Source: Thermoplasmatales archaeon
GTDB lineage: Archaea; Thermoplasmatota; Thermoplasmata; Thermoplasmatales; Thermoplasmataceae
NCBI GenBank assembly: GCA_016806715.1
Contig: CP060531.1
Coordinates: forward strand, 310,001-374,000
Reading direction: 5' to 3'
DNA: 64,000 bases
The position numbers and the translations under genes were made by a program. Position 1 is the stretch's first letter. The number at the start of each line of letters is the position of its first letter. Of the stretch, positions 1-64,000 are shown piece by piece. The notes under the pieces are model-generated. The model saw only the letters and a list, made by a program, of their open reading frames with translations, had not been told where the DNA came from and did not search any database.

Positions 1-1
1 T

Positions 2-1126
2 GATCGTCCCGAGTTTGAAGCGAAGCTGCTCGGTATTTCATTGAAGAGCGGAGTGCACTACCTCCCGGAGTTTGAAGTGGAGGCACCTGTAATTGAAAAT
101 AACTTTGTTACCGGTATAAAGGGAAGAAACAAGCTAAAAGAGACAAAGACGTTCACAGGCAAAGTTGTCATTGATTCACTGGGAGTATCGACCGTAATAA
201 GACGCAAATTGCCTGAAAACCCATATGTGGACAGAACAGTTGACATAGACGATATTGAGTCGACTGGCAGGTATATCTATGAATTTGAACTTGACCACGA
301 AGACCTGAAATATTATGATCCTGAAAATGCACTTATACACCTGAACAACGATCTTGCGCCAGGAGGATACGGGTGGGTCTTCCCAAAAAGTGGAAACCGT
401 ATAAACATAGGTCTTGGCGTACAGAAGAGAAGCCTGGATATAAAGAACAAGAAAACAGGCAGGAATGATAACCTTCAAACCCTCATTGACAGATACGTGA
501 AGTGGTGCACCGTTTTCAAGGATCTCAAGCTTTTCAACAAGAATAACAACGGGAAGGGCAACTGGTCCGTGGCTGTCAGAAGGCAGATGGAATCCCTCGT
601 TTTTAATGGTTATATGGGTGCTGGAGACAGCATGGCGATGCCCAACCCAATCAGTGCCGGAGGAATAGGTCCAGCACTCATTTCCGGGGTACTTGCAGGT
701 GAGAACGCAGTCAGGGCTATAGAAAACAACGACGTGAGCCTGAAAGGACTCTGGCAGTACAACGTAGACTATAACGAAGCATACGGCAAGAGGACGGCAG
801 GGATGGAAGTCTTCAGGATATATCTCCAGTCATTGGACAATGATGTCCTTAATTATGGAATGAAGAACTTCCTGACAAGAAAAGAAGCCTCGGATATAAC
901 GCTGGGACTCATACCCGAACTTAGCATGGCATCCAAATTTAAGATGGTCATGAAGGGAGCAAGGAACATTGGTGCATTCAGGAACCTTATATTCGCGGTC
1001 AAAAAGATGCAGAAAATGAACCAGATATACGACAATTACCCAAAAAATCCTGAAGATTTCATGAAATGGAGGCCTCTGGTTACCGAGGAGATTGAGGAAG
1101 CCAAGAAGCGATTTCCTCTCTCATGA
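2..1126 (+). CDS. Geranylgeranyl reductase family flavoprotein (5' partial)
   Basis: FAD-dependent reductase of the geranylgeranyl reductase family, which in archaea saturates the double bonds of geranylgeranyl ether lipids. The reading frame is open from base 2, so the N-terminal FAD-binding part lies outside the window. What remains has the family's C-terminal FAD signature GAGDSMAMPNPISAGGIGPA followed by a GVLAGENAVRAI helix, and a basic, Met-rich C-terminus. A TTG at 41 is only an internal codon. The stop overlaps an ATG (ATGATGA) that starts a possible microprotein, and a second paralogue follows, so the set looks like one operon. Family assignment is firm; which double bonds or which lipid it reduces is inference. 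Confidence 0.88.
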   Translation, partial: DRPEFEAKLLGISLKSGVHYLPEFEVEAPVIENNFVTGIKGRNKLKETKTFTGKVVIDSLGVSTVIRRKLPENPYVDRTVDIDDIESTGRYIYEFELDHEDLKYYDPENALIHLNNDLAPGGYGWVFPKSGNRINIGLGVQKRSLDIKNKKTGRNDNLQTLIDRYVKWCTVFKDLKLFNKNNNGKGNWSVAVRRQMESLVFNGYMGAGDSMAMPNPISAGGIGPALISGVLAGENAVRAIENNDVSLKGLWQYNVDYNEAYGKRTAGMEVFRIYLQSLDNDVLNYGMKNFLTRKEASDITLGLIPELSMASKFKMVMKGARNIGAFRNLIFAVKKMQKMNQIYDNYPKNPEDFMKWRPLVTEEIEEAKKRFPLS

Positions 1127-1212
1127 TGAACGGCGAATGCGCGTCAGCAACATGCAAAGGACGTAAACCGTGCCCTTACGGCCATCCGGGTCGTGACAAA
1201 TCTTCCGCTTGA
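1123..1212 (+). CDS. Possible 29-residue CCCH-type zinc-finger microprotein
   Basis: A tiny frame that exactly fills the gap between the two reductase genes. Its ATG overlaps the upstream stop (ATGATGA) and its TGA ends 11 bases before the next gene's start. It would encode a basic peptide with C6-x4-C11-x5-C17-x3-H21; the second half (CKGRKPCPYGH) is close to the eukaryotic CCCH finger pattern with a G between Cys residues and YGH at the end. Chance is possible because it is so short. Context suggests a metal-binding partner of the flavoproteins: in methanogens a ferredoxin encoded beside geranylgeranyl reductase supplies electrons, but three Cys and one His fit Zn better than an Fe-S cluster. 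Confidence 0.4.
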   Translation: MMNGECASATCKGRKPCPYGHPGRDKSSA

Positions 1213-1223
1213 AGGTGTATTGG

Positions 1224-2324
1224 TTGTACGACGTAATTGTAATTGGCAGTGGACCGGCGGGATGTGCAGCATCAAAAAAGTGTGCTGAACTTGGCTTGAG
1301 AACCCTGATGGTGGATCGTAGGCTCGAGATAGGTGCACCGCTAAGGGACTTTGAGATCGTTTCACGAGACGGCCTGCAATCACTGGGAATTGATATAGAG
1401 AAGCACTGGCTGGACCTGTCATTCAGAAAAATACAGATAATTTTTGGGAACGTACGGTCAACTGTAATCCTTGACGATATGGAAATATGCAGCATTGAAG
1501 CTGATAAATTTGAAAAGCATATCGCAGCCCTCTCATCTCGTGCGGGTGCAGACATCATGATTAAGACAGAGGCAGTATCATTCGTTATGGAGAGGGGGAC
1601 GGTATCAGGAGTCAGGCTGCGATCAGGGAATGCCGAAAATGAGGAGAAATGCCGCATTGTCATATTCGCTGGTGGTGTCGATTCACCCATTCTTCACGGC
1701 ATTCCCGAACTAGTATATTCCGGAGATAGAGTGGTTGCCAGAACTTTACAGCGGAGGGTGGTGGCTGACTTCGGCAAGCTGGACTCAATTGACCTTTACC
1801 CAGGTGATAACCTGCGACACATATTTGCCGTTATTCCCAAGGGGGACAACCTGGCAAATGTAGTGCTTGTCTCCAGGGATGCCAGCATTGATGCAGTACG
1901 TTACATGAATGATTTTATGGATAATGTTCTGAAGCTGAAAAAATGGGGGAGCCTGCAGGATGTGTCTTCTGAAGTTCATAGCGGAAAAATCCCTCTGAAG
2001 CTTGGAGTGCCCGGGCTTATCCTTACTGGAGAATCTACCGGGATAAATCACGATAACTGGGTAATGGGTATAGAGAATGCTTATTCTTCAGGTGTCTGGG
2101 CTGCTGAGGCGGCGAAGAAAATGATTGAAAATGGGGAATTTGAGGAACTATCAGAATACCGAAAAAAAATCATGGAAGTAACCGGTCACATAGAGAATCG
2201 CAATTTCAGAGAAAAATTAGACAATCTAGATGCAGACGCATTGAGAAGCAGGTTGACAGCCTCAGGAACCTTGCATTTTCAAATGCATGGAAGTTTGCTG
2301 GATATTCTGGAGAAATTCCTTTAG
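1224..2324 (+). CDS. NAD(P)/FAD-dependent oxidoreductase, geranylgeranyl reductase-like paralogue
   Basis: About 366 residues beginning MYDVIVIGSGPAGC, a Rossmann FAD-binding motif at the very N-terminus, followed by the DRR region typical of group-2 flavoprotein reductases. A second FAD contact is expected around GLILTGESTGINHD, weaker than in the upstream paralogue, where the family has GDAA. I chose TTG at 1224 because AAGGTG sits at 1212-1217 with 6-base spacing and the protein then starts directly at the Rossmann strand; a TTG at 1209 would add five residues. Probably cotranscribed with the reductase upstream. A reductase acting on isoprenoid lipids is likely but the substrate is unknown. 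Confidence 0.75.
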   Translation: MYDVIVIGSGPAGCAASKKCAELGLRTLMVDRRLEIGAPLRDFEIVSRDGLQSLGIDIEKHWLDLSFRKIQIIFGNVRSTVILDDMEICSIEADKFEKHIAALSSRAGADIMIKTEAVSFVMERGTVSGVRLRSGNAENEEKCRIVIFAGGVDSPILHGIPELVYSGDRVVARTLQRRVVADFGKLDSIDLYPGDNLRHIFAVIPKGDNLANVVLVSRDASIDAVRYMNDFMDNVLKLKKWGSLQDVSSEVHSGKIPLKLGVPGLILTGESTGINHDNWVMGIENAYSSGVWAAEAAKKMIENGEFEELSEYRKKIMEVTGHIENRNFREKLDNLDADALRSRLTASGTLHFQMHGSLLDILEKFL

Positions 2325-2328
2325 ATCA

Positions 2329-3696
2329 TTATTTCATAAGTTCTTCTTCAAGCCCGAAGTTTCCAGCTTTCATCTGTGATCTCAGCATTTTCTTGAAGCC
2401 GCGGTTTCCCTTCATCAGCTTAAGGTTGTTCTTCATTCCCTTATATTCCTTTAGAAGATTCCTGACATCAACTTCTGACTTGCCCGATCCCTTGGCAACA
2501 CGAGCAATCCGCTTTGAATTGATTATTTCCGGATCCTCAAGTTCACTGAAAGTCATTGAATCCATGATGACCCTGTAATTGAAGAGCTTGTTCCCGGCAC
2601 TCTCTATATCCGTCGGGTCTATCTTCGGGCCTCCGGGGAGTTTTGACAGTGGGAGAGACTCCACAAGTTTCTGTAATATACCTGGCTGGGAGAACTTTTC
2701 CCATACGTCGTACATATCCTTGAGGTTAAACTTTCCGGACATGAGCTTATTAACGGATTCCTCAGCTTCTTCTTCTGTGATGTTTGTTTCCTTGAATGCC
2801 TCCATTAAGCTCTCGAGGTCTCCAAGTCCGAGGAGTCTGGACAGGAATTTTTTAGGATTGAAAATCTCGAAATCCTCCATGTGTTCACCGGTACCGATAA
2901 AATACACCGGGGTCTTAATTTCAGCAACTGCACTGAGGACACCCCCTCCTTTACCGGTTCCATCCATCTTTGTAATGATGACTCCTGTTATTCCAACCGC
3001 TTCATTTAAAGTTCTTGCCTGTGGTCCTGCACGCTGTCCAACGGTAGCGTCCATAACAAGAAGAACCTCATCAGGATGCACATGCTTTTTCAGGTCCCTG
3101 ATCTCCCGGATCAGGTCCGTGTCCAGTGAGTCGCGGCCACTTGTATCTATGATCTTTACTGGCACTTCCGACAGCTCCTTCAAGCCGTTTCTCGTTGTCG
3201 AGAGGGCATCTTTTGACCCCTTTTCGCCATAGAATTTAACGTTTAGCTGCTGAGCTATGTGCTGGAGCTGTTCATAAGCAGCAGGCCTATAAATATCAGC
3301 TGCTATGAGTCCGGTGTTGAGCCCTTTCTTGGTGAAGAATTTTGCAAGTTTTCCTGCTGAAGTTGTCTTTCCCTGCCCGTACAGCCCAACCAGCATTATG
3401 GTCTGCGGCTTGAGGTTGATACTGGATTCAATTCCAAGTATATTCAAGAGTTCATCGTATATGATCTTCACGACGAAATCCTGCTGCGGCATTCCTGCAG
3501 GAGGCTTTTCTTCCATAGCTCTCTGCTTCACTGTGTTTGTTAGGCTCAGCGCAAGTTTTACATTCACATCTGCCTTAAGAAGTGCCCTCTGGATATCCCT
3601 GCTGACTTCCTCAAGCAGTTCCTTGTCAACGTATCCCGAGCGGGAGATCTTCCTTATTGTTTCACGCAGTGAGCTAGCGAGATTGTCCAGAACCAT
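2329..3696 (-). CDS. srp54: Signal recognition particle GTPase SRP54
   Basis: The SRP core GTPase, which binds signal sequences and 7S RNA and docks with FtsY for cotranslational secretion. At 455 residues it has the family's normal length. It shows an N-terminal helical bundle, P-loop GLYGQGKTTSAGKLA near residue 110, DTSGRDSLD (G3), TKMDGTGKGGG (G4 and closing loop) and a Met- and Lys-rich M domain at the C-terminus. The P-loop reads GxYGQGKT rather than the common GLQGSGKT, a variation seen in archaea. It converges with the flavoprotein gene, 4 bases apart. The TATA box at 3718-3727 lies about 26 bases before ATG, indicating a leaderless transcript. Confidence 0.96.
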   Translation of the reverse strand: MVLDNLASSLRETIRKISRSGYVDKELLEEVSRDIQRALLKADVNVKLALSLTNTVKQRAMEEKPPAGMPQQDFVVKIIYDELLNILGIESSINLKPQTIMLVGLYGQGKTTSAGKLAKFFTKKGLNTGLIAADIYRPAAYEQLQHIAQQLNVKFYGEKGSKDALSTTRNGLKELSEVPVKIIDTSGRDSLDTDLIREIRDLKKHVHPDEVLLVMDATVGQRAGPQARTLNEAVGITGVIITKMDGTGKGGGVLSAVAEIKTPVYFIGTGEHMEDFEIFNPKKFLSRLLGLGDLESLMEAFKETNITEEEAEESVNKLMSGKFNLKDMYDVWEKFSQPGILQKLVESLPLSKLPGGPKIDPTDIESAGNKLFNYRVIMDSMTFSELEDPEIINSKRIARVAKGSGKSEVDVRNLLKEYKGMKNNLKLMKGNRGFKKMLRSQMKAGNFGLEEELMK

Positions 3697-3717
3697 GATT
3701 CCTTAACATAAAATATG

Positions 3718-3727
3718 GTTATATAAC
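3718..3727 (-). promoter_or_regulatory. TATA box of srp54
   Basis: GTTATATAAC, a perfect palindrome, centred about 26 bases upstream of the srp54 ATG. No Shine-Dalgarno lies between it and the start, so the mRNA should begin at or near the AUG. Confidence 0.6.
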
Positions 3728-3740
3728 AATATCGAATTGA

Positions 3741-4052
3741 TCAGTACTCTCTCCATCTGTACCCGCATGATTCACATGTGTAGAATTTTGTCTCGGGTTC
3801 ATCCGCGGAGCGCGTCTGCTTCAGGAGGTAGTAAGCTCCCTGATGCCTGCACTTCGGGCAAACGGCATCGGAATCGAGAGGTTCTGCACTCTTCTCCTCC
3901 TTTATCATTATGGCCTCCTTGGAGTTCCCATGATTGAGAATTTGAGATCGTAAACCCTCAGCTTTTGTCTTCTTGACTTCGTAGCCACAGTTGTTGCAAA
4001 TATACTTGTCTCTGCTAGGGGTCATCAGCGATCCGCATTTGCTACAGAACAT
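3741..4052 (-). CDS. tfs: Transcription factor S (TFIIS/RPB9-like zinc ribbon protein)
   Basis: Archaeal TFS rescues backtracked RNA polymerase by stimulating cleavage of the nascent transcript. The 103 residues hold an N-terminal zinc ribbon (CSKC...CNNC), a linker, and a C-terminal ribbon (CPKC...CESC). Between the last two Cys pairs is the acidic hairpin SADEPETKF, whose Asp-Glu pair is inserted into the polymerase active site. Length and order match the family. The gene stands alone, upstream of srp54 on the same strand with 44 bases between, and has its own TATA box at 4074-4083. Confidence 0.93.
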   Translation of the reverse strand: MFCSKCGSLMTPSRDKYICNNCGYEVKKTKAEGLRSQILNHGNSKEAIMIKEEKSAEPLDSDAVCPKCRHQGAYYLLKQTRSADEPETKFYTCESCGYRWREY

Positions 4053-4073
4053 AACTCTCTTTATTACGAAACC

Positions 4074-4083
4074 ATATTTAAAC
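4074..4083 (-). promoter_or_regulatory. TATA box of tfs
   Basis: GTTTAAATAT on the minus strand, centred about 26 bases before the tfs ATG, consistent with a leaderless transcript. Confidence 0.55.
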
Positions 4084-4207
4084 TGATTTACTCTAAATCA
4101 TGCAACACAGAAGAAAATGGACAGGAATTGTTAAATATTCACTGATGATAGTTCAACTAACAAATTTTGCTTCTCTGTTTTGCTTCATGGAAATCGGTTG
4201 ATGCTTT

Positions 4208-5128
4208 ATGGAAATGATCAGGACTGAGGGTCTGACAAAAAAATTCGGGACTTTCACCGCAGTGGACGGATTGACTTTCCAGGTTAATAAGGGTGAAGTT
4301 TTTGGCCTCCTGGGTCCCAATGGAGCCGGGAAGACAACTACTATCAGGATGCTGTGCTGCCTGATCTCAAAGACTGGCGGAACCGCCAGAATAGGGGATT
4401 ATGATATATCAGACGCAAGGGAAGCAATGAAGATTAGAAAGATGATTGGAATAGTTCACGACAATGTTGGACTGTATGAATCATTGAGCCCTTATGAAAA
4501 CCTGGAATTTTACGGGCGGATGTACGAATTCCAGGAAAGCAGGTTGAGGGAAAATATCGAGAAATACCTGAAAACACTTGATCTCTGGGATAATAAGGAC
4601 AAACCCGTTGGCTCTTTCTCAAAGGGAATGAAACAGAAGGTAGCAATAGCCAGGTCGCTGGTGCACGAACCCGAGCTTCTCTTCATGGATGAGCCGACTG
4701 CGAATCTTGACCCCGAGGCATCGAAGGTGATCAGGGATATCATACTTGACCTGAAAAAGGAAAACAGGACAATATTCCTGAACACACACAACCTGGACGA
4801 GGCTCAGAGGATATGTGACAGGATCGGGATTCTTAAGACAAAGATGATGGCGGTGGACACTCCTGTAAACCTTGAAAGAGCTATGACCAGCAAAAGGACT
4901 GTATTCGTTCTGGAAGTGGTAAGTGAGAAAGTGCTTACCGCGGTAAAAGCAGGCAATCCTGAAAGCGTCGAAGTAAAAGGAGACTCCATTATTCTGGGGC
5001 TGGCAGACCCTGACAAGGAAACTTCAACAATGGTAAATTCGATTATTGCAGCCGGAGGAAAGATAAAGTCCGTGACTGAAAGAGGCGCCAGCCTGGAAGA
5101 TGTTTACTTGAAGTTAGTGAGAGGATGA
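4208..5128 (+). CDS. ABC transporter ATP-binding protein
   Basis: ATPase subunit of an ABC-2-type exporter, 306 residues. Walker A GPNGAGKTTT is near residue 40, the signature is SFSKGMKQK, Walker B LLFMDEPTANLD and the H-loop THNLDEA. A C-terminal extension of about 90 residues matches the regulatory tail seen in DrrA/CcmA-like ATPases. The permease starts 4 bases after the stop, so the two form an operon. A TATA-like TTAAATATTC at 4131-4140 would give a leader of about 45 bases. The exported substrate cannot be told; drugs, lipids or ions are all possible. Confidence 0.9.
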   Translation: MEMIRTEGLTKKFGTFTAVDGLTFQVNKGEVFGLLGPNGAGKTTTIRMLCCLISKTGGTARIGDYDISDAREAMKIRKMIGIVHDNVGLYESLSPYENLEFYGRMYEFQESRLRENIEKYLKTLDLWDNKDKPVGSFSKGMKQKVAIARSLVHEPELLFMDEPTANLDPEASKVIRDIILDLKKENRTIFLNTHNLDEAQRICDRIGILKTKMMAVDTPVNLERAMTSKRTVFVLEVVSEKVLTAVKAGNPESVEVKGDSIILGLADPDKETSTMVNSIIAAGGKIKSVTERGASLEDVYLKLVRG

Positions 5129-5131
5129 TAT

Positions 5132-5869
5132 ATGGGGATGAAGAAATCCTGGCTTATCGCCAGGAAAGATCTACTGATAATGAAGAGAAGAAAATCGCCC
5201 TTGCTTCTCCTTATTGGTCTCCCTTTGGTACTGGGCATAGCGCTCCCATTGCTCATACATGTTCTAATTCTAAGGAAGGGGTTTTCCCTTCTCCTGGAGC
5301 CTAACCTGATCAGCGCTTTCGGTTTCTTTTTCATGATAATAGGTGCCCTGCTTCCACTATATATCTCTTCGTACAGCATAGTGGGCGAAAAGGTTGAAAA
5401 AAGCATTGAGCCGCTCCTCTCCACCCCTACCACTGATGGTGAAATTCTGATGGGCAAGTATATAGGAACACTGCTCCCCACACTTTTGTCGGTTTATCTT
5501 GGCGCAGCAGTCTATATGGTATTGATTGACGCTTTTACACGATCTGACTTTGGATACCTTTTCTTTCCCAATTGGGCATTTGGGATAATTCTTATCGTTG
5601 GTGTTCCAATGGCGGCCACCTATGCCATCACACTTAGTGTTTTCATTTCCTCGAAGGTGAACAGTGTCATGGCCGCATACCAGGGTGGTGGCGTTACTCT
5701 CATTCCATTCCTTGTTATTTACGTGATGGGAGAGATAGGGATCCTGAAACTTGATAATACCACCAATGTTCTCATAATATCCGGAGCTCTGCTTCTTGTG
5801 GCAGTGGTTATGTATTTTATCAGCAGGGCAACTTTCAGTAGGGAAAAAATCCTTACAGAATGGAAATGA
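5132..5869 (+). CDS. ABC-2 type transporter permease
   Basis: Membrane subunit partnering the ATPase upstream. The 245 residues start with a basic cytoplasmic segment (MKKSWLIARKDLLIMKRRK) and then show about six hydrophobic segments. The conserved GEKVEKSIEPLLSTPTTDGEILMGKY stretch typical of ABC-2 permeases (NatB/YadH-like) follows the second helix. An earlier ATG is absent, and the start at 5132 follows the ATPase stop by 3 bases, suggesting translational coupling. Confidence 0.85.
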   Translation: MGMKKSWLIARKDLLIMKRRKSPLLLLIGLPLVLGIALPLLIHVLILRKGFSLLLEPNLISAFGFFFMIIGALLPLYISSYSIVGEKVEKSIEPLLSTPTTDGEILMGKYIGTLLPTLLSVYLGAAVYMVLIDAFTRSDFGYLFFPNWAFGIILIVGVPMAATYAITLSVFISSKVNSVMAAYQGGGVTLIPFLVIYVMGEIGILKLDNTTNVLIISGALLLVAVVMYFISRATFSREKILTEWK

Positions 5870-6137
5870 CATAAGAACGGTGTGCTCTGGCGATAGTTTG
5901 ATTCAGCGAATGTCTCCCGGCCGTGAAGAAGCATGAATATCGATAAAAGTTCAGAGCAGTAAATCAAATACCGCCGGTGAAGGGCGCCCTGAATATGCCG
6001 GATAATTTCACCAGTCCATGAAATAGCTCCAGCCATTGTCCAGAAGATTCCGGCCAAGAAGTTTTCCAGGCATTAAAAGGTTGCATAACTGAATAGCTTT
6101 GGGATGACACCTTTCTTTTATCTCAGGAGCTACGTGA
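5870..6137 (+). other. Intergenic stretch, no gene recognised
   Basis: Short frames on both strands are broken and have no promoter at the usual spacing. No repeat or RNA structure stood out. It ends at the TATA box of the next gene. Confidence 0.4.
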
Positions 6138-6146
6138 ATTTTATAA
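6138..6146 (+). promoter_or_regulatory. TATA box of the CoA-binding protein gene
   Basis: ATTTTATAA centred about 27 bases before the ATG at 6169. An imperfect repeat of CCC/GGG (ACCCCTTCCAGGGTT) lies between the box and the start. Confidence 0.55.
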
Positions 6147-6168
6147 CCCCTTCCAGGGTTACATAATC

Positions 6169-6582
6169 ATGTACGATGAGAACAGGACTGAGGAATTATT
6201 GAGGAAGTCAAAAAATATAGCGGTGGTGGGAATTTCAGACAAGACCGAAAGACCGAGCTATGATGTTTCCAGTTACCTTGTAAGGCATGGATTCAACGTG
6301 ATTCCCGTCAATCCATCCATTGATACATGGAATGGGATAAAAGCCTACCCGGATCTACTTTCCATACCTTCTGCAACGAAGATCAACATAGTGGATATAT
6401 TCCGGAAGTCAGAACAGGTACTGCCGGTAGTAGAGGAAGCTCTGAAGATTCATCCGGACGTTATCTGGATGCAGGAAGGAGTTATCAACATCGAGGCTGC
6501 AGAACTCGCAAAGAGAAATAATGTCAGTGTAGTAATGGACAGATGTATCAAGAAGGAACACATGAGACATACGCTAAAATAA
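6169..6582 (+). CDS. CoA-binding domain protein (YccU-like)
   Basis: A stand-alone CoA-binding (Rossmann-fold) protein of 137 residues, the family that includes E. coli YccU and the N-terminal part of succinyl-CoA synthetase alpha. Visible landmarks are IAVVGISDKTERPSYDVS at about residues 18-35, the HGFNVIPVNPS strand, and WMQEGVIN near residue 103, the usual WxQ.G motif. The family binds CoA or CoA-thioester ligands; its physiological role is unknown. The leaderless start is set by the TATA box at 6138-6146. Confidence 0.88.
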   Translation: MYDENRTEELLRKSKNIAVVGISDKTERPSYDVSSYLVRHGFNVIPVNPSIDTWNGIKAYPDLLSIPSATKINIVDIFRKSEQVLPVVEEALKIHPDVIWMQEGVINIEAAELAKRNNVSVVMDRCIKKEHMRHTLK

Positions 6583-6608
6583 ATCTGTAGTATTTTGAAC
6601 GATTTGAC

Positions 6609-7112
6609 GTGACACTTATAAGAGAACTTCCTGAGGAAAAGTGGGCCGATTATAGGGATCTGCGGCTTATGGCACTAAAACAGGAACCGGAAGCCTTTGG
6701 GAGTTCATACGAGGAGGAGATAAATCTTCAAGAGACGGAATGGAGAAAACGAACGCACAATGCGCTTTTCGCGACTGAAGGCAGCTTAATCGTTGGAATG
6801 ATCGGAGTCATTTTCGGCAACAGAATTAAAACTGGACACGTGGCATCCATCGTCAGTTTTTTCGTACTTCCCGAATACAGGAAACGGGGAATAGGAAAAG
6901 AACTCCTTGAAGCAGCTATTGAAAGGGCCAGAGGCAATCCGCAGGTGTTGAAAGTGGAACTCTTCGTAAATCCAGTCCAGGCCCAGGCAGTCAGGTTATA
7001 CGAGAAAAACGGATTCAGGACCACCGGTCTCATGACGGGGCAGCTGAAGGTAGCTGGAAAATTATACGATGAGCTCTACATGGAGAAATTTTTCAACAGA
7101 ACTCAGGGCTAA
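6609..7112 (+). CDS. GNAT family N-acetyltransferase
   Basis: Acetyl-CoA-dependent N-acetyltransferase, 167 residues. The acetyl-CoA pyrophosphate loop is EYRKRGIGKELL near residue 97 (R-x-x-G-x-G), followed by the beta-5 strand LKVELFVNP and the AVRLYEKNGFRTTG C-terminal motif. The start is GTG at 6609; I see no Shine-Dalgarno and the gene is 26 bases after its neighbour, so it may be translated from a shared or separate short transcript. The acceptor substrate is not predictable; RimI-like protein acetylation and small-molecule acetylation both fit. Confidence 0.85.
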   Translation: MTLIRELPEEKWADYRDLRLMALKQEPEAFGSSYEEEINLQETEWRKRTHNALFATEGSLIVGMIGVIFGNRIKTGHVASIVSFFVLPEYRKRGIGKELLEAAIERARGNPQVLKVELFVNPVQAQAVRLYEKNGFRTTGLMTGQLKVAGKLYDELYMEKFFNRTQG

Positions 7113-7188
7113 GTAACTGACATCATCCATCATTCCGCATCCAGTGAAAGGAGCAAATAAAAATTATACAACGTGATCATGGCTAACG

Positions 7189-8127
7189 ATGATTGGGGTA
7201 ATACTTGCCGGAGGATACGGAAAAAGGCTGAAGCCAATTACTGACGAGATTCCGAAGACACTCATAGGTATCAGGGAAAATTATACCATAATGGATCGCC
7301 AGATATACGATTTCAAGAATATCGGTATAGAAGAAATATACATATTATCCGGATACCTCGGGCACAAGATCGAGGAGAGATACGGTGACACTGACGGAGA
7401 GGTGAAATTTCATTACTTCTGCGAGGAGAAACCTCTTGGCACGCTTTTCTCTATAAGGAACCTGCTTGAACACAGATCTGATGAGGACATAATACTAAGG
7501 AATGGCGATACCGTTACGGACTTGAATATGGATAGATTCGTCCAGTTTGCGGAGAATTCCAAATACGGAATGACCATGTTTGTGACCAGGATGAAGAGTC
7601 CCTACGGGATAGTTGAAACATTTGGCGACGAGGTTCTATCATTCAAGGAGAAACCATACCTGGACTATTACATAAACGCGGGATTCTATTTCCTGAAAAA
7701 GTCAATATTCAAATACTTTTTTGACGACTATTTTGACAAGGATGTTGAAACTACAGTTTTTCCAAAGCTGGTAAGTGCAAAGGAGGTATGCGTCTATAAG
7801 GAAGACACCATGTGGATGGGGATAGACAGCGAAAAGGATCTTGAAATGGTAAGGGATGAATATTCCAATAGGGAAGATACGCCTTCAGGGTACATCAAGA
7901 ACCTTTACACACACGGGAAAAGCAGCATTGTCGAATATTTCATCAAGTCAGGAAAATCCCAGAAGATCCTTTCAGGGCGGAATTCAGTTGCAAGGGTCCT
8001 GCGTGGAAATGGCCTGATTGTTTCCGGATCGAACTCGAAGTACAAGGAGAACCAGATCATACCCATGAATGAGGATCTTGAATTCAGGGCATTCGAAAAC
8101 AGCATAATCGATGTTACAGTCACTTAG
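7189..8127 (+). CDS. Nucleotidyltransferase (sugar-1-phosphate type) with C-terminal beta-rich extension
   Basis: Residues 1 to about 225 are a sugar-phosphate nucleotidyltransferase: LAGGYGKRLKPITDEIPKTL at the N-terminus carries the GGxGxRL and Lys motifs, NGDTVTDLN holds the metal-binding Asp, and NAGFYFLKK the sugar-binding region. Such enzymes make NDP-sugars for glycosylation of lipids and surface proteins. The last 85 residues are not part of this fold and look like a short cupin-type beta-barrel half (RGNGLIVSG...IIPMNEDLEFR), probably a regulatory or second-sugar-binding domain. Start ATG 7189 has AAAAATTATA at 7159-7168, giving a leaderless transcript. Sugar and nucleotide are not predictable from sequence alone. 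Confidence 0.87.
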   Translation: MIGVILAGGYGKRLKPITDEIPKTLIGIRENYTIMDRQIYDFKNIGIEEIYILSGYLGHKIEERYGDTDGEVKFHYFCEEKPLGTLFSIRNLLEHRSDEDIILRNGDTVTDLNMDRFVQFAENSKYGMTMFVTRMKSPYGIVETFGDEVLSFKEKPYLDYYINAGFYFLKKSIFKYFFDDYFDKDVETTVFPKLVSAKEVCVYKEDTMWMGIDSEKDLEMVRDEYSNREDTPSGYIKNLYTHGKSSIVEYFIKSGKSQKILSGRNSVARVLRGNGLIVSGSNSKYKENQIIPMNEDLEFRAFENSIIDVTVT

Positions 8128-8242
8128 CTGGGTATGATTTATATTACTATCTACAGATATTTCATGGCAATACTGTAAAAGCCATAAGCCTTGATGAAAC
8201 AAAAATTTAATATGCATGATATAATGAAGCACGAGATCACCA

Positions 8243-8602
8243 ATGTCCGTTATGACTAGGGAGACTCTAATCAAGGCTCTCGAAAATACTTACGGGAAAA
8301 AGGGGATGATTCACAGCGATGTGGAGGAGCTCTGTGATTTTGTTCTTTCATTCTTCGGCTATGAAGACTATGTGTTAGACAATATGCTTTCAGCACCAGA
8401 GAGGGATGTTTTTTACAACCTCGAAGAGTATGGATTTCTTGAGACACACAGGGAAGAGGTAAACATAGTAAAGGGGAAACCATGGAGAATAAACCAGTGG
8501 ACTTACAAGAAGGTTAACATCAACAAGGCTGCAGAAGCTGTTTTTGAAGAAGAGCCTGAGGAGAACATCTACGATGAAATCTTCAAGAACCTGAACAGTT
8601 GA
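8243..8602 (+). CDS. Small conserved protein (DUF6015-like), function unknown
   Basis: A 119-residue acidic protein with no membrane segment. The N-terminal half looks helical (TRETLIKALENTYGKKGMIHSDVEELCDFVLSFFG in shortened view), followed by a motif around RDVFYNLEEYGFLETHREE that resembles a winged-helix recognition region, and a polar WRINQWTYKK strand. I recall such proteins as a Thermoplasmata-specific family with a domain of unknown function; I cannot verify this here. A putative DNA-binding role is inference from the YNLEEYGFLE helix-wing look. Confidence 0.7.
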   Translation: MSVMTRETLIKALENTYGKKGMIHSDVEELCDFVLSFFGYEDYVLDNMLSAPERDVFYNLEEYGFLETHREEVNIVKGKPWRINQWTYKKVNINKAAEAVFEEEPEENIYDEIFKNLNS

Positions 8603-8620
8603 ACCGGCTACAAGCTCTGC

Positions 8621-9553
8621 TCATTTCATGCGCGCTGATGCGGGTTGCATTATTCCGCTCTTGACGCTGATTATCACAGTTGATACCACAATCAGCAAGC
8701 CGCCCGCTATCTGGAAAACCCCTAATTTTGTACCCAGTATCAGAACCGTGGCCAATACTGCACTGAGTGGTTCGAAAACCGACAGGATGCTGGCTCTCGA
8801 CGCGCTAACGAGCCTGAGGCTTCCAATGTAAAGGAGGAAGGGCAAAGCGGTTCCAAGTACAATAATGAAAAGTATAAGCAATATGGAAATCGTATCTACC
8901 CTGAACCCTGAATAATTCCAGGGAAGATAAAAAGGCATCGGGATGAATGACCCAAAGATCATTCCCAGTCCCGTGACAAGGGTTGGGTTAAATCTGCCGA
9001 TTAGCCTGTAGGGATAAACAGTATAGAATGCGGCCGCAAGAGCGGATGCAATTCCCCAGTATACGGCCATTTCAGACACCTTGAGACCGGAGAGGCTTCC
9101 ATCAGAAAGCAGGAGAAAGAGGCCAGTTATCGCTATAAGAACCGAAATTATTTCAAATGCATAGATTCTTTTAGTTCCGACCAGCACGAACCATACTATG
9201 ATGAAAAACGGAGCTATGTACTGCAATAGAGTGGCAGTAGCAGCATTGCTGTAATCGATGGTCATGAAATACGCCAGCTGGACTCCAAGCAGACCAATAA
9301 CCCCGAATATAACCATGGACAGGATGTCGACCAACCTGACCGTGTTCTTCCCGTCTCTTTCAGGAACGAATAAATGGTACCCGACTAGCAGGATGATTCC
9401 AGAAAAAAACATCCTGATTTCGACCAGCCATACCGGCTGGATACCATAGCTGTGAAAAAGATCCTGTGCAGCTGTGCCTGAAAGACCCCATAGAGAGGCT
9501 GCAACTATGATCATCAGGTAGCCTTTGTATTGCGGCTCCATTCTTAGCACCAC
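8621..9553 (-). CDS. EamA/DMT family transporter
   Basis: Ten hydrophobic segments over 310 residues in the two-times-five arrangement of the drug/metabolite transporter superfamily, with the N-terminal WGLSGTAAQ and the second-repeat SRASILSVFEPLSAV motif typical of EamA. These proteins export amino acids or metabolites. GTG/ATG candidates exist at residues 1 and 5; ATG of residue 5 (MEPQYKGYLM) is an equally good start. Convergent with the small gene upstream on the plus strand. Confidence 0.88.
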   Translation of the reverse strand: MVLRMEPQYKGYLMIIVAASLWGLSGTAAQDLFHSYGIQPVWLVEIRMFFSGIILLVGYHLFVPERDGKNTVRLVDILSMVIFGVIGLLGVQLAYFMTIDYSNAATATLLQYIAPFFIIVWFVLVGTKRIYAFEIISVLIAITGLFLLLSDGSLSGLKVSEMAVYWGIASALAAAFYTVYPYRLIGRFNPTLVTGLGMIFGSFIPMPFYLPWNYSGFRVDTISILLILFIIVLGTALPFLLYIGSLRLVSASRASILSVFEPLSAVLATVLILGTKLGVFQIAGGLLIVVSTVIISVKSGIMQPASARMK

Positions 9554-9602
9554 GCAGCAAGAGCGGAAAGTGTTGCGGTAAAAGTAGCAGACTGGTTGAG
9601 GC

Positions 9603-9977
9603 TCATTTTCGCCTGATCAGTTTCCCGGCTATGACTGCAGCTCCGAGCCCGCCAATCAATAGTGCTATGCCGGTTTTTGGGCTATCATATATCACGTGCC
9701 TCAATGGATTCTTGTATGGATCATACCTGTCAACGTGAATTTCGTACCTGTCCCTGTATTCAAGCACATGCACTCCACGATCCGAATCCTCCAGTGATGC
9801 CCGCCAGTCGGCAATCTGCCCCTTGGGTTCCCCGATTGACTTCCTGAAAAGCCCGCTTGACAATGGCTCAGGAACAACATCTCCATCCTTGTCTATCTTC
9901 CTGACTGTAAACCTTCCATCAATAAGCGCCTTTGCGATAACAGAATTCCAGAAATCAGGCATAGATCGGTACACCAT
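9603..9977 (-). CDS. Small membrane-anchored protein of unknown function
   Basis: I do not recognise this protein. From the ATG at 9977 it has 124 residues: a polar N-terminal region beginning MVYRSMPDFWNSV, a charged middle, and a C-terminal hydrophobic helix (TGIALLIGGLGAAVIAG) followed by KLIRRK, so it is probably a tail-anchored inner-membrane protein with its body in the cytoplasm. The frame extends to 10139, but a TATA-like CTTTATCGT about 30 bases before 9977 and the poor quality of the extra 54 residues (Cys-rich, no pattern) favour the shorter form. Confidence 0.55.
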   Translation of the reverse strand: MVYRSMPDFWNSVIAKALIDGRFTVRKIDKDGDVVPEPLSSGLFRKSIGEPKGQIADWRASLEDSDRGVHVLEYRDRYEIHVDRYDPYKNPLRHVIYDSPKTGIALLIGGLGAAVIAGKLIRRK

Positions 9978-10360
9978 TATTTCAAGTATATTGAATACGA
10001 TAAAGAGTTTATCATTTACCGGGCATCTATCCAAGAAACCGGCATAAAACCTGATAACTAAACTGCAAGAATTCCCGCATTGTCGTTTGGAAATCAGGTC
10101 GAAACAGTAATAGTAGGGCTGTAATTCCTCGATAGCCACATGGTGATTAGAAATATTCAGGAATTAATCGGGCTAGGGTATCATTCAATACTTATTCCTT
10201 TGCCCACGACTGGATGAAGTGAAAACTTTTCGCGATCTCCCCGTCAGCCACTATGGGGAAAATAACAAAAGCTCCTTAGAAGGCAGGAAAAAACTGCATT
10301 AATCTGAATTGAGCACAAAAGCTTTAAACTACTACAAACCTATTGTTCACAACTTAATCT
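9978..10360. other. Intergenic region between small membrane protein and thermopsin
   Basis: About 380 bases with the minus-strand promoter of the small gene near 10000 and otherwise no intact frame, RNA or repeat that I can support. The thermopsin promoter begins at its right end. Confidence 0.4.
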
Positions 10361-10370
10361 ATTTAAGATA
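10361..10370 (+). promoter_or_regulatory. TATA box of the long thermopsin gene
   Basis: ATTTAAGATA centred about 25 bases before the ATG at 10390. It decides the start: the upstream ATGs of the same frame would lie before the promoter. Confidence 0.6.
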
Positions 10371-10389
10371 TAATTTGCATTACCCTATT

Positions 10390-13300
10390 ATGAAATCTTC
10401 CCGTAGAAGGATGATAGTTGTCATTTCCATACTTATCGTGACTATCACGGTTATTTCGGCTGCCAACGTTTATCAGCAAGGTCCCGGTTCTGGGCATGCT
10501 TCTTTTTCGGTTCAGGCCACCGTTAATGGCAGTTCTCCCGTTGCAGCCAGCAACAATACTCAAAACATTTCAATCAGCAGGGAATTTGCTTCCACAGTTA
10601 CGGCTGTTGCAAACGCGTCCAGCGCACTAAATAAGTACCTATTTCTGCCAAATATAGGCGCAAATATAAGCATGGTGAATGGCCACGTTTCTCCCCTGTA
10701 TACCGGCGCTCCAGCCCCAATGGGCATCGGAGACTTCGGTATTGTGAACGGAACAGGTCAGAATTATAACACGTCAAGTTTCGAGGGTACTCTCACAGTG
10801 AATAATCTAAGCGATTTCTACCTGCTGAATGATGGACCCCATAGTATCTCGGTGCAGCTCAATGCGATATTGAGGAATGTCACAATAGAAGGAAGTGCTA
10901 ACTACTCATTCTGGACACAAAATGTAATGACATATTCCACTCGGACCCACAATCTTACCTTTGAGGACAATGTCTGGAACTTTTCCAGCCCTACTTCGGT
11001 CATAGAGCAGGGAACAATACTCAACAGTACCGGAAAGGTAGTAGAATATCCCGGAGTTCACATAGCTCTTGGGCCAAATTTCACCGTCTCTACGCCATTC
11101 TCAGTCAAATTATACCTTAATTCCACCAACAACGGAACTGCAAACAATATTGTGTTCTTCAACTACAGCCTCACGGGAAACATAAATGGAAAACAGAATA
11201 CGACATCCGGGACATTTGACCGGGTAACCTTTAATTCTGCTGGTGGCGAACCATCCACGTACAGAGCCAAGCCTGCCAATTTCTCCGTGAGCGGAACAAC
11301 ACCTGCCCCTAATGGACTGTTATATGACGCCGAGTTCATGATCGGCGGTCCGGGAGGAGGGAGCACCACTTCCATATACAACATGAGTGCGAACATGACC
11401 CTGCAATACAAGAACTCAACCGGCTACAGGAACGTACCCTCAGCCTATGACTTCGGAACCGATACCGGCGAGACTTCCGTTGGGATTTCCGAGTACTATT
11501 CCACCAGCAATATTGTTCACCTGAATGCTGGTCCATCCCTGCTCTACGGATTTTGGAACACCACTTCCGGCAATGGCATGGTATCTGTGAAAAGCGGGAA
11601 ATCAGTATACAGCGGAACGCTCTCACCATCCAACGGGTTCGTTTTCATCAGCATGGGCAATAACTTCAGCAGCACCACCGCTGAATGGGCACCCACAGCA
11701 CCTGACGGGAGTTTCAGTTTCAAGCTACCTGCTGGAAACTATTCTGCAATGGCGATGATGAGCAATCATAATCCCTTTCAGGTCAAGCTGAAGCAGGCTT
11801 CAGCTAATCCTTTGACCCTTACACCAAACTATGCCACCGGCATCTACACCCCAATATTTGCAGACGGAAACAGCCAGCTGCATAACATCAGTTACTCAGG
11901 TAGCGGTACAGCAGCATCACCATATGTTCTCTTTGGCGGCAACGAAAGCAGTGCGATAAACCCGCTCTTCACCGAGATGAATGATTTCACCTTTCCGGTG
12001 TTCGGGGGACTCATGATCTCCAATGTGTCCAATCACACAATTATCCAGCCACCCTCTTTCCGCGTGAGCTATCCGGTTTCTGACCTTACACAGCTGACAG
12101 CGGCAGGATTACCGGAAGTCAACTACCTCAGCATGCTGGTCTACGGTTCATCAAACATGACGATTGAGAATTCGTCATACATATCTGGCTGGTTCTCTTC
12201 TTATCTATCCGGATTTCCAGTTGCCAACATTGTTATGTGGAACTCCACAAACATGAATATAACCGGGAATTACTTCGCCAGCCAGGGATCTTCCCTCCTG
12301 ATATACAATGACAACAATACGGACTCAAACAACACTATCAATGGGAATTATTTCACTATTGACGCCACGGTTACCAATGCCCTTGACCAGTACTTCCTCA
12401 ATAGCAATTCCCCTGTTGGTCTCCAGGTTTACAGCTCTAACAACACCATCTACAACAACTTCTTTTCAGGGACTGTACCGGCAGTCAGTCCAGGAGGTAG
12501 GGGAAACAACATATACAACGGCGGTACAGTATCCTACATAGATAAATGGAACATATCACAAACTCCAGGGATAAACATCATAGGCGGCCAGAACATCAGC
12601 GGAAACTACTGGATGAATTACAATGATGGAAGCGGACAGCCACATAATGACAGTGGCCTTATAGCCCATGGATCGGATCAGAGCCCGCTTCACTACCCCA
12701 ACAGCGTAACATTCAAACCATCAGGGCTCAACCCCGGAACCTCCTATCTCGTCGAATTCCAGGCAAACTTCCTGACACAAAAGGATGTTCCAACCATATT
12801 ATTTGGAGGTGCTATAGTTAGCGGAGATTCAGCCTTTTCTTTGCCAAATGGATCTTATCAGTACTACGCAGAGGCAGCGGGATTATACACCACGGTGACG
12901 GGAAACTTCGCCATCAATGGAAAAAATACCAGCGCACCACTTCGTTTTGTGTCAACTGAAACTTATGAAATAGTGTTTAATCCCATCGGGTTATCAGGCG
13001 GGTCTTACTGGAATATCACTATTTCAGGTAGTACCATTTCCCCAGTAACCGCATACAGTGCACCGGGGGTCGGCCTGATATTTTTTGGTGCACCAAACGG
13101 GACTTACAATTACACTGTGCTTGCTTATGGGTATACCCTGCTGTCGCCAAATGGAACGGTAAATGTTTCCGGGTCAGACAAGGAGGTTAATCTTAGTTTT
13201 ACACCGGATGAATATTCAGTCTCCATCACTGAGAAAGGGTTGCCAGCCAATACCGCTTGGTCCGTAACGCTTGGTGGGAAGCAATACAACACGTCCAGCA

Positions 13301-13539
13301 ATACCCTGACAATTCCAGGTTTAACACCCGGCACTTACAATTACACAGTAAACGGCGTCGCAGGATATGTTGCCAGTCCTGGAGGGGAATTCACGCTCGG
13401 CTTCAATAATAGCTATATCGGCGTCACTTTCACAACCACTTTGAGTCCCATCCTGCTTGCAGGTTATGCGATACTTGGAGTGATTGCCGGAGGAGTCGTA
13501 TCAGCTTTCATTGTTTATTCGCGGATGAGGAGAAAATGA
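10390..13539 (+). CDS. Thermopsin-family acid protease, 1049 aa, with C-terminal repeats and membrane anchor
   Basis: Secreted acid endopeptidase of MEROPS family A5. A signal peptide (SSRRRMIVVISILIVTIT) opens the protein. APAPMGIGDFG near residue 107 marks the start of the thermopsin domain, followed by NDGPHSISVQLNA and SFWTQNVMTYSTR. The domain runs to about residue 540. A region with parallel-helix-like NxT/NGNY repeats follows (roughly 580-760), then two or three beta-sandwich repeats (GLPANTAWSVTLGGK, GLTPGTYNYTV) and a C-terminal helix plus RMRRK stop-transfer. Classical thermopsin is about 340 residues, so this is three times longer. N-x-S/T sequons are dense, fitting an outward-facing, glycosylated anchor. 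Likely digests protein outside the cell. Confidence 0.9.
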   Translation: MKSSRRRMIVVISILIVTITVISAANVYQQGPGSGHASFSVQATVNGSSPVAASNNTQNISISREFASTVTAVANASSALNKYLFLPNIGANISMVNGHVSPLYTGAPAPMGIGDFGIVNGTGQNYNTSSFEGTLTVNNLSDFYLLNDGPHSISVQLNAILRNVTIEGSANYSFWTQNVMTYSTRTHNLTFEDNVWNFSSPTSVIEQGTILNSTGKVVEYPGVHIALGPNFTVSTPFSVKLYLNSTNNGTANNIVFFNYSLTGNINGKQNTTSGTFDRVTFNSAGGEPSTYRAKPANFSVSGTTPAPNGLLYDAEFMIGGPGGGSTTSIYNMSANMTLQYKNSTGYRNVPSAYDFGTDTGETSVGISEYYSTSNIVHLNAGPSLLYGFWNTTSGNGMVSVKSGKSVYSGTLSPSNGFVFISMGNNFSSTTAEWAPTAPDGSFSFKLPAGNYSAMAMMSNHNPFQVKLKQASANPLTLTPNYATGIYTPIFADGNSQLHNISYSGSGTAASPYVLFGGNESSAINPLFTEMNDFTFPVFGGLMISNVSNHTIIQPPSFRVSYPVSDLTQLTAAGLPEVNYLSMLVYGSSNMTIENSSYISGWFSSYLSGFPVANIVMWNSTNMNITGNYFASQGSSLLIYNDNNTDSNNTINGNYFTIDATVTNALDQYFLNSNSPVGLQVYSSNNTIYNNFFSGTVPAVSPGGRGNNIYNGGTVSYIDKWNISQTPGINIIGGQNISGNYWMNYNDGSGQPHNDSGLIAHGSDQSPLHYPNSVTFKPSGLNPGTSYLVEFQANFLTQKDVPTILFGGAIVSGDSAFSLPNGSYQYYAEAAGLYTTVTGNFAINGKNTSAPLRFVSTETYEIVFNPIGLSGGSYWNITISGSTISPVTAYSAPGVGLIFFGAPNGTYNYTVLAYGYTLLSPNGTVNVSGSDKEVNLSFTPDEYSVSITEKGLPANTAWSVTLGGKQYNTSSNTLTIPGLTPGTYNYTVNGVAGYVASPGGEFTLGFNNSYIGVTFTTTLSPILLAGYAILGVIAGGVVSAFIVYSRMRRK

Positions 13540-13552
13540 ACAACTATTTTGC

Positions 13553-14803
13553 TTAAACGAGGCTGGAATCCAGAGTTTCCCTGCCTCTCAAATACCACGC
13601 GACTGATGCAAACATCCCTATTGCCCATACAGCCACAGCATAAAGTATGTAATCTGTTAGTGAAAAGCCGGATATGGCCAGCAGGGTTATTATGTACAGG
13701 GCATAGGCAATACCACGGACGCTGGATATTCCCTTACCCCTGTATACTGTTGTGAATAACTCGGGTTGGAGCAGTTCCCTCACCGCCCATCCCATTTCAC
13801 CGAATACAGCGTTGAGAACGAGCAAAAGAGCCAGCAGGGAGACTGACCTCGAGTAAAAGGAATATGGTATGAAGAGAGCCATTGACAGGAATCCCCCTGC
13901 ATAGGCTATCACCGAGAGCTTTCTTCTTCCGATCATGTTTATGAAAAGCAGGAGAACAATACCCGTTGCTGCCTCTGCAGCACCGTAAGCAAATGCGATC
14001 AGACTGGTAAGGGCCGGGAATTCGTATGGGCCGATGACGTATCCTGCCAGTGCAAAGGTAAGTACTATTGTTATGGCAAAAGACGTAAGCACAAGAAATT
14101 TAAGATAATCGTAACGTGAAAATTTCCATGATAGCTTATGGGCGGCGGAATGGGAAACATAGCTCCACCTGTAGCTTTCGGGAAGCTTTGCCCTGGTAAT
14201 GAGTGCCACAGCAAGCGCCAGAACTATCATAACTGCGAATATATCTTTCTGATAGGTTACGGACGCCGGCATAAACAGGAAAACGGCAGATATTGCGGCA
14301 ACGCCGATGTTAGCAGAGTTGGATGCAGCTATTAGTGTCTTCCCGCGGTACCTTATGGGAAACTGTTCAGCCATGAACGCGAGAGAAACAGTCTCATCCC
14401 CTCCAAATCCCATTTCTGCCAGGAAGATTGATACAACTATTTCCAGGGGTGTAACGGATACAAGTATACCGGAAATACCTATTATTCCAAGAAGAAGCGT
14501 AATAATGAAAATCCTTTTTCGACCGTATCTGTCGGAAAGGTATCCCATCAGCAGATTACCGGACAATAACCCTGCGGGTGATGATACCAGCAACACGGTG
14601 AAATATGACGACGGAATAAATGGCCAACTCGTGATAAGGGGTGCTATAACCAGGAGCATGCCCCACACAAAGAAGCTGGACATCATCGTGAGCAGCAGCA
14701 TAGTGTGGTTTCGATTCCAGGCTGAAGTATCAATCTCTCGCCGAATGTCAGTATAAGAATCGCTGTCAGTATGAAGCAAAGAAGCAAATTCAGGAGAGTC
14801 CAT
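13553..14803 (-). CDS. MFS transporter under TPP riboswitch control (putative thiamine or precursor transporter, ThiT1-like)
   Basis: Twelve predicted membrane segments over 416 residues with sugar-porter-like motifs: GYLSDRYGRKR (loop 2-3), AEQFPIRYRGKT after helix 4 and GRRKL after helix 8. A long polar N-terminus precedes helix 1. The mRNA carries a TPP aptamer 115 bases upstream, so expression should respond to thiamine diphosphate. Comparative genomics has described MFS proteins of this kind (ThiT1/ThiT2) behind THI elements in Thermoplasma and Ferroplasma. Thiamine uptake is therefore the best guess; uptake of pyrimidine or thiazole precursor cannot be excluded. Confidence 0.85.
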   Translation of the reverse strand: MDSPEFASLLHTDSDSYTDIRREIDTSAWNRNHTMLLLTMMSSFFVWGMLLVIAPLITSWPFIPSSYFTVLLVSSPAGLLSGNLLMGYLSDRYGRKRIFIITLLLGIIGISGILVSVTPLEIVVSIFLAEMGFGGDETVSLAFMAEQFPIRYRGKTLIAASNSANIGVAAISAVFLFMPASVTYQKDIFAVMIVLALAVALITRAKLPESYRWSYVSHSAAHKLSWKFSRYDYLKFLVLTSFAITIVLTFALAGYVIGPYEFPALTSLIAFAYGAAEAATGIVLLLFINMIGRRKLSVIAYAGGFLSMALFIPYSFYSRSVSLLALLLVLNAVFGEMGWAVRELLQPELFTTVYRGKGISSVRGIAYALYIITLLAISGFSLTDYILYAVAVWAIGMFASVAWYLRGRETLDSSLV

Positions 14804-14917
14804 AAAAATTTCTCCAAGAATGGCCTGCCAATTCTGAATTTTTGCAGGTATGTGCCAGATTGATTGAAAGTACTATCCTCTTAACTGCTTCACTTTCTCG
14901 TGTTCTTTTCATAAATA

Positions 14918-15000
14918 GTCCCTCCGCCGGCATTACCCGGATCAGGTTCCAAGGGTCGACCAGATATCCTCTCAGCCTCCGAAGAAGCTCCCCTTACAGG
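14918..15000 (-). promoter_or_regulatory. TPP riboswitch (THI element)
   Basis: Read on the minus strand the segment contains, in order, AAGGGGAGC, the GGCTGAGAGGATA core (P2/J2-3), ACCCTTGGAACCTGAT (P4/J4-2), CCGGGTAATGCCGGCG (P5 to J2-4) and GGAGGGA closing the junction. These are the conserved pieces and order of the TPP aptamer. It lies upstream of the MFS gene on the same strand. The promoter at 15017-15026 places the transcript start near 14996, so the RNA begins almost exactly with the aptamer. How it switches the gene is not visible; no clear terminator hairpin was found in the 115-base stretch to the start codon. Confidence 0.93.
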
Positions 15001-15016
15001 AGAAAATTGTTTCCTA

Positions 15017-15026
15017 ATACTTAAAG
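15017..15026 (-). promoter_or_regulatory. TATA box for the TPP riboswitch transcript
   Basis: CTTTAAGTAT on the minus strand, identical to the TATA decamer before the marR gene (19636-19645). Its spacing predicts initiation at the first bases of the aptamer. Confidence 0.6.
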
Positions 15027-15116
15027 AATTTTTAGCTCAGCCCGCTGCGTGGGTAAGAAGGAAACATTGCCAGGGAGCGTGTTCATCACCCACAGTCAAG
15101 GAAGCTGAAGATTCAT

Positions 15117-16052
15117 ATGCAGGTTAAAATTATGGCTATTATGGGTACTGATCCGGCAATTGATGTCGTAGATCTCCAGAAAAGTTATGGAGAACTGAAG
15201 GCGGTAAATGGGCTGTCTTTTCAAGTCAAGCAGGGGGAGGTGTATAGTCTTCTGGGACCAAACGGCGCGGGGAAAACAACTACTGTTGAAATCCTCGAAG
15301 GAATAAGGAAGGCGGACGCTGGAAAAGTTTCTGTGCTGGGAGTTGACCCCTGGCACCACTCTTCTGACTTGAGGAAAACAGTCGGGATAATGCCACAGGA
15401 CTTCAGATTCATGGAGCGTATAACACCCAGAGAAGCGATTGCATATTTCTCTTCACTGTTTGAAATGCCGGACAGGACAACTGAACTCATTGAACTTGTG
15501 GAGCTAGAGGCTTCAAAGGACGTATACTTTCAGAATCTTTCAGGCGGACAGAAACAGAAGGTCGGGATCTGCCTGGCCCTTGTCAATGATCCACAACTGA
15601 TCTTCCTGGACGAACCGACTACAGGCCTCGATCCGCAGGCAAGAAGGAAAATCTGGGAGTTAATCAGAAAACTGAAGACTGAAAACCGGACGGTAATACT
15701 TACAACTCATTATCTGGAGGAGGCGCAGATACTGGCTGACCGTGTCGGTATAGTCGACCACGGAAAAATGATTGTTGAGGGAAGTCCTGAACAGATCATC
15801 AGGAGAATGGGTAAGGGAAGAAGGCTTCACCTGAAGAACAGTGATAGACTTACGACGCATCTGCAGGACAATCTGGGACTTGAATTCACGGTTAAGGGCG
15901 ATGATGTTTCCATAGGAGTAAGAAACAACAATGACGTGATAAACGTTCTGCGGTACGCTGAAGAGAATGGCATAGAACTTACAAATTTATCTCTGCAGGA
16001 AGACACGCTGGAGGACATTTTTGTTGATCTCATCGAGAAGGAGAATGAGTAG
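15117..16052 (+). CDS. ABC transporter ATP-binding protein (DrrA-like)
   Basis: ATPase of 311 residues: Walker A GPNGAGKTTT, signature LSGGQKQK, Walker B LIFLDEPTTGLD, H-loop THYLEEA, and a C-terminal tail ending in a coiled region (SLQEDTLEDIFVDLIEK) typical of multidrug or antibiotic exporters of the DrrA type. Three in-frame ATGs (15117, 15132, 15141) are possible; a purine-rich AAGGAAG 15 bases before the first is a weak ribosome-binding site. It overlaps the permease gene by 8 bases. Confidence 0.9.
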   Translation: MQVKIMAIMGTDPAIDVVDLQKSYGELKAVNGLSFQVKQGEVYSLLGPNGAGKTTTVEILEGIRKADAGKVSVLGVDPWHHSSDLRKTVGIMPQDFRFMERITPREAIAYFSSLFEMPDRTTELIELVELEASKDVYFQNLSGGQKQKVGICLALVNDPQLIFLDEPTTGLDPQARRKIWELIRKLKTENRTVILTTHYLEEAQILADRVGIVDHGKMIVEGSPEQIIRRMGKGRRLHLKNSDRLTTHLQDNLGLEFTVKGDDVSIGVRNNNDVINVLRYAEENGIELTNLSLQEDTLEDIFVDLIEKENE

Positions 16053-17145
16053 AGTGAAGGTAAAGAATATATTCGCTGACCTCAAGGTGTATGGAAAAAA
16101 CTACATGAGAAGCCCCACGGCGGTCTTCTTTGTGTTCATATTCCCGCTCATTTTAATGCTTATCTTCGGTTCAATATTTTCAGGGAACGGGTCGACTACA
16201 GCCCAACTTTACGTGCAGAACTTGGATGACAACAGCAACCTCTCCAGCAGTTTCGTTGCAGTACTGAACCAGACCGGTATTGTGGATGTGCATATGGTTC
16301 CTTCTACAGTGAACCTGCAGTCATATATCTCGCAGAACTCAATATCTGCTGCTCTGTTGATCCCGGCAAATTTTTCGCAGTCTGTAGGTTCTGGTAAAGC
16401 GTACTTAACCTACTATGATAATCCTTCAGTGTCAACAAGTGGAGTTGCTGAGCAGGCAATAAGTTTTGCTGTGCAGTATCTCAATAACAATATTTCCCAC
16501 GCGCATCCCGTAATATTCTTTAGCAGCACATCTGTCTCGACTCACGCAACCAGCTACATAGATTTTCTCATTCCTGGCCTGATAGGTTTGGTGATACTTA
16601 CATCTCCAATGTTCTCCATGACCTACCTGGTCAGTTCCTATAAACGGGACAAGATTTTCAGGCAGCTTTCTCTCACCCCCCTCTCAAAGCAGGAGTGGTT
16701 CCTTTCGAAATTCATATGGTACCTGATGATTTCCGCCCTTTCGGCACTGGAAATTATTGCAGTAGGCGTATTCCTCTTTCATTCTGTAATTTCCCTGAGT
16801 TTCCTTATGATCCCCTTCATACTCGTAGGAGTATTTATGTTCACTTCACTTGGGATTCTTGCCGGGTCTGTTGCAAAGTCCGAGGAAAGCGCATCTGTCG
16901 TTGGAAACGTTATCACGTTTCCCATGATGTTTCTGGCCGGGACATTCTTTCCAATTTCAATAATGCCACTGTGGCTTCAGGCATTTGCTCATGTGCTTCC
17001 TCTTTACTATGTGATTGACGGTCTCAATTCCGTTACGATCTACGCGAACTACAGCAGTGCCTTGCTTGACATCATTGTAAGCCTGGTCGTGGCTGCAGTA
17101 ATTTTTGTGCTGTCAATGCTCAAGTTCAGCTGGAAGGAGGAGTAG
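16045..17145 (+). CDS. ABC-2 type permease (DrrB/YhgE-like)
   Basis: Membrane partner of the ATPase, 366 residues. One N-terminal helix (TAVFFVFIFPLILMLIFGSIF) is followed by a large extracytoplasmic domain of about 140 residues with NxS/T sequons, then five helices and the ABC-2 motif MTYLVSSYKRDKIFRQLSLTPLS in shortened form. The start is ATG 16045 inside the end of the ATPase gene; GTG 16054 has AAGGAG at 10-base spacing and is a real alternative. The frame before 16045 belongs to the upstream gene. Likely exports a hydrophobic compound. Confidence 0.87.
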   Translation: MSRVKVKNIFADLKVYGKNYMRSPTAVFFVFIFPLILMLIFGSIFSGNGSTTAQLYVQNLDDNSNLSSSFVAVLNQTGIVDVHMVPSTVNLQSYISQNSISAALLIPANFSQSVGSGKAYLTYYDNPSVSTSGVAEQAISFAVQYLNNNISHAHPVIFFSSTSVSTHATSYIDFLIPGLIGLVILTSPMFSMTYLVSSYKRDKIFRQLSLTPLSKQEWFLSKFIWYLMISALSALEIIAVGVFLFHSVISLSFLMIPFILVGVFMFTSLGILAGSVAKSEESASVVGNVITFPMMFLAGTFFPISIMPLWLQAFAHVLPLYYVIDGLNSVTIYANYSSALLDIIVSLVVAAVIFVLSMLKFSWKEE

Positions 17146-17229
17146 TGGCCAGATTTATTCATTTGGAATGGGTGATATTGCGTAACAGCCCAAAATTTAC
17201 ACGAGGAAAACTCATCTTTCCTCCCAGCC

Positions 17230-17267
17230 TTTTATCCGGTACCGGAATCAATTGCCGGGGGATAAAA
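17230..17267 (+). terminator. Hairpin after the ABC operon
   Basis: Perfect 8-base inverted repeat TTTTATCC/GGATAAAA enclosing a second pair CCGG/CCGG, so a nested stem of 12 pairs with an A/T-rich loop. It lies 85 bases past the permease stop. It could be a terminator, an mRNA 3' end structure or a DNA-binding site; the sequence does not decide. Confidence 0.4.
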
Positions 17268-17403
17268 AGAAAGTTGTAATGAAAATTATTGAAAACTCAG
17301 CAGGGCAATGTAATTGAAATTAATTGAACATACGTATTCGGGGATTAGAAATTATTCAATAGAAATGCTCATATATGTTCCATGTAATTCTTCTTCGCTG
17401 ATT

Positions 17404-17553
17404 ATGGGACTTGGAAAGAGAGATTTGGGGAGAAAGAGGAAAAGCATAGAGATGAAGATTCAAGAGATAGAGGCTAAGATACATAAAAACCCCCTGAACA
17501 AGGAGCTCCAGACAGAGCTTGCGGAAGAAAAGAAGAAACTGAATAAACTCTAG
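17404..17553 (+). CDS. Small basic coiled-coil protein, hypothetical
   Basis: Forty-nine residues beginning MGLGKRDLGRKRKSIEM and ending with a Lys/Glu heptad-like helix (IQEIEAKIHKNP, ELAEEKKKLNKL). A longer frame starts at 17314 but its extra residues are unlike protein. CATATATG at about 17369-17376 is a poor to fair TATA box for ATG 17404. No family recognised. Charge and size would suit a nucleic-acid-associated protein, which is speculation. Confidence 0.4.
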   Translation: MGLGKRDLGRKRKSIEMKIQEIEAKIHKNPLNKELQTELAEEKKKLNKL

Positions 17554-17600
17554 GTTTTATAAAATTAAATAATTGTAAATCACGGCCTCAGGGCTATGAT

Positions 17601-19106
17601 TCACGATTCAACAAGTGATTTTTCTTTCAGTGTTTCTGTATGCGTCGTTTTTGCCATATACCGCTTTTTTCCCAGCACTTCTCTGGCAAGCAGCGTCATA
17701 ATGGCACCTATCATGAAGGAAACTGCCGCTATGAGGAAAATGTCAGAATAAGCCAGGTGAGCTGGCATTATAACGGTGGAATTACCCACAATATATGAGG
17801 CAGTGATTGTTGACATTATGGATCCTGCCACTGGCGCTCCGACACTGCTCCCCACGCTCCTGAATGTCCCGTTCATGGCTGTTGCCAGTCCCATATCTTT
17901 TGGGTTAACTGTCAGAACGATCAGGTTTATGAGGGATGCATTGAGCATAGCCAGGCCAGCTCCGGTGATGAATTCAAAGACCAGCATCTGGGTGAAGCTT
18001 TGAGATACAGCTTCAAGAAGGAATCCCACTGCAGAAAGCACCGACCCCAGTATGGCGAATGGCTTCACTCCAACCCGTGATACATATGCGCCTGTGATCG
18101 GGGCAAGAACCAGCATCCCAAGGGCAAATGGCACGAGGGCAATGCCGGTTTCGAGTATGTCCCTCCCGAAACCAGATGGCTCCGGAAGATCAAACCTGTA
18201 TGTGAGGGCCTGCATCGCAAGAAACATCCCCATTCCGGATATTGTCAGGACAACATTGGCTACCATTACATTTCTCTCGGCCAGCAGCTTGAAATTCAAT
18301 ATTGCCTCTCCGACTCTCCTCGAATACCTGAGTTCGTATATTGTCAGCGGGAAGAGCAAGATAAATCCGGCCGTTAACAGGAAAAAGGTGTTGAAGGAAT
18401 ACCAGCCCCATGACGGAGCTTCTGAAAGGGCAAAGACAAAGAATGCCAGGGAGGATCCCAGCATTGCAGCCCCATAATAGTCAATCTTTGCACCGGGGCG
18501 CCTGAACCTGGATTCTTTTATCACTATTATCGTAACAATTACCAGTGCTATTACAAATGGTATAGCCGTGTGGTATGTCATCCGCCACCCATAGTCATTT
18601 GAAACAAATGAACCAAGAGGAAGGCTTATCGCGAACCCTGCGCCGAACATTGCACTTATTATGGCCTGTGCCCTTGGGACTATCTCCTTTGGGAATTCTT
18701 CTCTTGCAAGGCTCATTCCGAGAGGCATTATTGTCAGGCCTATTCCCTGTATTGTCCTGGAAACCACCATGAAAGTAAAATTCGGTGAAAATCCGGTTAC
18801 AGACACAGCTACAGCATAAACGACCAGGACAATGGTGAGCATCTTCTTTTTTCCGTATATATCTCCCAGCTTTCCGACTACGGGGGTCATTGCAACGCCG
18901 CCGACAAGATACGCTGACAGGAGGAGACTGACCTGCGCAGACGTTACATTGAAATCGTGTGCAATTGTAGGAAGCGACGGAGTCAGCATTCCCTCAATGT
19001 ACATAACTATGAGAACCAGGCCCGCCAGTATAAGCATTACGCGGGTAGCATATTTGCTGTCATATTCTGACATACTTCTATAATCTGATGGCTGAGACTC
19101 TGTCAT
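17601..19106 (-). CDS. MFS multidrug exporter, DHA2 (14-helix) type
   Basis: 501 residues with about 14 hydrophobic segments and the DHA2 signatures GKLGDIYGKKKM (loop 2-3) and SRTIQGIGLTIMPLGMSLA (motif C region in helix 5). A proton-driven exporter of drugs or toxic metabolites is the usual role. The start overlaps the stop of marR by 4 bases (ATGA), so the regulator and the pump are translationally coupled and the pump is probably induced when the regulator binds its ligand. Confidence 0.9.
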   Translation of the reverse strand: MTESQPSDYRSMSEYDSKYATRVMLILAGLVLIVMYIEGMLTPSLPTIAHDFNVTSAQVSLLLSAYLVGGVAMTPVVGKLGDIYGKKKMLTIVLVVYAVAVSVTGFSPNFTFMVVSRTIQGIGLTIMPLGMSLAREEFPKEIVPRAQAIISAMFGAGFAISLPLGSFVSNDYGWRMTYHTAIPFVIALVIVTIIVIKESRFRRPGAKIDYYGAAMLGSSLAFFVFALSEAPSWGWYSFNTFFLLTAGFILLFPLTIYELRYSRRVGEAILNFKLLAERNVMVANVVLTISGMGMFLAMQALTYRFDLPEPSGFGRDILETGIALVPFALGMLVLAPITGAYVSRVGVKPFAILGSVLSAVGFLLEAVSQSFTQMLVFEFITGAGLAMLNASLINLIVLTVNPKDMGLATAMNGTFRSVGSSVGAPVAGSIMSTITASYIVGNSTVIMPAHLAYSDIFLIAAVSFMIGAIMTLLAREVLGKKRYMAKTTHTETLKEKSLVES

Positions 19107-19612
19107 AAAATTTCTTTCTCCTTCCTGTCTGTGTTTTTCATTACGACCTTCCTTACTTTCATGGCGAGCCCGGAAAGAATTTCACCCAGTTCACTTAGTC
19201 TTTGTTCAGGAATGTCTCCAAGAACTTCGCTCATCAATCTTGCTTGGTATTGTTCCATCCTGGAGAATAAAGTCAGGCTCTTCTCTGTCAGTGTTAGCAG
19301 GATAACCCTTCTGTCATTCGGGTCAGGCTGCCTTCTCACCCACCCCTGTGATTCAAGCGTGTCTGTGAGTCCTGTTACTGTTGCATTGCTGACCCGGAGA
19401 AAACCTGCAATTGATGACAGGTGCTGGGGACCATTTATGCCTATGTACCTCAGTATGAAATATTGCGGCATAATAATGCCCTCACTCCTGACCAGTTCCA
19501 TCTGGAGGAACATAATCTCCTGATGAAGCGATTTTAACCCTTCCGTGAACTGTGAGTACCCACCTACCTTTTGGGTTGGTACTTCATTGTCGTTTGATTT
19601 TTTTTCAGGCAT
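19103..19612 (-). CDS. MarR family transcriptional regulator
   Basis: A 169-residue winged-helix regulator. Helices around LHQEIMFLQMELV form the dimerisation arm; HLSSIAGFLRVSNATVTGLTDTLE is the helix-turn-helix and QPDPNDRRVILLTLTEK the wing with the Asp-x-Arg motif characteristic of MarR. It is first in an operon with the DHA2 pump and probably represses both; a palindrome abutting its TATA box is the likely operator. Confidence 0.92.
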   Translation of the reverse strand: MPEKKSNDNEVPTQKVGGYSQFTEGLKSLHQEIMFLQMELVRSEGIIMPQYFILRYIGINGPQHLSSIAGFLRVSNATVTGLTDTLESQGWVRRQPDPNDRRVILLTLTEKSLTLFSRMEQYQARLMSEVLGDIPEQRLSELGEILSGLAMKVRKVVMKNTDRKEKEIL

Positions 19613-19635
19613 GAATTGCCGTTAATTGGTAAGGA

Positions 19636-19661
19636 ATACTTAAAGGTTTAGAATTACTAAA
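19636..19661 (-). promoter_or_regulatory. marR promoter with candidate MarR operator
   Basis: The minus-strand TATA box CTTTAAGTAT (19636-19645) is about 28 bases before the marR ATG. Directly upstream lies the perfect inverted repeat TTTAG-N5-CTAAA (19647-19661), covering the BRE position where a bound dimer would exclude TFB. Autorepression is inferred from the position and the palindrome. Confidence 0.5.
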
Positions 19662-19916
19662 TATTTATTTGTAAATTAAAAAATCCTGCTGTTCTTCAAT
19701 CTGTAATAAAGCCGATAGGAGGGGGTAAGAGCTTTGTATTTATCGTTCCAGTGCTTTTAACGTTCTGTGGGGCTAAAGGCTATTTTATTACCTGCAACTC
19801 GGCACTATGTTATTCTCATTTATAACCAAGCTGTGCTTATTGGGTCTTCACGAACATAACTGAACGGAGTAGTGCAATGAATACAAGTTAATTACCAACG
19901 CGGGTATCCGGGTTAA
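19662..19916. other. Divergent intergenic region between marR and EamA genes
   Basis: Contains no intact frame that I can support. The plus-strand gene at 19917 has only weak TATA candidates (TTAATTACC near 19889-19897). Confidence 0.35.
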
Positions 19917-20771
19917 ATGAAGGCTATCTGGCTCATAATACCATACGTAGTATTTACCTCATTTTCTTACTATTTCGCAAAGGATGGTCTTTACTTTGTC
20001 TCGCCTTTTCTTTTCATGGGGCTGAGGTACCTTATTGCCGGTCTGATACTTCTTGCAATATCCCGGAAACTCATCCTGACAAGAACCCTTGTCTATCTTT
20101 CAATAATGACAGCTGCAAGTACAATGTTCTGGGCATTTGGGCTAATGTATGTTTCACCTGCTGAATCCGCAGTCCTGAGTTATTCAATGCCTCTCTTCTC
20201 CCTTCCGATCGCATTCTTAATGGTCAGGGAGGAACCTTCACGCATGGAGATAGTGGGTATAACAATAGGATTTGCGGGTATAATTGTATACGGTTTACCG
20301 CTGATACATGGCTTCACTGCTATGGGAGTGATCCTCACTGTTGTAAACGCATTCTTCTGGGCCATGTTCACTGTTTTTTACCGAAAATTGAGGACAAAAG
20401 ACCCTATAAGCATAAATGCCTCACAGTTTCTTATAGGTGCTGCGATCATGCTTGCTCTATCTCCGTTTTATCTCAGGGCAGACATTACAGCATCATTTGC
20501 AGTTGACCTGATCTGGATGGCAACACTTGGAGGAGCGGCCCAGTTTCTGATCTGGAATTTCCTGATACGTGAAAGCAGGGTCAATAAGATTACTGTGCTT
20601 GCATTTTCAGTTCCTATATTCACGATGATTCTTGGCGCATTTATGGCCATGGCTGTACCGGATGTTTTCTCCATTTCCGGAGTTGCTCTTATGTTCGCCG
20701 GGATTGTTCTGTCAAGAGTAAGGGGCGGTATATCATTCATAAAACGATCGGATGATAACCTAGAACATTAG
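19917..20771 (+). CDS. EamA/DMT family transporter
   Basis: 284 residues with ten hydrophobic segments, internal two-fold symmetry, and the EamA signature SPAESAVLSYSMPLFSLPIA in the first half with ESRVNKITVLAFSVPIF in the second. Not closely similar to the other EamA gene at 8.6-9.6 kb, so probably a different substrate. Metabolite export is the family role. Confidence 0.87.
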   Translation: MKAIWLIIPYVVFTSFSYYFAKDGLYFVSPFLFMGLRYLIAGLILLAISRKLILTRTLVYLSIMTAASTMFWAFGLMYVSPAESAVLSYSMPLFSLPIAFLMVREEPSRMEIVGITIGFAGIIVYGLPLIHGFTAMGVILTVVNAFFWAMFTVFYRKLRTKDPISINASQFLIGAAIMLALSPFYLRADITASFAVDLIWMATLGGAAQFLIWNFLIRESRVNKITVLAFSVPIFTMILGAFMAMAVPDVFSISGVALMFAGIVLSRVRGGISFIKRSDDNLEH

Positions 20772-20854
20772 CACTTAAAATGTGCAGAACACAAATAGTA
20801 CTATCCCTGTTGATGAAGAATGCAAAAACAAAAGTGAAAAATAGAAATTATGGT

Positions 20855-20959
20855 TCAGTCGTAGCCACAGCCACACTGTATAGTCTCGATCTCGGACTCG
20901 TGTTCAGCTCCGCACTTCCTGCAAACATACTCCTTCATTTCCAGATGGGACACCTCCAT
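20855..20959 (-). CDS. 34-residue zinc-ribbon microprotein
   Basis: A very short gene: MEVSHLEMKEYVCRKCGA at the start, then CGCGYD at the end. Four Cys in C-x2-C...C-x-C form a one-knuckle-pair zinc ribbon resembling the core of RNA polymerase subunit Rpo12 (RpoP) but without its basic C-terminal strand. Support comes from a TATA box at 20980-20989 exactly 26 bases upstream of ATG with no spacer oddity, so a leaderless transcript. An internal ATG (residue 8) would give 27 residues. Function unknown; archaea have many such small zinc-finger proteins. Confidence 0.75.
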   Translation of the reverse strand: MEVSHLEMKEYVCRKCGAEHESEIETIQCGCGYD

Positions 20960-20979
20960 GATTTTGCAATAACTGGTAG

Positions 20980-20989
20980 AATATAAATT
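20980..20989 (-). promoter_or_regulatory. TATA box of the zinc-ribbon microprotein gene
   Basis: AATTTATATT on the minus strand, centred 26 bases before the ATG at 20959. Confidence 0.6.
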
Positions 20990-21100
20990 TTGCCGTAATA
21001 GACTTCGTCATTCGCAGAATATTCTCAATTTATTTACTTTCTGGCCGGTAATTCACCCGCTTCTACGAAATAGCGGAGATAAAACATAAATGACATACAT

Positions 21101-21129
21101 TATATAAGATTAAACGTTTTCATAACGTT
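21101..21129 (+). promoter_or_regulatory. lrp promoter with duplicated AACGTT
   Basis: TATATAAGAT at 21101-21110 is 24 bases before the TTG start. Two copies of the palindrome AACGTT (21113-21118 and 21124-21129) lie 11 bases apart, one helical turn, between the box and the start codon. Lrp proteins often repress their own gene from sites there, so autoregulation is a reasonable inference. Confidence 0.45.
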
Positions 21130-21562
21130 GAAGCCTTACAAAATTGACTCGCTTGACATGAGCATCATTGAATTGTTGGAAGAGGACTGTTCCCAAACAT
21201 ACAACGAAATTGCGGAGAAAACAGGTAAGAACATCTGGACAGTCCGGGACAGAATATCCCTGCTCAAGCAGAGAGAGATAATAAAGGGCTGCAGGGCGGA
21301 TATTGATTATTCCAAGCTTGGGTATGGATGCCGGGCAGTGATCGGGTTCAATGTGCCTGCAGAGAAGATTGACGATATAGTGAAGTTTGTCAAAAGCCAA
21401 AAGCGAATCAAGAAGCTCACAGTAACAACGGGAGAAAGGAGATTCATGATAGACCTCATCGGATCGGATTGTGCAGAAATAAGGGAATATGCAAGAAAGG
21501 TTCTACCGGACTACGGAATATATGACGTGGATCTCGAGGTAGTGCTCGATCAGATTCCATGA
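21128..21562 (+). CDS. Lrp/AsnC family transcriptional regulator
   Basis: 144 residues: N-terminal helix-turn-helix (IAEKTGKNIWTVRDRISLLKQ, preceded by the typical LDMSIIELLEED helix) and a C-terminal RAM domain (AVIGFNVPAEKIDDIVKF ... LEVVLDQ). The ligand is often an amino acid. TTG at 21128 is the start because it lies at the right distance from the TATA box and gives the family's usual N-terminus. Confidence 0.9.
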   Translation: MKPYKIDSLDMSIIELLEEDCSQTYNEIAEKTGKNIWTVRDRISLLKQREIIKGCRADIDYSKLGYGCRAVIGFNVPAEKIDDIVKFVKSQKRIKKLTVTTGERRFMIDLIGSDCAEIREYARKVLPDYGIYDVDLEVVLDQIP

Positions 21563-21906
21563 AATGTATAGCTGTAAACAAATTTTTATTTTCCGGACGC
21601 TTATTCGGCAATAATTTCTGTAGTCAATTGGAGAAATTCGTCTCGTGCCAAATAATAAGCGCGAAATACTGGTAAACCAGATTATATGATGAAGACCTTA
21701 GAAAAATGCATATAACCATGGGGTTTGTCATGAAATTTGCTGATGCTCCTCCTAAGGGATGGTGGTAAGAAAATGCAACGCTTTACCAATGGGAAGGAGG
21801 TGATGCAAAAAAGGCTAGATACCCCCATGCTGCATAATTAGGCACTATGTACAGATGAGCCAGACCAGAACGTAAAGTCAGGTAAGCTCTCGCAAATACC
21901 AATGAA
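21563..21906. other. Intergenic region, no gene recognised
   Basis: Only short frames. At 21790-21805 the plus strand reads GGGAAGGAGGTGATGC, a perfect anti-16S match followed by a 12-codon frame; I do not think it is a gene. Confidence 0.4.
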
Positions 21907-22440
21907 TCAGTTGGCAGTAGTCCTGCTGTACTCCCTGTACCATCTGATTGCTTCAGTTTGGATCGCAAGAATCAAATCGTTTTTACCTGCCTGGTATGCT
22001 TCGATGTCCTCGGGATATTGTTCCGCAAGACTCGTTTTGAGGTTACCATATTCTTTTGCCGCCTGCGGATGTGAGCGTAGGTAATCCCTGAAGGCAATGT
22101 GCCTTTCAATTTCCGGGTTCTGGGCCTCGAATACATGCACATGATGACTATGGTCTTCACCACCTTTCTGGAAATATCTCCGGCCGGGTATGCCGTTTTC
22201 TCCCAGGTATAAGTAGCCTATTTTTTCCATTTCGTCAGTGTATTCATCTACCTTTTCTATATTGCTTACGACGAGCAGGATATCGATTATAGGTTTCGAT
22301 TTAAGCCCTGGAACCGATGTACTTCCGATGTGAAAAATTCCAACAGCATCCTCGCCGAATATCTCCTTAAGATTCATTGCTTCCTCCCCGAATAAGACCT
22401 GGTACTTCTCATCCCAAGGCAGGACCCTCACATGTCTCAT
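21907..22440 (-). CDS. GrpB family (UPF0157) nucleotidyltransferase-fold protein
   Basis: 177 residues of the GrpB family, with the nucleotidyltransferase core IFHIGSTSVPGLKSKPIIDIL (G-S-T then D-I) near residues 35-55 and HSHHVHVFE near 98-106. Family members are common, sometimes fused to dephospho-CoA kinase, and their activity is unproven. AATAAAAATT at 22462-22471 on the minus strand is a fitting TATA box for a leaderless ATG. Confidence 0.88.
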   Translation of the reverse strand: MRHVRVLPWDEKYQVLFGEEAMNLKEIFGEDAVGIFHIGSTSVPGLKSKPIIDILLVVSNIEKVDEYTDEMEKIGYLYLGENGIPGRRYFQKGGEDHSHHVHVFEAQNPEIERHIAFRDYLRSHPQAAKEYGNLKTSLAEQYPEDIEAYQAGKNDLILAIQTEAIRWYREYSRTTAN

Positions 22441-22721
22441 ATCTTAGCTGTATGATTAACGCAATAAAAATTTAATTGAATCAAATGTCAAAATAGCGTA
22501 ATGAGGATGACCAAAGACATATTACAGCCGATAAAAGTGAACTCGGAATTTGGTCTTTGGCAGGTTTATGTGTAATTTCCGCACAACCTGGAACATAAAG
22601 AAGATTACCCGAACACTCAAAAAAGTTATTCTGCCCTATTTTTTGAGAAAATTGGTTAGTATCTATGCCTATAAATTGCGGTGACTCCTAGCGTGCATGT
22701 GAAAAGAAATGAACCGGTGGA
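22441..22721. other. Intergenic region with divergent promoters
   Basis: Holds the TATA box for GrpB on the minus strand (22462-22471) and that for the DUF998 gene at its right end. An interrupted inverted repeat CCAAAGAC/GTCTTTGG lies near 22510-22560. No gene seen. Confidence 0.35.
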
Positions 22722-22753
22722 AAAATATATTATTAGTAACGGAGTATAACTTT

Positions 22754-23341
22754 GTGGCAATTACAAAAGAAGAAGAGATGAAGGTAGCAGGAATTGCATT
22801 TTTCATCGGGATAGTCCAGTTTTTCCTGTTCATGCTCCTGGCAGAACTGGTCTATCCGAATTATAGCGTTTCCGGAAATTACATCAGTGACCTTGGAGTC
22901 GGAGGTACCGCATATATTTTTAATACTTCCATAGTTGTTCTCGGGTTGCTCATAATCGTCACCGGGTATTTCATCCGGAAATTATCCCGCCCGCTTCTGA
23001 TTATCCTTATTCTTGCCGGCATCGGAGCAATGGGTGTCGGACTGTTCCCAGAGACAACCGGTTCTCCGCACCTCATTTTTTCACTGATCGTGTTTCTGAT
23101 GGCTTCTATTGCCCCATATTTCCTTGTAGTGAAGATCAGGAACCTCATGTCGGTTATGTGGGCTATTCTTGGCACTGTTGGACTTATAGCCCTTATACTG
23201 TATATTCCAGGCATATATCTTGGCCTAGGCCATGGCGGAATGGAAAGGATGATTGTCTATCCTGACCTGCTGTGGGGAATTGGATTCGGCGGCTGGCTTA
23301 TTGGAAACTTTTCCGGGAAACACGTTACACTGGATCATTAG
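22754..23341 (+). CDS. DUF998 family membrane protein
   Basis: Six hydrophobic segments with the DUF998 landmarks NYISDLG(V)GG after helix 1, GLFPETTGSPHLIFS (the G.FP....HxxxA-type motif), and IYLGLGHGGMERMIVYP near the end. The family is found in archaea and bacteria with unknown function. GTG 22754 is preferred: AAATATAT at 22723-22730 lies 27 bases before it; the longer frame from 22709 starts before the promoter. ATG 22778 is a second choice and would begin directly with helix 1. Confidence 0.8.
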   Translation: MAITKEEEMKVAGIAFFIGIVQFFLFMLLAELVYPNYSVSGNYISDLGVGGTAYIFNTSIVVLGLLIIVTGYFIRKLSRPLLIILILAGIGAMGVGLFPETTGSPHLIFSLIVFLMASIAPYFLVVKIRNLMSVMWAILGTVGLIALILYIPGIYLGLGHGGMERMIVYPDLLWGIGFGGWLIGNFSGKHVTLDH

Positions 23342-23438
23342 TTCCCTCTGTCTGGAGAAACCGGTGCTTCCCGCTCAATGCCGGGAGCGCGGTAACTTTT
23401 TTTACTCTATATTCAGCAGTTCCTGCCCTTGCAAACGC

Positions 23439-23446
23439 ATTTATAA
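23439..23446 (+). promoter_or_regulatory. TATA box of the PaiB gene
   Basis: ATTTATAA centred 25 bases before GTG 23467. It rules out the longer frame that begins at 23272 inside the upstream gene. Confidence 0.6.
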
Positions 23447-23466
23447 TCAATGATCATGGTTCAGGA

Positions 23467-24075
23467 GTGTACATACCGGAGTATTTCAGGCAGAAAGATT
23501 TTGGAGAAATAAGGCATTTCATAGAGGAGAACCTGTTCGCGTTGCTGCTTTTCCCAAAGGGCGACGAGGTAACGACAACGCTTATTCCCCTGATCCATGA
23601 AGTTGAGGAAGAGCGACTGGTCATATACGGTCACATGGCCAGGAACAATACTCAGTGGAAGGATGCACAGGACAGGAAGGTAACCATACTTTTCTTTGGA
23701 CCTCACCATTATATCTCGCCGAGATGGTACGAAATCAGGAAATCCGTACCTACCTGGAACTATACCACTGTAAGGATCACAGGTATACTCAGGGTTCTGG
23801 ACAGGGTCAATACAGAAGCTTTCCTGCTTAAGCTTTCGGCATTCCTTGACGAGGAGTGGCGAAAGGAAGGCCGGGAAAAGGAATCCTACTACCAGAAGAT
23901 GATTGAAGAGATAGTTGCCTTCAGGATTGAGGCAAAGACTGTGGATGCTGCCTGGAAGCTGAGCCAGAATCACCCGATTGGTGACAGGAAAGGCGTTGTC
24001 GATAACCTTGAGAAGGCGGGTGACAGTGATGCCCAGATTATGGCCGCAACGATGAAGAGGATGATGAAAGAATAG
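23467..24075 (+). CDS. PaiB-like FMN-binding protein
   Basis: 202 residues, close to the family length of about 205. The start VYIPEYFRQKDFGEI matches the conserved MYIPxxF N-terminus of PaiB, and SPRWYE and VPTWNY in the middle are the family's characteristic motifs in the split-barrel flavin-binding fold. Bacillus PaiB is a negative regulator of protease and sporulation genes, but many homologues have only been inferred to bind FMN. A GTG start at 23467 is set by the promoter and by the family's start point. Confidence 0.88.
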   Translation: MYIPEYFRQKDFGEIRHFIEENLFALLLFPKGDEVTTTLIPLIHEVEEERLVIYGHMARNNTQWKDAQDRKVTILFFGPHHYISPRWYEIRKSVPTWNYTTVRITGILRVLDRVNTEAFLLKLSAFLDEEWRKEGREKESYYQKMIEEIVAFRIEAKTVDAAWKLSQNHPIGDRKGVVDNLEKAGDSDAQIMAATMKRMMKE

Positions 24076-24112
24076 TGGGACCTTTTGTAATGGAGCAGTT
24101 TTGCGTTGGCAG

Positions 24113-24928
24113 TCAGTAGCCGAGGAACTGTTCAGTCTTGATACGATCCTTTTCGATACCGAGATCGGATCTTGCAGTTCCGGCAATTTCTTCTACCATT
24201 CTAGGAGGCCCGCATATATAGAAAAAGGAATTTCCCAGGTCCTCGACATTCGTAGTAATGAAATCATGGTCTATCCTGCCAGCGTGAATATTCGGTGTAC
24301 CACTAGCGGTTTCACCGGTTGAAGTGTAAAAAATTCGAAGTCGTTTATCAGTTGCAGCCATTTTATCTAGTTCGTCCCTGAAAATGAACTCTTTCCCGGA
24401 CTTACCGGAGTAGAAAAGATGTATCCTGAAATTTCCACTGGTTGAAAGAGCATATCTTATCATGCTCCTGAATGGAGTTATTCCTATCCCTCCAGCGATA
24501 AGAACAATGATCCTGTCATTCCATATTTTTGATTCGAATGTGAAGTTCCCCACCGGTCCTAAGATGTCAACATCTTCGCCAACCTTGACGCTGTCAAGCT
24601 TTTTCTTGAAAGGAGATCCATTTGGATCGACGGTGGTAGTGATCCCTATGTATTTCCCCTCAAGTGGCGAAGTCGATATGGAGAAATGCCTCATCTTTCC
24701 CCTCTGGTCACCCTCGAGATCATGAAAACGCATGACTATGTGCTGCCCAGGTGCAAAATACATGGGGGATTCTTTCGACTCAAAGTAAAAGCTCTTTACC
24801 GTGTCAATCTCAGTCTTCTTCGCTTTTAATGCAAAACGCTTCCAACCTGTTCCATCAGCCATGCTATCATTCACCATTATCAGTGGTTCGAATATGATTT
24901 TCGCTATTGTCAGATACGTTTTTTCCAT
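24113..24928 (-). CDS. Ferredoxin-NADP reductase-like FAD oxidoreductase
   Basis: 271 residues with an N-terminal FAD-binding barrel (FAPGQHIVMRF, then RHFSISTSP, the R-x-F-S motif contacting FAD) and a C-terminal NAD(P) domain (LIAGGIGITPFRSMIRYA; YICGPPRMVEEI). There is no fused ferredoxin domain. The C-terminus ends in aromatic Tyr as in plant-type reductases. It probably transfers electrons between NAD(P)H and an Fe-S or flavin partner; the FDH-type gene is divergent 320 bases away but a link is only contextual. The start may be Met 18 or 23 (MADGTGWKRF). Confidence 0.85.
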   Translation of the reverse strand: MEKTYLTIAKIIFEPLIMVNDSMADGTGWKRFALKAKKTEIDTVKSFYFESKESPMYFAPGQHIVMRFHDLEGDQRGKMRHFSISTSPLEGKYIGITTTVDPNGSPFKKKLDSVKVGEDVDILGPVGNFTFESKIWNDRIIVLIAGGIGITPFRSMIRYALSTSGNFRIHLFYSGKSGKEFIFRDELDKMAATDKRLRIFYTSTGETASGTPNIHAGRIDHDFITTNVEDLGNSFFYICGPPRMVEEIAGTARSDLGIEKDRIKTEQFLGY

Positions 24929-25248
24929 AGATAATCTTTGCTAGTACCGCTAATGCGGAACTCTTCTGTCAGGAATCCGGCCTAGTTACCAAATATGGGT
25001 GCCTTAAAACAGCCTATGGTAAGGGTAATTCATTGTAGCATCAAAGGAGTATACCTCATGAAGAACTGCCGGAGCCGGACAACGGCATTAGATCGCCGAA
25101 GTTAATTGAGGATTTTTCCTGAACCCAATTTCCAGGATACTAAAATACGCACTTTGCCAAAATATAAATAGAGTTTGCGATTATAAATTATAATAATTAT
25201 CAGGCGGTTCTTTGACAATATGCAGCTTAAATTATTCCTTCAAAGGCG
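24929..25248. other. Divergent promoter region before the FDH-like operon
   Basis: Contains tandem TATA-like sequences AATATAAATA (25161-25170) and TTATAAATTA (25181-25190) for the plus-strand operon, giving a leader of about 35-60 bases; GGCGATGAATATGAC offers two start ATGs. No RNA structure was found. A 15-codon frame after AAGGAG at 25045 is not convincing. Confidence 0.4.
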
Positions 25249-28203
25249 ATGAATATGACAGGTAAAGAAAAAGAAGTAGTGATAAACGGGAAAAAAGTGA
25301 AATCTGCAGGGACAACAGTCCTGGAAGTTCTTCTTGAGAACGGTATTGAGGTGCCCCATATATGCTTCCAGCCAAATCTTGGACCGATCCAGAGTTGTGA
25401 TACTTGCGTAGTCAGCGTTAATGGCAGGATGGTCAGATCGTGTGCTGAGCCTATTTCCGATGGATTAAAAATAGATACTGTAAACAGCAGTATAATTGAA
25501 TTGCAGACAGAGGCTACTAACAGAATTCTTCGAAATCATGACATGTACTGTACGGTGTGCGAGAATAACAATGGGGACTGTGCGCTTCACAACACGGTTC
25601 ACAATCTCGGGATAGACCAGCAGAAATACTCGTTTGAGACAAAGCCCTACCCGGTTGACGATAGCAATCCTTTCTATGTTTACGATCCGAACCAGTGTAT
25701 ACTGTGTGGAAGGTGTGTTGAAGCCTGCCAGGATGTCGAGGTGAACGAGACCCTTTCAATAGACTGGACACTTGAACGCCCGAGGGTTGTGTGGGACAAT
25801 AGCGTTCCCATAAACGATTCTTCATGTGTCTCATGCGGTCATTGCGTTACTGTCTGCCCCGTGAATGCATTGATGGAGAAGTCCATGCTGGGGAATGCCG
25901 GTTTCTTTACAGGAATAAGGGAGAAGACAAAGAAGAAGATGATAAACCTGGTCAAGGACATGGAGCCCACGCTTGGAATGAAGCCGGTTATGGCAATAAG
26001 CAACATCGAGTCAGCCATGCGTAAATCACAGATCAGGAAAACAAAAACAGTCTGCACGTATTGCGGCGTGGGCTGTTCATTCGAGATGTGGACCAAGGGC
26101 AGGGAAATCCTCAAAGTCCAGCCACTGCCGGAATCTCCTGCGAACGGGATTTCAACGTGCATTAAGGGAAAATTTGGCTGGGACTTCGTTAACAGCCGCG
26201 ACAGGCTTACAAACCCTCTTATCAGGGAAGGTAGCCATTTCAGGTCAGCATCCTGGGAGGAAGCAATAAGAACAGTTGCCGATCGTCTCGTGGCGGTGAA
26301 GGAAAAATACGGCGGGGATGCAATAGAATTCATTGCATCATCAAAGGGAACAAATGAGGAGGCTTTCCTGATGCAGAAGCTTGCCAGACAGGTTTTCGGG
26401 ACCAACAATGTCGACAACAGTTCCAGATTCTGCCAGGCACCGGCAACAATGGGATTGTGGCGCACCGTTGGTTATGGCGGGGACTCCGGATCCATTAGTG
26501 ACATATACAATTCTGACCTTGTAATAGCGGTTGGAACAAACACAGCCGAATCGCATCCAGTGATTGCTACGCGCGTGAAGAGGGCACACAAGCTCAACCA
26601 CCAGAAGCTCATAGTATCAGACCTGAGGAAGCATGAAATGGCTGAACGTGCAGACATTTTCCTGCACCCGAAACCTGGCACTGACCTGGTCTGGCTTTCA
26701 GCGGTTTCCAGATACATAATAGATCAGGGGTGGGAGGACAGGAAGTTCATAGCCGATATGGTAACCGGCTTTGATGATTACAGGAAGAGTCTTGAACCGT
26801 TCACGCTTGAATATGCTGAAAACATCACCGGTATCGACAAAGATACGCTGGTAAGGGTGGCGGAAACCATACACAGTGCAAAGAGCATGTGCATTCTCTG
26901 GGCGATGGGAGTCACACAGCACCAGTCTGGTAGTGATACATCCACATCAATATCCAATCTGCTCCTTTTGACAGGAAACTACGGAAGGCCTGGCACAGGA
27001 GCTTATCCCTTGAGAGGACACAACAATGTGCAGGGAGCAAGCGATTTCGGCGCAATGGATGCCTACCTGCCCGGATACCAGGAAGTGTCAGATGATGCTG
27101 CCAGGAAGAAATTTGAGGAAGAATGGGCTTGTAAAATCCCCTCAGCTCCGGGGTTGGATAACAATACCTGTATTGAAGGGATATCAGACGGAAGAATCAG
27201 GAGCATGTACATAATCGGAGAAGAGCTTGTCACGACCGGTTCGTCCACAAACTATATCAGGCAGATGCTGGACAAGCTTGATTTCCTGGTAGTACAGGAT
27301 GCATTCCTTTCAGAGACAGCAAAGCACGCCGACGTTGTCCTTCCAGCAAGCGTGAGCGTTGAGAAGGATGGTACTTTCACAAACACTGAGAGACGCATAC
27401 AGCGGATATACAGTGTCATGAGTCCCATTGGAAAATCAAAGCCTGACTGGGAAATAATCCAGATGATTGCAAAACAATTGGGTTTCCATTGGGGTTACAG
27501 GCATCCCTCTGAGATTATGGACGAGGCCGCGAGGTTGTCTCCAATTTTTGCCGGAGTATCATACGACAGGCTGGAAGGATTCGCAAGCCAGCAGTGGCCT
27601 GTGGATGAAAAGGGAAGCGATTCTCCTATGCTCTATGGACAGGAGTTCCACTTCCCGGACGGGAAAGCCCGGTTTTACCCTCTGGAATTCACTCACCCGC
27701 TCGCTGTCGATGAGGAATTTGACCTTCATCTCAATAACGGGAGGTTACTGGAACACTTCCACGAAGGCAATGAAACATACAGGAGCCCCGGGATAAGAGA
27801 GAAAGTCCCAAATACATTTGTGGAAATTTCTCCTGAACTTGCAGAGGATAGGGAAATAGAGAACGGTGACGAAGTCAGGATTATTTCCAGGTGGGGTCAC
27901 CTCAGGACACGAGTTCTTGTGACGGATAGAGTATCCGGGAAGGAATTGTACATGCCGATGAATGATGGGGGTGAAGCAGCCGTGAACCTGCTAACAAGCA
28001 GGTTGATGGATCCAACCGTACATACGCCCGCTTACAAGGAACTCCCTGTAAAGATGGAAAAAATATCAGGCGTGAAACCGGTTATTCCACTGCCAAGGAC
28101 CAATCCCCGGTATGGACATCCGAGACCACAAACAGGAATCCGAATAGAAGAAAAGTGGAAAAGGAAGGACTTCCAGCCAATTGTAAATAAGGGAGGAAGC
28201 TGA
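25249..28203 (+). CDS. Molybdopterin oxidoreductase, formate dehydrogenase alpha-like, with C-Q active site
   Basis: 984 residues. From the N-terminus: NuoG-like 2Fe-2S domain (CFQPN...CDTC...C), His/Cys cluster (CTVC...C), two 4Fe-4S motifs (CILCGRCVEAC, CVSCGHCVTVC), then the molybdenum domain with 4Fe-4S (CTYCGVGC...C). C395 is the expected Mo ligand (NNVDNSSRFCQAP), but residue 396 is Gln where formate dehydrogenases have His. The second catalytic Arg (YPLRGHNNVQG) is present. Cytoplasmic; no Tat signal. Linked to DUF1641 and FdhD genes as in the Bacillus yrhDE-type clusters. Formate dehydrogenase is the obvious family call, but the Cys-Gln pair leaves room for another oxidation substrate. 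Confidence 0.85.
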   Translation: MNMTGKEKEVVINGKKVKSAGTTVLEVLLENGIEVPHICFQPNLGPIQSCDTCVVSVNGRMVRSCAEPISDGLKIDTVNSSIIELQTEATNRILRNHDMYCTVCENNNGDCALHNTVHNLGIDQQKYSFETKPYPVDDSNPFYVYDPNQCILCGRCVEACQDVEVNETLSIDWTLERPRVVWDNSVPINDSSCVSCGHCVTVCPVNALMEKSMLGNAGFFTGIREKTKKKMINLVKDMEPTLGMKPVMAISNIESAMRKSQIRKTKTVCTYCGVGCSFEMWTKGREILKVQPLPESPANGISTCIKGKFGWDFVNSRDRLTNPLIREGSHFRSASWEEAIRTVADRLVAVKEKYGGDAIEFIASSKGTNEEAFLMQKLARQVFGTNNVDNSSRFCQAPATMGLWRTVGYGGDSGSISDIYNSDLVIAVGTNTAESHPVIATRVKRAHKLNHQKLIVSDLRKHEMAERADIFLHPKPGTDLVWLSAVSRYIIDQGWEDRKFIADMVTGFDDYRKSLEPFTLEYAENITGIDKDTLVRVAETIHSAKSMCILWAMGVTQHQSGSDTSTSISNLLLLTGNYGRPGTGAYPLRGHNNVQGASDFGAMDAYLPGYQEVSDDAARKKFEEEWACKIPSAPGLDNNTCIEGISDGRIRSMYIIGEELVTTGSSTNYIRQMLDKLDFLVVQDAFLSETAKHADVVLPASVSVEKDGTFTNTERRIQRIYSVMSPIGKSKPDWEIIQMIAKQLGFHWGYRHPSEIMDEAARLSPIFAGVSYDRLEGFASQQWPVDEKGSDSPMLYGQEFHFPDGKARFYPLEFTHPLAVDEEFDLHLNNGRLLEHFHEGNETYRSPGIREKVPNTFVEISPELAEDREIENGDEVRIISRWGHLRTRVLVTDRVSGKELYMPMNDGGEAAVNLLTSRLMDPTVHTPAYKELPVKMEKISGVKPVIPLPRTNPRYGHPRPQTGIRIEEKWKRKDFQPIVNKGGS

Positions 28204-28204
28204 A

Positions 28205-28678
28205 ATGTCCAAGTCCATTTCACGCGTAGTCGATGAAGATAATGTCAAAAAGGGGGAGCAGGAGGCAATAAATGCTTTTTCAGAAGCTGCCGGAAGAGAT
28301 ACCGACGAATTCACTCGCCTGGTTAAGGCGCTGAGTGAGAGTGGATTGATTTCTATCATTACATCAATTGCGGAAAATTACCAGGATGTTCTTGCCACAT
28401 TGACAGAGGAACTATCTGACACTCGAATGTCTAATTTTATCAGGAATTTATCTGCAATTTACACCTTACTCTCAAGAATACCGCCTGATATTGTAAGGGG
28501 GTTCGTGAATAACTCGGCGGATGAGATAATTTCCGGTGCCAAAAATGGAGATCACAAATCCCTTGGGCTATTATCGGTCAATTCGCTCATAAAGGACTCG
28601 GACGTAAGTTCGGGACTCAGGATACTGATAGGTATGATGAAAGGTTTCACTAAACCCGGTAAGGATGGTGAAAAATGA
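28205..28678 (+). CDS. DUF1641 protein, FDH cluster partner
   Basis: 157 residues, soluble, mainly helical, with the DUF1641 pattern ALSESGLISIITSIAENYQDVLATL shortened here and the C-terminal GLRILIGMMKGFTK. Such proteins regularly sit beside FDH-like alpha subunits (Bacillus YrhD) and are assumed to be a subunit or assembly partner; no activity is known. It follows the large subunit by 1 base and its end overlaps fdhD by 4 bases, so the three genes are one operon. Confidence 0.83.
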   Translation: MSKSISRVVDEDNVKKGEQEAINAFSEAAGRDTDEFTRLVKALSESGLISIITSIAENYQDVLATLTEELSDTRMSNFIRNLSAIYTLLSRIPPDIVRGFVNNSADEIISGAKNGDHKSLGLLSVNSLIKDSDVSSGLRILIGMMKGFTKPGKDGEK

Positions 28679-29496
28679 TCGGGATCACCAGGAACCCGGG
28701 TTACATGCCGAAGAGGATATCGAGGTTCTCTGAGTATGCAGGTAGCCAGGAGAGTCTGGATCAGGTTGTTGTTGAGGAGCCGCTCGAGATACGCATTTCC
28801 CATCTGGGAAAGATTAGAAGAATAGCGGTTACCATGCGGACACCAGTAGGCGATAGAGAGCTTGCGGTAGGGTTTCTATTCACGGAGGGTATTATAAAGT
28901 CGCCCACAGATATCGTGGCAGTAGACCATACTCAGGGAGAAAACGTAGTCACGGTGGAGCTGGGAGACGAGGTAAATGTTGTCGAACCAGCGGGCAGGAA
29001 TTTCTATCTGAGTTCCAGCTGCGGTGTCTGTGGAAAGGAAAGCATCAATGATATATTCGTAAAGGGCAGGGGAATCATCAGGGATTCATTTACCGTTGAA
29101 AAGAGCGTTATTCTATCACTTACAGAGAAGATGCAAAGGAATCAACGCCTATTCGAATTTACGGGTGGCATACATGCTGCCGGTATCTTCGACACACTGG
29201 GTACACATATTGTAACAATGGAAGATGTAGGTAGGCACAATGCAGTTGACAAATGCATAGGATACCTTCTTTCTAATGGGATCTTGGGAAAACAACCACT
29301 CATTTTGCAGATTAGCGGAAGAGCTGGTTTTGAAATTCTACAGAAAGCTGCAGTTGCTGGATTGCCGTTTGTTTCATCCGTTTCAGCTCCCTCGACCCTG
29401 GCTATAGAAGTTGCGGACACCTTTGGGATGACCCTTGCCAGCTTTGTCAGGAAAGACCGATTCAATGTCTATTCCCATCAGGAAAGGGTGCGGTAA
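28675..29496 (+). CDS. fdhD: FdhD sulfurtransferase for formate dehydrogenase maturation
   Basis: 273 residues. FdhD delivers sulfur from a cysteine desulfurase to the bis-MGD cofactor of formate dehydrogenases, which need the sulfido ligand. The two catalytic Cys are in SSCGVCGKES (C116 and C119), and the GG.HAA-like GGIHAAGIFDT and VGRHNAVDKCIG are family hallmarks. Its ATG overlaps the DUF1641 stop. As the only fdhD in view it may serve both molybdoenzymes in this window. Its presence argues that the C-Q enzyme is also of the formate-dehydrogenase type. Confidence 0.93.
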   Translation: MIGITRNPGYMPKRISRFSEYAGSQESLDQVVVEEPLEIRISHLGKIRRIAVTMRTPVGDRELAVGFLFTEGIIKSPTDIVAVDHTQGENVVTVELGDEVNVVEPAGRNFYLSSSCGVCGKESINDIFVKGRGIIRDSFTVEKSVILSLTEKMQRNQRLFEFTGGIHAAGIFDTLGTHIVTMEDVGRHNAVDKCIGYLLSNGILGKQPLILQISGRAGFEILQKAAVAGLPFVSSVSAPSTLAIEVADTFGMTLASFVRKDRFNVYSHQERVR

Positions 29497-29954
29497 AGGT
29501 AACGGAACCAGAAAGGGCAGGAAAATGCATAGCAGAGATGGTCATGAAAGAAATCACCATGTCTGAATTCTAAGGTATCTGCGGATATCAATGGTCCCCT
29601 TTAATATTTTTAGGCATTTCATTCCCTGCCTGAAGGCACGGAGCTTTCCCCCATAACACTATCAGGTCCTGTGCACCAAAAAAAGGACCCCGGATTGATA
29701 GTAACTTATTGCCGGGACATATTTATTCCCAGAACTGACACGCTCCAATGAATTTCAGACTTCATTGGATCATAGCGTTCCATTGGACATCGATTACAGG
29801 AGCTTTCGTGTTTTTCAGCGTACCTGAAATACCGGCAAGCCTGTTGTAATCTGCACAGTGAGCAGGAGGCAGATGTCTTGTCTCCTTCTCATCAGAATAT
29901 GGTCACTAAATCCCGTGTTCGTCGCAGGCATATCTCTACCAGTGATCCAGGTCC
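29497..29954. other. Intergenic region with small inverted repeats
   Basis: Past the fdhD operon there is no intact gene. CCAATGAA/TTCATTGG (29745-29752 and 29761-29768) is a perfect 8-base hairpin with an 8-base loop. A transposon-end-like hairpin (next entry) is also here. Short translated patches on the minus strand near 29800 suggest a decayed gene but are too weak to name. Confidence 0.4.
29621..29651 (-). repeat. IS200/IS605 right-end-like hairpin (remnant)
   Basis: On the minus strand this reads GAAAGCTCCGTGCC-TTCA-GGCAGGGAATG, very like the right end of IS200/IS605 elements, where GAAAGCTCC..CCTTCAGG.. is also the 3' end of the omega RNA. There is no tnpA or tnpB beside it. The stem has one G-G mismatch, so a decayed copy or a chance resemblance is possible. 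Confidence 0.35.
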
Positions 29955-30323
29955 CTATTTTTTCTCTTCCACCTTTTTCAGCATGGGGCTTATAGAAACA
30001 CCAATAACGGAACCAAGTGATGCAACCACCAGAACTATGATCCCGGTGAAGACCATGAATGTCAATGATCCGCCAGGGATACCTGCAATGTTGGCTACGA
30101 GTGCAGATTCAGAGATCCGGAATGATCCGTTGTATGAAAGAATCTGTACTGCAGTTCCAAGGGCAGCTGCGAATCCTATAAGGAATGAACCCTTTGCCGA
30201 CTGTACAAGAAACAGGCCTACTATAATCTCAGGTAAAAAGATCAGGTACCAATAGTAGCTGAATGACAGCGCATATGAGAGAACAAAACTGATAAGAAAT
30301 GCCGTTGCCAGGGAGTATCTCAT
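29955..30323 (-). CDS. Small membrane protein, function unknown
   Basis: About 122 residues with four hydrophobic segments (LATAFLISFVLSYAL, LIFLPEIIVGLFLV, GFAAALGTAVQIL, FTGIIVLVVASLGSVIG) and a charged KKVEEKK tail. No family recognised. Start at 30323 is favoured because GGAGGGGTGG lies 8 bases before that ATG and overlaps the end of the upstream gene; an earlier ATG at 30341 falls inside that gene. Probably cotranslated with the penicillin-acylase-like protein. Confidence 0.6.
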   Translation of the reverse strand: MRYSLATAFLISFVLSYALSFSYYWYLIFLPEIIVGLFLVQSAKGSFLIGFAAALGTAVQILSYNGSFRISESALVANIAGIPGGSLTFMVFTGIIVLVVASLGSVIGVSISPMLKKVEEKK

Positions 30324-30324
30324 T

Positions 30325-32907
30325 TTATACCACCCCTCCATAACCTGTGAAGAATACGGATGGTGCCGTCTCCGGGATCAGTCTGTAATAGGTTCCATCG
30401 TTCCACGCCGTGAATGTATTGGAATAATAGGCGCTGAGTGGATTTTCAGAAATTCCCCCGGGATATATACCCACTGCCCTCTGGGGGTGGCTCATGTTTA
30501 CAACCATCCTCCAGGATGGCCCGAAATCGGAGACAAGCCCGTAGGCGGCATTGATTGTGTTGCCATCCCCGGCAGCCGGAAGTTGCTGGGTATTCATGGG
30601 CGATACTCCAAAGAAACTGGACAACACTCTCTGATGAATGTTCCCCCAGTCCCAGCGGCTGGACATAGAACCGTAATTGGACTCAAGGTATCTGATTGTC
30701 TGATTATAAGCGAGAAGCATGACATCGGTTTCATTTCTGGACTGCCCGGTCATGGGGTCGTTGAACCAGTGAATAGATTGATTTGTAGCTGTCCAGTTGA
30801 TTATATCCTCGATCAGGGGCCCATGGTACGTTGCATCGGCACCAAGGAAGAATGAGGTCTGGTTAAGCCCCTCGGACGGAGTTATGTTATAATGCTGAAG
30901 ATAAGGCCTGAAGGTGTCATTTACAAGGTTTATCAGCCAGAAATAATATATTGTGGCAGCGGTAGAGTTTATGGTCATATTACCGTTCCAGGCTGAGAGA
31001 TTTGAATATCCTGTTTCACCAGGCGTCTCTCCATATACAAGTGAGTTGAGGAGTGGCTTGAGGAGTATATTTGTGGTGAAGTCGTGTACGGACAGCTGGA
31101 TATTCTCCATTTTCTGCGTGTTGAGACCGGATGTTGTGTTCAGGAGAGATTGTATTTCATCCGCCCTGTACCCGGACTCGTAATCCCATCCTATGTAGTA
31201 AGAATAATTTGAAGACACCGTGATCTGGTTGGCTGAAAATACATACCCTCTTGCCGGATTGTAGAGGGATGGTATTTTTTCCGTGGGAATAAATCCTTCC
31301 CAGTTGTACTGTCCTGTCCCGGGTAGAATTCCCCGAGGGTTTCCGGCATTAATTACCGGGTAATTTCCGTAGGGAAATATACCAATGTTACCACTGGAGT
31401 CAGCCACTGCCCAGTTCTGAATTGCCACCTTGAAATATGTCGTAAGATTCTGCCTGAACTGGCTTACTGAATTTGCTCTGTCATTGTGGATCACAGCAGA
31501 AATTTCATACGATGGATAAAGACCTGTCCAGTCCATTGCAATCGGGGAGCTGCCGTTCTGCAACACAACCCCATTGGCGGCACGTTCAACAGATAACCTG
31601 TAATTGCTCTCACCCTTAACAGGTATGGATTCATTGATGACCTGGAATTTGTTCCATGTGCCATTCATGTAATACATATAGGGGTGGGTGGAATTTACTG
31701 TTTCAGCATAAAAATACGTTTCCTGTACCTGGCCGTTAGTGGCGCCCCATGAAACATTGGTGTTATGGCCAAGAATAATGCCTGGAAAACCGGGAAAAAT
31801 AACACCAACAGCGTTCTCTCCCGGAGAGACAAGCTGGAACCCTATCCATATTGATGGGGCTGATGTCGTAAGGTGGGGGTCGTTAGCAAGAAGGGCGGAT
31901 GAATTATTCGTCTTAATGCTATTGACTGCCCAGTCGTTGCTTCCAAAATCCCTGAAAGTAGCATACTGAATGTTCAGTGAACCGTTAACGTTCAGATACT
32001 TTTCAAATACTGAGGAATCTTCGGTGTTGACATGCGAATATGCCTGGAGTATACTGGCATCGCTCAAGGCAATTCCAGCTGCATTTACTCCTGTGTAATT
32101 ATAGGATGGAGCATATAGGGTCAGATTCTGCAGGTCCCCCGTCCCATTATAAATCTGGTGGTTTGCCGAGTAAGGTACGATGGGGTTCTGGATTCCTGAT
32201 GGATAGGCAGCATAGATGCCGTGCACTACACTTTCTGGCATCTTCTGGAGGGCATAATTGAAGTAAAGGGGATCCATCCCGCCTGCGCTATTCTGCCATA
32301 TAAAAAGCTGTTGCACTGCGAGGACGTCTGTAGCATTCCACGTGTGTGGCTGGTAATCAAGAAGCTTGAAGAGAAGCGGGGTTGTGGAGGGAGTCAGGGA
32401 ATTGATATAAGCATTTATGCCCAGGGCAAAATTATGAATTGCCAGATAGGTAAGACTTGTCCTTGACATGTTTGCCAGTTCTTCCTGTGCGATCTGGTAG
32501 TCTTCCAGCGTTCTGTAGAAAATATCCGACGAAAGCACGGAAGGCCCAACAACCTGTGATAAGGTACCAAGTGCGGTTCTTTTCAGGAAATCCATCTCTT
32601 CTAGCCTGTACTGCGCCTCAAGGTACCCCTGTTCGTAGTACATTCCCCATGTGGTGTTGGAATTTACCCCTATAAATCCATCCGCTTCCCTGTAAATCAG
32701 GATGCTGGAGCGTGACCCATTGACAGTTACATTAAGGTACTGCACTCCGGTAGAATAGGCAGGCACATGTGGATTCCAGACTCCGGAGGAAGGGTTAAGG
32801 AATTGTTGTAGTGGCGGGAGACCCCCAATTGGTATTGCAGTTACAACAAGAACCACTGAAACAATTATTACGGACGCGACAAGTGACCTGACCTTTGGGC
32901 CTCTCAT
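30325..32907 (-). CDS. Secreted penicillin acylase-family Ntn hydrolase
   Basis: 860 residues. An N-terminal hydrophobic segment (SLVASVIIVSVVLVV) serves as signal or anchor. The family signature GSNDWAV holds the nucleophile Ser (about residue 323), which becomes the N-terminus of the beta chain after self-cleavage. LLANDPHL follows, and GYVFSANQ and SGYRADEIQSLL are later motifs of the family. Many N-x-S/T sites fit a glycosylated outer protein. Enzymes of this family hydrolyse amide bonds of penicillins or of acyl-homoserine lactones; the substrate here is unknown. ATG 32907 sits 28 bases after a TATA box. Confidence 0.9.
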   Translation of the reverse strand: MRGPKVRSLVASVIIVSVVLVVTAIPIGGLPPLQQFLNPSSGVWNPHVPAYSTGVQYLNVTVNGSRSSILIYREADGFIGVNSNTTWGMYYEQGYLEAQYRLEEMDFLKRTALGTLSQVVGPSVLSSDIFYRTLEDYQIAQEELANMSRTSLTYLAIHNFALGINAYINSLTPSTTPLLFKLLDYQPHTWNATDVLAVQQLFIWQNSAGGMDPLYFNYALQKMPESVVHGIYAAYPSGIQNPIVPYSANHQIYNGTGDLQNLTLYAPSYNYTGVNAAGIALSDASILQAYSHVNTEDSSVFEKYLNVNGSLNIQYATFRDFGSNDWAVNSIKTNNSSALLANDPHLTTSAPSIWIGFQLVSPGENAVGVIFPGFPGIILGHNTNVSWGATNGQVQETYFYAETVNSTHPYMYYMNGTWNKFQVINESIPVKGESNYRLSVERAANGVVLQNGSSPIAMDWTGLYPSYEISAVIHNDRANSVSQFRQNLTTYFKVAIQNWAVADSSGNIGIFPYGNYPVINAGNPRGILPGTGQYNWEGFIPTEKIPSLYNPARGYVFSANQITVSSNYSYYIGWDYESGYRADEIQSLLNTTSGLNTQKMENIQLSVHDFTTNILLKPLLNSLVYGETPGETGYSNLSAWNGNMTINSTAATIYYFWLINLVNDTFRPYLQHYNITPSEGLNQTSFFLGADATYHGPLIEDIINWTATNQSIHWFNDPMTGQSRNETDVMLLAYNQTIRYLESNYGSMSSRWDWGNIHQRVLSSFFGVSPMNTQQLPAAGDGNTINAAYGLVSDFGPSWRMVVNMSHPQRAVGIYPGGISENPLSAYYSNTFTAWNDGTYYRLIPETAPSVFFTGYGGVV

Positions 32908-32930
32908 GGTAAAACATAACAGGTACAAGG

Positions 32931-32940
32931 ATATTTAAAT
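32931..32940 (-). promoter_or_regulatory. TATA box of the penicillin-acylase gene
   Basis: ATTTAAATAT on the minus strand, centred 28 bases before ATG 32907. It excludes the frame's earlier TTG at 32928, which would lie within the promoter. Confidence 0.6.
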
Positions 32941-33164
32941 TTTGCAGCGGTCATGAGAAAGCAGAAGAAAATTCCGCATGCGAGATTGGTCTTGTCATTG
33001 CTGCTTGAAATTGTTGTTCAACACATTTTTCAGTTTTGCCGCTGTTTCCTGCATTCACAGCAATATTGGCCCGAAAAACCTGTGCGGGTAAACTCCCTGA
33101 TACTGTCGCCTGATGTAGATAAAAATGCTCATATACGTGTATGTCGTATATTTTTCGAATACAA

Positions 33165-35465
33165 ATGTTGAAACGTAAATTTGTACTGGCAATAGTGATT
33201 TTCGTTGCGTTTGCAATGGTGATGTCGTCGATGGCACTGATTGGTGGAGTTCCTGCAAACAACAGCACATCCAGTCAGGCAAATACGCCTAGCAGCCTCG
33301 TCGCAAGCCATTATGCAAACCCAACGCTGACCGGCAAAGCGGCGCAGGTGATGAAGGCACTGACTGAGAAAGGTATATCGGCAAACTATGTGTACCTGCC
33401 AAACTTCAATCCGACAGTGCACAAAAAAGATGGAGTCATAACACCATCGTACACTACGGCTCCTGCTCCGATGGGTATTGGCGCTTATGGTATATCCAAT
33501 AACAATGGTGCTGGCCCCGCGACAGCCTACAACCTGACAACTGGCAGTGTAATGGCGTCTCTGAACGTCAGCAGCCTTCAGGACTTTTATGCTCTGGATG
33601 ACGGACCTAACAGCGTAACGTTCCAGCTCAATGCTGTGCTTCACAATGTTGCGCTGTTTGGAAACAGCAGCTATGCTTTCTGGACACAGAATGTTGTATT
33701 TTACTCTGCCAGAACCCAGAGCCTTCTACTTCTTGACAACCTTTGGAATTTCTCAAGCCCCTCGTTCAATCTAACGCAGAACTCTCTGTATAGTTACAGC
33801 GGTATTCCAGTGTCGCCAGTGTATTACTATGCTGTCGGCCCGGCTTTCCATGTCACCTACCCATTCTCCCTGAATCTGTACCTAAACACTTCTGTCATTA
33901 ATGGTAGATCGACAGTGTTCTACAATTACTCACTCGAGACATCCGGCAACTACTTTTCAGGCAGCTATGACCGCATAATATTCAACTCCACGCCGTCTTC
34001 CAACCCATCTTATACAGCGCCAGCACCACAGTATCTCATAAGCGGTAACACCATCACTCCTGACGGTTTCATTCCTTACGATGCTGAAATCATGCTGGGC
34101 GGACCCGGTGGTGGAAGCACGGCAAATGTACTGAACATAAGCGCAACTATGCAACTGAAGTACATGAATGCAACAACATCCGCATACACAAGCTTCCCAG
34201 ACACATTTGATGTTGGATCCCAGACTGGCGAGACATCGCAGGGAGTTGCAGTATCATGGTCACCGAATGATGTGGCAACCCTTACTGCGGGACCATCATA
34301 CCTCTACGGAATGTGGGGATTGACTCCAGCATCTACGCCTATGTATACCTACAGTGGATCTGTTAACCCGCCAAATTCGTTCATGTTCACCTCTCCGGGT
34401 GGACCGTTCAACGCGACTCTATCAGCGTGGGTCCCATTGAGCAATACAGGACAGTATTCATTCATCATACCATACGGAAGTCTTTCGTCGAACGTCATGC
34501 TGAGCAACTACAAGCCTATGCTGACAACACTGACTCCTGGAAACGGCGGACAAATAACGTTATCCCATGACTTCAGACTGGGAGTTTATACTCCGCTCTA
34601 CGCGATGGATAATGCACAGCTGCAATACATATCATACTATGGAAACGGAATGCCTGGTAATCCTTACATGATCTACAATAATGCACCAATGAAAGGATAC
34701 ATCAACCCGCTGTTTGGAGAACTAAACGATTATGCCTTCCCGGCATTCTCGGGCCTGCTGCTCCATAACGTGAACGCATACACTGTGGTAAGCTCAGAGC
34801 CATCATTCAAGGTGAATTACGCTAACAATGTGTACAGTCAATTAATCACGGCTTTCTTCGGCTTGCCTTCCGCGAACAATCTGGGCATTGTGCTTTACCA
34901 GACCTCAAATGCGACGGTCTATGGAAACCAGATTACTGGCTGGTTTTCATTTGAGCAGACAGGATTTCCTGTAGCGAACCTGCTCCTCTGGAATTCACAG
35001 AATGATACGGTAATGTACAATCAGTTCACGACCCTGGACAGTTCCATGCTTGTTTACAATACACAAACACAGGACGGAAACAACCTCATATATGGGAACT
35101 TGTTCATTCAGTCATCGCAATTGAATACGGGCAAATATGCCGTGATAGCTGTCTCTCCAACCCTTAATCTATCTACCTATGGTCCGGTAGCTCTTTCGAT
35201 GTACAGCAGCGGAAATGTCATAAGCGGAAACTTCTTTATTGTGTACAATACGGCAATAAGCCCCAACTATAGCATCTACTCCGGATATGGAGTCAATTAC
35301 ACGGACAGCTGGAACCATAATTTCTGGTGGAACTACGTATACGGATCAGGGCCATACAACAATAACGGACAGATAACTTCCGGCTATGATTATTTCCCAA
35401 TAGTCATCCATGGGCTTGGGAGCTACCATCTGATGAGGATCGTTGAAGATTTCGAACGTAATTAA
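33165..35465 (+). CDS. Thermopsin-family acid protease, 766 aa
   Basis: Paralogue of the 1049-residue protease at 10.4 kb. It has a signal peptide (MLKRKFVLAIVIFVAFAMV), the domain start APAPMGIGAYG near residue 99, DDGPNSVTFQLNA, SYAFWTQNVVFYSAR, and the ENINPLF-type region INPLFGELNDYAFPAFSG. It lacks the sandwich repeats and the C-terminal membrane helix of the paralogue, so it is probably freely secreted. ATG 33165 gives a clean signal peptide; the ORF's eight residues before it are not supported. Together with the acylase next door it suggests extracellular protein and amide degradation. Confidence 0.87.
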   Translation: MLKRKFVLAIVIFVAFAMVMSSMALIGGVPANNSTSSQANTPSSLVASHYANPTLTGKAAQVMKALTEKGISANYVYLPNFNPTVHKKDGVITPSYTTAPAPMGIGAYGISNNNGAGPATAYNLTTGSVMASLNVSSLQDFYALDDGPNSVTFQLNAVLHNVALFGNSSYAFWTQNVVFYSARTQSLLLLDNLWNFSSPSFNLTQNSLYSYSGIPVSPVYYYAVGPAFHVTYPFSLNLYLNTSVINGRSTVFYNYSLETSGNYFSGSYDRIIFNSTPSSNPSYTAPAPQYLISGNTITPDGFIPYDAEIMLGGPGGGSTANVLNISATMQLKYMNATTSAYTSFPDTFDVGSQTGETSQGVAVSWSPNDVATLTAGPSYLYGMWGLTPASTPMYTYSGSVNPPNSFMFTSPGGPFNATLSAWVPLSNTGQYSFIIPYGSLSSNVMLSNYKPMLTTLTPGNGGQITLSHDFRLGVYTPLYAMDNAQLQYISYYGNGMPGNPYMIYNNAPMKGYINPLFGELNDYAFPAFSGLLLHNVNAYTVVSSEPSFKVNYANNVYSQLITAFFGLPSANNLGIVLYQTSNATVYGNQITGWFSFEQTGFPVANLLLWNSQNDTVMYNQFTTLDSSMLVYNTQTQDGNNLIYGNLFIQSSQLNTGKYAVIAVSPTLNLSTYGPVALSMYSSGNVISGNFFIVYNTAISPNYSIYSGYGVNYTDSWNHNFWWNYVYGSGPYNNNGQITSGYDYFPIVIHGLGSYHLMRIVEDFERN

Positions 35466-35473
35466 ACCCATAA

Positions 35474-35505
35474 TTTTTTTTTAATTCATTTTTTCCTGAT
35501 TTTTT
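35474..35505 (+). terminator. T-rich terminator downstream of thermopsin gene
   Basis: Runs of nine, six and five T within 32 bases just after the stop codon, the usual archaeal intrinsic termination signal. Confidence 0.5.
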
Positions 35506-35694
35506 GTTATTTGGTGACTGATTTGCGGGACACGCTTATGATCTTCCTTGAAATTCACTGATCAGGCGGATGGAAGAGTTTTGAGTCTATATCGTCAAAT
35601 TTTTTGTGCAATATTTATGATGATCAAGCAGTATTTCATCAAAAAAGGGAAAGGAATATACTCCCAAAAAGCACCGGTACCGCGAAATTAAGGT

Positions 35695-38367
35695 TTATGC
35701 TTTTATCACCCTGATTGCCGTTACCTTGTATTCAGGGGTGTTCTGTTTTGAATCCCTGAATGGCCCGGTAATCCGGTTCAGGCTCACATCAGGATCATTG
35801 AAAGTTGCGAATGCAGTCCCATCCTTTATGTCATAATCTACAGAGAGTCGCGTCACAGCCTCTCCGTATCTGCTCACCAGACGGACGCGTTCACCCGGCT
35901 CAAGCTTCAGCATGGCTGCATCGCCCCGTGAAAGGTAGAGGTAATCCGTATCACGAAAAGCCCTGTTGCCTGACCTGTCTGTCATTGTCGCCGCATTGAA
36001 CTGGAACAGCGATCTGCCGGTTGAAAGCAGTATGGGGTAATCTTCATCGGTAACTTCGGCGGTTGGCCGGTACTGTGTCTTAGCCAGGGATGTCTTCTTT
36101 CCAATTGTGAATTTATCGGTGTGCAGGATTTTTGTACCGAGATGGTCTTCTGATGGACAGGGCCACTGTATTCCGCCTTTTTCCAGTCTTCTGTAGGTTA
36201 TTCCTCGGCCACCTTCCCAGAGTTCCCTGATCTCGTTCCAGATATCTTCCGGTGAACTGAAAGTAAAGTCCTTCCCGAACCCCATGGATTTCGCAACGAG
36301 ATTTATTATCTCCCAGTCTGGTTTTGAGTTTCCCAATGGATCCATGGCTTTTCTTACCCTCTGTACCCTCCTCTCGGAGTTCATGAACGTCCCATCCTTC
36401 TCATAGGAAGTTACCGCTGGCAGGAATACTGACCCGAATTTCTTCGCGGTCTCATTCATGAAGAAATCCTGGATCACGATGAATTCCATTGAGTTGAACG
36501 CTTTCTCCGTATGCTTCATGTCTGGGTTTGTGAGGTATACATCCCACCCCTGTATCCACAGCGCTTTCAGGTCTCCCGAGACTGCAGAATCGATCATCTG
36601 CATTTCGTCCAGCCCTTTTTTCACCGGTATTTTTCTCTTCCAGGTACTTTCGAATTTCTGCCTCCCTGATTCAATTGTCACATATCCTGTGAGCTTGGAT
36701 GGCTCGCAACCCATGTGTGCTGATCCCTGCACGTTATTCTGTCCCCGGAGAGGATTTACACCGGAGCCTTCTATTCCAATATTCCCAGTAAGCAGGGCCA
36801 GATTCACCACTGCCATGACTCCATCGGTTCCCTGTGAGTGCTCCGTAACACCGAGTCCATGAAACAGCATAGAGGGTTTATGCGATGCATATATCCCGGC
36901 AGCCTCCCTGATCTTGTCAGCGTCAACCCCGCATATTTCCGCTGCCCTTTCTGCTGTCCACTCACGGACGGATTCACTGAAAGATTCGAAATTGTCGATA
37001 CGATCACTTATAAAATCGCGATCTACCAGACCCTCGTTTATGATAACGTTTGCCAGTGCATTCAGTAGAGCAATATTAGTGCCCGGTCTAAGCTGCAGGT
37101 GGATTCTTGCCAGTGAAGCCAGCTCCGTCCTGCGCGGGTCAATCACAATGAGGTTTGCACCCTTCAGTGCCCTTTCCTTTATCCTTGCTCCGACGATGGG
37201 ATGATTTTCCGTTGGATTAACACCGATCAGCATCATGGTGTTTGCCTTCTCTATATCATCAAATGAGTTCGTGGCCGAACCTGTTCCTAGGATGTGACCC
37301 ATACCGGCCGCGGTTGGAGCATGACATACCCTTGCGCAGCTGTCAACATTATTTGTTCCTATAACAACTCTAGCGAATTTCTGTGCAAGGTAGTTTTCCT
37401 CGTTGGTCGCTCGAGAGGACCCAAGGACTCCAATAGAATCAGGCCCATATTTTGACTGTATTTGTTTGAAGTTTTCCGCAACAACTTTAATGGCATCGTC
37501 CCAGGTCACTTTTTTCCAGGAGCCATTCACCCTTATCATGGGATCTGTGATCCTGTCCGGGGAACTTGCAAAGCCGAACGAGTATCTCCCCTTCACGCAG
37601 AGATGCCCCTTGCTCACTGGCGAGTCACGGACAGGAAGTATCTCTACTATTTTTCCGTCCCTGGTTCCAATGCTGATCTCACATCCAGTTCCACAGTATG
37701 GGCATACGCTTCTGGTGTAATTTTCAGGATAGCCCTTGTCAATAACAGAAACATCTTCTATTGCTCCAGTTGGGCATGTATCCGCGCACGCTCCGCAGCT
37801 CACGCATGAGCTTTCTTTCAGGCTTTCCTTGCCGTCAGCAAGCAGAGTGACCTTGTCGCCCCTGTTCCACTTCTGCCAGACAAACTGTCCCTGTACCTCC
37901 TCACATATGCGCACACAGCGGTAGCAGTCAATGCACTTGTCCATGTCAACGCGTATGAAAGGGTGATCTGCCCACTGTCGTGATGTCGTTTGCAGCGTTT
38001 CCTGTGATTTCTCATTAAGCAGCCCATAGTGACCAAGATGCCTGTAGAATTCCTTCCTGGTATCGAGGCTTGATAGGTTCATTTTTCCGTTCCTTGTCAT
38101 AAGCCTGAGCAGGGTCTTCCTTTCCTTTTCAATATCATCCGGGAATGCATCAACTCGCATGCCGTCCTGTATCATTGCTGTGCAGGAAGTTTCGGGCCTT
38201 CTGCGACCGTTTATGCGGACTATGCATAACCTGCATCCTCCATACTCTTCCAGCCTGTCGTCATGGCAGAGTGTGGGAATCTGTATTCCCATATTTTTTG
38301 CCGCCTGAAGAACGGTCAACTGATTCTCGAATTGCCCTTCCTTTCCATCTATATTTATGCGAAACAT
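35695..38367 (-). CDS. fdhA: Formate dehydrogenase alpha subunit, canonical Cys-His type
   Basis: 890 residues: N-terminal 2Fe-2S domain (CHDDRLEEYGGCRLC), two 4Fe-4S motifs (CIDCYRCVRIC, CVSCGACADTC), and the Mo domain with CPYCGTGC. The active-site pair is C348-H349 (SCARVCHAP), the Cys form of the usual formate dehydrogenase motif, and NPLRGQNNVQG carries the substrate Arg. It lacks the His/Cys cluster seen in the other enzyme. Its gene start overlaps the end of the NuoF-like gene by 13 bases. Together they resemble NAD(P)-linked cytoplasmic formate dehydrogenases, oxidising formate to CO2 or running in reverse. Confidence 0.9.
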   Translation of the reverse strand: MFRINIDGKEGQFENQLTVLQAAKNMGIQIPTLCHDDRLEEYGGCRLCIVRINGRRRPETSCTAMIQDGMRVDAFPDDIEKERKTLLRLMTRNGKMNLSSLDTRKEFYRHLGHYGLLNEKSQETLQTTSRQWADHPFIRVDMDKCIDCYRCVRICEEVQGQFVWQKWNRGDKVTLLADGKESLKESSCVSCGACADTCPTGAIEDVSVIDKGYPENYTRSVCPYCGTGCEISIGTRDGKIVEILPVRDSPVSKGHLCVKGRYSFGFASSPDRITDPMIRVNGSWKKVTWDDAIKVVAENFKQIQSKYGPDSIGVLGSSRATNEENYLAQKFARVVIGTNNVDSCARVCHAPTAAGMGHILGTGSATNSFDDIEKANTMMLIGVNPTENHPIVGARIKERALKGANLIVIDPRRTELASLARIHLQLRPGTNIALLNALANVIINEGLVDRDFISDRIDNFESFSESVREWTAERAAEICGVDADKIREAAGIYASHKPSMLFHGLGVTEHSQGTDGVMAVVNLALLTGNIGIEGSGVNPLRGQNNVQGSAHMGCEPSKLTGYVTIESGRQKFESTWKRKIPVKKGLDEMQMIDSAVSGDLKALWIQGWDVYLTNPDMKHTEKAFNSMEFIVIQDFFMNETAKKFGSVFLPAVTSYEKDGTFMNSERRVQRVRKAMDPLGNSKPDWEIINLVAKSMGFGKDFTFSSPEDIWNEIRELWEGGRGITYRRLEKGGIQWPCPSEDHLGTKILHTDKFTIGKKTSLAKTQYRPTAEVTDEDYPILLSTGRSLFQFNAATMTDRSGNRAFRDTDYLYLSRGDAAMLKLEPGERVRLVSRYGEAVTRLSVDYDIKDGTAFATFNDPDVSLNRITGPFRDSKQNTPEYKVTAIRVIKA

Positions 38368-39800
38368 GCGTCAACCTCCTCGTGATAATTCTCGCTGGCA
38401 CTCTTGAGGAACTCTCCCAGGCCACCACCAAGTCCGCACAGGCTCGTATCGAGAAGAGCATCTGAAAGAGCTTCGTAGTCTTCTCTGGTCCATCTGTCAC
38501 CTGTCTGCAATCCGGAGAAAACTTCTTCCACAGTCCTGCTGCCCAGTCTGCATGGAGTACATTTCCCGCACGATTCATAAGCCACAAATGAGGATACGTG
38601 CGAGATCAAGTCTTTGATTGAAGTCTCTTCATCAAAAGCAACAAATCCTCCATGGCCAAGTTCGCCGCCTATAGCCTTCATTTCCTCATAACCGATCCTT
38701 GTTCCGAATTTCGACGGAGGTATGATTCCTGCAATGGGACCACCGACAATTATCCCCTTTATTTTTCCAGATTTCAAGCCTCCTCCGATATCATTGACCA
38801 CGTGGTCTATTGTTGTACCCATCTCTACCTCATAAAGACCCGGATTCCTGAAAAGCGAGTTAAGAGATACGGCCTTGGTGCCCCTGCTTTTTGAGAATCC
38901 AATCTCAGCAAAACGCGCTGCACCGTTGTTGATGATCCATGGGATATTGGCAAGAGTCTCAACATTATTCACAACCGTTGGTTTATCATAAAGCCCTTTT
39001 TCCGTCGGGTATGGGGGTCTAAGAGCCACTTCCGGACGCCTGCCCTCAATTGACCTTATGAGAGCGGTCTCCTCGCCACACACGTAGCTTCCCTTTCCCG
39101 GTACAATATGGACGTCAATGGAAAACCCGGATCCCAGAATGCCTGATCCAATGAATCCACCGTCGATCATTTCCTGAACAGCCCTGGAGACGGTTTTTAT
39201 TGCTTCAGGGTATTCTCTTCTTATGTATATGTAAGCATTCGATGCACCTGTTGCATATCCCGCTATGATTGTAGCTTCAAGGATCCTGAATGGGTCAAGT
39301 TCCAGGAGCAATCTGTCAATATATGCACCAGGGTCTCCCTCATCAGCATTCACAACTACGTATTTTTCACGTGAATCCTGTGAGAGGACGCTTGACCATT
39401 TCTTTCCAGTGGGAAAGCCAGCCCCGCCGCGGCCACGGAGAGAGGATCTTTCCACCTCCTCCACAATTTCAACCGGCTTCATTTCCAGAGCCTTCCTTAG
39501 TGCCTTGAAACCTCCCATTTCCTTGTATCGCGCAAGAGAATCTGCAGGTCCCCTTACTATATTTTCAAGTACTACGGGAGGCGATGTCTTTGCTGAAATA
39601 ATCGGGATTGAAGTGCCTTCAGAAGAAGAAGGCGCCTCATAGCACTTCCCCAGGCAGTATGTCCTTACTTTCTGTTCATATCCTCTGGAGAATCTGGCCG
39701 GATTCTTTCCACGAGCCACAAAACATGCAGTGCCGGAACAGTATTCTACTTTATTTCCGGTAGCAGGAGAAGAATAAAATGAATCAATTTCCTCAGTCAT
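38355..39800 (-). CDS. fdhB: NuoF-like NADH-binding subunit of formate dehydrogenase, with NuoE-like N-terminus
   Basis: 481 residues. A short thioredoxin-like 2Fe-2S domain (CSGTACF ... CLGKC) replaces a separate NuoE. The FMN/NAD domain follows: GRGGAGFPTGKKW, NADEGDPGAYIDR and GKGSYVCGEETALIRSIEG. A final 4Fe-4S domain has ESCGKCTPCRLG and a distant Cys. It passes electrons from formate dehydrogenase to NAD(P). I placed the start at ATG 39800: the TATA box GCTATAAATA at about 39848-39857 sits before it, and the earlier TTG at 39845 lies too close to that box. The subunit letter is assigned by analogy. Confidence 0.9.
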   Translation of the reverse strand: MTEEIDSFYSSPATGNKVEYCSGTACFVARGKNPARFSRGYEQKVRTYCLGKCYEAPSSSEGTSIPIISAKTSPPVVLENIVRGPADSLARYKEMGGFKALRKALEMKPVEIVEEVERSSLRGRGGAGFPTGKKWSSVLSQDSREKYVVVNADEGDPGAYIDRLLLELDPFRILEATIIAGYATGASNAYIYIRREYPEAIKTVSRAVQEMIDGGFIGSGILGSGFSIDVHIVPGKGSYVCGEETALIRSIEGRRPEVALRPPYPTEKGLYDKPTVVNNVETLANIPWIINNGAARFAEIGFSKSRGTKAVSLNSLFRNPGLYEVEMGTTIDHVVNDIGGGLKSGKIKGIIVGGPIAGIIPPSKFGTRIGYEEMKAIGGELGHGGFVAFDEETSIKDLISHVSSFVAYESCGKCTPCRLGSRTVEEVFSGLQTGDRWTREDYEALSDALLDTSLCGLGGGLGEFLKSASENYHEEVDACFA

Positions 39801-39846
39801 ATTGCGTTTGAGAAACAATTTAACACCTGATTTATTAGTTATCAAA

Positions 39847-39970
39847 CCTATTTATAGCTTGCCAAACGCTCTTATACTATTTGGTGATAAAATATATTTG
39901 ATAAGTTCAGTTATCAATGCTAAAGAATTTGCTTAATATCCGGCGATCGAAACAAAAAATGTTTTATCTT
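39847..39970. promoter_or_regulatory. Divergent promoter: FDH operon and aldo/keto reductase
   Basis: Minus strand: GCTATAAATA (about 39848-39857) for fdhBA, predicting a leader of about 25 bases. Plus strand: GTTTTATCTT (39961-39970) centred about 25 bases before the reductase ATG. The stretch between is A/T-rich with no palindrome found. Confidence 0.5.
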
Positions 39971-39988
39971 TTAACTGCCTTTTAAATC

Positions 39989-41002
39989 ATGAAAATGAAG
40001 GTATTCGGGAGAACAGGACTTTTAGTGAGCGAACTTTGCCTTGGAACAATGACTTTCGGATGGCAGGCGGATGAACGTGCCAGTCATGAAATTCTTGACA
40101 CTTTCACCTCAAAAGGAGGTAATTTCGTTGATACAGCAGATGTGTATTCTGAAGGAAAATCAGAGGAGATTATAGGAAGCTGGTTAGCCGGGAAAGACAG
40201 GGAAAGTGTTGTTATTGCAACTAAGGCCAGATTCCGCACTGCAGACCACCCCAATGGAGTCGGGCTGTCCAGAAAGCATATTCACTCTGCTGTAAAAGCC
40301 AGCCTGAAAAGACTTGGCACTGATTATGTAGATATCTTTCAGGTGCATGCCTGGGATCCGCTGACTCCATTAGAGGAAACTTTTGGTACCCTGAACTCCC
40401 TCGTAGATGAAGGGCTGATCAGGTATATCGGGGTCAGCAACTACAGGGCTTGGCAATTTGAAAAGGCCCTGCAGCTATGCAGGGAAAGGGGGTGGAATGC
40501 ACCAGTGAGCATTCAGCCCCAGTATAACATAATCACGAGAGCCACAGAATTTGAGATCCTGCCAATGGCTCTTGAAGAGAACATAGCGGTACTTCCCTGG
40601 AGCCCTCTCGCCGGTGGCTTTTTAACGGGAAAGTATGCCGGTGGAATTTCCAAAGCAGGAAAGGGAACGAGGGTTGGAGACTCAACAACGCCGGAATTCT
40701 ACAGGAAGCTGGAAAATGAAAGGATGTCGAGAATTATATCTGAACTGGGGAGAATATCAAAAGAGACAGGAAAAACAATGGCGCAGGTCACACTTAACTG
40801 GTTGCTCTCAAATGATGCGGTAACCGCTCCCATCATCGGTGCGAGAAATTTGAATCAGCTCGAGGACAATCTGGGATCTACCGGATGGAAATTGAGTGAA
40901 GATCAGGTCAGAGCAATAAACGTAGCCAGCGAGATGGAAGTAACCTACCCATACGATCAGAGAGCGGAAGATCAGCAGAGAAGGGACCGAACTCTTTCCT
41001 GA
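39989..41002 (+). CDS. Aldo/keto reductase
   Basis: 337 residues of the NADP-dependent TIM-barrel family. Catalytic Asp/Tyr/Lys/His are recognisable: [13 protein letters not shown] (Asp, Tyr), VIATKARF (Lys) and QVHAWD (His). The C-terminal cofactor site is [16 protein letters not shown]. The Gly-rich loop LGTMTFGW is at the N-terminus. It reduces aldehydes or ketones, or acts as a beta-subunit-like reductase; substrate unknown. The stop overlaps nothing but is followed directly by a decayed peroxiredoxin gene. Confidence 0.9.
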
Positions 41003-41040
41003 TGGCCAAAAGCATTATTTTTCAAAATAAGCTGGAAGAA

Positions 41041-41447
41041 GATAAAGCTGATCTGGATTCGCCGAGAAACGTTCCCAAATCAATGGGAATGATACATTCA
41101 GAATCTGCAACATCTACAGTCAGGGCAGGATTTATTGTAGATGACAAAGCCGTAGTGAGAGCTATACCTTAGTAATCCCTTGAGATAGGAAGGAATATAT
41201 CATAAATTCTCAGAATGATGAAAGCATTGCAGGTGGTTGACAAATATTAATTAGCAACACCTGAAAACTGCCCGGACAATGGATTGATAAAGGAGAAATT
41301 TATAATTCCACCACTGGCAACTACGGATGATTTACCGGAGAGAGTGAAAAATATAAAGGCTATGCATGGTGACTGACGTATAGAGGTGCTCCTGAGGAAG
41401 AGATAAAAGAAGCAAAGGAAGTATCAAGGATGAAAGAGGTAGATTAA
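41041..41447 (+). pseudogene. Peroxiredoxin pseudogene (C-terminal two-thirds)
   Basis: In one frame: [28 protein letters not shown], then two stops, SLEIGRNIS, another stop, ILRMMKALQVVDKY, a stop, LATPENCPDN...IIPPLATTDDLPERVKNIKAMHGD; then a frameshift to YRGAPEEEIKEAKEVSRMKEVD. This is the C-terminal half of a Prx6/archaeal peroxiredoxin. The N-terminal half with the peroxidatic Cys is missing. At least five disabling changes and the frameshift show it is dead. It lies immediately before katG. Confidence 0.88.
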
Positions 41448-41763
41448 ATGCCAGTTGTATGAAAGAGAAAATGGTTTAGATGAAAAAAAGTGTCAAGGGC
41501 GGAGGATTTATAGGTAAAGTATTTGTAGTTGATAGTAATTAGTAAATAATACCAAGTATAATTTGGATATGATAACGCATGAACAATCATATACTGAACG
41601 CCCCTAACCAATTTGACGGAGTCGGATACACCGCCCCATTCAAAGTTAATCCTAGTAGGTTCACCAGATACTATGAGAACAGAGTGATGCCACCTTTGAT
41701 CTGTGCTAAAATACTTTTGCAGGGGTCTGAGAATATAAATATACAGCTTGAGCCTATAAATGA

Positions 41764-43959
<2,196 letters not shown>

Positions 43960-43978
43960 TTAGTTTCATGACTATCCG

Positions 43979-44155
43979 TTAATTCAGGAATCTCAAGTTC
44001 CTGTTTCGTGCAAATACCCTGCCTTGTGAAAGCTTTATGAAGCCATCTTTTATGATGAATTGGATTTCAAATCTCCTGCCATCTGATGTAAAAATACCAT
44101 AACAGACTTTATACAGGCAACAGAAAATTATCAAAGAAGGAAAAGAACCAAATTT
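43979..44155 (-). pseudogene. Unidentified degraded coding remnant
   Basis: The minus strand is open for 58 codons with no start and ends YGIFTSDGRRFEIQF-IIKDGFIKLSQ-type sequence. A neighbouring frame also reads smoothly into KAFTRQGICTKQELE after GFI, so a frameshift in a decaying gene is possible. No family named. Confidence 0.3.
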
Positions 44156-44410
44156 TCATTCTAAGCCCATCAAGCGCTTATTTGAAAATACACCAAAGAA
44201 GTGTTTAACAAGAAAAACATTGACCCAGTTAGACTGGCATAAAGGTATTACTGGATTTGTGGCTTAACTATATATTTATGGTTAAATGAAAATAAGTCCA
44301 CTCACTTTTTTGTTGTATAACACCACTATCTATTAATGGACTTGACCGGATTAATACCTTTAATCGAAAGTAAGCGGATACACATATATACCTCAATTCA
44401 TTTTTTATCT
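44156..44410. other. Low-GC spacer upstream of integrase remnant
   Basis: A/T-rich, no gene seen except the promoter CACATATATA (44381-44390) for the next frame. Confidence 0.35.
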
Positions 44411-44497
44411 ATGGCATTCAAAGAAAAATACTCAGAATGGAAAGAGAACCGCAATGTTATGCGGTGGTATGAAAACCTACAGAATGGGCAGGAGTAG
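44411..44497 (+). pseudogene. Possible integrase N-terminal fragment
   Basis: 28 codons, MAFKEKYSEWKENRNVMRWYENL ... QNGQE in pieces, then TAG. This resembles the N-terminal SAM-like core-binding start of archaeal tyrosine recombinases, where a KRWYxNLxxGS motif precedes the catalytic part. A TATA box (44381-44390) is 25 bases before the ATG, so the 5' end is genuine. The rest of the gene is absent downstream. Short length makes this tentative. Confidence 0.35.
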
Positions 44498-44593
44498 AGT
44501 TGGGATTGTCACTTTTTGATATAGTTGTACAGGGTATAATTGAGCCAATAATCATTCCACTGGTTACTCTATTTGCAGTTGCGTGATTAAAAC

Positions 44594-45028
44594 ATGAATA
44601 TAGAGTTCTCTGTAACCGACGATACCCTAAGCATCAATAATGTGAACTACAGGTTAAAGGATGTTGAAGGCAATTATATAATCAACAGGCAGATGCTTAA
44701 GTTGCTTTACGCCTTTTTGGGCCTTTTTGTGTTAGTTATGCTTGTTATGGTTGGATTCGTTACACTCACTCAGTTGACCTCTGTTCCGATAAACGTGGGT
44801 TACCTTGTACTGGCACTCATGGTTTATCCATCATTTCTAATAGGCAAAGGCATATTTCGCAAATACTATTTTCCGGAATTAGTTCTGATGGTCAACGGAA
44901 GAGTTGTGTTCAGAATGATAGAATGGCCCAAATACAAAACAACGGTCGAGACAATAAGGAACAGAGTGACTAATATTAAGGTAAGATATCCGCTGGAACT
45001 GCAGTTAAAGCGACCACCCCACCAGTAA
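44594..45028 (+). CDS. Predicted membrane protein, function unknown
   Basis: 144 residues: a polar N-terminal beta-like region, two hydrophobic helices (LLYAFLGLFVLVMLVMVGF, VPINVGYLVLALMVYPSF), and a basic C-terminal cytoplasmic tail (KYKTTVETIRNRVTNIKVRYPL in parts). No family recognised. Codon use is like its A/T-rich surroundings. Confidence 0.5.
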   Translation: MNIEFSVTDDTLSINNVNYRLKDVEGNYIINRQMLKLLYAFLGLFVLVMLVMVGFVTLTQLTSVPINVGYLVLALMVYPSFLIGKGIFRKYYFPELVLMVNGRVVFRMIEWPKYKTTVETIRNRVTNIKVRYPLELQLKRPPHQ

Positions 45029-45047
45029 TTTTTTTCTGGGCAATTGA

Positions 45048-45239
45048 GACCTTATTTTTAATATATTTGGTTCATCCCAGAATATTGGGATCCTCCGTGA
45101 GGTCAAGAATCTCTGGAAGGATGTGGCTTTCGAAGAAGAGATAAAGAGGGAAAAAGGACTTTTTAATACATTTCAATTACCATTAATGAAATGGGCCCGG
45201 CAGAGCCCGTTTAAACTTTTAAGTAAATCCTATTTCTAA
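45048..45239 (+). pseudogene. Open fragment overlapping a tRNA-Val-like segment
   Basis: Sixty-three sense codons without an early start, encoding a charged stretch (LREVKNLWKDVAFEEEIKREKG) and then QSPFKLLSKSYF before TAA. It looks like the end of a lost gene but I cannot name it. Its 3' part overlaps the diverged tRNA-Val flank copy. Confidence 0.3.
45141..45199 (+). repeat. Diverged copy of the tRNA-Val 3' end and flank (att-like, left copy)
   Basis: Matches 51404-51467. The last 26 bases (45174-45199) agree at 22 of 26 positions with 51442-51467 and include ACCATTAA and AATGGGCCCG, which contains the tRNA's 3' end on the opposite strand. Just after it CAGAGCCCGTTTAAAC resembles the sequence at the tRNA 5' end (CGAGCCCATTAAAC), as if the middle of a tRNA copy had been lost. 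Confidence 0.55.
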
Positions 45240-45386
45240 TGGATAGGTAGAGAGCCACTTAAATAATTAAATGGATATTTAATGTACGCAACTCCTCTTT
45301 CTTCATCATTACATATGAAGTCTCAGCTAACATCAAGGTTTATTGAAAAGGTAAACTTGGATAAGACCGTCATAAAGAAAAAATGG
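45240..45386. other. Spacer
   Basis: A 49-codon plus-strand frame from 45316 (MKSQLTSRFIEK start) overlaps the end of the next minus-strand gene and lacks support. Confidence 0.3.
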
Positions 45387-45773
45387 TTAATAGGAGACAA
45401 AAGTAACTACTCCCGCAACTACGGCTGGCCAAAATGCCCATCCCCACCATGGCATTAAACCAAATAAAGCGCCTGTTACGATATCCGTTATTCCAGCAGC
45501 GTCTAAACCAGCACTAACTCCTTGAGCTATGAGTGCGGCGATTGATGTTGCCGGCAGGTAAATGCCTAAATATGATAACAAGCCTGCCAGTGTTCCATAT
45601 TCAAGACCTACTTCAATGGACAGTAAAAGGCCGTCATGGTTAACAAAATAATAGTAAAGTAATTGTGGGGATGCAGGCACCTGACCTTGAGACTCAAAGT
45701 AAGAAGTTGTCTCCATTCCGGGTATCAAGAGTGGAACCGCCAATGGAGTTTGTGTCACCACCATTAGCATCAC
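45387..45773 (-). CDS. Small hydrophobic Gly/Ala-rich protein, possibly secreted
   Basis: 128 residues from ATG: TQTPLAVPLLIPGMETTSYFE, then LLYYYF, and a C-terminal region rich in small and aromatic residues (LMPWWGWAFWPAVVAGVV). In the same frame upstream is KKAKRRDYRNAGIAIACAVV, a typical basic plus hydrophobic signal-sequence N-terminus, but no ATG precedes it and an A8 tract lies there. The true start is therefore uncertain; a frameshift in the A8 run or a near-cognate start may be involved. No family recognised; the leader-plus-hydrophobic-peptide look recalls bacteriocin precursors, which is only a guess. Confidence 0.5.
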   Translation of the reverse strand: MMLMVVTQTPLAVPLLIPGMETTSYFESQGQVPASPQLLYYYFVNHDGLLLSIEVGLEYGTLAGLLSYLGIYLPATSIAALIAQGVSAGLDAAGITDIVTGALFGLMPWWGWAFWPAVVAGVVTFVSY

Positions 45774-46004
45774 AACTGCACACGCTATAGCGATACCTGC
45801 GTTTCTATAATCTCTACGCTTAGCCTTTTTTTTCTATACCAGATTCGTTTATCTAAAGCGCTAATTGGTTTACGTCAATTTATATCATCATATTTATAAT
45901 CATATATTGTATATAAATTTCCTGGCAAAACTATGGCGGCAAAGGACTGTTAGGTCACATACACTGATTTCTCCTTATTGTACGGGTTCTGCAATTAATT
46001 TTGT

Positions 46005-46028
46005 GTGTACCCCAAATAGGGTGTACAC
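46005..46028 (+). promoter_or_regulatory. Inverted repeat before small gene
   Basis: GTGTACCCC-AAATA-GGGTGTACAC: GTGTAC/GTACAC and CCC/GGG arms with one bulged T. It ends 4 bases before ATG 46033 and could be an operator or a hairpin in the mRNA. Confidence 0.35.
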
Positions 46029-46032
46029 ATCT

Positions 46033-46209
46033 ATGACAAGAGAACTGCCTATTCTATGGGTTGTTCTGATAGTCGTATATATAGTAGGTCTAACGCTTTA
46101 TTGCCGCCATATTGGCAAAACGACTTTACACCCAATTTCGAGTTTGGACCTAAAACATGCTAAAAATAGGCTTAACTGCAAAGCCCCGGCGACGAAAAAT
46201 AAAATATAG
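46033..46209 (+). CDS. Very small single-pass membrane protein, doubtful
   Basis: 58 residues with one helix (LWVVLIVVYIVGLTLYC) and a basic tail. Frame extends upstream to 45865 but that part is not protein-like. Preceded by the inverted repeat at 46005-46028. Confidence 0.3.
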   Translation: MTRELPILWVVLIVVYIVGLTLYCRHIGKTTLHPISSLDLKHAKNRLNCKAPATKNKI

Positions 46210-46231
46210 CATGATAGACTGCTACCTTATT

Positions 46232-46468
46232 ATGAATAAAATGAACCCGAAAAGAAAAAAAATCATCATAGAAATTTTACCGGGGGGTATTGCTTCACTA
46301 CCGATTTCATTATATTTGGCATCTGCTGAGATAAAATACCATCCGTACTGGCATAGTTTTGTTGTGTCGTATTTGGGATTTTGGTTTTTAATATTTGCTG
46401 GTATATGGTCCTACTACTACATTATTTCTCTGAAGATCGCCATCAGAAACTATAAAGAAGAAAAATGA
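46232..46468 (+). CDS. Small two-helix membrane protein
   Basis: 78 residues with a basic start (MNKMNPKRKK) and two hydrophobic stretches (IASLPISLYLAS, YLGFWFLIFAGIWSYYYII). AAAATATAG at 46201-46209 lies 27 bases before ATG. Its end overlaps the next gene by 4 bases (ATGA). Unknown function. Confidence 0.45.
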   Translation: MNKMNPKRKKIIIEILPGGIASLPISLYLASAEIKYHPYWHSFVVSYLGFWFLIFAGIWSYYYIISLKIAIRNYKEEK

Positions 46469-46755
46469 AAAGAAAAATGGTTACCGACAAACCTAACGAA
46501 AAGTTTGAGTTGGCACCATATTATGCCAGATATTTGTCATACTTGCTCGACCTAGTGATTCTTTTTGGAATTACCTCACTTTTGTTCAGTGTTATTGGAT
46601 ATGAACCACTTGGTTATATAATAATTACAAACTATGCAGGAGGTATAAAGCCCATAGCGTCCCGAAAGTTGTGTATTTATAAAAGATACCTCGCCAGGAG
46701 CTTTTCCCTCATTATACTGGTATCGGCTTCCAGAGTTACACAAAAACACGGATGA
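46465..46755 (+). CDS. RDD-like membrane protein, probably truncated
   Basis: 96 residues; YARYLSYLLDLVILFGITSLLF resembles the first helix of RDD proteins (R..D pattern). RDD proteins usually have three helices and the pattern breaks off after GYIIITNYAGGIK, so this copy is likely shortened by decay. Coupled to the upstream gene. Confidence 0.4.
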   Translation: MKRKMVTDKPNEKFELAPYYARYLSYLLDLVILFGITSLLFSVIGYEPLGYIIITNYAGGIKPIASRKLCIYKRYLARSFSLIILVSASRVTQKHG

Positions 46756-46804
46756 TGTTAATCGTTGATAGTAAAGTTAATTGAAACGGTAATTTTATCA
46801 TTTC

Positions 46805-47098
46805 GTGGGAGAAAGCAACTATAGAACAAAAAATGAAATTATTGAGGAGATACTGTATAAAGACCGGAATTTTTTCTCCGATCATGATTTAGAATTTGAC
46901 ATTTTTAAACATACTTCTGTTTTCGCGGTCCTAACATTTACATTTCAATTTATCATCCTTCTGTTAAATAATTTCTATGGGCTGAATAATCCGACATATG
47001 TGCAATCATTTGTATTTATATTCGGATTGTTTTTTATGATTGCCCTAATACCTGAACCCCCCTTTTTTAGGTACATGATCCATCAGGAATCTTTGTGA
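46805..47098 (+). CDS. Small two-helix membrane protein, function unknown
   Basis: 97 residues from a GTG start: acidic/polar N-terminus (NEIIEEILYKDRNFF), helices HTSVFAVLTFTFQFIILLL and YVQSFVFIFGLFFMIAL. AGTTAATTG about 26 bases upstream is a weak TATA box. Located just left of the first IS; unknown family. Confidence 0.45.
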   Translation: MGESNYRTKNEIIEEILYKDRNFFSDHDLEFDIFKHTSVFAVLTFTFQFIILLLNNFYGLNNPTYVQSFVFIFGLFFMIALIPEPPFFRYMIHQESL

Positions 47099-47141
47099 AA
47101 CCACTGGTAATGCTCACTCTTCTGAACCGAAACATGTAAAT

Positions 47142-48695
47142 AATATATACCTATTTAGGTATATATTGAACAGTTACACAAGAAAGAAGACGATCAATGG
47201 CAGGGAATATTTCTACGAGATGACGCCATACTGGGACAGGGAGAAAAAGAAGATCAGGTATCACAGCAGGTACCTTGGCGTGCAGAAGGAAAAGGGCATT
47301 GAAAAGGCCCGGATGCACCTGCCCAGGAACATCTTCGTCTACGGCCCCTTCATACCCGTGCTGCGAATCATCAGGGAGATGGGCATTGAGAAGATCCTTG
47401 ATTCAATGTTCGGGAAGGAGGACAGGAACACTATCCTGGTACTTGCCGCTGCCCGGGCAATAAGGTCACTCCCCATGGATTTAGTGCACACATGGTATGA
47501 GGGAACCTACCTGGCCAGGGAATACCCATGTGATCCATCTTCGCAGCGCATATCCCGCCTGCTGGAGGACATAGGTAACAGCAATATACCGGACAGGTTC
47601 TTCTCCGCCTTCTCATCACGCATGAAGGCGGAATCCTCTCTCCTGTACGATATAACGACCATTGCATCGTATTCCGGAAACAGCATGTTCGAGTATGGTC
47701 ATGCAAAGGATCATGGCGATCTTCCCCAGATCAATCTATCCCTTGTAATGGAGAGGAGAAGATCCCTGCCCATACTGTTCGAGATATACCCGGGGAGTAT
47801 TGTGGATGTTTCCACCCTAAGGGTAACAGTGGAAAGGATCAGGAATCTCGTCACCGGAGTTGTGATCATCCTTGACCGCGGCTTCTTCTCCCTTGACAAT
47901 CTTAAGGTACTCCACGAACATGAATACATAATCTCTGCAACGTACTCAAGAAAGGAGGTAAAGCATGTATTCTCCGCCGGCATGAGGAGGCTGGATTCCG
48001 CAGATAACACAATCCTCTACAGCGGCAGGCCCATATTCGCGATGCATGTGGATTTTACCATTGACGGTCTTGGCCTGGAGGGGTACCTCTACCATGACCT
48101 TGATCTGGAAGCACGGGAAAGAACCAATTTCCACAGACACATCAGGGAGGTCATGGATACCATTGAGAAAACGAAGCCGAAGGAGAAGAAACCTGCCCAG
48201 ATCGCACAGGTCCGGTCCATGGCGGGAGAATATTACAGATACATAAGAACCACGGTGAAGGACGGGAAGTACCATGCACAGGCAAGGAACAATGCCATAT
48301 CACAGAGGGAGAACCGCATGGGCCGTTTCATGCTGGTCTACAGGGGGAAATACGGTCCAATTGAGTGCCTTGATCTCTATCGGGACAAGGATCGTGTGGA
48401 GAAAGCCTTTGAGATCCTGAAATCAGATCTGGACATATTTCCTCTCAGGGAGAGGAAACCTTCCACCATAAGGGGCCTTGTGTTCATCCTTTTCCTCTCA
48501 CTCATCGTGAGGCTGTCCATGAGGAGAATGCTGGGTGAATCAGGGCTCAACAGGAAATATTCCATGGACAGGGTATTCCTTGAACTGGAGAAGCTGCAGA
48601 TGATGGAGATTGACGGGAAAATGATCGAAAGGGAGAGAACCAGAAAGCAGGGTGAAATCCTGGAAGCTCTCCAGTCAGTTACATGTACCTAAATA
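47142..48695 (+). mobile_element. Insertion sequence A (DDE transposase, IS4/IS1634-like superfamily)
   Basis: One transposase gene flanked by inverted copies of TATTTAGGTA (left 47152-47161) and TACCTAAATA (right 48686-48695). On the left the word is part of a 26-base perfect palindrome (47142-47167, 12-base arms) lying over the transposase promoter and start. No target duplication could be identified, so outer limits are uncertain. Confidence 0.6.
47166..48692 (+). CDS. DDE transposase of insertion sequence A
   Basis: 508 residues with an intact frame. The N-terminal domain reads TRKKTINGREYFYEM.., the catalytic Asps are LLYDITTIASYS and VIILDRGFFS, and the C-terminal YxxK...E...K motif is YRDKDRVEKAFEILK, the IS4-type signature. 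The region between Asp 2 and Glu is long, as in IS1634. Start TTG 47166 lies within the left palindrome; a TATA-like AATATATA upstream overlaps it. Apparently functional. Confidence 0.9.
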   Translation: MNSYTRKKTINGREYFYEMTPYWDREKKKIRYHSRYLGVQKEKGIEKARMHLPRNIFVYGPFIPVLRIIREMGIEKILDSMFGKEDRNTILVLAAARAIRSLPMDLVHTWYEGTYLAREYPCDPSSQRISRLLEDIGNSNIPDRFFSAFSSRMKAESSLLYDITTIASYSGNSMFEYGHAKDHGDLPQINLSLVMERRRSLPILFEIYPGSIVDVSTLRVTVERIRNLVTGVVIILDRGFFSLDNLKVLHEHEYIISATYSRKEVKHVFSAGMRRLDSADNTILYSGRPIFAMHVDFTIDGLGLEGYLYHDLDLEARERTNFHRHIREVMDTIEKTKPKEKKPAQIAQVRSMAGEYYRYIRTTVKDGKYHAQARNNAISQRENRMGRFMLVYRGKYGPIECLDLYRDKDRVEKAFEILKSDLDIFPLRERKPSTIRGLVFILFLSLIVRLSMRRMLGESGLNRKYSMDRVFLELEKLQMMEIDGKMIERERTRKQGEILEALQSVTCT

Positions 48696-48919
48696 AGAGG
48701 AGTTCAGGCTAATAGGAATGTATTTCAGCCTCACTAGCAATATTCGCACGTCTATTCGCAACAACAAGGGTGTTTACATAAGGTTGTATAGTTGCACAGG
48801 CTGTCATTTTACATCTTATTCTGAGTTCTATTCAAACTTGAGTTCCGCATGAGATAGTCTATCACGGTCCGTTGCAAATCCTTTTATTTACAACTTCTCC
48901 AGGCATTGGTCTTCTATTA
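48696..48919. other. Spacer between the two insertion sequences
   Basis: No frame, hairpin or known end recognised apart from GGAGTTCAGG at 48709-48718. Confidence 0.3.
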
Positions 48920-50550
48920 ATGTATGTGCACTATATATGCACATACCTTTAAATATTCATATGCGATATTGCCCTATGTTCCTGAGAATTACAAAGGTCA
49001 GGAGGGGATCTGCAGTACTGGAATATGCATCCATCGCGGAAAGGCTGGTTGTGGATCACGTGCAGAAAACCGTTACCCTGAAATATCTCGGTCCCGTGAA
49101 GTCCGCAGCGGATACGGAAAGATACCGGAAAGTGCTGGACGAATACAGGGAAGCCATGAGGAAATTCTCCCTGAATGACCTTAAGATCAGGCCAACACTC
49201 TCCTTCGGGATATTCTATGCAGCCAGATCCATAATGGAGAGAAATGGCATATCAGGGATACTGAAAAAACATACTCGCACCTACGCTGGGATATTATCCT
49301 TCATGATCATTTCCCGGCTGTTTGAACCCTCGTCCGACATTGATCTGGTCGATCTGGAAAAGAGGGTGTACTATCCATGGGAATTACAAATAAGCGAGGA
49401 CAATGTTTACAGATCCCTTGATTCTCTTCTGGCGGGGAAGGATGACATCGAGATCGAAATATTCAACGCACTGAAACCGGACACCTCCACGGTGCATTAT
49501 GACCTGACATCATCATATTTTGAGGGCAGGGAGGATAATGATCTGGTATTATTCGGTTATTCCCGTGATAAGAAAAGAGGAAAGGAGCAGATTGTTATCG
49601 GTCTTGTCATGGCAGACGGGATACCCATACACCATGAGGTGTGGCCCGGCAATACCATCGATCCGAAAACACTTGAATCCACCATATCGGTGCTGAAGGA
49701 GAGATTCCATATAAAAAACGTGATAATCATTGCGGACAGGGCATTCGGAAGATCCAAATCGTTGGATCTCCTGGATCAGAACCTGTATATCACCGCTGCA
49801 TACAGGTGGGACCAGCCGTACCGCAGCATCCTCATGAATACGGATTTCACTGACAGTCTTGTGATGGATGACCTGGTCATGAAGAAAGTCGCCATAAGCG
49901 TGGATCAGGTGATGAAGGATGATTCCACCGGAGATCAGAAGAGACTTGCTGAAAAGAGGATATACATTGCGGTATACAACAGGAAGAGGGAAGATCTGGA
50001 TCTGAAGGATCTCAATGACAGGATCGATACTGTAAAGAAGAGAATATCCGAGATTCCGGATCAGAAGGAACTGAAGAAGTCTCTGGGGAAGCTGAGATCA
50101 CTGGTGAAGTTCCCGGAGACCGGTGCAGTGTTGAACGAAAAACGCATAGAAATACTGAAAAAGCTTGCAGGAAGATTCCTCATCGTCACCAATGCTGATC
50201 TGCCGGAAAGTGAAATTGTGTCAGCTTACAAGGATCAGTGGCAGATTGAGCGTTCATTCAGGACAATAAAGTCGTTTATCGAGATCAGGCCGGTATACCA
50301 CAGGAAATCAGAAAGAATCAGGGCGCATGTCTTTGTATGCGTATTGTCGCTTCTTGTTTCAAGGATAATGGAAAAACTTTCCGGCAGGACAATCGACAGC
50401 ATAAGGAAGGATCTCAATTACCTGGATGTCGTTCCTGTTACAGTTGAAAAGAGAGATCTGTATATTTCATCGGAGAGCAGTGCAGCTTCAGATATTTTGA
50501 AAAGCCTTGGACTGCCATATCCAGGGATCCGGGAAAGTGCACATACATAA
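48920..50550 (+). mobile_element. Insertion sequence B (DDE transposase, IS1634-like)
   Basis: Terminal inverted repeats ATGTATGTGCAC (48920-48931) and GTGCACATACAT (50537-50548) are perfect for 12 bases. The left end also forms a palindrome GTATGTGCA-CTATATA-TGCACATAC (48922-48946). One transposase gene fills the element. No target duplication was evident. Confidence 0.75.
48976..50550 (+). CDS. IS1634-family transposase of insertion sequence B
   Basis: 524 residues with intact frame. MFLRITKVRRGSAVLEYASI is the usual N-terminus of this family. Catalytic residues: HYDLTSSYFEG (Asp 1), IIADRAFG (Asp 2), and YKDQWQIERSFRTIKSF (Glu, in Y-x2-W-x-IERSFR-x-IK form). ATG 48976 is chosen: CTTTAAATAT (48947-48956) lies 25 bases before it, and the earlier ATGs (48937, 48961) lie too near the box. 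The stop is in the right terminal repeat. Confidence 0.92.
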   Translation: MFLRITKVRRGSAVLEYASIAERLVVDHVQKTVTLKYLGPVKSAADTERYRKVLDEYREAMRKFSLNDLKIRPTLSFGIFYAARSIMERNGISGILKKHTRTYAGILSFMIISRLFEPSSDIDLVDLEKRVYYPWELQISEDNVYRSLDSLLAGKDDIEIEIFNALKPDTSTVHYDLTSSYFEGREDNDLVLFGYSRDKKRGKEQIVIGLVMADGIPIHHEVWPGNTIDPKTLESTISVLKERFHIKNVIIIADRAFGRSKSLDLLDQNLYITAAYRWDQPYRSILMNTDFTDSLVMDDLVMKKVAISVDQVMKDDSTGDQKRLAEKRIYIAVYNRKREDLDLKDLNDRIDTVKKRISEIPDQKELKKSLGKLRSLVKFPETGAVLNEKRIEILKKLAGRFLIVTNADLPESEIVSAYKDQWQIERSFRTIKSFIEIRPVYHRKSERIRAHVFVCVLSLLVSRIMEKLSGRTIDSIRKDLNYLDVVPVTVEKRDLYISSESSAASDILKSLGLPYPGIRESAHT

Positions 50551-50607
50551 TCCCTGATAATTAATAACAGACTGTGCAAATCCAAGGGTCTGTGCGCAAC
50601 ACTGATA

Positions 50608-51231
50608 ATGAATGACATGCGGAAGTCAAGTTCAAACCTTCACATAGTCTCGCATCCAGAACATACATTGAGAGGTAAACAAATTTTGCTCTCATTTTAC
50701 GGGTCTAAAAAATCGCAGTCTTCGAGACTCTCAGCCATCAATCGGAAAAAAAAGCTGAAGGAACTCTATTATCCAGTTTCTGACATTTTAAGTGGATCTG
50801 GCCGAGAGATCAAACACGAAATGATAGAAGACCGTAGATTGATGAAATTAGCCATTATAGCACTTACACTCACATTTTTTGGTGTATCAGTTTATTTATA
50901 TTATATATACACCCTGTATAGGTCACCACTAATAATATTGGAAGACATTATCGATTTTATTGTGTTTTCCATAATTAGTCTTTACATATTTATTACACGT
51001 TCGAACGAAAATATCTACAAGGTGTATATATGTAGAATAAATCTAAAAGATCTGAAAGATGAAGGAAATCCTATTGAAATAAAATACACTCTAGTGGATC
51101 TGTCTTACTGGAAGCATGTTAAAAAGAGGCCAGGGATGGAGCCAATTCAGATGCAGCATGGGATATTATATATTGTTGACAAAGTTGTCCTAAACAAATT
51201 CGGAGAGCCTATTGAAGTGATTCCTGAATAA
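50608..51231 (+). CDS. Membrane protein of unknown function, possibly 5'-truncated
   Basis: 207 residues from the first ATG: a basic, Ser-rich N-terminal third, two hydrophobic helices (LAIIALTLTFFGVSVYLYYIY, IDFIVFSIISLYIFIT) and a C-terminal cytoplasmic domain (IYKVYICRINLKDLKDEGNP, then a beta-rich end). No family. It begins 58 bases past insertion sequence B, so an upstream part may have been lost. ATG 50821 (MIEDRRLMK) is an alternative start. Confidence 0.5.
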   Translation: MNDMRKSSSNLHIVSHPEHTLRGKQILLSFYGSKKSQSSRLSAINRKKKLKELYYPVSDILSGSGREIKHEMIEDRRLMKLAIIALTLTFFGVSVYLYYIYTLYRSPLIILEDIIDFIVFSIISLYIFITRSNENIYKVYICRINLKDLKDEGNPIEIKYTLVDLSYWKHVKKRPGMEPIQMQHGILYIVDKVVLNKFGEPIEVIPE

Positions 51232-51403
51232 TCTGAATGGATATTCCAGATTGATTTAGAGGCTCTAATGGGTTCGCGTAAGCTATGAAGGTATAAATTA
51301 TCCAAGAAGATTATTTCCATGACCCCGATGGACAAAATTCAACTTTGATACGGTTTTTCATTTTCAACACTACTAATTTTCAGGGAAGTTGTAAGCTAAG
51401 TAT
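51232..51403. other. Intergenic spacer before tRNA-Val
   Basis: No frame or structure seen. The att-like repeat starts at its right end. Confidence 0.35.
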
Positions 51404-51467
51404 ATAAACAAAGGGTGAAAAAAGACTATGCGAACACGTTTTAATCACCATTAACGGAATGGGCCCG
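51404..51467 (-). repeat. Right copy of the tRNA-Val flank repeat (att-like)
   Basis: The intact tRNA's 3' end and 55 bases downstream of it, similar to 45141-45199 (see that entry). The two copies are in the same orientation 6.26 kb apart. Confidence 0.5.
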
Positions 51468-51532
51468 ACCGGATTTGAACCGGTGACCACCGCCTTGTAA
51501 GGGCGGTATCATAACCACTAGACTACGAGCCC
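51460..51532 (-). tRNA. tRNA-Val (anticodon TAC)
   Basis: Acceptor GGGCTCG pairs with CGGGCCC (one G-U), discriminator A73, anticodon stem CCGCC/GGCGG with loop CTTACAA, T-arm ACCGG-TTCAAAT-CCGGT. Anticodon UAC reads Val GUA/GUG codons. CCA is not encoded. No intron. The 3' end is the likely integration site discussed for the left repeat. Confidence 0.97.
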
Positions 51533-51648
51533 ATTAAACGATGTGTAATCATTCTCATGGTATAAGATTTGCTCCTGTGTTGCACGCGCTACATAATTTT
51601 GAAGTCTAACAGAGGAAAAATATTAAATGCTAGACGTTATTTCCAAAT

Positions 51649-52359
51649 ATGGGCGAAGAATCCATAGATTCTGGAAAAAGGAATTTTCTTAAGGCAATGG
51701 TCGTTATTTCTGCTGGAGCCGCTGTTGCCGGTGTTCTTAAGGGCGTTGTGCAAAACATTATCCCCCCATCAACAGGGCTCACTTCTTTCCCGGAACTCAC
51801 ACTCTATTACAATGGTCGCCCACTCCAATATAGTGACATTCCTCCTGGTAAGACGGGGAGCGGCATCTATTTGTTTGACTACCCCCTCTCGAGTGATCCA
51901 AATTTTCTGCTCAATATAAGTAATGACAATAAGACACCCGTTCAGGTAGAACCCATGTCAGTTTTTATTCCTGCTACCGGTGGTACATTCGAGTCTCCTG
52001 CTGGTGTCGGTCCTGATAATTCTGTAGTGGCATTCAGTGCAATATGCCAGCACCTTGGATGTGTACCACCCATCATTCACTATTATCCAGCAGGAAGCCC
52101 TGCTTTTCCAACATACATACATTGCAACTGCCATGGCAGCACCTATGATCCAAGCAAGGGAGCGAAAGTGATTACTGGACCAACCACCCATCCTCTGCCC
52201 GCCACCATACTGAAATACGAAGCAGCTAGCGGAAATTTTTCCGTAGTGAGCATGACCGGACCAACCATTTACGGGAAAATTAGTGATCTGACAGGCGGAA
52301 CACCACTTCCAGAGGGTCAGACTTACACGGATGTAACAGTGGAACCTATCGAAGGATAA
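51649..52359 (+). CDS. Rieske iron-sulfur protein
   Basis: 236 residues. A KR-x-FLK motif with a hydrophobic helix (GKRNFLKAMVVISAGAA) gives a Tat-like N-terminal anchor, here with Lys-Arg instead of twin Arg. The 2Fe-2S ligands are CQHLGC and CNCHGS. It is the electron acceptor of the quinol:acceptor oxidoreductase whose cytochrome b gene follows by 15 bases. No cytochrome c1 gene is present, as expected in this group. TATA AATATTAAAT (51619-51628) lies 26 bases before ATG. Confidence 0.93.
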   Translation: MGEESIDSGKRNFLKAMVVISAGAAVAGVLKGVVQNIIPPSTGLTSFPELTLYYNGRPLQYSDIPPGKTGSGIYLFDYPLSSDPNFLLNISNDNKTPVQVEPMSVFIPATGGTFESPAGVGPDNSVVAFSAICQHLGCVPPIIHYYPAGSPAFPTYIHCNCHGSTYDPSKGAKVITGPTTHPLPATILKYEAASGNFSVVSMTGPTIYGKISDLTGGTPLPEGQTYTDVTVEPIEG

Positions 52360-52374
52360 TGAGAGGTCAAGACA

Positions 52375-54075
52375 ATGGATATAGAGAAATATAAATTCTG
52401 GAAGAAGAAGCAGGACGTGGTCGGAGATGTTGTCGACACCCTGAAGCTAAATGAACTCCCGCTGAAAACAGTGCCTGATTACATGAGAAGAAAAAGGGGA
52501 ATCTGGTACTGGACAGGCGCATTAATTACAATCGCATTTGTATACCAGGTAATCAGCGGTCTACTTCTCCTGATCTATTATACACCATCTGATCCATACT
52601 ATGCAACAGTTAATACGATAATCAACACAGTTCCATTCGGTGCACTCTTCCTGGCCTCCCATCTCTATGGCGCATACGCCATGATTGTACTGATATACAT
52701 CCACCTGTTCAGGAACTATTTCATGGGTGCTTACAAGAAGCCAAGGCGACTGCAGTGGGTTACTGGTGTCCTTCTTCTTGCAGTCACCATCGGGGTTGGG
52801 TTCTTTGGATATTCAATGACAGGTGATGTGCTCTCTTCAGATGCGACAGATGTTGGCAGGGGCATAGCTCTCTCAACACCCTTACTGGGAGCGACACTCG
52901 AGTCCCTCGTGTTCGGCAACGGAACATCCCTTTCCCTATTTACCCACATGCTTTCGCTCCACATCATATTCACTGCAATAATCGGGTTGCTTTTTGGACT
53001 GCACTTCTTCCTTGCAGAAGCAAACGGAATGATGCCTTCGAACAGGAAGTCAAAATACACTGCCCCGGCTGTTGATAAGGAAGACCCCTCATACAAGCCA
53101 TGGTTTCCTTACAATATGGCATTCATGGTCCAGCTTGCGTTGTATACGTTCGGGATTCTCATAATAATTCCATCTATACTAATGCTCTTAAACGGGAGCA
53201 CTGTTCCGGCAAGTGCAACTAATCCACCAATACCTCCACTTTTCTCGCCGTTCCCAAGCTTTGCACCAACGAGCCCCTTTGCCGGGTATGTTCCAGCTTA
53301 TCCTCCATGGTTCCTGCTGTTCATTTACAAGGCAGTTGATTTCCAGACGTTCAGTGGCCCATTGTCCCCACTCATAGCATCGACTGTTTTTGGAGTGGTC
53401 CCACTGCTATATTTCCTGCTTATACCATTTATGGATGGGAGCAAAGACCTTCATCCTCTCGCCCGACCACTGGTCACTGCCTTTGGCATACTCGCTGTCA
53501 TCTACATGGTGATACTTTCTGCATGGGGAGCGCTCTCTCCTGGTATCCCGATACCCCCGGCTGAAGTCTACGCGGTTTTCATTCCGCCGTGGATAATAGT
53601 TGTCGGTGGAATGTTTTTCCTTAACAGGCTGTACAAACAGAACAAGTTCAGGGTTACTTCATCCAAATCCATTGCCTCATTCCTTCTGTTCATGTTCCTG
53701 CTCATATTCATGGTAATAGAGCTGGCAGAGAATTTCTCGGCATTCATGAACCACACATCTGCACTCAACCTGGTTTCAACTGGACTCGCAGCCGGAGCCA
53801 CTTCCTTTGTGGCATTCGGTACCATGAAGTCCGCACAGGTCGCAGAGAAGTATCAACCCGTGAAGGAGCCAAAACAGCACGTTATAAGCGTTAATACGGC
53901 AGTAATAATATCTGCAATCCTCGGAATATTTGCAGTAGCGGTTATTGCAATGATCTCAACTCTGAACCCTGTCGGAGTCATATCCGAAGGCGAATTCGGA
54001 CTTGGACTTGGTGGCATTCTTGTCATCAGCGGAGTAATAATGAGGCTATACCGGGCGGCCTTCTACCATGAGTGA
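52375..54075 (+). CDS. Cytochrome b of a Rieske/cytochrome b complex
   Basis: 566 residues, longer than mitochondrial cytochrome b (about 380) because of an extra C-terminal membrane domain of roughly 150 residues. Haem ligands are H96 and H110 in one helix and H196 and H210 in another, both H-x13-H. The Qo-site motif normally PEWY is PPWF (310-313), lacking the Glu. The complex oxidises quinol and passes electrons to the Rieske centre in the membrane. It overlaps the next gene by 8 bases. Confidence 0.92.
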   Translation: MDIEKYKFWKKKQDVVGDVVDTLKLNELPLKTVPDYMRRKRGIWYWTGALITIAFVYQVISGLLLLIYYTPSDPYYATVNTIINTVPFGALFLASHLYGAYAMIVLIYIHLFRNYFMGAYKKPRRLQWVTGVLLLAVTIGVGFFGYSMTGDVLSSDATDVGRGIALSTPLLGATLESLVFGNGTSLSLFTHMLSLHIIFTAIIGLLFGLHFFLAEANGMMPSNRKSKYTAPAVDKEDPSYKPWFPYNMAFMVQLALYTFGILIIIPSILMLLNGSTVPASATNPPIPPLFSPFPSFAPTSPFAGYVPAYPPWFLLFIYKAVDFQTFSGPLSPLIASTVFGVVPLLYFLLIPFMDGSKDLHPLARPLVTAFGILAVIYMVILSAWGALSPGIPIPPAEVYAVFIPPWIIVVGGMFFLNRLYKQNKFRVTSSKSIASFLLFMFLLIFMVIELAENFSAFMNHTSALNLVSTGLAAGATSFVAFGTMKSAQVAEKYQPVKEPKQHVISVNTAVIISAILGIFAVAVIAMISTLNPVGVISEGEFGLGLGGILVISGVIMRLYRAAFYHE

Positions 54076-54730
54076 TATCAGGGTAGATGGCTATCAGTCC
54101 ATAAGCTTCTGGAAGGAGGAAAGCATTGGCATCATTGTCCTGAGATCAGACGATAATTCAGGCTTGGATATCTCCCACATATCTGAACTGGTCACTGCTG
54201 TTGGTACAGCAGCTATGGATGACAGCGTGAAAGCAGTCGCATTAACTGGCATAAATATGCGATTTGCCACGCACTTAAATTTTGAAAGCAATGTATCCCA
54301 GATTGATAATATGATGGATTACACCAGGGCTCTGCTTTCGCTGGTTTATACTATCGACAAACCTATCTTCTCCATTCTGAATGGAAATGCAATAGATGTC
54401 GGCTACGAGATTGCGCTCCTTGCTGACGTTATGATATCTTCCAACAACATTGAAGTCGGATTCAGCCCTCAGTATACTTTCATGCTGGGAGGATCTATTA
54501 CTTCCGCGAGGTTCAAGGACCTTGATAGGGGGAAGCCAGCGTCGGGAGTAAATTCAGATCTTGTCTACCACTCAGAAAATCTTCTGGATGATGCAAAGAA
54601 ATACATTACTGATCACCTCCTATTTGACTATCCCCTGATCAGGCGGAGAAGAATGATTTCATTCAGAGAGTCACTGCTTGAGGAGCGCGAGCACTTTTTC
54701 AAGAGGAACCGCTTTCAGACGCCGGGATAA
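54068..54730 (+). CDS. Crotonase-fold protein in the cytochrome b operon, probably not a hydratase
   Basis: 220 residues with the enoyl-CoA hydratase/isomerase fold: LTGINMRFATH at the first oxyanion-hole position and IFSILNGNAIDVGYEIALLADVMISS at the second, in shortened form. The GGG of the second loop is DVG and the catalytic acids of true hydratases are not evident (FSPQYTFMLGGS instead of GxPEV). It overlaps the cytochrome b gene by 8 bases. This looks like an adapted partner or assembly protein of the quinol complex. That role is inference from the operon. Confidence 0.8.
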   Translation: MSDIRVDGYQSISFWKEESIGIIVLRSDDNSGLDISHISELVTAVGTAAMDDSVKAVALTGINMRFATHLNFESNVSQIDNMMDYTRALLSLVYTIDKPIFSILNGNAIDVGYEIALLADVMISSNNIEVGFSPQYTFMLGGSITSARFKDLDRGKPASGVNSDLVYHSENLLDDAKKYITDHLLFDYPLIRRRRMISFRESLLEEREHFFKRNRFQTPG

Positions 54731-55404
54731 AATATAATAATCAGCCCCGTTGCGATAACCGCGATGAGCGAGGCGAGAAGGTTAACCTCACCCTTAGTGA
54801 GTTTTCCCCTGTTTTCGAAAGCTGCACCGAGAACACTGTCAATCTGGCATCCTATGAAGCCCATTATTCCTATGGCGAATATCGGAAGCAGATCAAGGTT
54901 TCCGTGTCTCAGGAGGCTGTAAGTTATGGAAATTATGAATGAACCGAGAAGCGCAGCGAGCTGCCCGACCAAGGAAATTCCGCCGTTTATTCCTCTCGTT
55001 GTCCTCCGGAAGGTTGTGATCATGAACACTTTCTTATCCAGTATGCCGATTTCCGAAGCAAACGTGTCGGACGCTATAACAGCGAACGAAACTGCAAATA
55101 GGGTAAAATATGGAACCTGCACTGGATGTATAAAATGGATTATAGCTATTCCTAAGCCAATAAGTGCGGCGTAGACAACATTTGAAGTTTTTCTTTCCCC
55201 TTCTTTTCCCTCCTGCATTGATATCTTCTTCTTCTGTTTCATGAAGGAAATTGTGGCGACATGAGAGACTGCGGCAAATACGATCATGAGAATCAGCCAC
55301 TGCAGTGATCCAAGCACTGCTACAAAGAAACCAACAATAAATGCCGCAATGCTCCCCCTCAGGTCAAATATATTAAGGGCCCTGGAAAGAACAAATAATA
55401 TCAC
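54715..55404 (-). CDS. DUF92 family membrane protein
   Basis: 229 residues with five to six helices; SFAVIASDTFASEIGIL and RRTTRGINGGISLVGQLAALLGS are the DUF92/TMEM19 landmarks. Some plant and cyanobacterial homologues are phytyl-phosphate kinases; the archaeal members are uncharacterised. GTG 55404 is the only standard start, but the frame continues upstream with more hydrophobic residues (VDYLLLILLFLVILF) to the pdxS stop, so the real N-terminus may begin at a nonstandard codon. Tail-to-tail with the crotonase gene, overlapping 16 bases. Confidence 0.8.
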   Translation of the reverse strand: MILFVLSRALNIFDLRGSIAAFIVGFFVAVLGSLQWLILMIVFAAVSHVATISFMKQKKKISMQEGKEGERKTSNVVYAALIGLGIAIIHFIHPVQVPYFTLFAVSFAVIASDTFASEIGILDKKVFMITTFRRTTRGINGGISLVGQLAALLGSFIISITYSLLRHGNLDLLPIFAIGIMGFIGCQIDSVLGAAFENRGKLTKGEVNLLASLIAVIATGLIIIFYPGV

Positions 55405-55449
55405 GAGAAATAGGAGGATCAGGAGTAAGTAATCAACTGAAATCTGTAC

Positions 55450-56466
55450 CTACCATCCGCGCTCCTGTAGGCGCATTTCCTTTGGCATGGATTCTATATC
55501 CATACCGGCCATGCCAGACAGGTTTTCAGATACGTCACCAATAAGCTTGAAATCTTCATAATTTTCAACGGCTTCGACCACAGCTCTTGCCATCTTCTCG
55601 GGATCTTTTGACTTGAATATCCCGCTTCCAACAAAGACCCCATCAGAACCAAGCTGCATCATCAATGCTCCGTCAGAAGGTGTAGCAACCCCACCTGCTG
55701 CAAAATTAACCAGAGGCAGCCTTCCCTTGCCCCGAATTTCCTTCAGGATTTTCAGAATTTCGCCTTTTATCTTTTCCTCTCCCATTTCCGCAAAGAGGTT
55801 GTGCATTGAAAGTGAACTGTCATTCTTGAAAATGTCTTCAGATACTATTTTCCTCAGGCTTCTATAGGGTTCGGTCATGTTGTCCGCCACCCTCTCAAGA
55901 TCTTTCTGGCCGAGTGTTTTCAGTACAGCTATGCTTTCGCTTACCACCCTGATGTGCCTGACTGCTTCAATGATGTTCCCGGTTCCCGCTTCCCCCTTGG
56001 TACGTATCATTGCCGCCCCCTCAAATATCCTCCTGACTGCCTCAGAAAGAGTTCTCGCACCACAAACCACAGGGACCTTGTAATCTTTCTTGTACAGATG
56101 GAAAAATGGGTCTGCAGGAGTCAGAACCTCGCTTTCATCGAGCATATCAACGCCAAGGGCTTCGAGAACCCGTCCCTCGGAAATGTGCCCAATTCGCACC
56201 TTTGCCATTACAGGAATCGAGACTGAGGACATTATTTCTTTTATCTTAGCCGGATCAGCCATTCTCGCTACTCCACCAGCAGCTCTTATGTCTGCCGGAA
56301 CCCTTTCCAGTGCCATCACTGCAACGGCGCCGGCGGATTCAGCGATCTTTGCCTGGGCAGCAGTTGTAACGTCCATAATCACGCCACCCTTGGTCATCTT
56401 GGCAAAGCCTCTCTTAATAAGCTCATCGCCAAATCTAAGGTCAGATAGATTGAGTTCCTTGTTCAT
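55450..56466 (-). CDS. pdxS: Pyridoxal 5'-phosphate synthase subunit PdxS
   Basis: PdxS makes PLP from ribose 5-phosphate, glyceraldehyde 3-phosphate and ammonia supplied by PdxT. 338 residues is somewhat longer than the usual 290 because of an inserted stretch after residue 200. Active residues: D32 (MDVTT), K89 (VMAKVRIGH) and K157 ([10 protein letters not shown]). No pdxT lies in view. ATG 56466 has TATA ATATTTATAT (56490-56499) 28 bases upstream. Confidence 0.96.
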
Positions 56467-56489
56467 GATTGATAGGCATTCGTAGAAAA

Positions 56490-56499
56490 TATAAATATA
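56490..56499 (-). promoter_or_regulatory. TATA box of pdxS
   Basis: ATATTTATAT on the minus strand centred 28 bases before the pdxS ATG. Confidence 0.55.
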
Positions 56500-56575
56500 T
56501 GGTGATTCAGGAGAAATTCACTGTGGCAGGACCGATTCTACGTTTGCCTGAAGATGTGTCGTGGGAACGCATCCC

Positions 56576-57601
56576 TCATTCCAGGCCTATGCTGTTGATG
56601 ATCCTTGAAGAACTTGCGTCTATCACCAGTGATATATCCTTGCCCTTATGGCTGAATTTTGCGAACCAGACAGGTACATGCAAAAGTTCCGGCTCAGAGA
56701 CGTCATCTTCAGTGGTAATTTTCTGTACCATATGATGCTGATCGTGTACTTTCTTGCTTTGGAGCTGGTCAACATAGGTCTTTGCCTCATACTTTGCAGA
56801 TTCTTCACTAACATCTCCATTCAGGACTTTTATGCCTTTTGGTATCTTTGAAACATCGAATATTACGCGGCTCTTAAGGTCGAATGAATAGTCCTTGGGC
56901 TGGTAGCCGAGCATGCCTTTCATCGCAACAATTGGATAATCATAGTTCTGATCGAGCGTATAGGCACGAAGATTTCCGTTACCTCTCCCCATTCCACCCA
57001 TCATCATCCCGCCCATCATTGCGCCTTCCATCATTCCGAATCCGCCGCCCCTGCCACGTCCGCCGCCCATTGCTCCTCCCATTAATCCCATGAGAAGAGC
57101 ACTTCCGGCAATAGTCCCGACTTCTGAGGCTGCACTAATGGCTGAATACTGTGTCCTTGCCGATACAGGTACAACCCAGTATGGAATATAGGCAAGGTTC
57201 ATTCCTTCATTTTTCGAATCCTCTTCAAGATGTTTTCTCAGAAGTCCCTTATCCAGATATTCTTTCAATATAGTTGTCAATGAGTCTGTATCAGCTATTT
57301 TCAACGTCAGCATGCTATGTTTACCGACGTTTCTCCAGCCATCTGAATTAAGAGTAATGCTCGCTCCGCAATATTCACAGGTTATGATCATCTCTCCAAG
57401 TTCCGGCTTAAGTGGTGCACCGCAACTCGGGCATTTCAGTGCCTGAATATCCGGAGAAGCTATAACTGGCCTGTCATTGTTCTTTGCTGTTGCACTCTGT
57501 GCTGCATTGCCATTACTGGTTGAAGATCCAACCTTGTTTCCACATTTTGGGCAAAATACCGCATCATCCGGTATCTGCGCACCACATTTATCACAAAACA
57601 T
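56576..57601 (-). CDS. Zinc-ribbon protein of the SPFH module (YdjG-like)
   Basis: 341 residues. The N-terminus holds two zinc-ribbon pairs (CDKCGA...CPKCGN and CPSCGA...CEYCGA), then a soluble domain, and a Gly/Met-rich stretch (GGRGRGGGFGMMEGAMMGGM) that may form a hairpin into the membrane, followed by a mixed C-terminal domain (IPYWVVPV earlier). The architecture resembles B. subtilis YdjG. It is the last gene of a three-gene operon, 11 bases after the SPFH gene. Its role may be to pair with the SPFH scaffold; inference. Confidence 0.7.
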   Translation of the reverse strand: MFCDKCGAQIPDDAVFCPKCGNKVGSSTSNGNAAQSATAKNNDRPVIASPDIQALKCPSCGAPLKPELGEMIITCEYCGASITLNSDGWRNVGKHSMLTLKIADTDSLTTILKEYLDKGLLRKHLEEDSKNEGMNLAYIPYWVVPVSARTQYSAISAASEVGTIAGSALLMGLMGGAMGGGRGRGGGFGMMEGAMMGGMMMGGMGRGNGNLRAYTLDQNYDYPIVAMKGMLGYQPKDYSFDLKSRVIFDVSKIPKGIKVLNGDVSEESAKYEAKTYVDQLQSKKVHDQHHMVQKITTEDDVSEPELLHVPVWFAKFSHKGKDISLVIDASSSRIINSIGLE

Positions 57602-57612
57602 TTTTCATCACT

Positions 57613-58779
57613 TCATAACGCTTTTCCACAATTCGGGCAAAACTTTGTACCAGCAGCGGACTCAAACCCGCAGTTCTGGCATTTCACTTTCTGGGCTTCA
57701 AGTTGAGCGCCACAGTTAGGGCAGAATTTTGTCCCGGCAGGAGATTCTGTTCCACACTTTGGACACTTTATAGACTCTGTTTTCTGCTGGTTCTGCAAGG
57801 GTGCTCCACAATTCGGGCAGAATGTTGCGGAAACTGGAACCATAGAACCACATTTTGGGCATGGCTTTGTCTGGCTTTGCTGCAGTCCTGAAGACATGCC
57901 GCCCATCATTTGCCCACCCATCGCATAACCCATACCTGCTCCGGCTCCCAGTCCAATTCCGATCCCGGCTCCAGCGCCTGCGACTCCGGTCGGGTTTTTT
58001 GCTGCATCTACCATGGCCTTTCCAGCCTGAAGCTGCAGATAGTTTACGCCAAGGACTGACATCTCGGATCTCTTGTCCACAGCTTTCTGCACTTCATCCG
58101 GGAGGTTTATGGTTAAGCCGGAGATCTTGTTTATTTCTACCCCGTATTGCTGGAACTGGTCCGGGGAACTAGCAAGAATAACCTGTTCCAAATTAAGGAG
58201 ATTTGCAGGAATATCAGTAACCTTTAACCCCTTATCCTTCATTTTTCCCAAAGCACTGTAGACGAGGATGATCATCTGTTCTTTCAGCCTTGACTCAACA
58301 TCATCGCTTGTCTCAAGGTTGAATGTACCTACAAACTGGTTTATGAAATTCTCGGGGCTGGAGATTTTCCACCTGTATTCACCGAAAACCTTCAGGCTCA
58401 CGACACCAAATGTCGGGTCAGTGAACTGGTACGGCTGAGTGCTGCCGAACTTTCCGTCCAGATAGCGCCTCTGTATGTAGTATACCTCTGCCTGCTGCTG
58501 CACACCCGCAAAGAACTTCAGCAGACCCTGAACAACCGGGGCATTAAAGTCCGTCAGAGCATACCTGTTCGGCTGATCGAAGTAAGTGAGCACCTTTCCG
58601 TCCCTGAAGAAGACAGCAGTTTCGTCTTCCCTCACAACTATATTATCATTTAGCCTGATGAGACGCGGAACTTTCCACATCACATTGCCTTCTTTATACT
58701 GAGTCTCCCACGCTATTGTGATAGATCCGGCAACGCTGCCACCTTTATCCGGAATATTTTTTGACTTCCTGCCAATCAT
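57613..58779 (-). CDS. SPFH-domain protein with C-terminal zinc ribbons (YdjI/virion-core-like)
   Basis: 388 residues. The N-terminal two-thirds is an SPFH (stomatin/prohibitin) domain of the YdjI class: EDETAVFFRDGKV, GEYRWKISSPENFI and YSALGKMKDKGLKV. A Gly-rich segment (GAGAGIGIGLGAGAGMGYAM) follows, then three zinc ribbons with CPKCGS...CPNCGA, CPKCGT...CPNCGA and CQNCGF...CPNCGK. SPFH proteins form membrane-associated rings. The gene's 5' end overlaps the upstream partner by 4 bases. Confidence 0.82.
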   Translation of the reverse strand: MIGRKSKNIPDKGGSVAGSITIAWETQYKEGNVMWKVPRLIRLNDNIVVREDETAVFFRDGKVLTYFDQPNRYALTDFNAPVVQGLLKFFAGVQQQAEVYYIQRRYLDGKFGSTQPYQFTDPTFGVVSLKVFGEYRWKISSPENFINQFVGTFNLETSDDVESRLKEQMIILVYSALGKMKDKGLKVTDIPANLLNLEQVILASSPDQFQQYGVEINKISGLTINLPDEVQKAVDKRSEMSVLGVNYLQLQAGKAMVDAAKNPTGVAGAGAGIGIGLGAGAGMGYAMGGQMMGGMSSGLQQSQTKPCPKCGSMVPVSATFCPNCGAPLQNQQKTESIKCPKCGTESPAGTKFCPNCGAQLEAQKVKCQNCGFESAAGTKFCPNCGKAL

Positions 58780-59339
58780 GACGTTTCACCCTTTTGCGCA
58801 ATGATTATTTTTTCAACGGTATCAATTCTTTTTCTCCAACTGTCACGTATAACAGCAATTAAACCTATTATGTTTGCTATTCCAGTGCTTAAGGCAGCCG
58901 TATCTCCAGAAGTAATTCCAGGCGTGCCGGCTGCATCATTTATCTTAGCAGAGGAGTCCACAAAACTAAGGTCATACTCATATAAGGCATTCAATTTGGA
59001 CTCATCAATTCTAATTGCCGGGGATATGCCTGTATAACCCTGAGCTGAGTGAAGAATCTCCCCGTCCAGTTGCTGGATCTTGGAGAGTGCCGAGCCAATG
59101 GGAGTGAGATTCTGGAAATCTCCATCGGATGCCATCTGGCTCCTTGCAGATACAAGTTTAGCCATCGCCATGTTTAAGTTATTGGAGACCTGCTTCCGAA
59201 GCATTTCATCAGCTACCCTCAGGTCATCCCCAATTCTATAGGCCCGGAATCCAGGAATAAGCAGCTGGATTTTCTTAAGCAATCCGCGGCTTTCTGTTAC
59301 TTCCTGCCTGATATCATCGTTTCCACTATTTGGCTGCAT
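58776..59339 (-). CDS. First gene of the SPFH module, helical protein of unknown function
   Basis: 187 residues. N-terminal QPNSGNDDIRQEVTES is acidic and soluble; a helical stretch rich in Ser/Ala (VSNNLNMAMAKLVSAR) follows; a hydrophobic segment TGIANIIGLIAVIRDSW near the end may be an amphipathic or membrane helix. I do not recognise a family. The start ATG 59339 follows a TATA-like AATTATTTAT (59369-59378), giving a very short leader; the frame before it is not protein-like. Overlaps the SPFH gene, so all three are one transcription unit. In Bacillus the equivalent first gene is PspA-type; no clear similarity here. Confidence 0.65.
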   Translation of the reverse strand: MQPNSGNDDIRQEVTESRGLLKKIQLLIPGFRAYRIGDDLRVADEMLRKQVSNNLNMAMAKLVSARSQMASDGDFQNLTPIGSALSKIQQLDGEILHSAQGYTGISPAIRIDESKLNALYEYDLSFVDSSAKINDAAGTPGITSGDTAALSTGIANIIGLIAVIRDSWRKRIDTVEKIIIAQKGETS

Positions 59340-59670
59340 CGGAACACTGAAATGCAATATTCTTTGAGCATAAATAATTATGTAAATTTCATAAACCACT
59401 GCAGTGCTGGTATATCAGTATACTGGAATTTTCCCAATCTCTTTTTCATCAGGCGTTTTCCTTTACTAAATTCTGGTGTGTTCATCAACCGAAAATTTTA
59501 GGCGGCTGAAATGAGGGTGGAACCGCTTCCCATTATAATGCTTCGATAAGCATCTTGAAACCCTGCAAGTATGGAAATTCCACCCGATGGCGGGCAGCAA
59601 ATAGTAGCATTCACAAATTCTTCCTGATTGCGACAAATCTTCTTCACGATTGAATGGTATTGAGGGCTAT
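59340..59670. other. Intergenic region, no gene recognised
   Basis: Contains the promoter of the SPFH operon at its left end (minus strand). Nothing else stands out. Confidence 0.35.
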
Positions 59671-60606
59671 TCAAATGAAGTTCCAGATATCCGGGGTATA
59701 AGGCAGGATATATTTCCCGATTATTTTTCCCCCGTTTTTTCTGGTAATGTCATTTAAAACGGAATAATATTCGTAAAGTATAGCTGTGGGCAGAAATACT
59801 GTTACCTCTAGGTTTCCGTCCTTCGGTTTAACAAAATACCTTATTCTCATTATATGGTCTCTGTTTGAGGCATCCCTGATCTTTGCCAATAGATCAGTTC
59901 GTAAATCAAGTTCGAAGATTCCTTCTTTCTTCGAGATTGTGGTGACCCCTTTTCTCGACTCCACTGATGGTGAGTTGGTATAGAGCACAGCCCGGAACAT
60001 TCCTTCACTAATCTTGGAATTCTTTATTTCCGCCATAGAGTCAACGTTGCTGGTGAGTTCTGACACGATCTCATCGTTTTCGCCAATCATGTTGATGTAT
60101 GTAACAAGGGAAATGGGATACTCAGAATTAATCTGGTCTATTGTTCTCATAATTCCGGGGTTTGGACCCAGCCATTCCACCCGAAGGTTTTCAATATCCT
60201 CTGTATTTTTAGAAATCTCGTTAGACACAAGGGACATCTGGGAACTGTGGAATCGGGCACTAATATTAAGGAATCCATCATTCATGTCTGATCGGTTGAT
60301 TACGAACGACGGGATTTCTACCAGCTTGTTTACAATTTTCAGTTCCTTCACGCTGTTGATTCTTGAATCTATGACATATGATTTGTCCTTCTCGATTCCT
60401 CCAAACTTCTTCATAATCACGTCTAGTCTGTTGTTGCCTGCTATCTTAGGAAAATACGTGCTCATCCACGTTTCGTCACCCAATCCAAATATGAAAACAG
60501 GGAATTTTTCTTTCATATTCTTTGTCATATTGAAAAGTTCGGTATCTTCTCTCACATGAAATATCAATTGCATGTCGAGCTTCCGATCTATATCCCTTAC
60601 TAGCAT
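59671..60606 (-). CDS. Unknown soluble protein, 311 aa
   Basis: I do not recognise this protein. It has no membrane helix or Cys cluster. Alternating beta and helix pattern is suggested by MQLIFHVRED, FPVFIFGLGDETW, ELKIVNKLVEIPSFVI and a C-terminal YILPYTPDIWNFI. Its composition (many Asn, Ser, Ile) and absence of basic DNA-binding motif do not indicate a function. TTTTTTAATAA about 30 bases before ATG 60606 gives a plausible promoter. An internal ATG at residue 12 could be the start. Confidence 0.65.
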   Translation of the reverse strand: MLVRDIDRKLDMQLIFHVREDTELFNMTKNMKEKFPVFIFGLGDETWMSTYFPKIAGNNRLDVIMKKFGGIEKDKSYVIDSRINSVKELKIVNKLVEIPSFVINRSDMNDGFLNISARFHSSQMSLVSNEISKNTEDIENLRVEWLGPNPGIMRTIDQINSEYPISLVTYINMIGENDEIVSELTSNVDSMAEIKNSKISEGMFRAVLYTNSPSVESRKGVTTISKKEGIFELDLRTDLLAKIRDASNRDHIMRIRYFVKPKDGNLEVTVFLPTAILYEYYSVLNDITRKNGGKIIGKYILPYTPDIWNFI

Positions 60607-60794
60607 CAGTTTTTTGTAACAAGTTATTATTAAAAAATGTTTGTTATTGTATATTAATGCTTCTCAATAATTGAGAGCGCCCAGCAACACGGAACTCAGA
60701 ATCAGCAATATCAATGCTTTAGCCGGTCCACTGTGCAAAATTCAATTTTACCCCTTTCTTTCAATGCTCTGTATTGCAGAAAATCCGATCAAAA

Positions 60795-60803
60795 TTTATA
60801 ATG
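60795..60803 (+). promoter_or_regulatory. TATA box of the TSUP transporter gene
   Basis: TTTATAATG centred 26 bases before ATG 60825. It shows that the frame's upstream start at 60774 is not used. Confidence 0.6.
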
Positions 60804-60824
60804 TCAACATATACAGGATTCATA

Positions 60825-61805
60825 ATGAATGAGATCCTGATAATTCTCAAATTTATCTCCATTGTTTTTGGTGGGATCTTGGCTGGATTCATAGGTTCAT
60901 TGACCGGTCTTGGCGGAGGAACCGTTCTGGTACCCCTACTCAGCATATTTTACGGAGTACCCATCGTGTTCGCCACTGGAGCAAGCCTGATATCAACAAT
61001 AGCTACTTCCGCAGGGTCCGCCAGTGCCTACACCAAAGAAAAAATTGCCAACATCAAGATAGGCGTAGGGCTCGAGGTGGCGACAACAATCGGAGCAGTG
61101 GTCGGCTCCCTTCTGACGGTTTACCTGGATCATCACGCTTTGACATGGCTGATCTACATAATATTTGGGGTTGTGCTGCTCGGGTCGCTCATTCCGGCAG
61201 TGAAACGCGGGCAGAGTGAGTTGCCCCCTCATACCAGGCCGGACTGGACAACTCGAGTTTTTGAGCTCTCAGGTAAGTATCACGACGCAAGGCTGAAAAA
61301 GGACGTTAGCTATAATGGAATAAGGTGGTGGCTTGGGGAAATCATAATGTTCTTTGCAGGAACAATTTCCGGACTTCTGGGTATAGGAAGCGGAGCCCTG
61401 AAGGTTCTGGGAATGGACTGGGCCATGAACCTTCCCATGAAGGTCACAACTACAACAAGCAATTTCATGATTGGGATTACCGCCGCTACAGGCAGCTCGA
61501 TTTACTGGTATTCAGGATATATCCAGATTTTCATCGCAGCCGCGACCGCAATAGGTGTTGTTATTGGCGCATACTTTGGTGCAAAAGCCCTGGTAAAGAT
61601 AACCAACAAGGACATAAGATGGATATTTCTCGCGATTCTCTCATTCCTGGGTGTGGAAATGATCATACGGGGCTTTGTAACGGATTCAATATTCATATTG
61701 GTACCGCTGATACAGTTCCTGATATCAATCATGGTTGCAGTCATATTCATATCTGTACTGTATGTGCATAACCAGAGGAAGGTGAAGTCGGTTGAAACAC
61801 TTTGA
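60825..61805 (+). CDS. TSUP (TauE/SafE) family anion permease
   Basis: 326 residues with eight hydrophobic segments; GFIGSLTGLGGGTVLVPLL and the second copy GTISGLLGIGSGALKV show the internal repeat and the family's G-x-G-G motif. TSUP proteins export sulfite, sulfonates or similar anions. Its last 14 bases overlap the DUF1634 gene; this pairing is common in archaea and bacteria and suggests that the two form one transport unit. Confidence 0.9.
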   Translation: MNEILIILKFISIVFGGILAGFIGSLTGLGGGTVLVPLLSIFYGVPIVFATGASLISTIATSAGSASAYTKEKIANIKIGVGLEVATTIGAVVGSLLTVYLDHHALTWLIYIIFGVVLLGSLIPAVKRGQSELPPHTRPDWTTRVFELSGKYHDARLKKDVSYNGIRWWLGEIIMFFAGTISGLLGIGSGALKVLGMDWAMNLPMKVTTTTSNFMIGITAATGSSIYWYSGYIQIFIAAATAIGVVIGAYFGAKALVKITNKDIRWIFLAILSFLGVEMIIRGFVTDSIFILVPLIQFLISIMVAVIFISVLYVHNQRKVKSVETL

Positions 61806-62196
61806 TGTTTACCGGATTATCAGTGCTTCGCTACGTACCGGCGTGATCCTGAGCATGTTATTCATCATTTCCGGGGTAGTATTGATGATGGTCATGCGAA
61901 CCACTGACGGCTACACAATTTCCCAGATTGCAGATTACTCACAGGGACCGAGTGGTCATACCCTGTATTCTTCTCTAATACCGTTAAACCAGGTATTCAC
62001 AGGAATATTCCAGTTGGACGGCGCCTTTTACATTGCATTTGGCCTGTGGGTCCTGATATTCACGCCAATAACGGTTGTCATCATCGCTTTGATATCATTC
62101 ATTGAGGCGAAGAACTATCTATACATAGCACTCTCATCTTGCGTGCTCTTTGTCCTGTTCTTTGCCATGCTTGTAGTACCACATTTTCTACCCTGA
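61792..62196 (+). CDS. DUF1634 membrane protein, TSUP partner
   Basis: 134 residues, three to four helices (ASLRTGVILSMLFIISGVVL, LWVLIFTPITVVIIALISF, IALSSCVLFVLFFAML). The DUF1634 hallmark IISASLRTGVILSM and GFxLIxTPxxRV-like LWVLIFTPITVV fit. Start TTG 61792 overlaps the transporter gene. Function unknown; always with TauE/SafE-type permeases. Confidence 0.87.
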   Translation: MKHFDVYRIISASLRTGVILSMLFIISGVVLMMVMRTTDGYTISQIADYSQGPSGHTLYSSLIPLNQVFTGIFQLDGAFYIAFGLWVLIFTPITVVIIALISFIEAKNYLYIALSSCVLFVLFFAMLVVPHFLP

Positions 62197-62262
62197 AATG
62201 GTGTATTTCCAAGCTAGGTAAGGTTTATAACTGTCTAACAGATTTCCTGTGGGATCAAGTAA

Positions 62263-63699
62263 ATGCTCAATTTCGAACGTGTCAAACAGAGTCATGAAGA
62301 TCCGGCAAAGAGGATCAAGTCTTTCGAAATTGAGCCAGTGAAGGAATACACCGATAACGAGGCATACGCGGAAGCCAGCAGGTGCATAGGATGCAATATT
62401 TGCACGCAAGCCTGCCCGGCAAGCCTGGACATTGGCGGTTATATCCGCAGTACTGCAGTCGGAGACCCGGCACAGACGGTCAGGATAGTTTTTGAGACGC
62501 TTCCATTCCCCGCAATAATCGGAAGGGTATGCACCCATCTTTGTGAAGATATTTGCGTTCTATACGATGAAGGGGGACCGATTGCCATCAGGCATATCAA
62601 GAGATATGCTGCGGACAAGTTCAACGACTATGGAAAAATTATAAGCCTACCCAAGAAGAAGTTCATGGGCAAGCGAGTTGCAGTTATAGGGGGAGGGCCT
62701 GCAGGACTTACTGCGGCATTCTATCTTTCCATTCAGGGAGTGAGAGTGACAGTATACGAAGCTCTCCCCGCCCTTGGGGGGTTCATGAAAACTGGCATTC
62801 CAAGATACAGGCTCCCGCAGGATGTGCTGGACAAGGAAATAAATTTCATACTTTCACAGGGAGTGGAAGTGCATCTCAATACAGTCGTGGGTAAGGATAT
62901 CAAATTTTCAGAAATAATGCAGAAATACGATGCGGTATTTCTGTCCATAGGAACGCACAAACCTCATATGACCGGCACGCCCGGTTCTGATGCTCCAAAT
63001 GTCTATCATGCGATGAATTTTCTCCAGAGCGTCAGTCTCGGGGAAAAGATCGATGTAGGAAACAACGTTGTCATTATTGGAGGCGGTTTCACTGCAAATG
63101 ATTCATCCAGGACGTCAATGCGTCTTGGCGCAAAGAATGTCATGATAATGTACCGCAGAAGAGAGCAGGACAGGCCCGGATACCCTTCCCTTAATGCAGA
63201 AGAGGAGCTTGAAGAGTCTGTTGAGGAATTCGTGAAGTATGTTTGGGAAGTCACTCCATTTGAATATGTGCAGGAAAACGGGAGGGTTGTTTCCGTGAAA
63301 TACTGGCAGAACGAAATGGTTGCAGAGAAGAACGGCAGGGCAAAACCTGTACCGATCAAGGACAAGGTTCACGAGATCAAGGCTGATGCCGTGATTGAAG
63401 CTACAGGGCAGGAAACCGATTATTCTTTCATCGATCCGGAGTATCTCAGGAAACTCAGGCTGACACCCCAGGGGCACGTTGTCGTGGACGAATCCGGGAT
63501 GACTTCAATCGCTGGTCTTTTCTCCGGAGGAGATTCCACGAACATGAACAAGGACCTGATCTCAGCAGTCAGGGACGCCGATAAGTCGGTAATGGGAATA
63601 CTCGAGTTCCTGAATCTTATGGATACGGTCTATGATGAAAAGCTTCCGATTCTGGACAGGTGGAAGACATATTCTTCAGCCGCCGGTAGAAGAACCTAA
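62263..63699 (+). CDS. NAD(P)-dependent glutamate-synthase-small-subunit-like oxidoreductase (GltD/NfnB family)
   Basis: 478 residues. The N-terminus carries Fe-S Cys motifs (CIGCNICTQACPASLD; CTHLCEDIC), then FAD-binding VIGGGPAGLTAAF near residue 140 and NADPH-binding VVIIGGGFTANDSSRTS (most relatives have GGGNVAxDxAR). It moves electrons between NADPH and a ferredoxin, or, in GltD, to the glutamate synthase large subunit. No gltB or NfnA lies nearby, so the partner is unknown. Its stop overlaps the Trm5 stop by 4 bases on the opposite strand. Confidence 0.9.
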   Translation: MLNFERVKQSHEDPAKRIKSFEIEPVKEYTDNEAYAEASRCIGCNICTQACPASLDIGGYIRSTAVGDPAQTVRIVFETLPFPAIIGRVCTHLCEDICVLYDEGGPIAIRHIKRYAADKFNDYGKIISLPKKKFMGKRVAVIGGGPAGLTAAFYLSIQGVRVTVYEALPALGGFMKTGIPRYRLPQDVLDKEINFILSQGVEVHLNTVVGKDIKFSEIMQKYDAVFLSIGTHKPHMTGTPGSDAPNVYHAMNFLQSVSLGEKIDVGNNVVIIGGGFTANDSSRTSMRLGAKNVMIMYRRREQDRPGYPSLNAEEELEESVEEFVKYVWEVTPFEYVQENGRVVSVKYWQNEMVAEKNGRAKPVPIKDKVHEIKADAVIEATGQETDYSFIDPEYLRKLRLTPQGHVVVDESGMTSIAGLFSGGDSTNMNKDLISAVRDADKSVMGILEFLNLMDTVYDEKLPILDRWKTYSSAAGRRT

Positions 63700-64000
63700 G
63701 CCGCATTCAATTTTTCAAACTCCATGGAGTACAGGCTTTCACTCTTCGAATATCCATGAACAACTCTTTTCCATAACAGTTTCATGCCCATTTTCCGGAA
63801 TTCAAGCATCCTTTCCGTGATTCCTTCCAGGGTGTTTATCTCATAATAGTTTATGACACCGCCTTCTTTCAGTGAAGAATATGCACTTGCGATAAAGTCG
63901 AAAGCGTTGTGTGGAAGATTCATAACTATCCTGTCAAATTTTCCATGCTTCAGTATTTCAACGGATGAATCGGCGCAGATCGCCTCCACAGTTCCAGCGA
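63696..64000 (-). CDS. Trm5-like SAM methyltransferase (C-terminal part, cut by window edge)
   Basis: The open frame runs off the right edge. It has FDRIVMNLPHNAFDFIASA, the motif-IV N-L-P-H of Trm5-type tRNA (guanine37-N1) methyltransferases, followed by LKEGGVINYYEI and the C-terminal strand. The methyl donor-binding part lies beyond the window. Archaea use Trm5 to methylate G37 of tRNA. The last residue lies at 63696. Confidence 0.83.
   Translation of the reverse strand, partial: AGTVEAICADSSVEILKHGKFDRIVMNLPHNAFDFIASAYSSLKEGGVINYYEINTLEGITERMLEFRKMGMKLLWKRVVHGYSKSESLYSMEFEKLNAA

Follow-up and report, generated by a model that had tools for sequence, protein, structure and literature searches.

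A Conserved Archaeal SPFH/Zinc-Ribbon Gene Module with a Predicted Helical Protein Encoded Where Bacillus Has PspA

Results

Organization of the Locus

The window analyzed here, a 64,000-nucleotide stretch of a Thermoplasmatales genome, carries three minus-strand ORFs at positions 56576-59339, designated genes A, B, and C. Gene A (59339-58776, with its ATG at 59339 and its stop at 58776) encodes a predicted helical protein of 187 amino acids. Gene B (58779-57613) encodes a protein of 388 amino acids, in which an SPFH (Band_7_1) domain is followed by a Gly-rich linker and three C-terminal zinc ribbons. The product of gene C (57601-56576; 341 amino acids) combines two zinc ribbons with an alpha/beta body that is split by a Gly/Met-rich hydrophobic segment. 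A and B share 4 bases (ATGA), and 11 bases separate B from C. A GTG at 59399 would lengthen the ORF of A, but the ATG at 59339 was taken as the start because the relatives support it. Inspection of the sequence upstream of A revealed an AT-rich, TATA-like stretch on the same strand (59360..59394) that may be the operon promoter, and an AT-rich stretch is found at a comparable place in loci L126 and L127. The operon is adjoined by a gene for a Ta1207 family protein (PF19020, 59671-60606), which is not a conserved neighbour at other loci.

Domains of B and C

B matched Band_7_1 (PF13421) with an E value of 1.8e-32 and 113.1 bits, against a gathering score of 24, and belongs to the SPFH/Band 7 superfamily. 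With its three Zn_Ribbon_1 stretches, it is the SPFH protein with three zinc ribbons described in an earlier sequence-only reading of this DNA. The same reading had noted a hydrophobic Met/Gly segment in C. The segment is there, at about residues 155-208, but it is not a clear transmembrane helix. The 19-residue Kyte-Doolittle mean peaks at 1.44 in this stretch, at 1.28 in the Gly segment of B, and at 1.66 in A, so that none of the three proteins has a clear transmembrane helix. The word membrane in the earlier description was an inference.

The zinc-ribbon cysteines 57/60/75/78 of C are invariant among its relatives. No PDB match was found for the predicted body of C. The matches of its ribbons, to zinc fingers of the NZF type or similar ones, were no more than short and weak, and many such fingers bind protein. 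These matches argue against the view that the module serves in envelope-stress signalling or regulation, with ribbons of C and B that would bind nucleic acid or sense zinc instead of forming a scaffold, as does the finding that no DNA-binding domain or regulator is evidently a recurrent linked gene. It has been suggested that the zinc ribbon of Bacillus YdjG binds DNA (PMC9239133), and zinc ribbons are numerous here, several being present in B and C and one being fused to the N-terminus of A in one Thermoplasmata clade. On balance we consider such a regulatory role quite unlikely. A role in anti-phage defence was also considered and was rejected, as PADLOC returned only weak zinc-ribbon matches.

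Sequence and Predicted Fold Set Protein A Apart from PspA

No Pfam family was matched by A. Every one of the 76 aligned members matches the NCBIfam LIMLP_15305 family (NF047596; best E value 1.5e-17, all below 0.01), although the A of the window scores 26.9 bits, far under the family cut-off of 210. Judged by these profile scores, A is a relative and not a member of the LIMLP_15305 family, and hence would be part of a broader superfamily that is uncharacterised and has relatives in bacteria. The Leptospira family is of similar length to A, and its model also matches Bacteroides ihuae but none of the other 13 control genomes. A literature search on the Leptospira gene LIMLP_15305 returned its name in a table and nothing more.

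The AlphaFold2 model of A, built from 76 sequences (pLDDT 83, pTM 0.79), predicts an N-terminal helix followed by a four-helix bundle. The helices span residues 8-27, 40-71, 75-100, 113-137, and 147-185, with lengths of 20-39 residues overall and 25-39 residues in the bundle. The residues that are invariant in A include L26, P29, G30, and G104 together with K22, K23, Y34, R35, D39, R41, D44, Y120, and D123, to which H97 and R171 can be added. So many invariant charged and aromatic residues suggest a binding site. Such a site would suit a zinc-dependent quality-control or proteolysis adaptor, where clients caught by the SPFH ring and the zinc ribbons would be passed on by A to a protease or chaperone and the membrane would only be the place where this happens. 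SPFH proteins have indeed been proposed to have chaperone-like assembly roles beside PspA (PMC11237479). Among the clustered genes, however, no protease, AAA ATPase, or chaperone evidently recurs beside the module, and we regard the adaptor as unlikely, while giving it some weight.

The position of A next to an SPFH zinc-ribbon gene is that of PspA in Bacillus (PMC8581546), and A is helical in the AlphaFold2 model. A could thus be a PspA/ESCRT-III protein that has diverged very far, in which case the operon would simply be an archaeal pspA-ydj operon. Several results argue against this. The long alpha1-alpha2 hairpin of the ESCRT-III/PspA fold is absent from the model, which has shorter helices in a bundle. 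Foldseek found no match to the model at E<=0.001 in the PDB or in viral models, and PspA, Vipp1, and ESCRT-III were all absent from the top 50. The profile of A gave eight weak helical-bundle matches in the PDB, with no PspA, Vipp1, or CHMP among them, and the 25 families that the 76 members match most do not include PspA_IM30 (PF04012). PspA_IM30 was not over its cut-off in any of the 61 genomes of the same order, the window genome included. It was over the cut-off in three of 293 genomes of the phylum, two of which carry A and PspA together, and PspA is absent from 78 of the 80 A-bearing genomes. The PF04012 model matched 9 of 14 control genomes. A divergent PspA is therefore already largely refuted and in our judgment very improbable. 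The sequence-only reading had placed an unrelated-looking protein at the PspA position and had called for a comparison of its predicted structure with the PspA/ESCRT-III fold; both the comparison and the absence of PspA from the genome agree with it, and no known unrelated fold was found for A either.

Comparison with the Bacillus Operon

The Bacillus subtilis pspA-ydjGHI operon resembles the module in its SPFH protein with a C-terminal zinc ribbon (YdjI), in its zinc-ribbon partner (YdjG, of which C is a candidate counterpart), in the helical protein encoded first, and in its compactness (PMC8581546, PMC11237479). B is likewise a Band_7_1 protein with a C-terminal zinc ribbon. The systems differ in their first gene, which is pspA in Bacillus and A here, the archaeal operon being without any PspA/IM30 family protein. 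They also differ in the TPM-domain membrane protein YdjH, which only the Bacillus operon has; no protein of the window matched this domain and none was a recurrent neighbour in the loci. In the archaeal module the SPFH gene is second and the zinc-ribbon gene third. The Bacillus operon is under sigma-W control, which does not exist in Archaea. The likeness to the Bacillus ydjFGHI set that had been proposed from the sequence thus holds for the SPFH/zinc-ribbon core, while YdjH has no counterpart.

Conservation of the Module

A and B were present in an identical set of 32 of the 61 genomes of the same order, no genome having only one of them (Fisher 4.6e-18, uncorrected for relatedness), and they were adjacent in all 30 loci examined. 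Together with the overlap and the short gap between the genes, this bears out the tight three-gene operon that was first described. In most of these loci C comes third; it is lost or replaced in families f5 and f6. About half of the genomes of the order are without the module. One of the genomes in which A and B are undetectable (G027) retains a C remnant with two in-frame stops (contig 34, 3187-3558), possibly through decay of the operon as a unit.

Among the 293 genomes of the phylum, A was found in 80, a strong Band_7_1 match in 80, and both in 75 (Fisher 4e-57, uncorrected for relatedness), which answers in the affirmative the question of co-occurrence raised by the sequence-only reading. 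In two of the five genomes with A only (G100 and G294), A is at or near a contig edge. In the other three (f28), it adjoins a protein with a C-terminal zinc ribbon that Pfam does not call SPFH. Five genomes of f8 have a strong SPFH match and no A.

When named genomes were scanned for A, 110 relatives came up and 80 of these were retained. They come from Thermoplasmatota, Nitrososphaeria (including Nitrosotalea), Methanomassiliicoccales, Methanocorpusculum, Methanoperedens, and ANME-2. At 76 of 78 archaeal loci, from Thermoplasmatota, Nitrososphaeria, and methanogens, the gene immediately downstream of A is B, and C-family proteins are near A-B in 52 loci of that set. Even for divergent A homologues the SPFH gene is still next in most cases. 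The other neighbours shuffle between loci, and the genes that flank the operon in the window (Ta1207, PdxS, and DUF92) recur at none of 80 other loci. The divergence of A is correlated with that of B (r=0.67, not reached in any of 2000 permutations), a value inflated by relatedness. A-B-C is a conserved module. A literature search, with most subscription journals outside its reach, did not find a paper on it.

The A and B sequences of Nitrososphaerota form one clade (99/96) inside the Thermoplasmatota rows. This suggests that A and B were transferred to Nitrososphaerota as a unit, which is only a lead since the sample was picked by similarity to the window. A mobile or phage origin of the module was rejected: A was on no plasmids or phages and not confirmed on any viral contig, and B was on no phages.

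The module varies among archaea. In Methanoperedens, ANME-2, and some Methanomassiliicoccales the order is A-B-C1-C2-C3, and in Methanocorpusculum the C-type genes are upstream of A. A second, divergent A-SPFH pair is present in two genomes of the same order (G043 and G052; loci L227 and L228), so the pair has been duplicated. At 21 of 95 loci (including L166, L170, L174, L181, L218, L219, and L229-L231) a protein of 108-150 amino acids with three to four predicted transmembrane segments is encoded directly upstream of A. No such gene is directly upstream of A in the window. Judged from sequence, this protein provides the best apparent link of the module to the membrane.

Related Loci in Bacteria

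SPFH genes followed by C homologues are found on bacterial plasmids of Paracoccus, Pseudorhodobacter, Vibrio, and Comamonas (HMM E values of 4e-19 to 8e-24), in loci without A. C, a candidate YdjG-like partner, was compared here with the zinc-ribbon genes that lie immediately behind SPFH genes in bacteria. The B-C pair therefore occurs in both domains, and the helical partner varies by lineage. On two Rhodobacterales plasmids (L208 and L214), genes for TelA, a DUF2927 protein, SPFH, and a C homologue lie in a row. The SPFH gene directly precedes the C homologue as in the archaeal module, but the upstream helical protein is TelA (annotated in L208, a similar ORF in L214). Homology of A with TelA was rejected (hhalign probability 2.8%). 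On a Novosphingobium plasmid (L207), SPFH is followed by two DUF4178 proteins, a hypothetical protein, DUF350, and a polyamine aminopropyltransferase, an order that recalls PspA-linked polyamine operons (PMC11237479).

The Meth_adaptin ESCRT systems of Methanobacteriales also contain an archaeal SPFH protein with a zinc ribbon, linked to membrane remodelling (PMC10936438). They differ from the module in that no recurrent Vps4 or ESCRT-III neighbour of A-B-C was seen in the loci examined.

Discussion

We propose that A-B-C is an archaeal SPFH/zinc-ribbon scaffold module with A as the helical partner where Bacillus has PspA, a proposal to which we give an even chance. We infer the complex, its membrane location, and its function by analogy. 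In Bacillus, YdjI is needed, with YdjG and YdjH, to bring PspA to the membrane (PMC8581546), and because of this analogy B is cast as the scaffold, C as the adaptor or anchor, and A as the effector. B would oligomerise through its SPFH domain and display clustered zinc ribbons. C would be its zinc-ribbon partner or adaptor, a pairing that bacteria share, and A would be a dedicated effector, a soluble helical bundle docking on B in the place of PspA. In methanogens and related lineages the four-TM protein whose gene lies just upstream of A would serve as the anchor, and in the lineage of the window the Gly/Met segment of C may do so. The likely job would be to survey or stabilise either the cytoplasmic membrane or complexes of membrane proteins. 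Against this proposal stand the lack of a clear transmembrane helix in A, B, and C, the replacement or loss of C in some lineages, the f8 genomes with SPFH and no A, the f28 genomes where A is next to a zinc-ribbon protein outside Pfam SPFH, and the absence of the module from about half of the order.

As a tentative extension, which we hold to be possible but somewhat doubtful, A may represent a family of effectors of membrane maintenance that has not been described before, replacing PspA in most module-carrying Thermoplasmatota and occurring also in other archaea. The SPFH-zinc-ribbon pair may then be a platform general to prokaryotes, on which the helical partners (PspA, TelA, and A) can be exchanged. 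If this is true, the platform, and not PspA, would be the constant part of the SPFH/zinc-ribbon system. Little is known of how Archaea maintain their membranes, and SPFH proteins belong to the small number of membrane organisers that all domains share. In acidophiles, ammonia oxidisers, and methanogens, the module offers a defined target of three genes.
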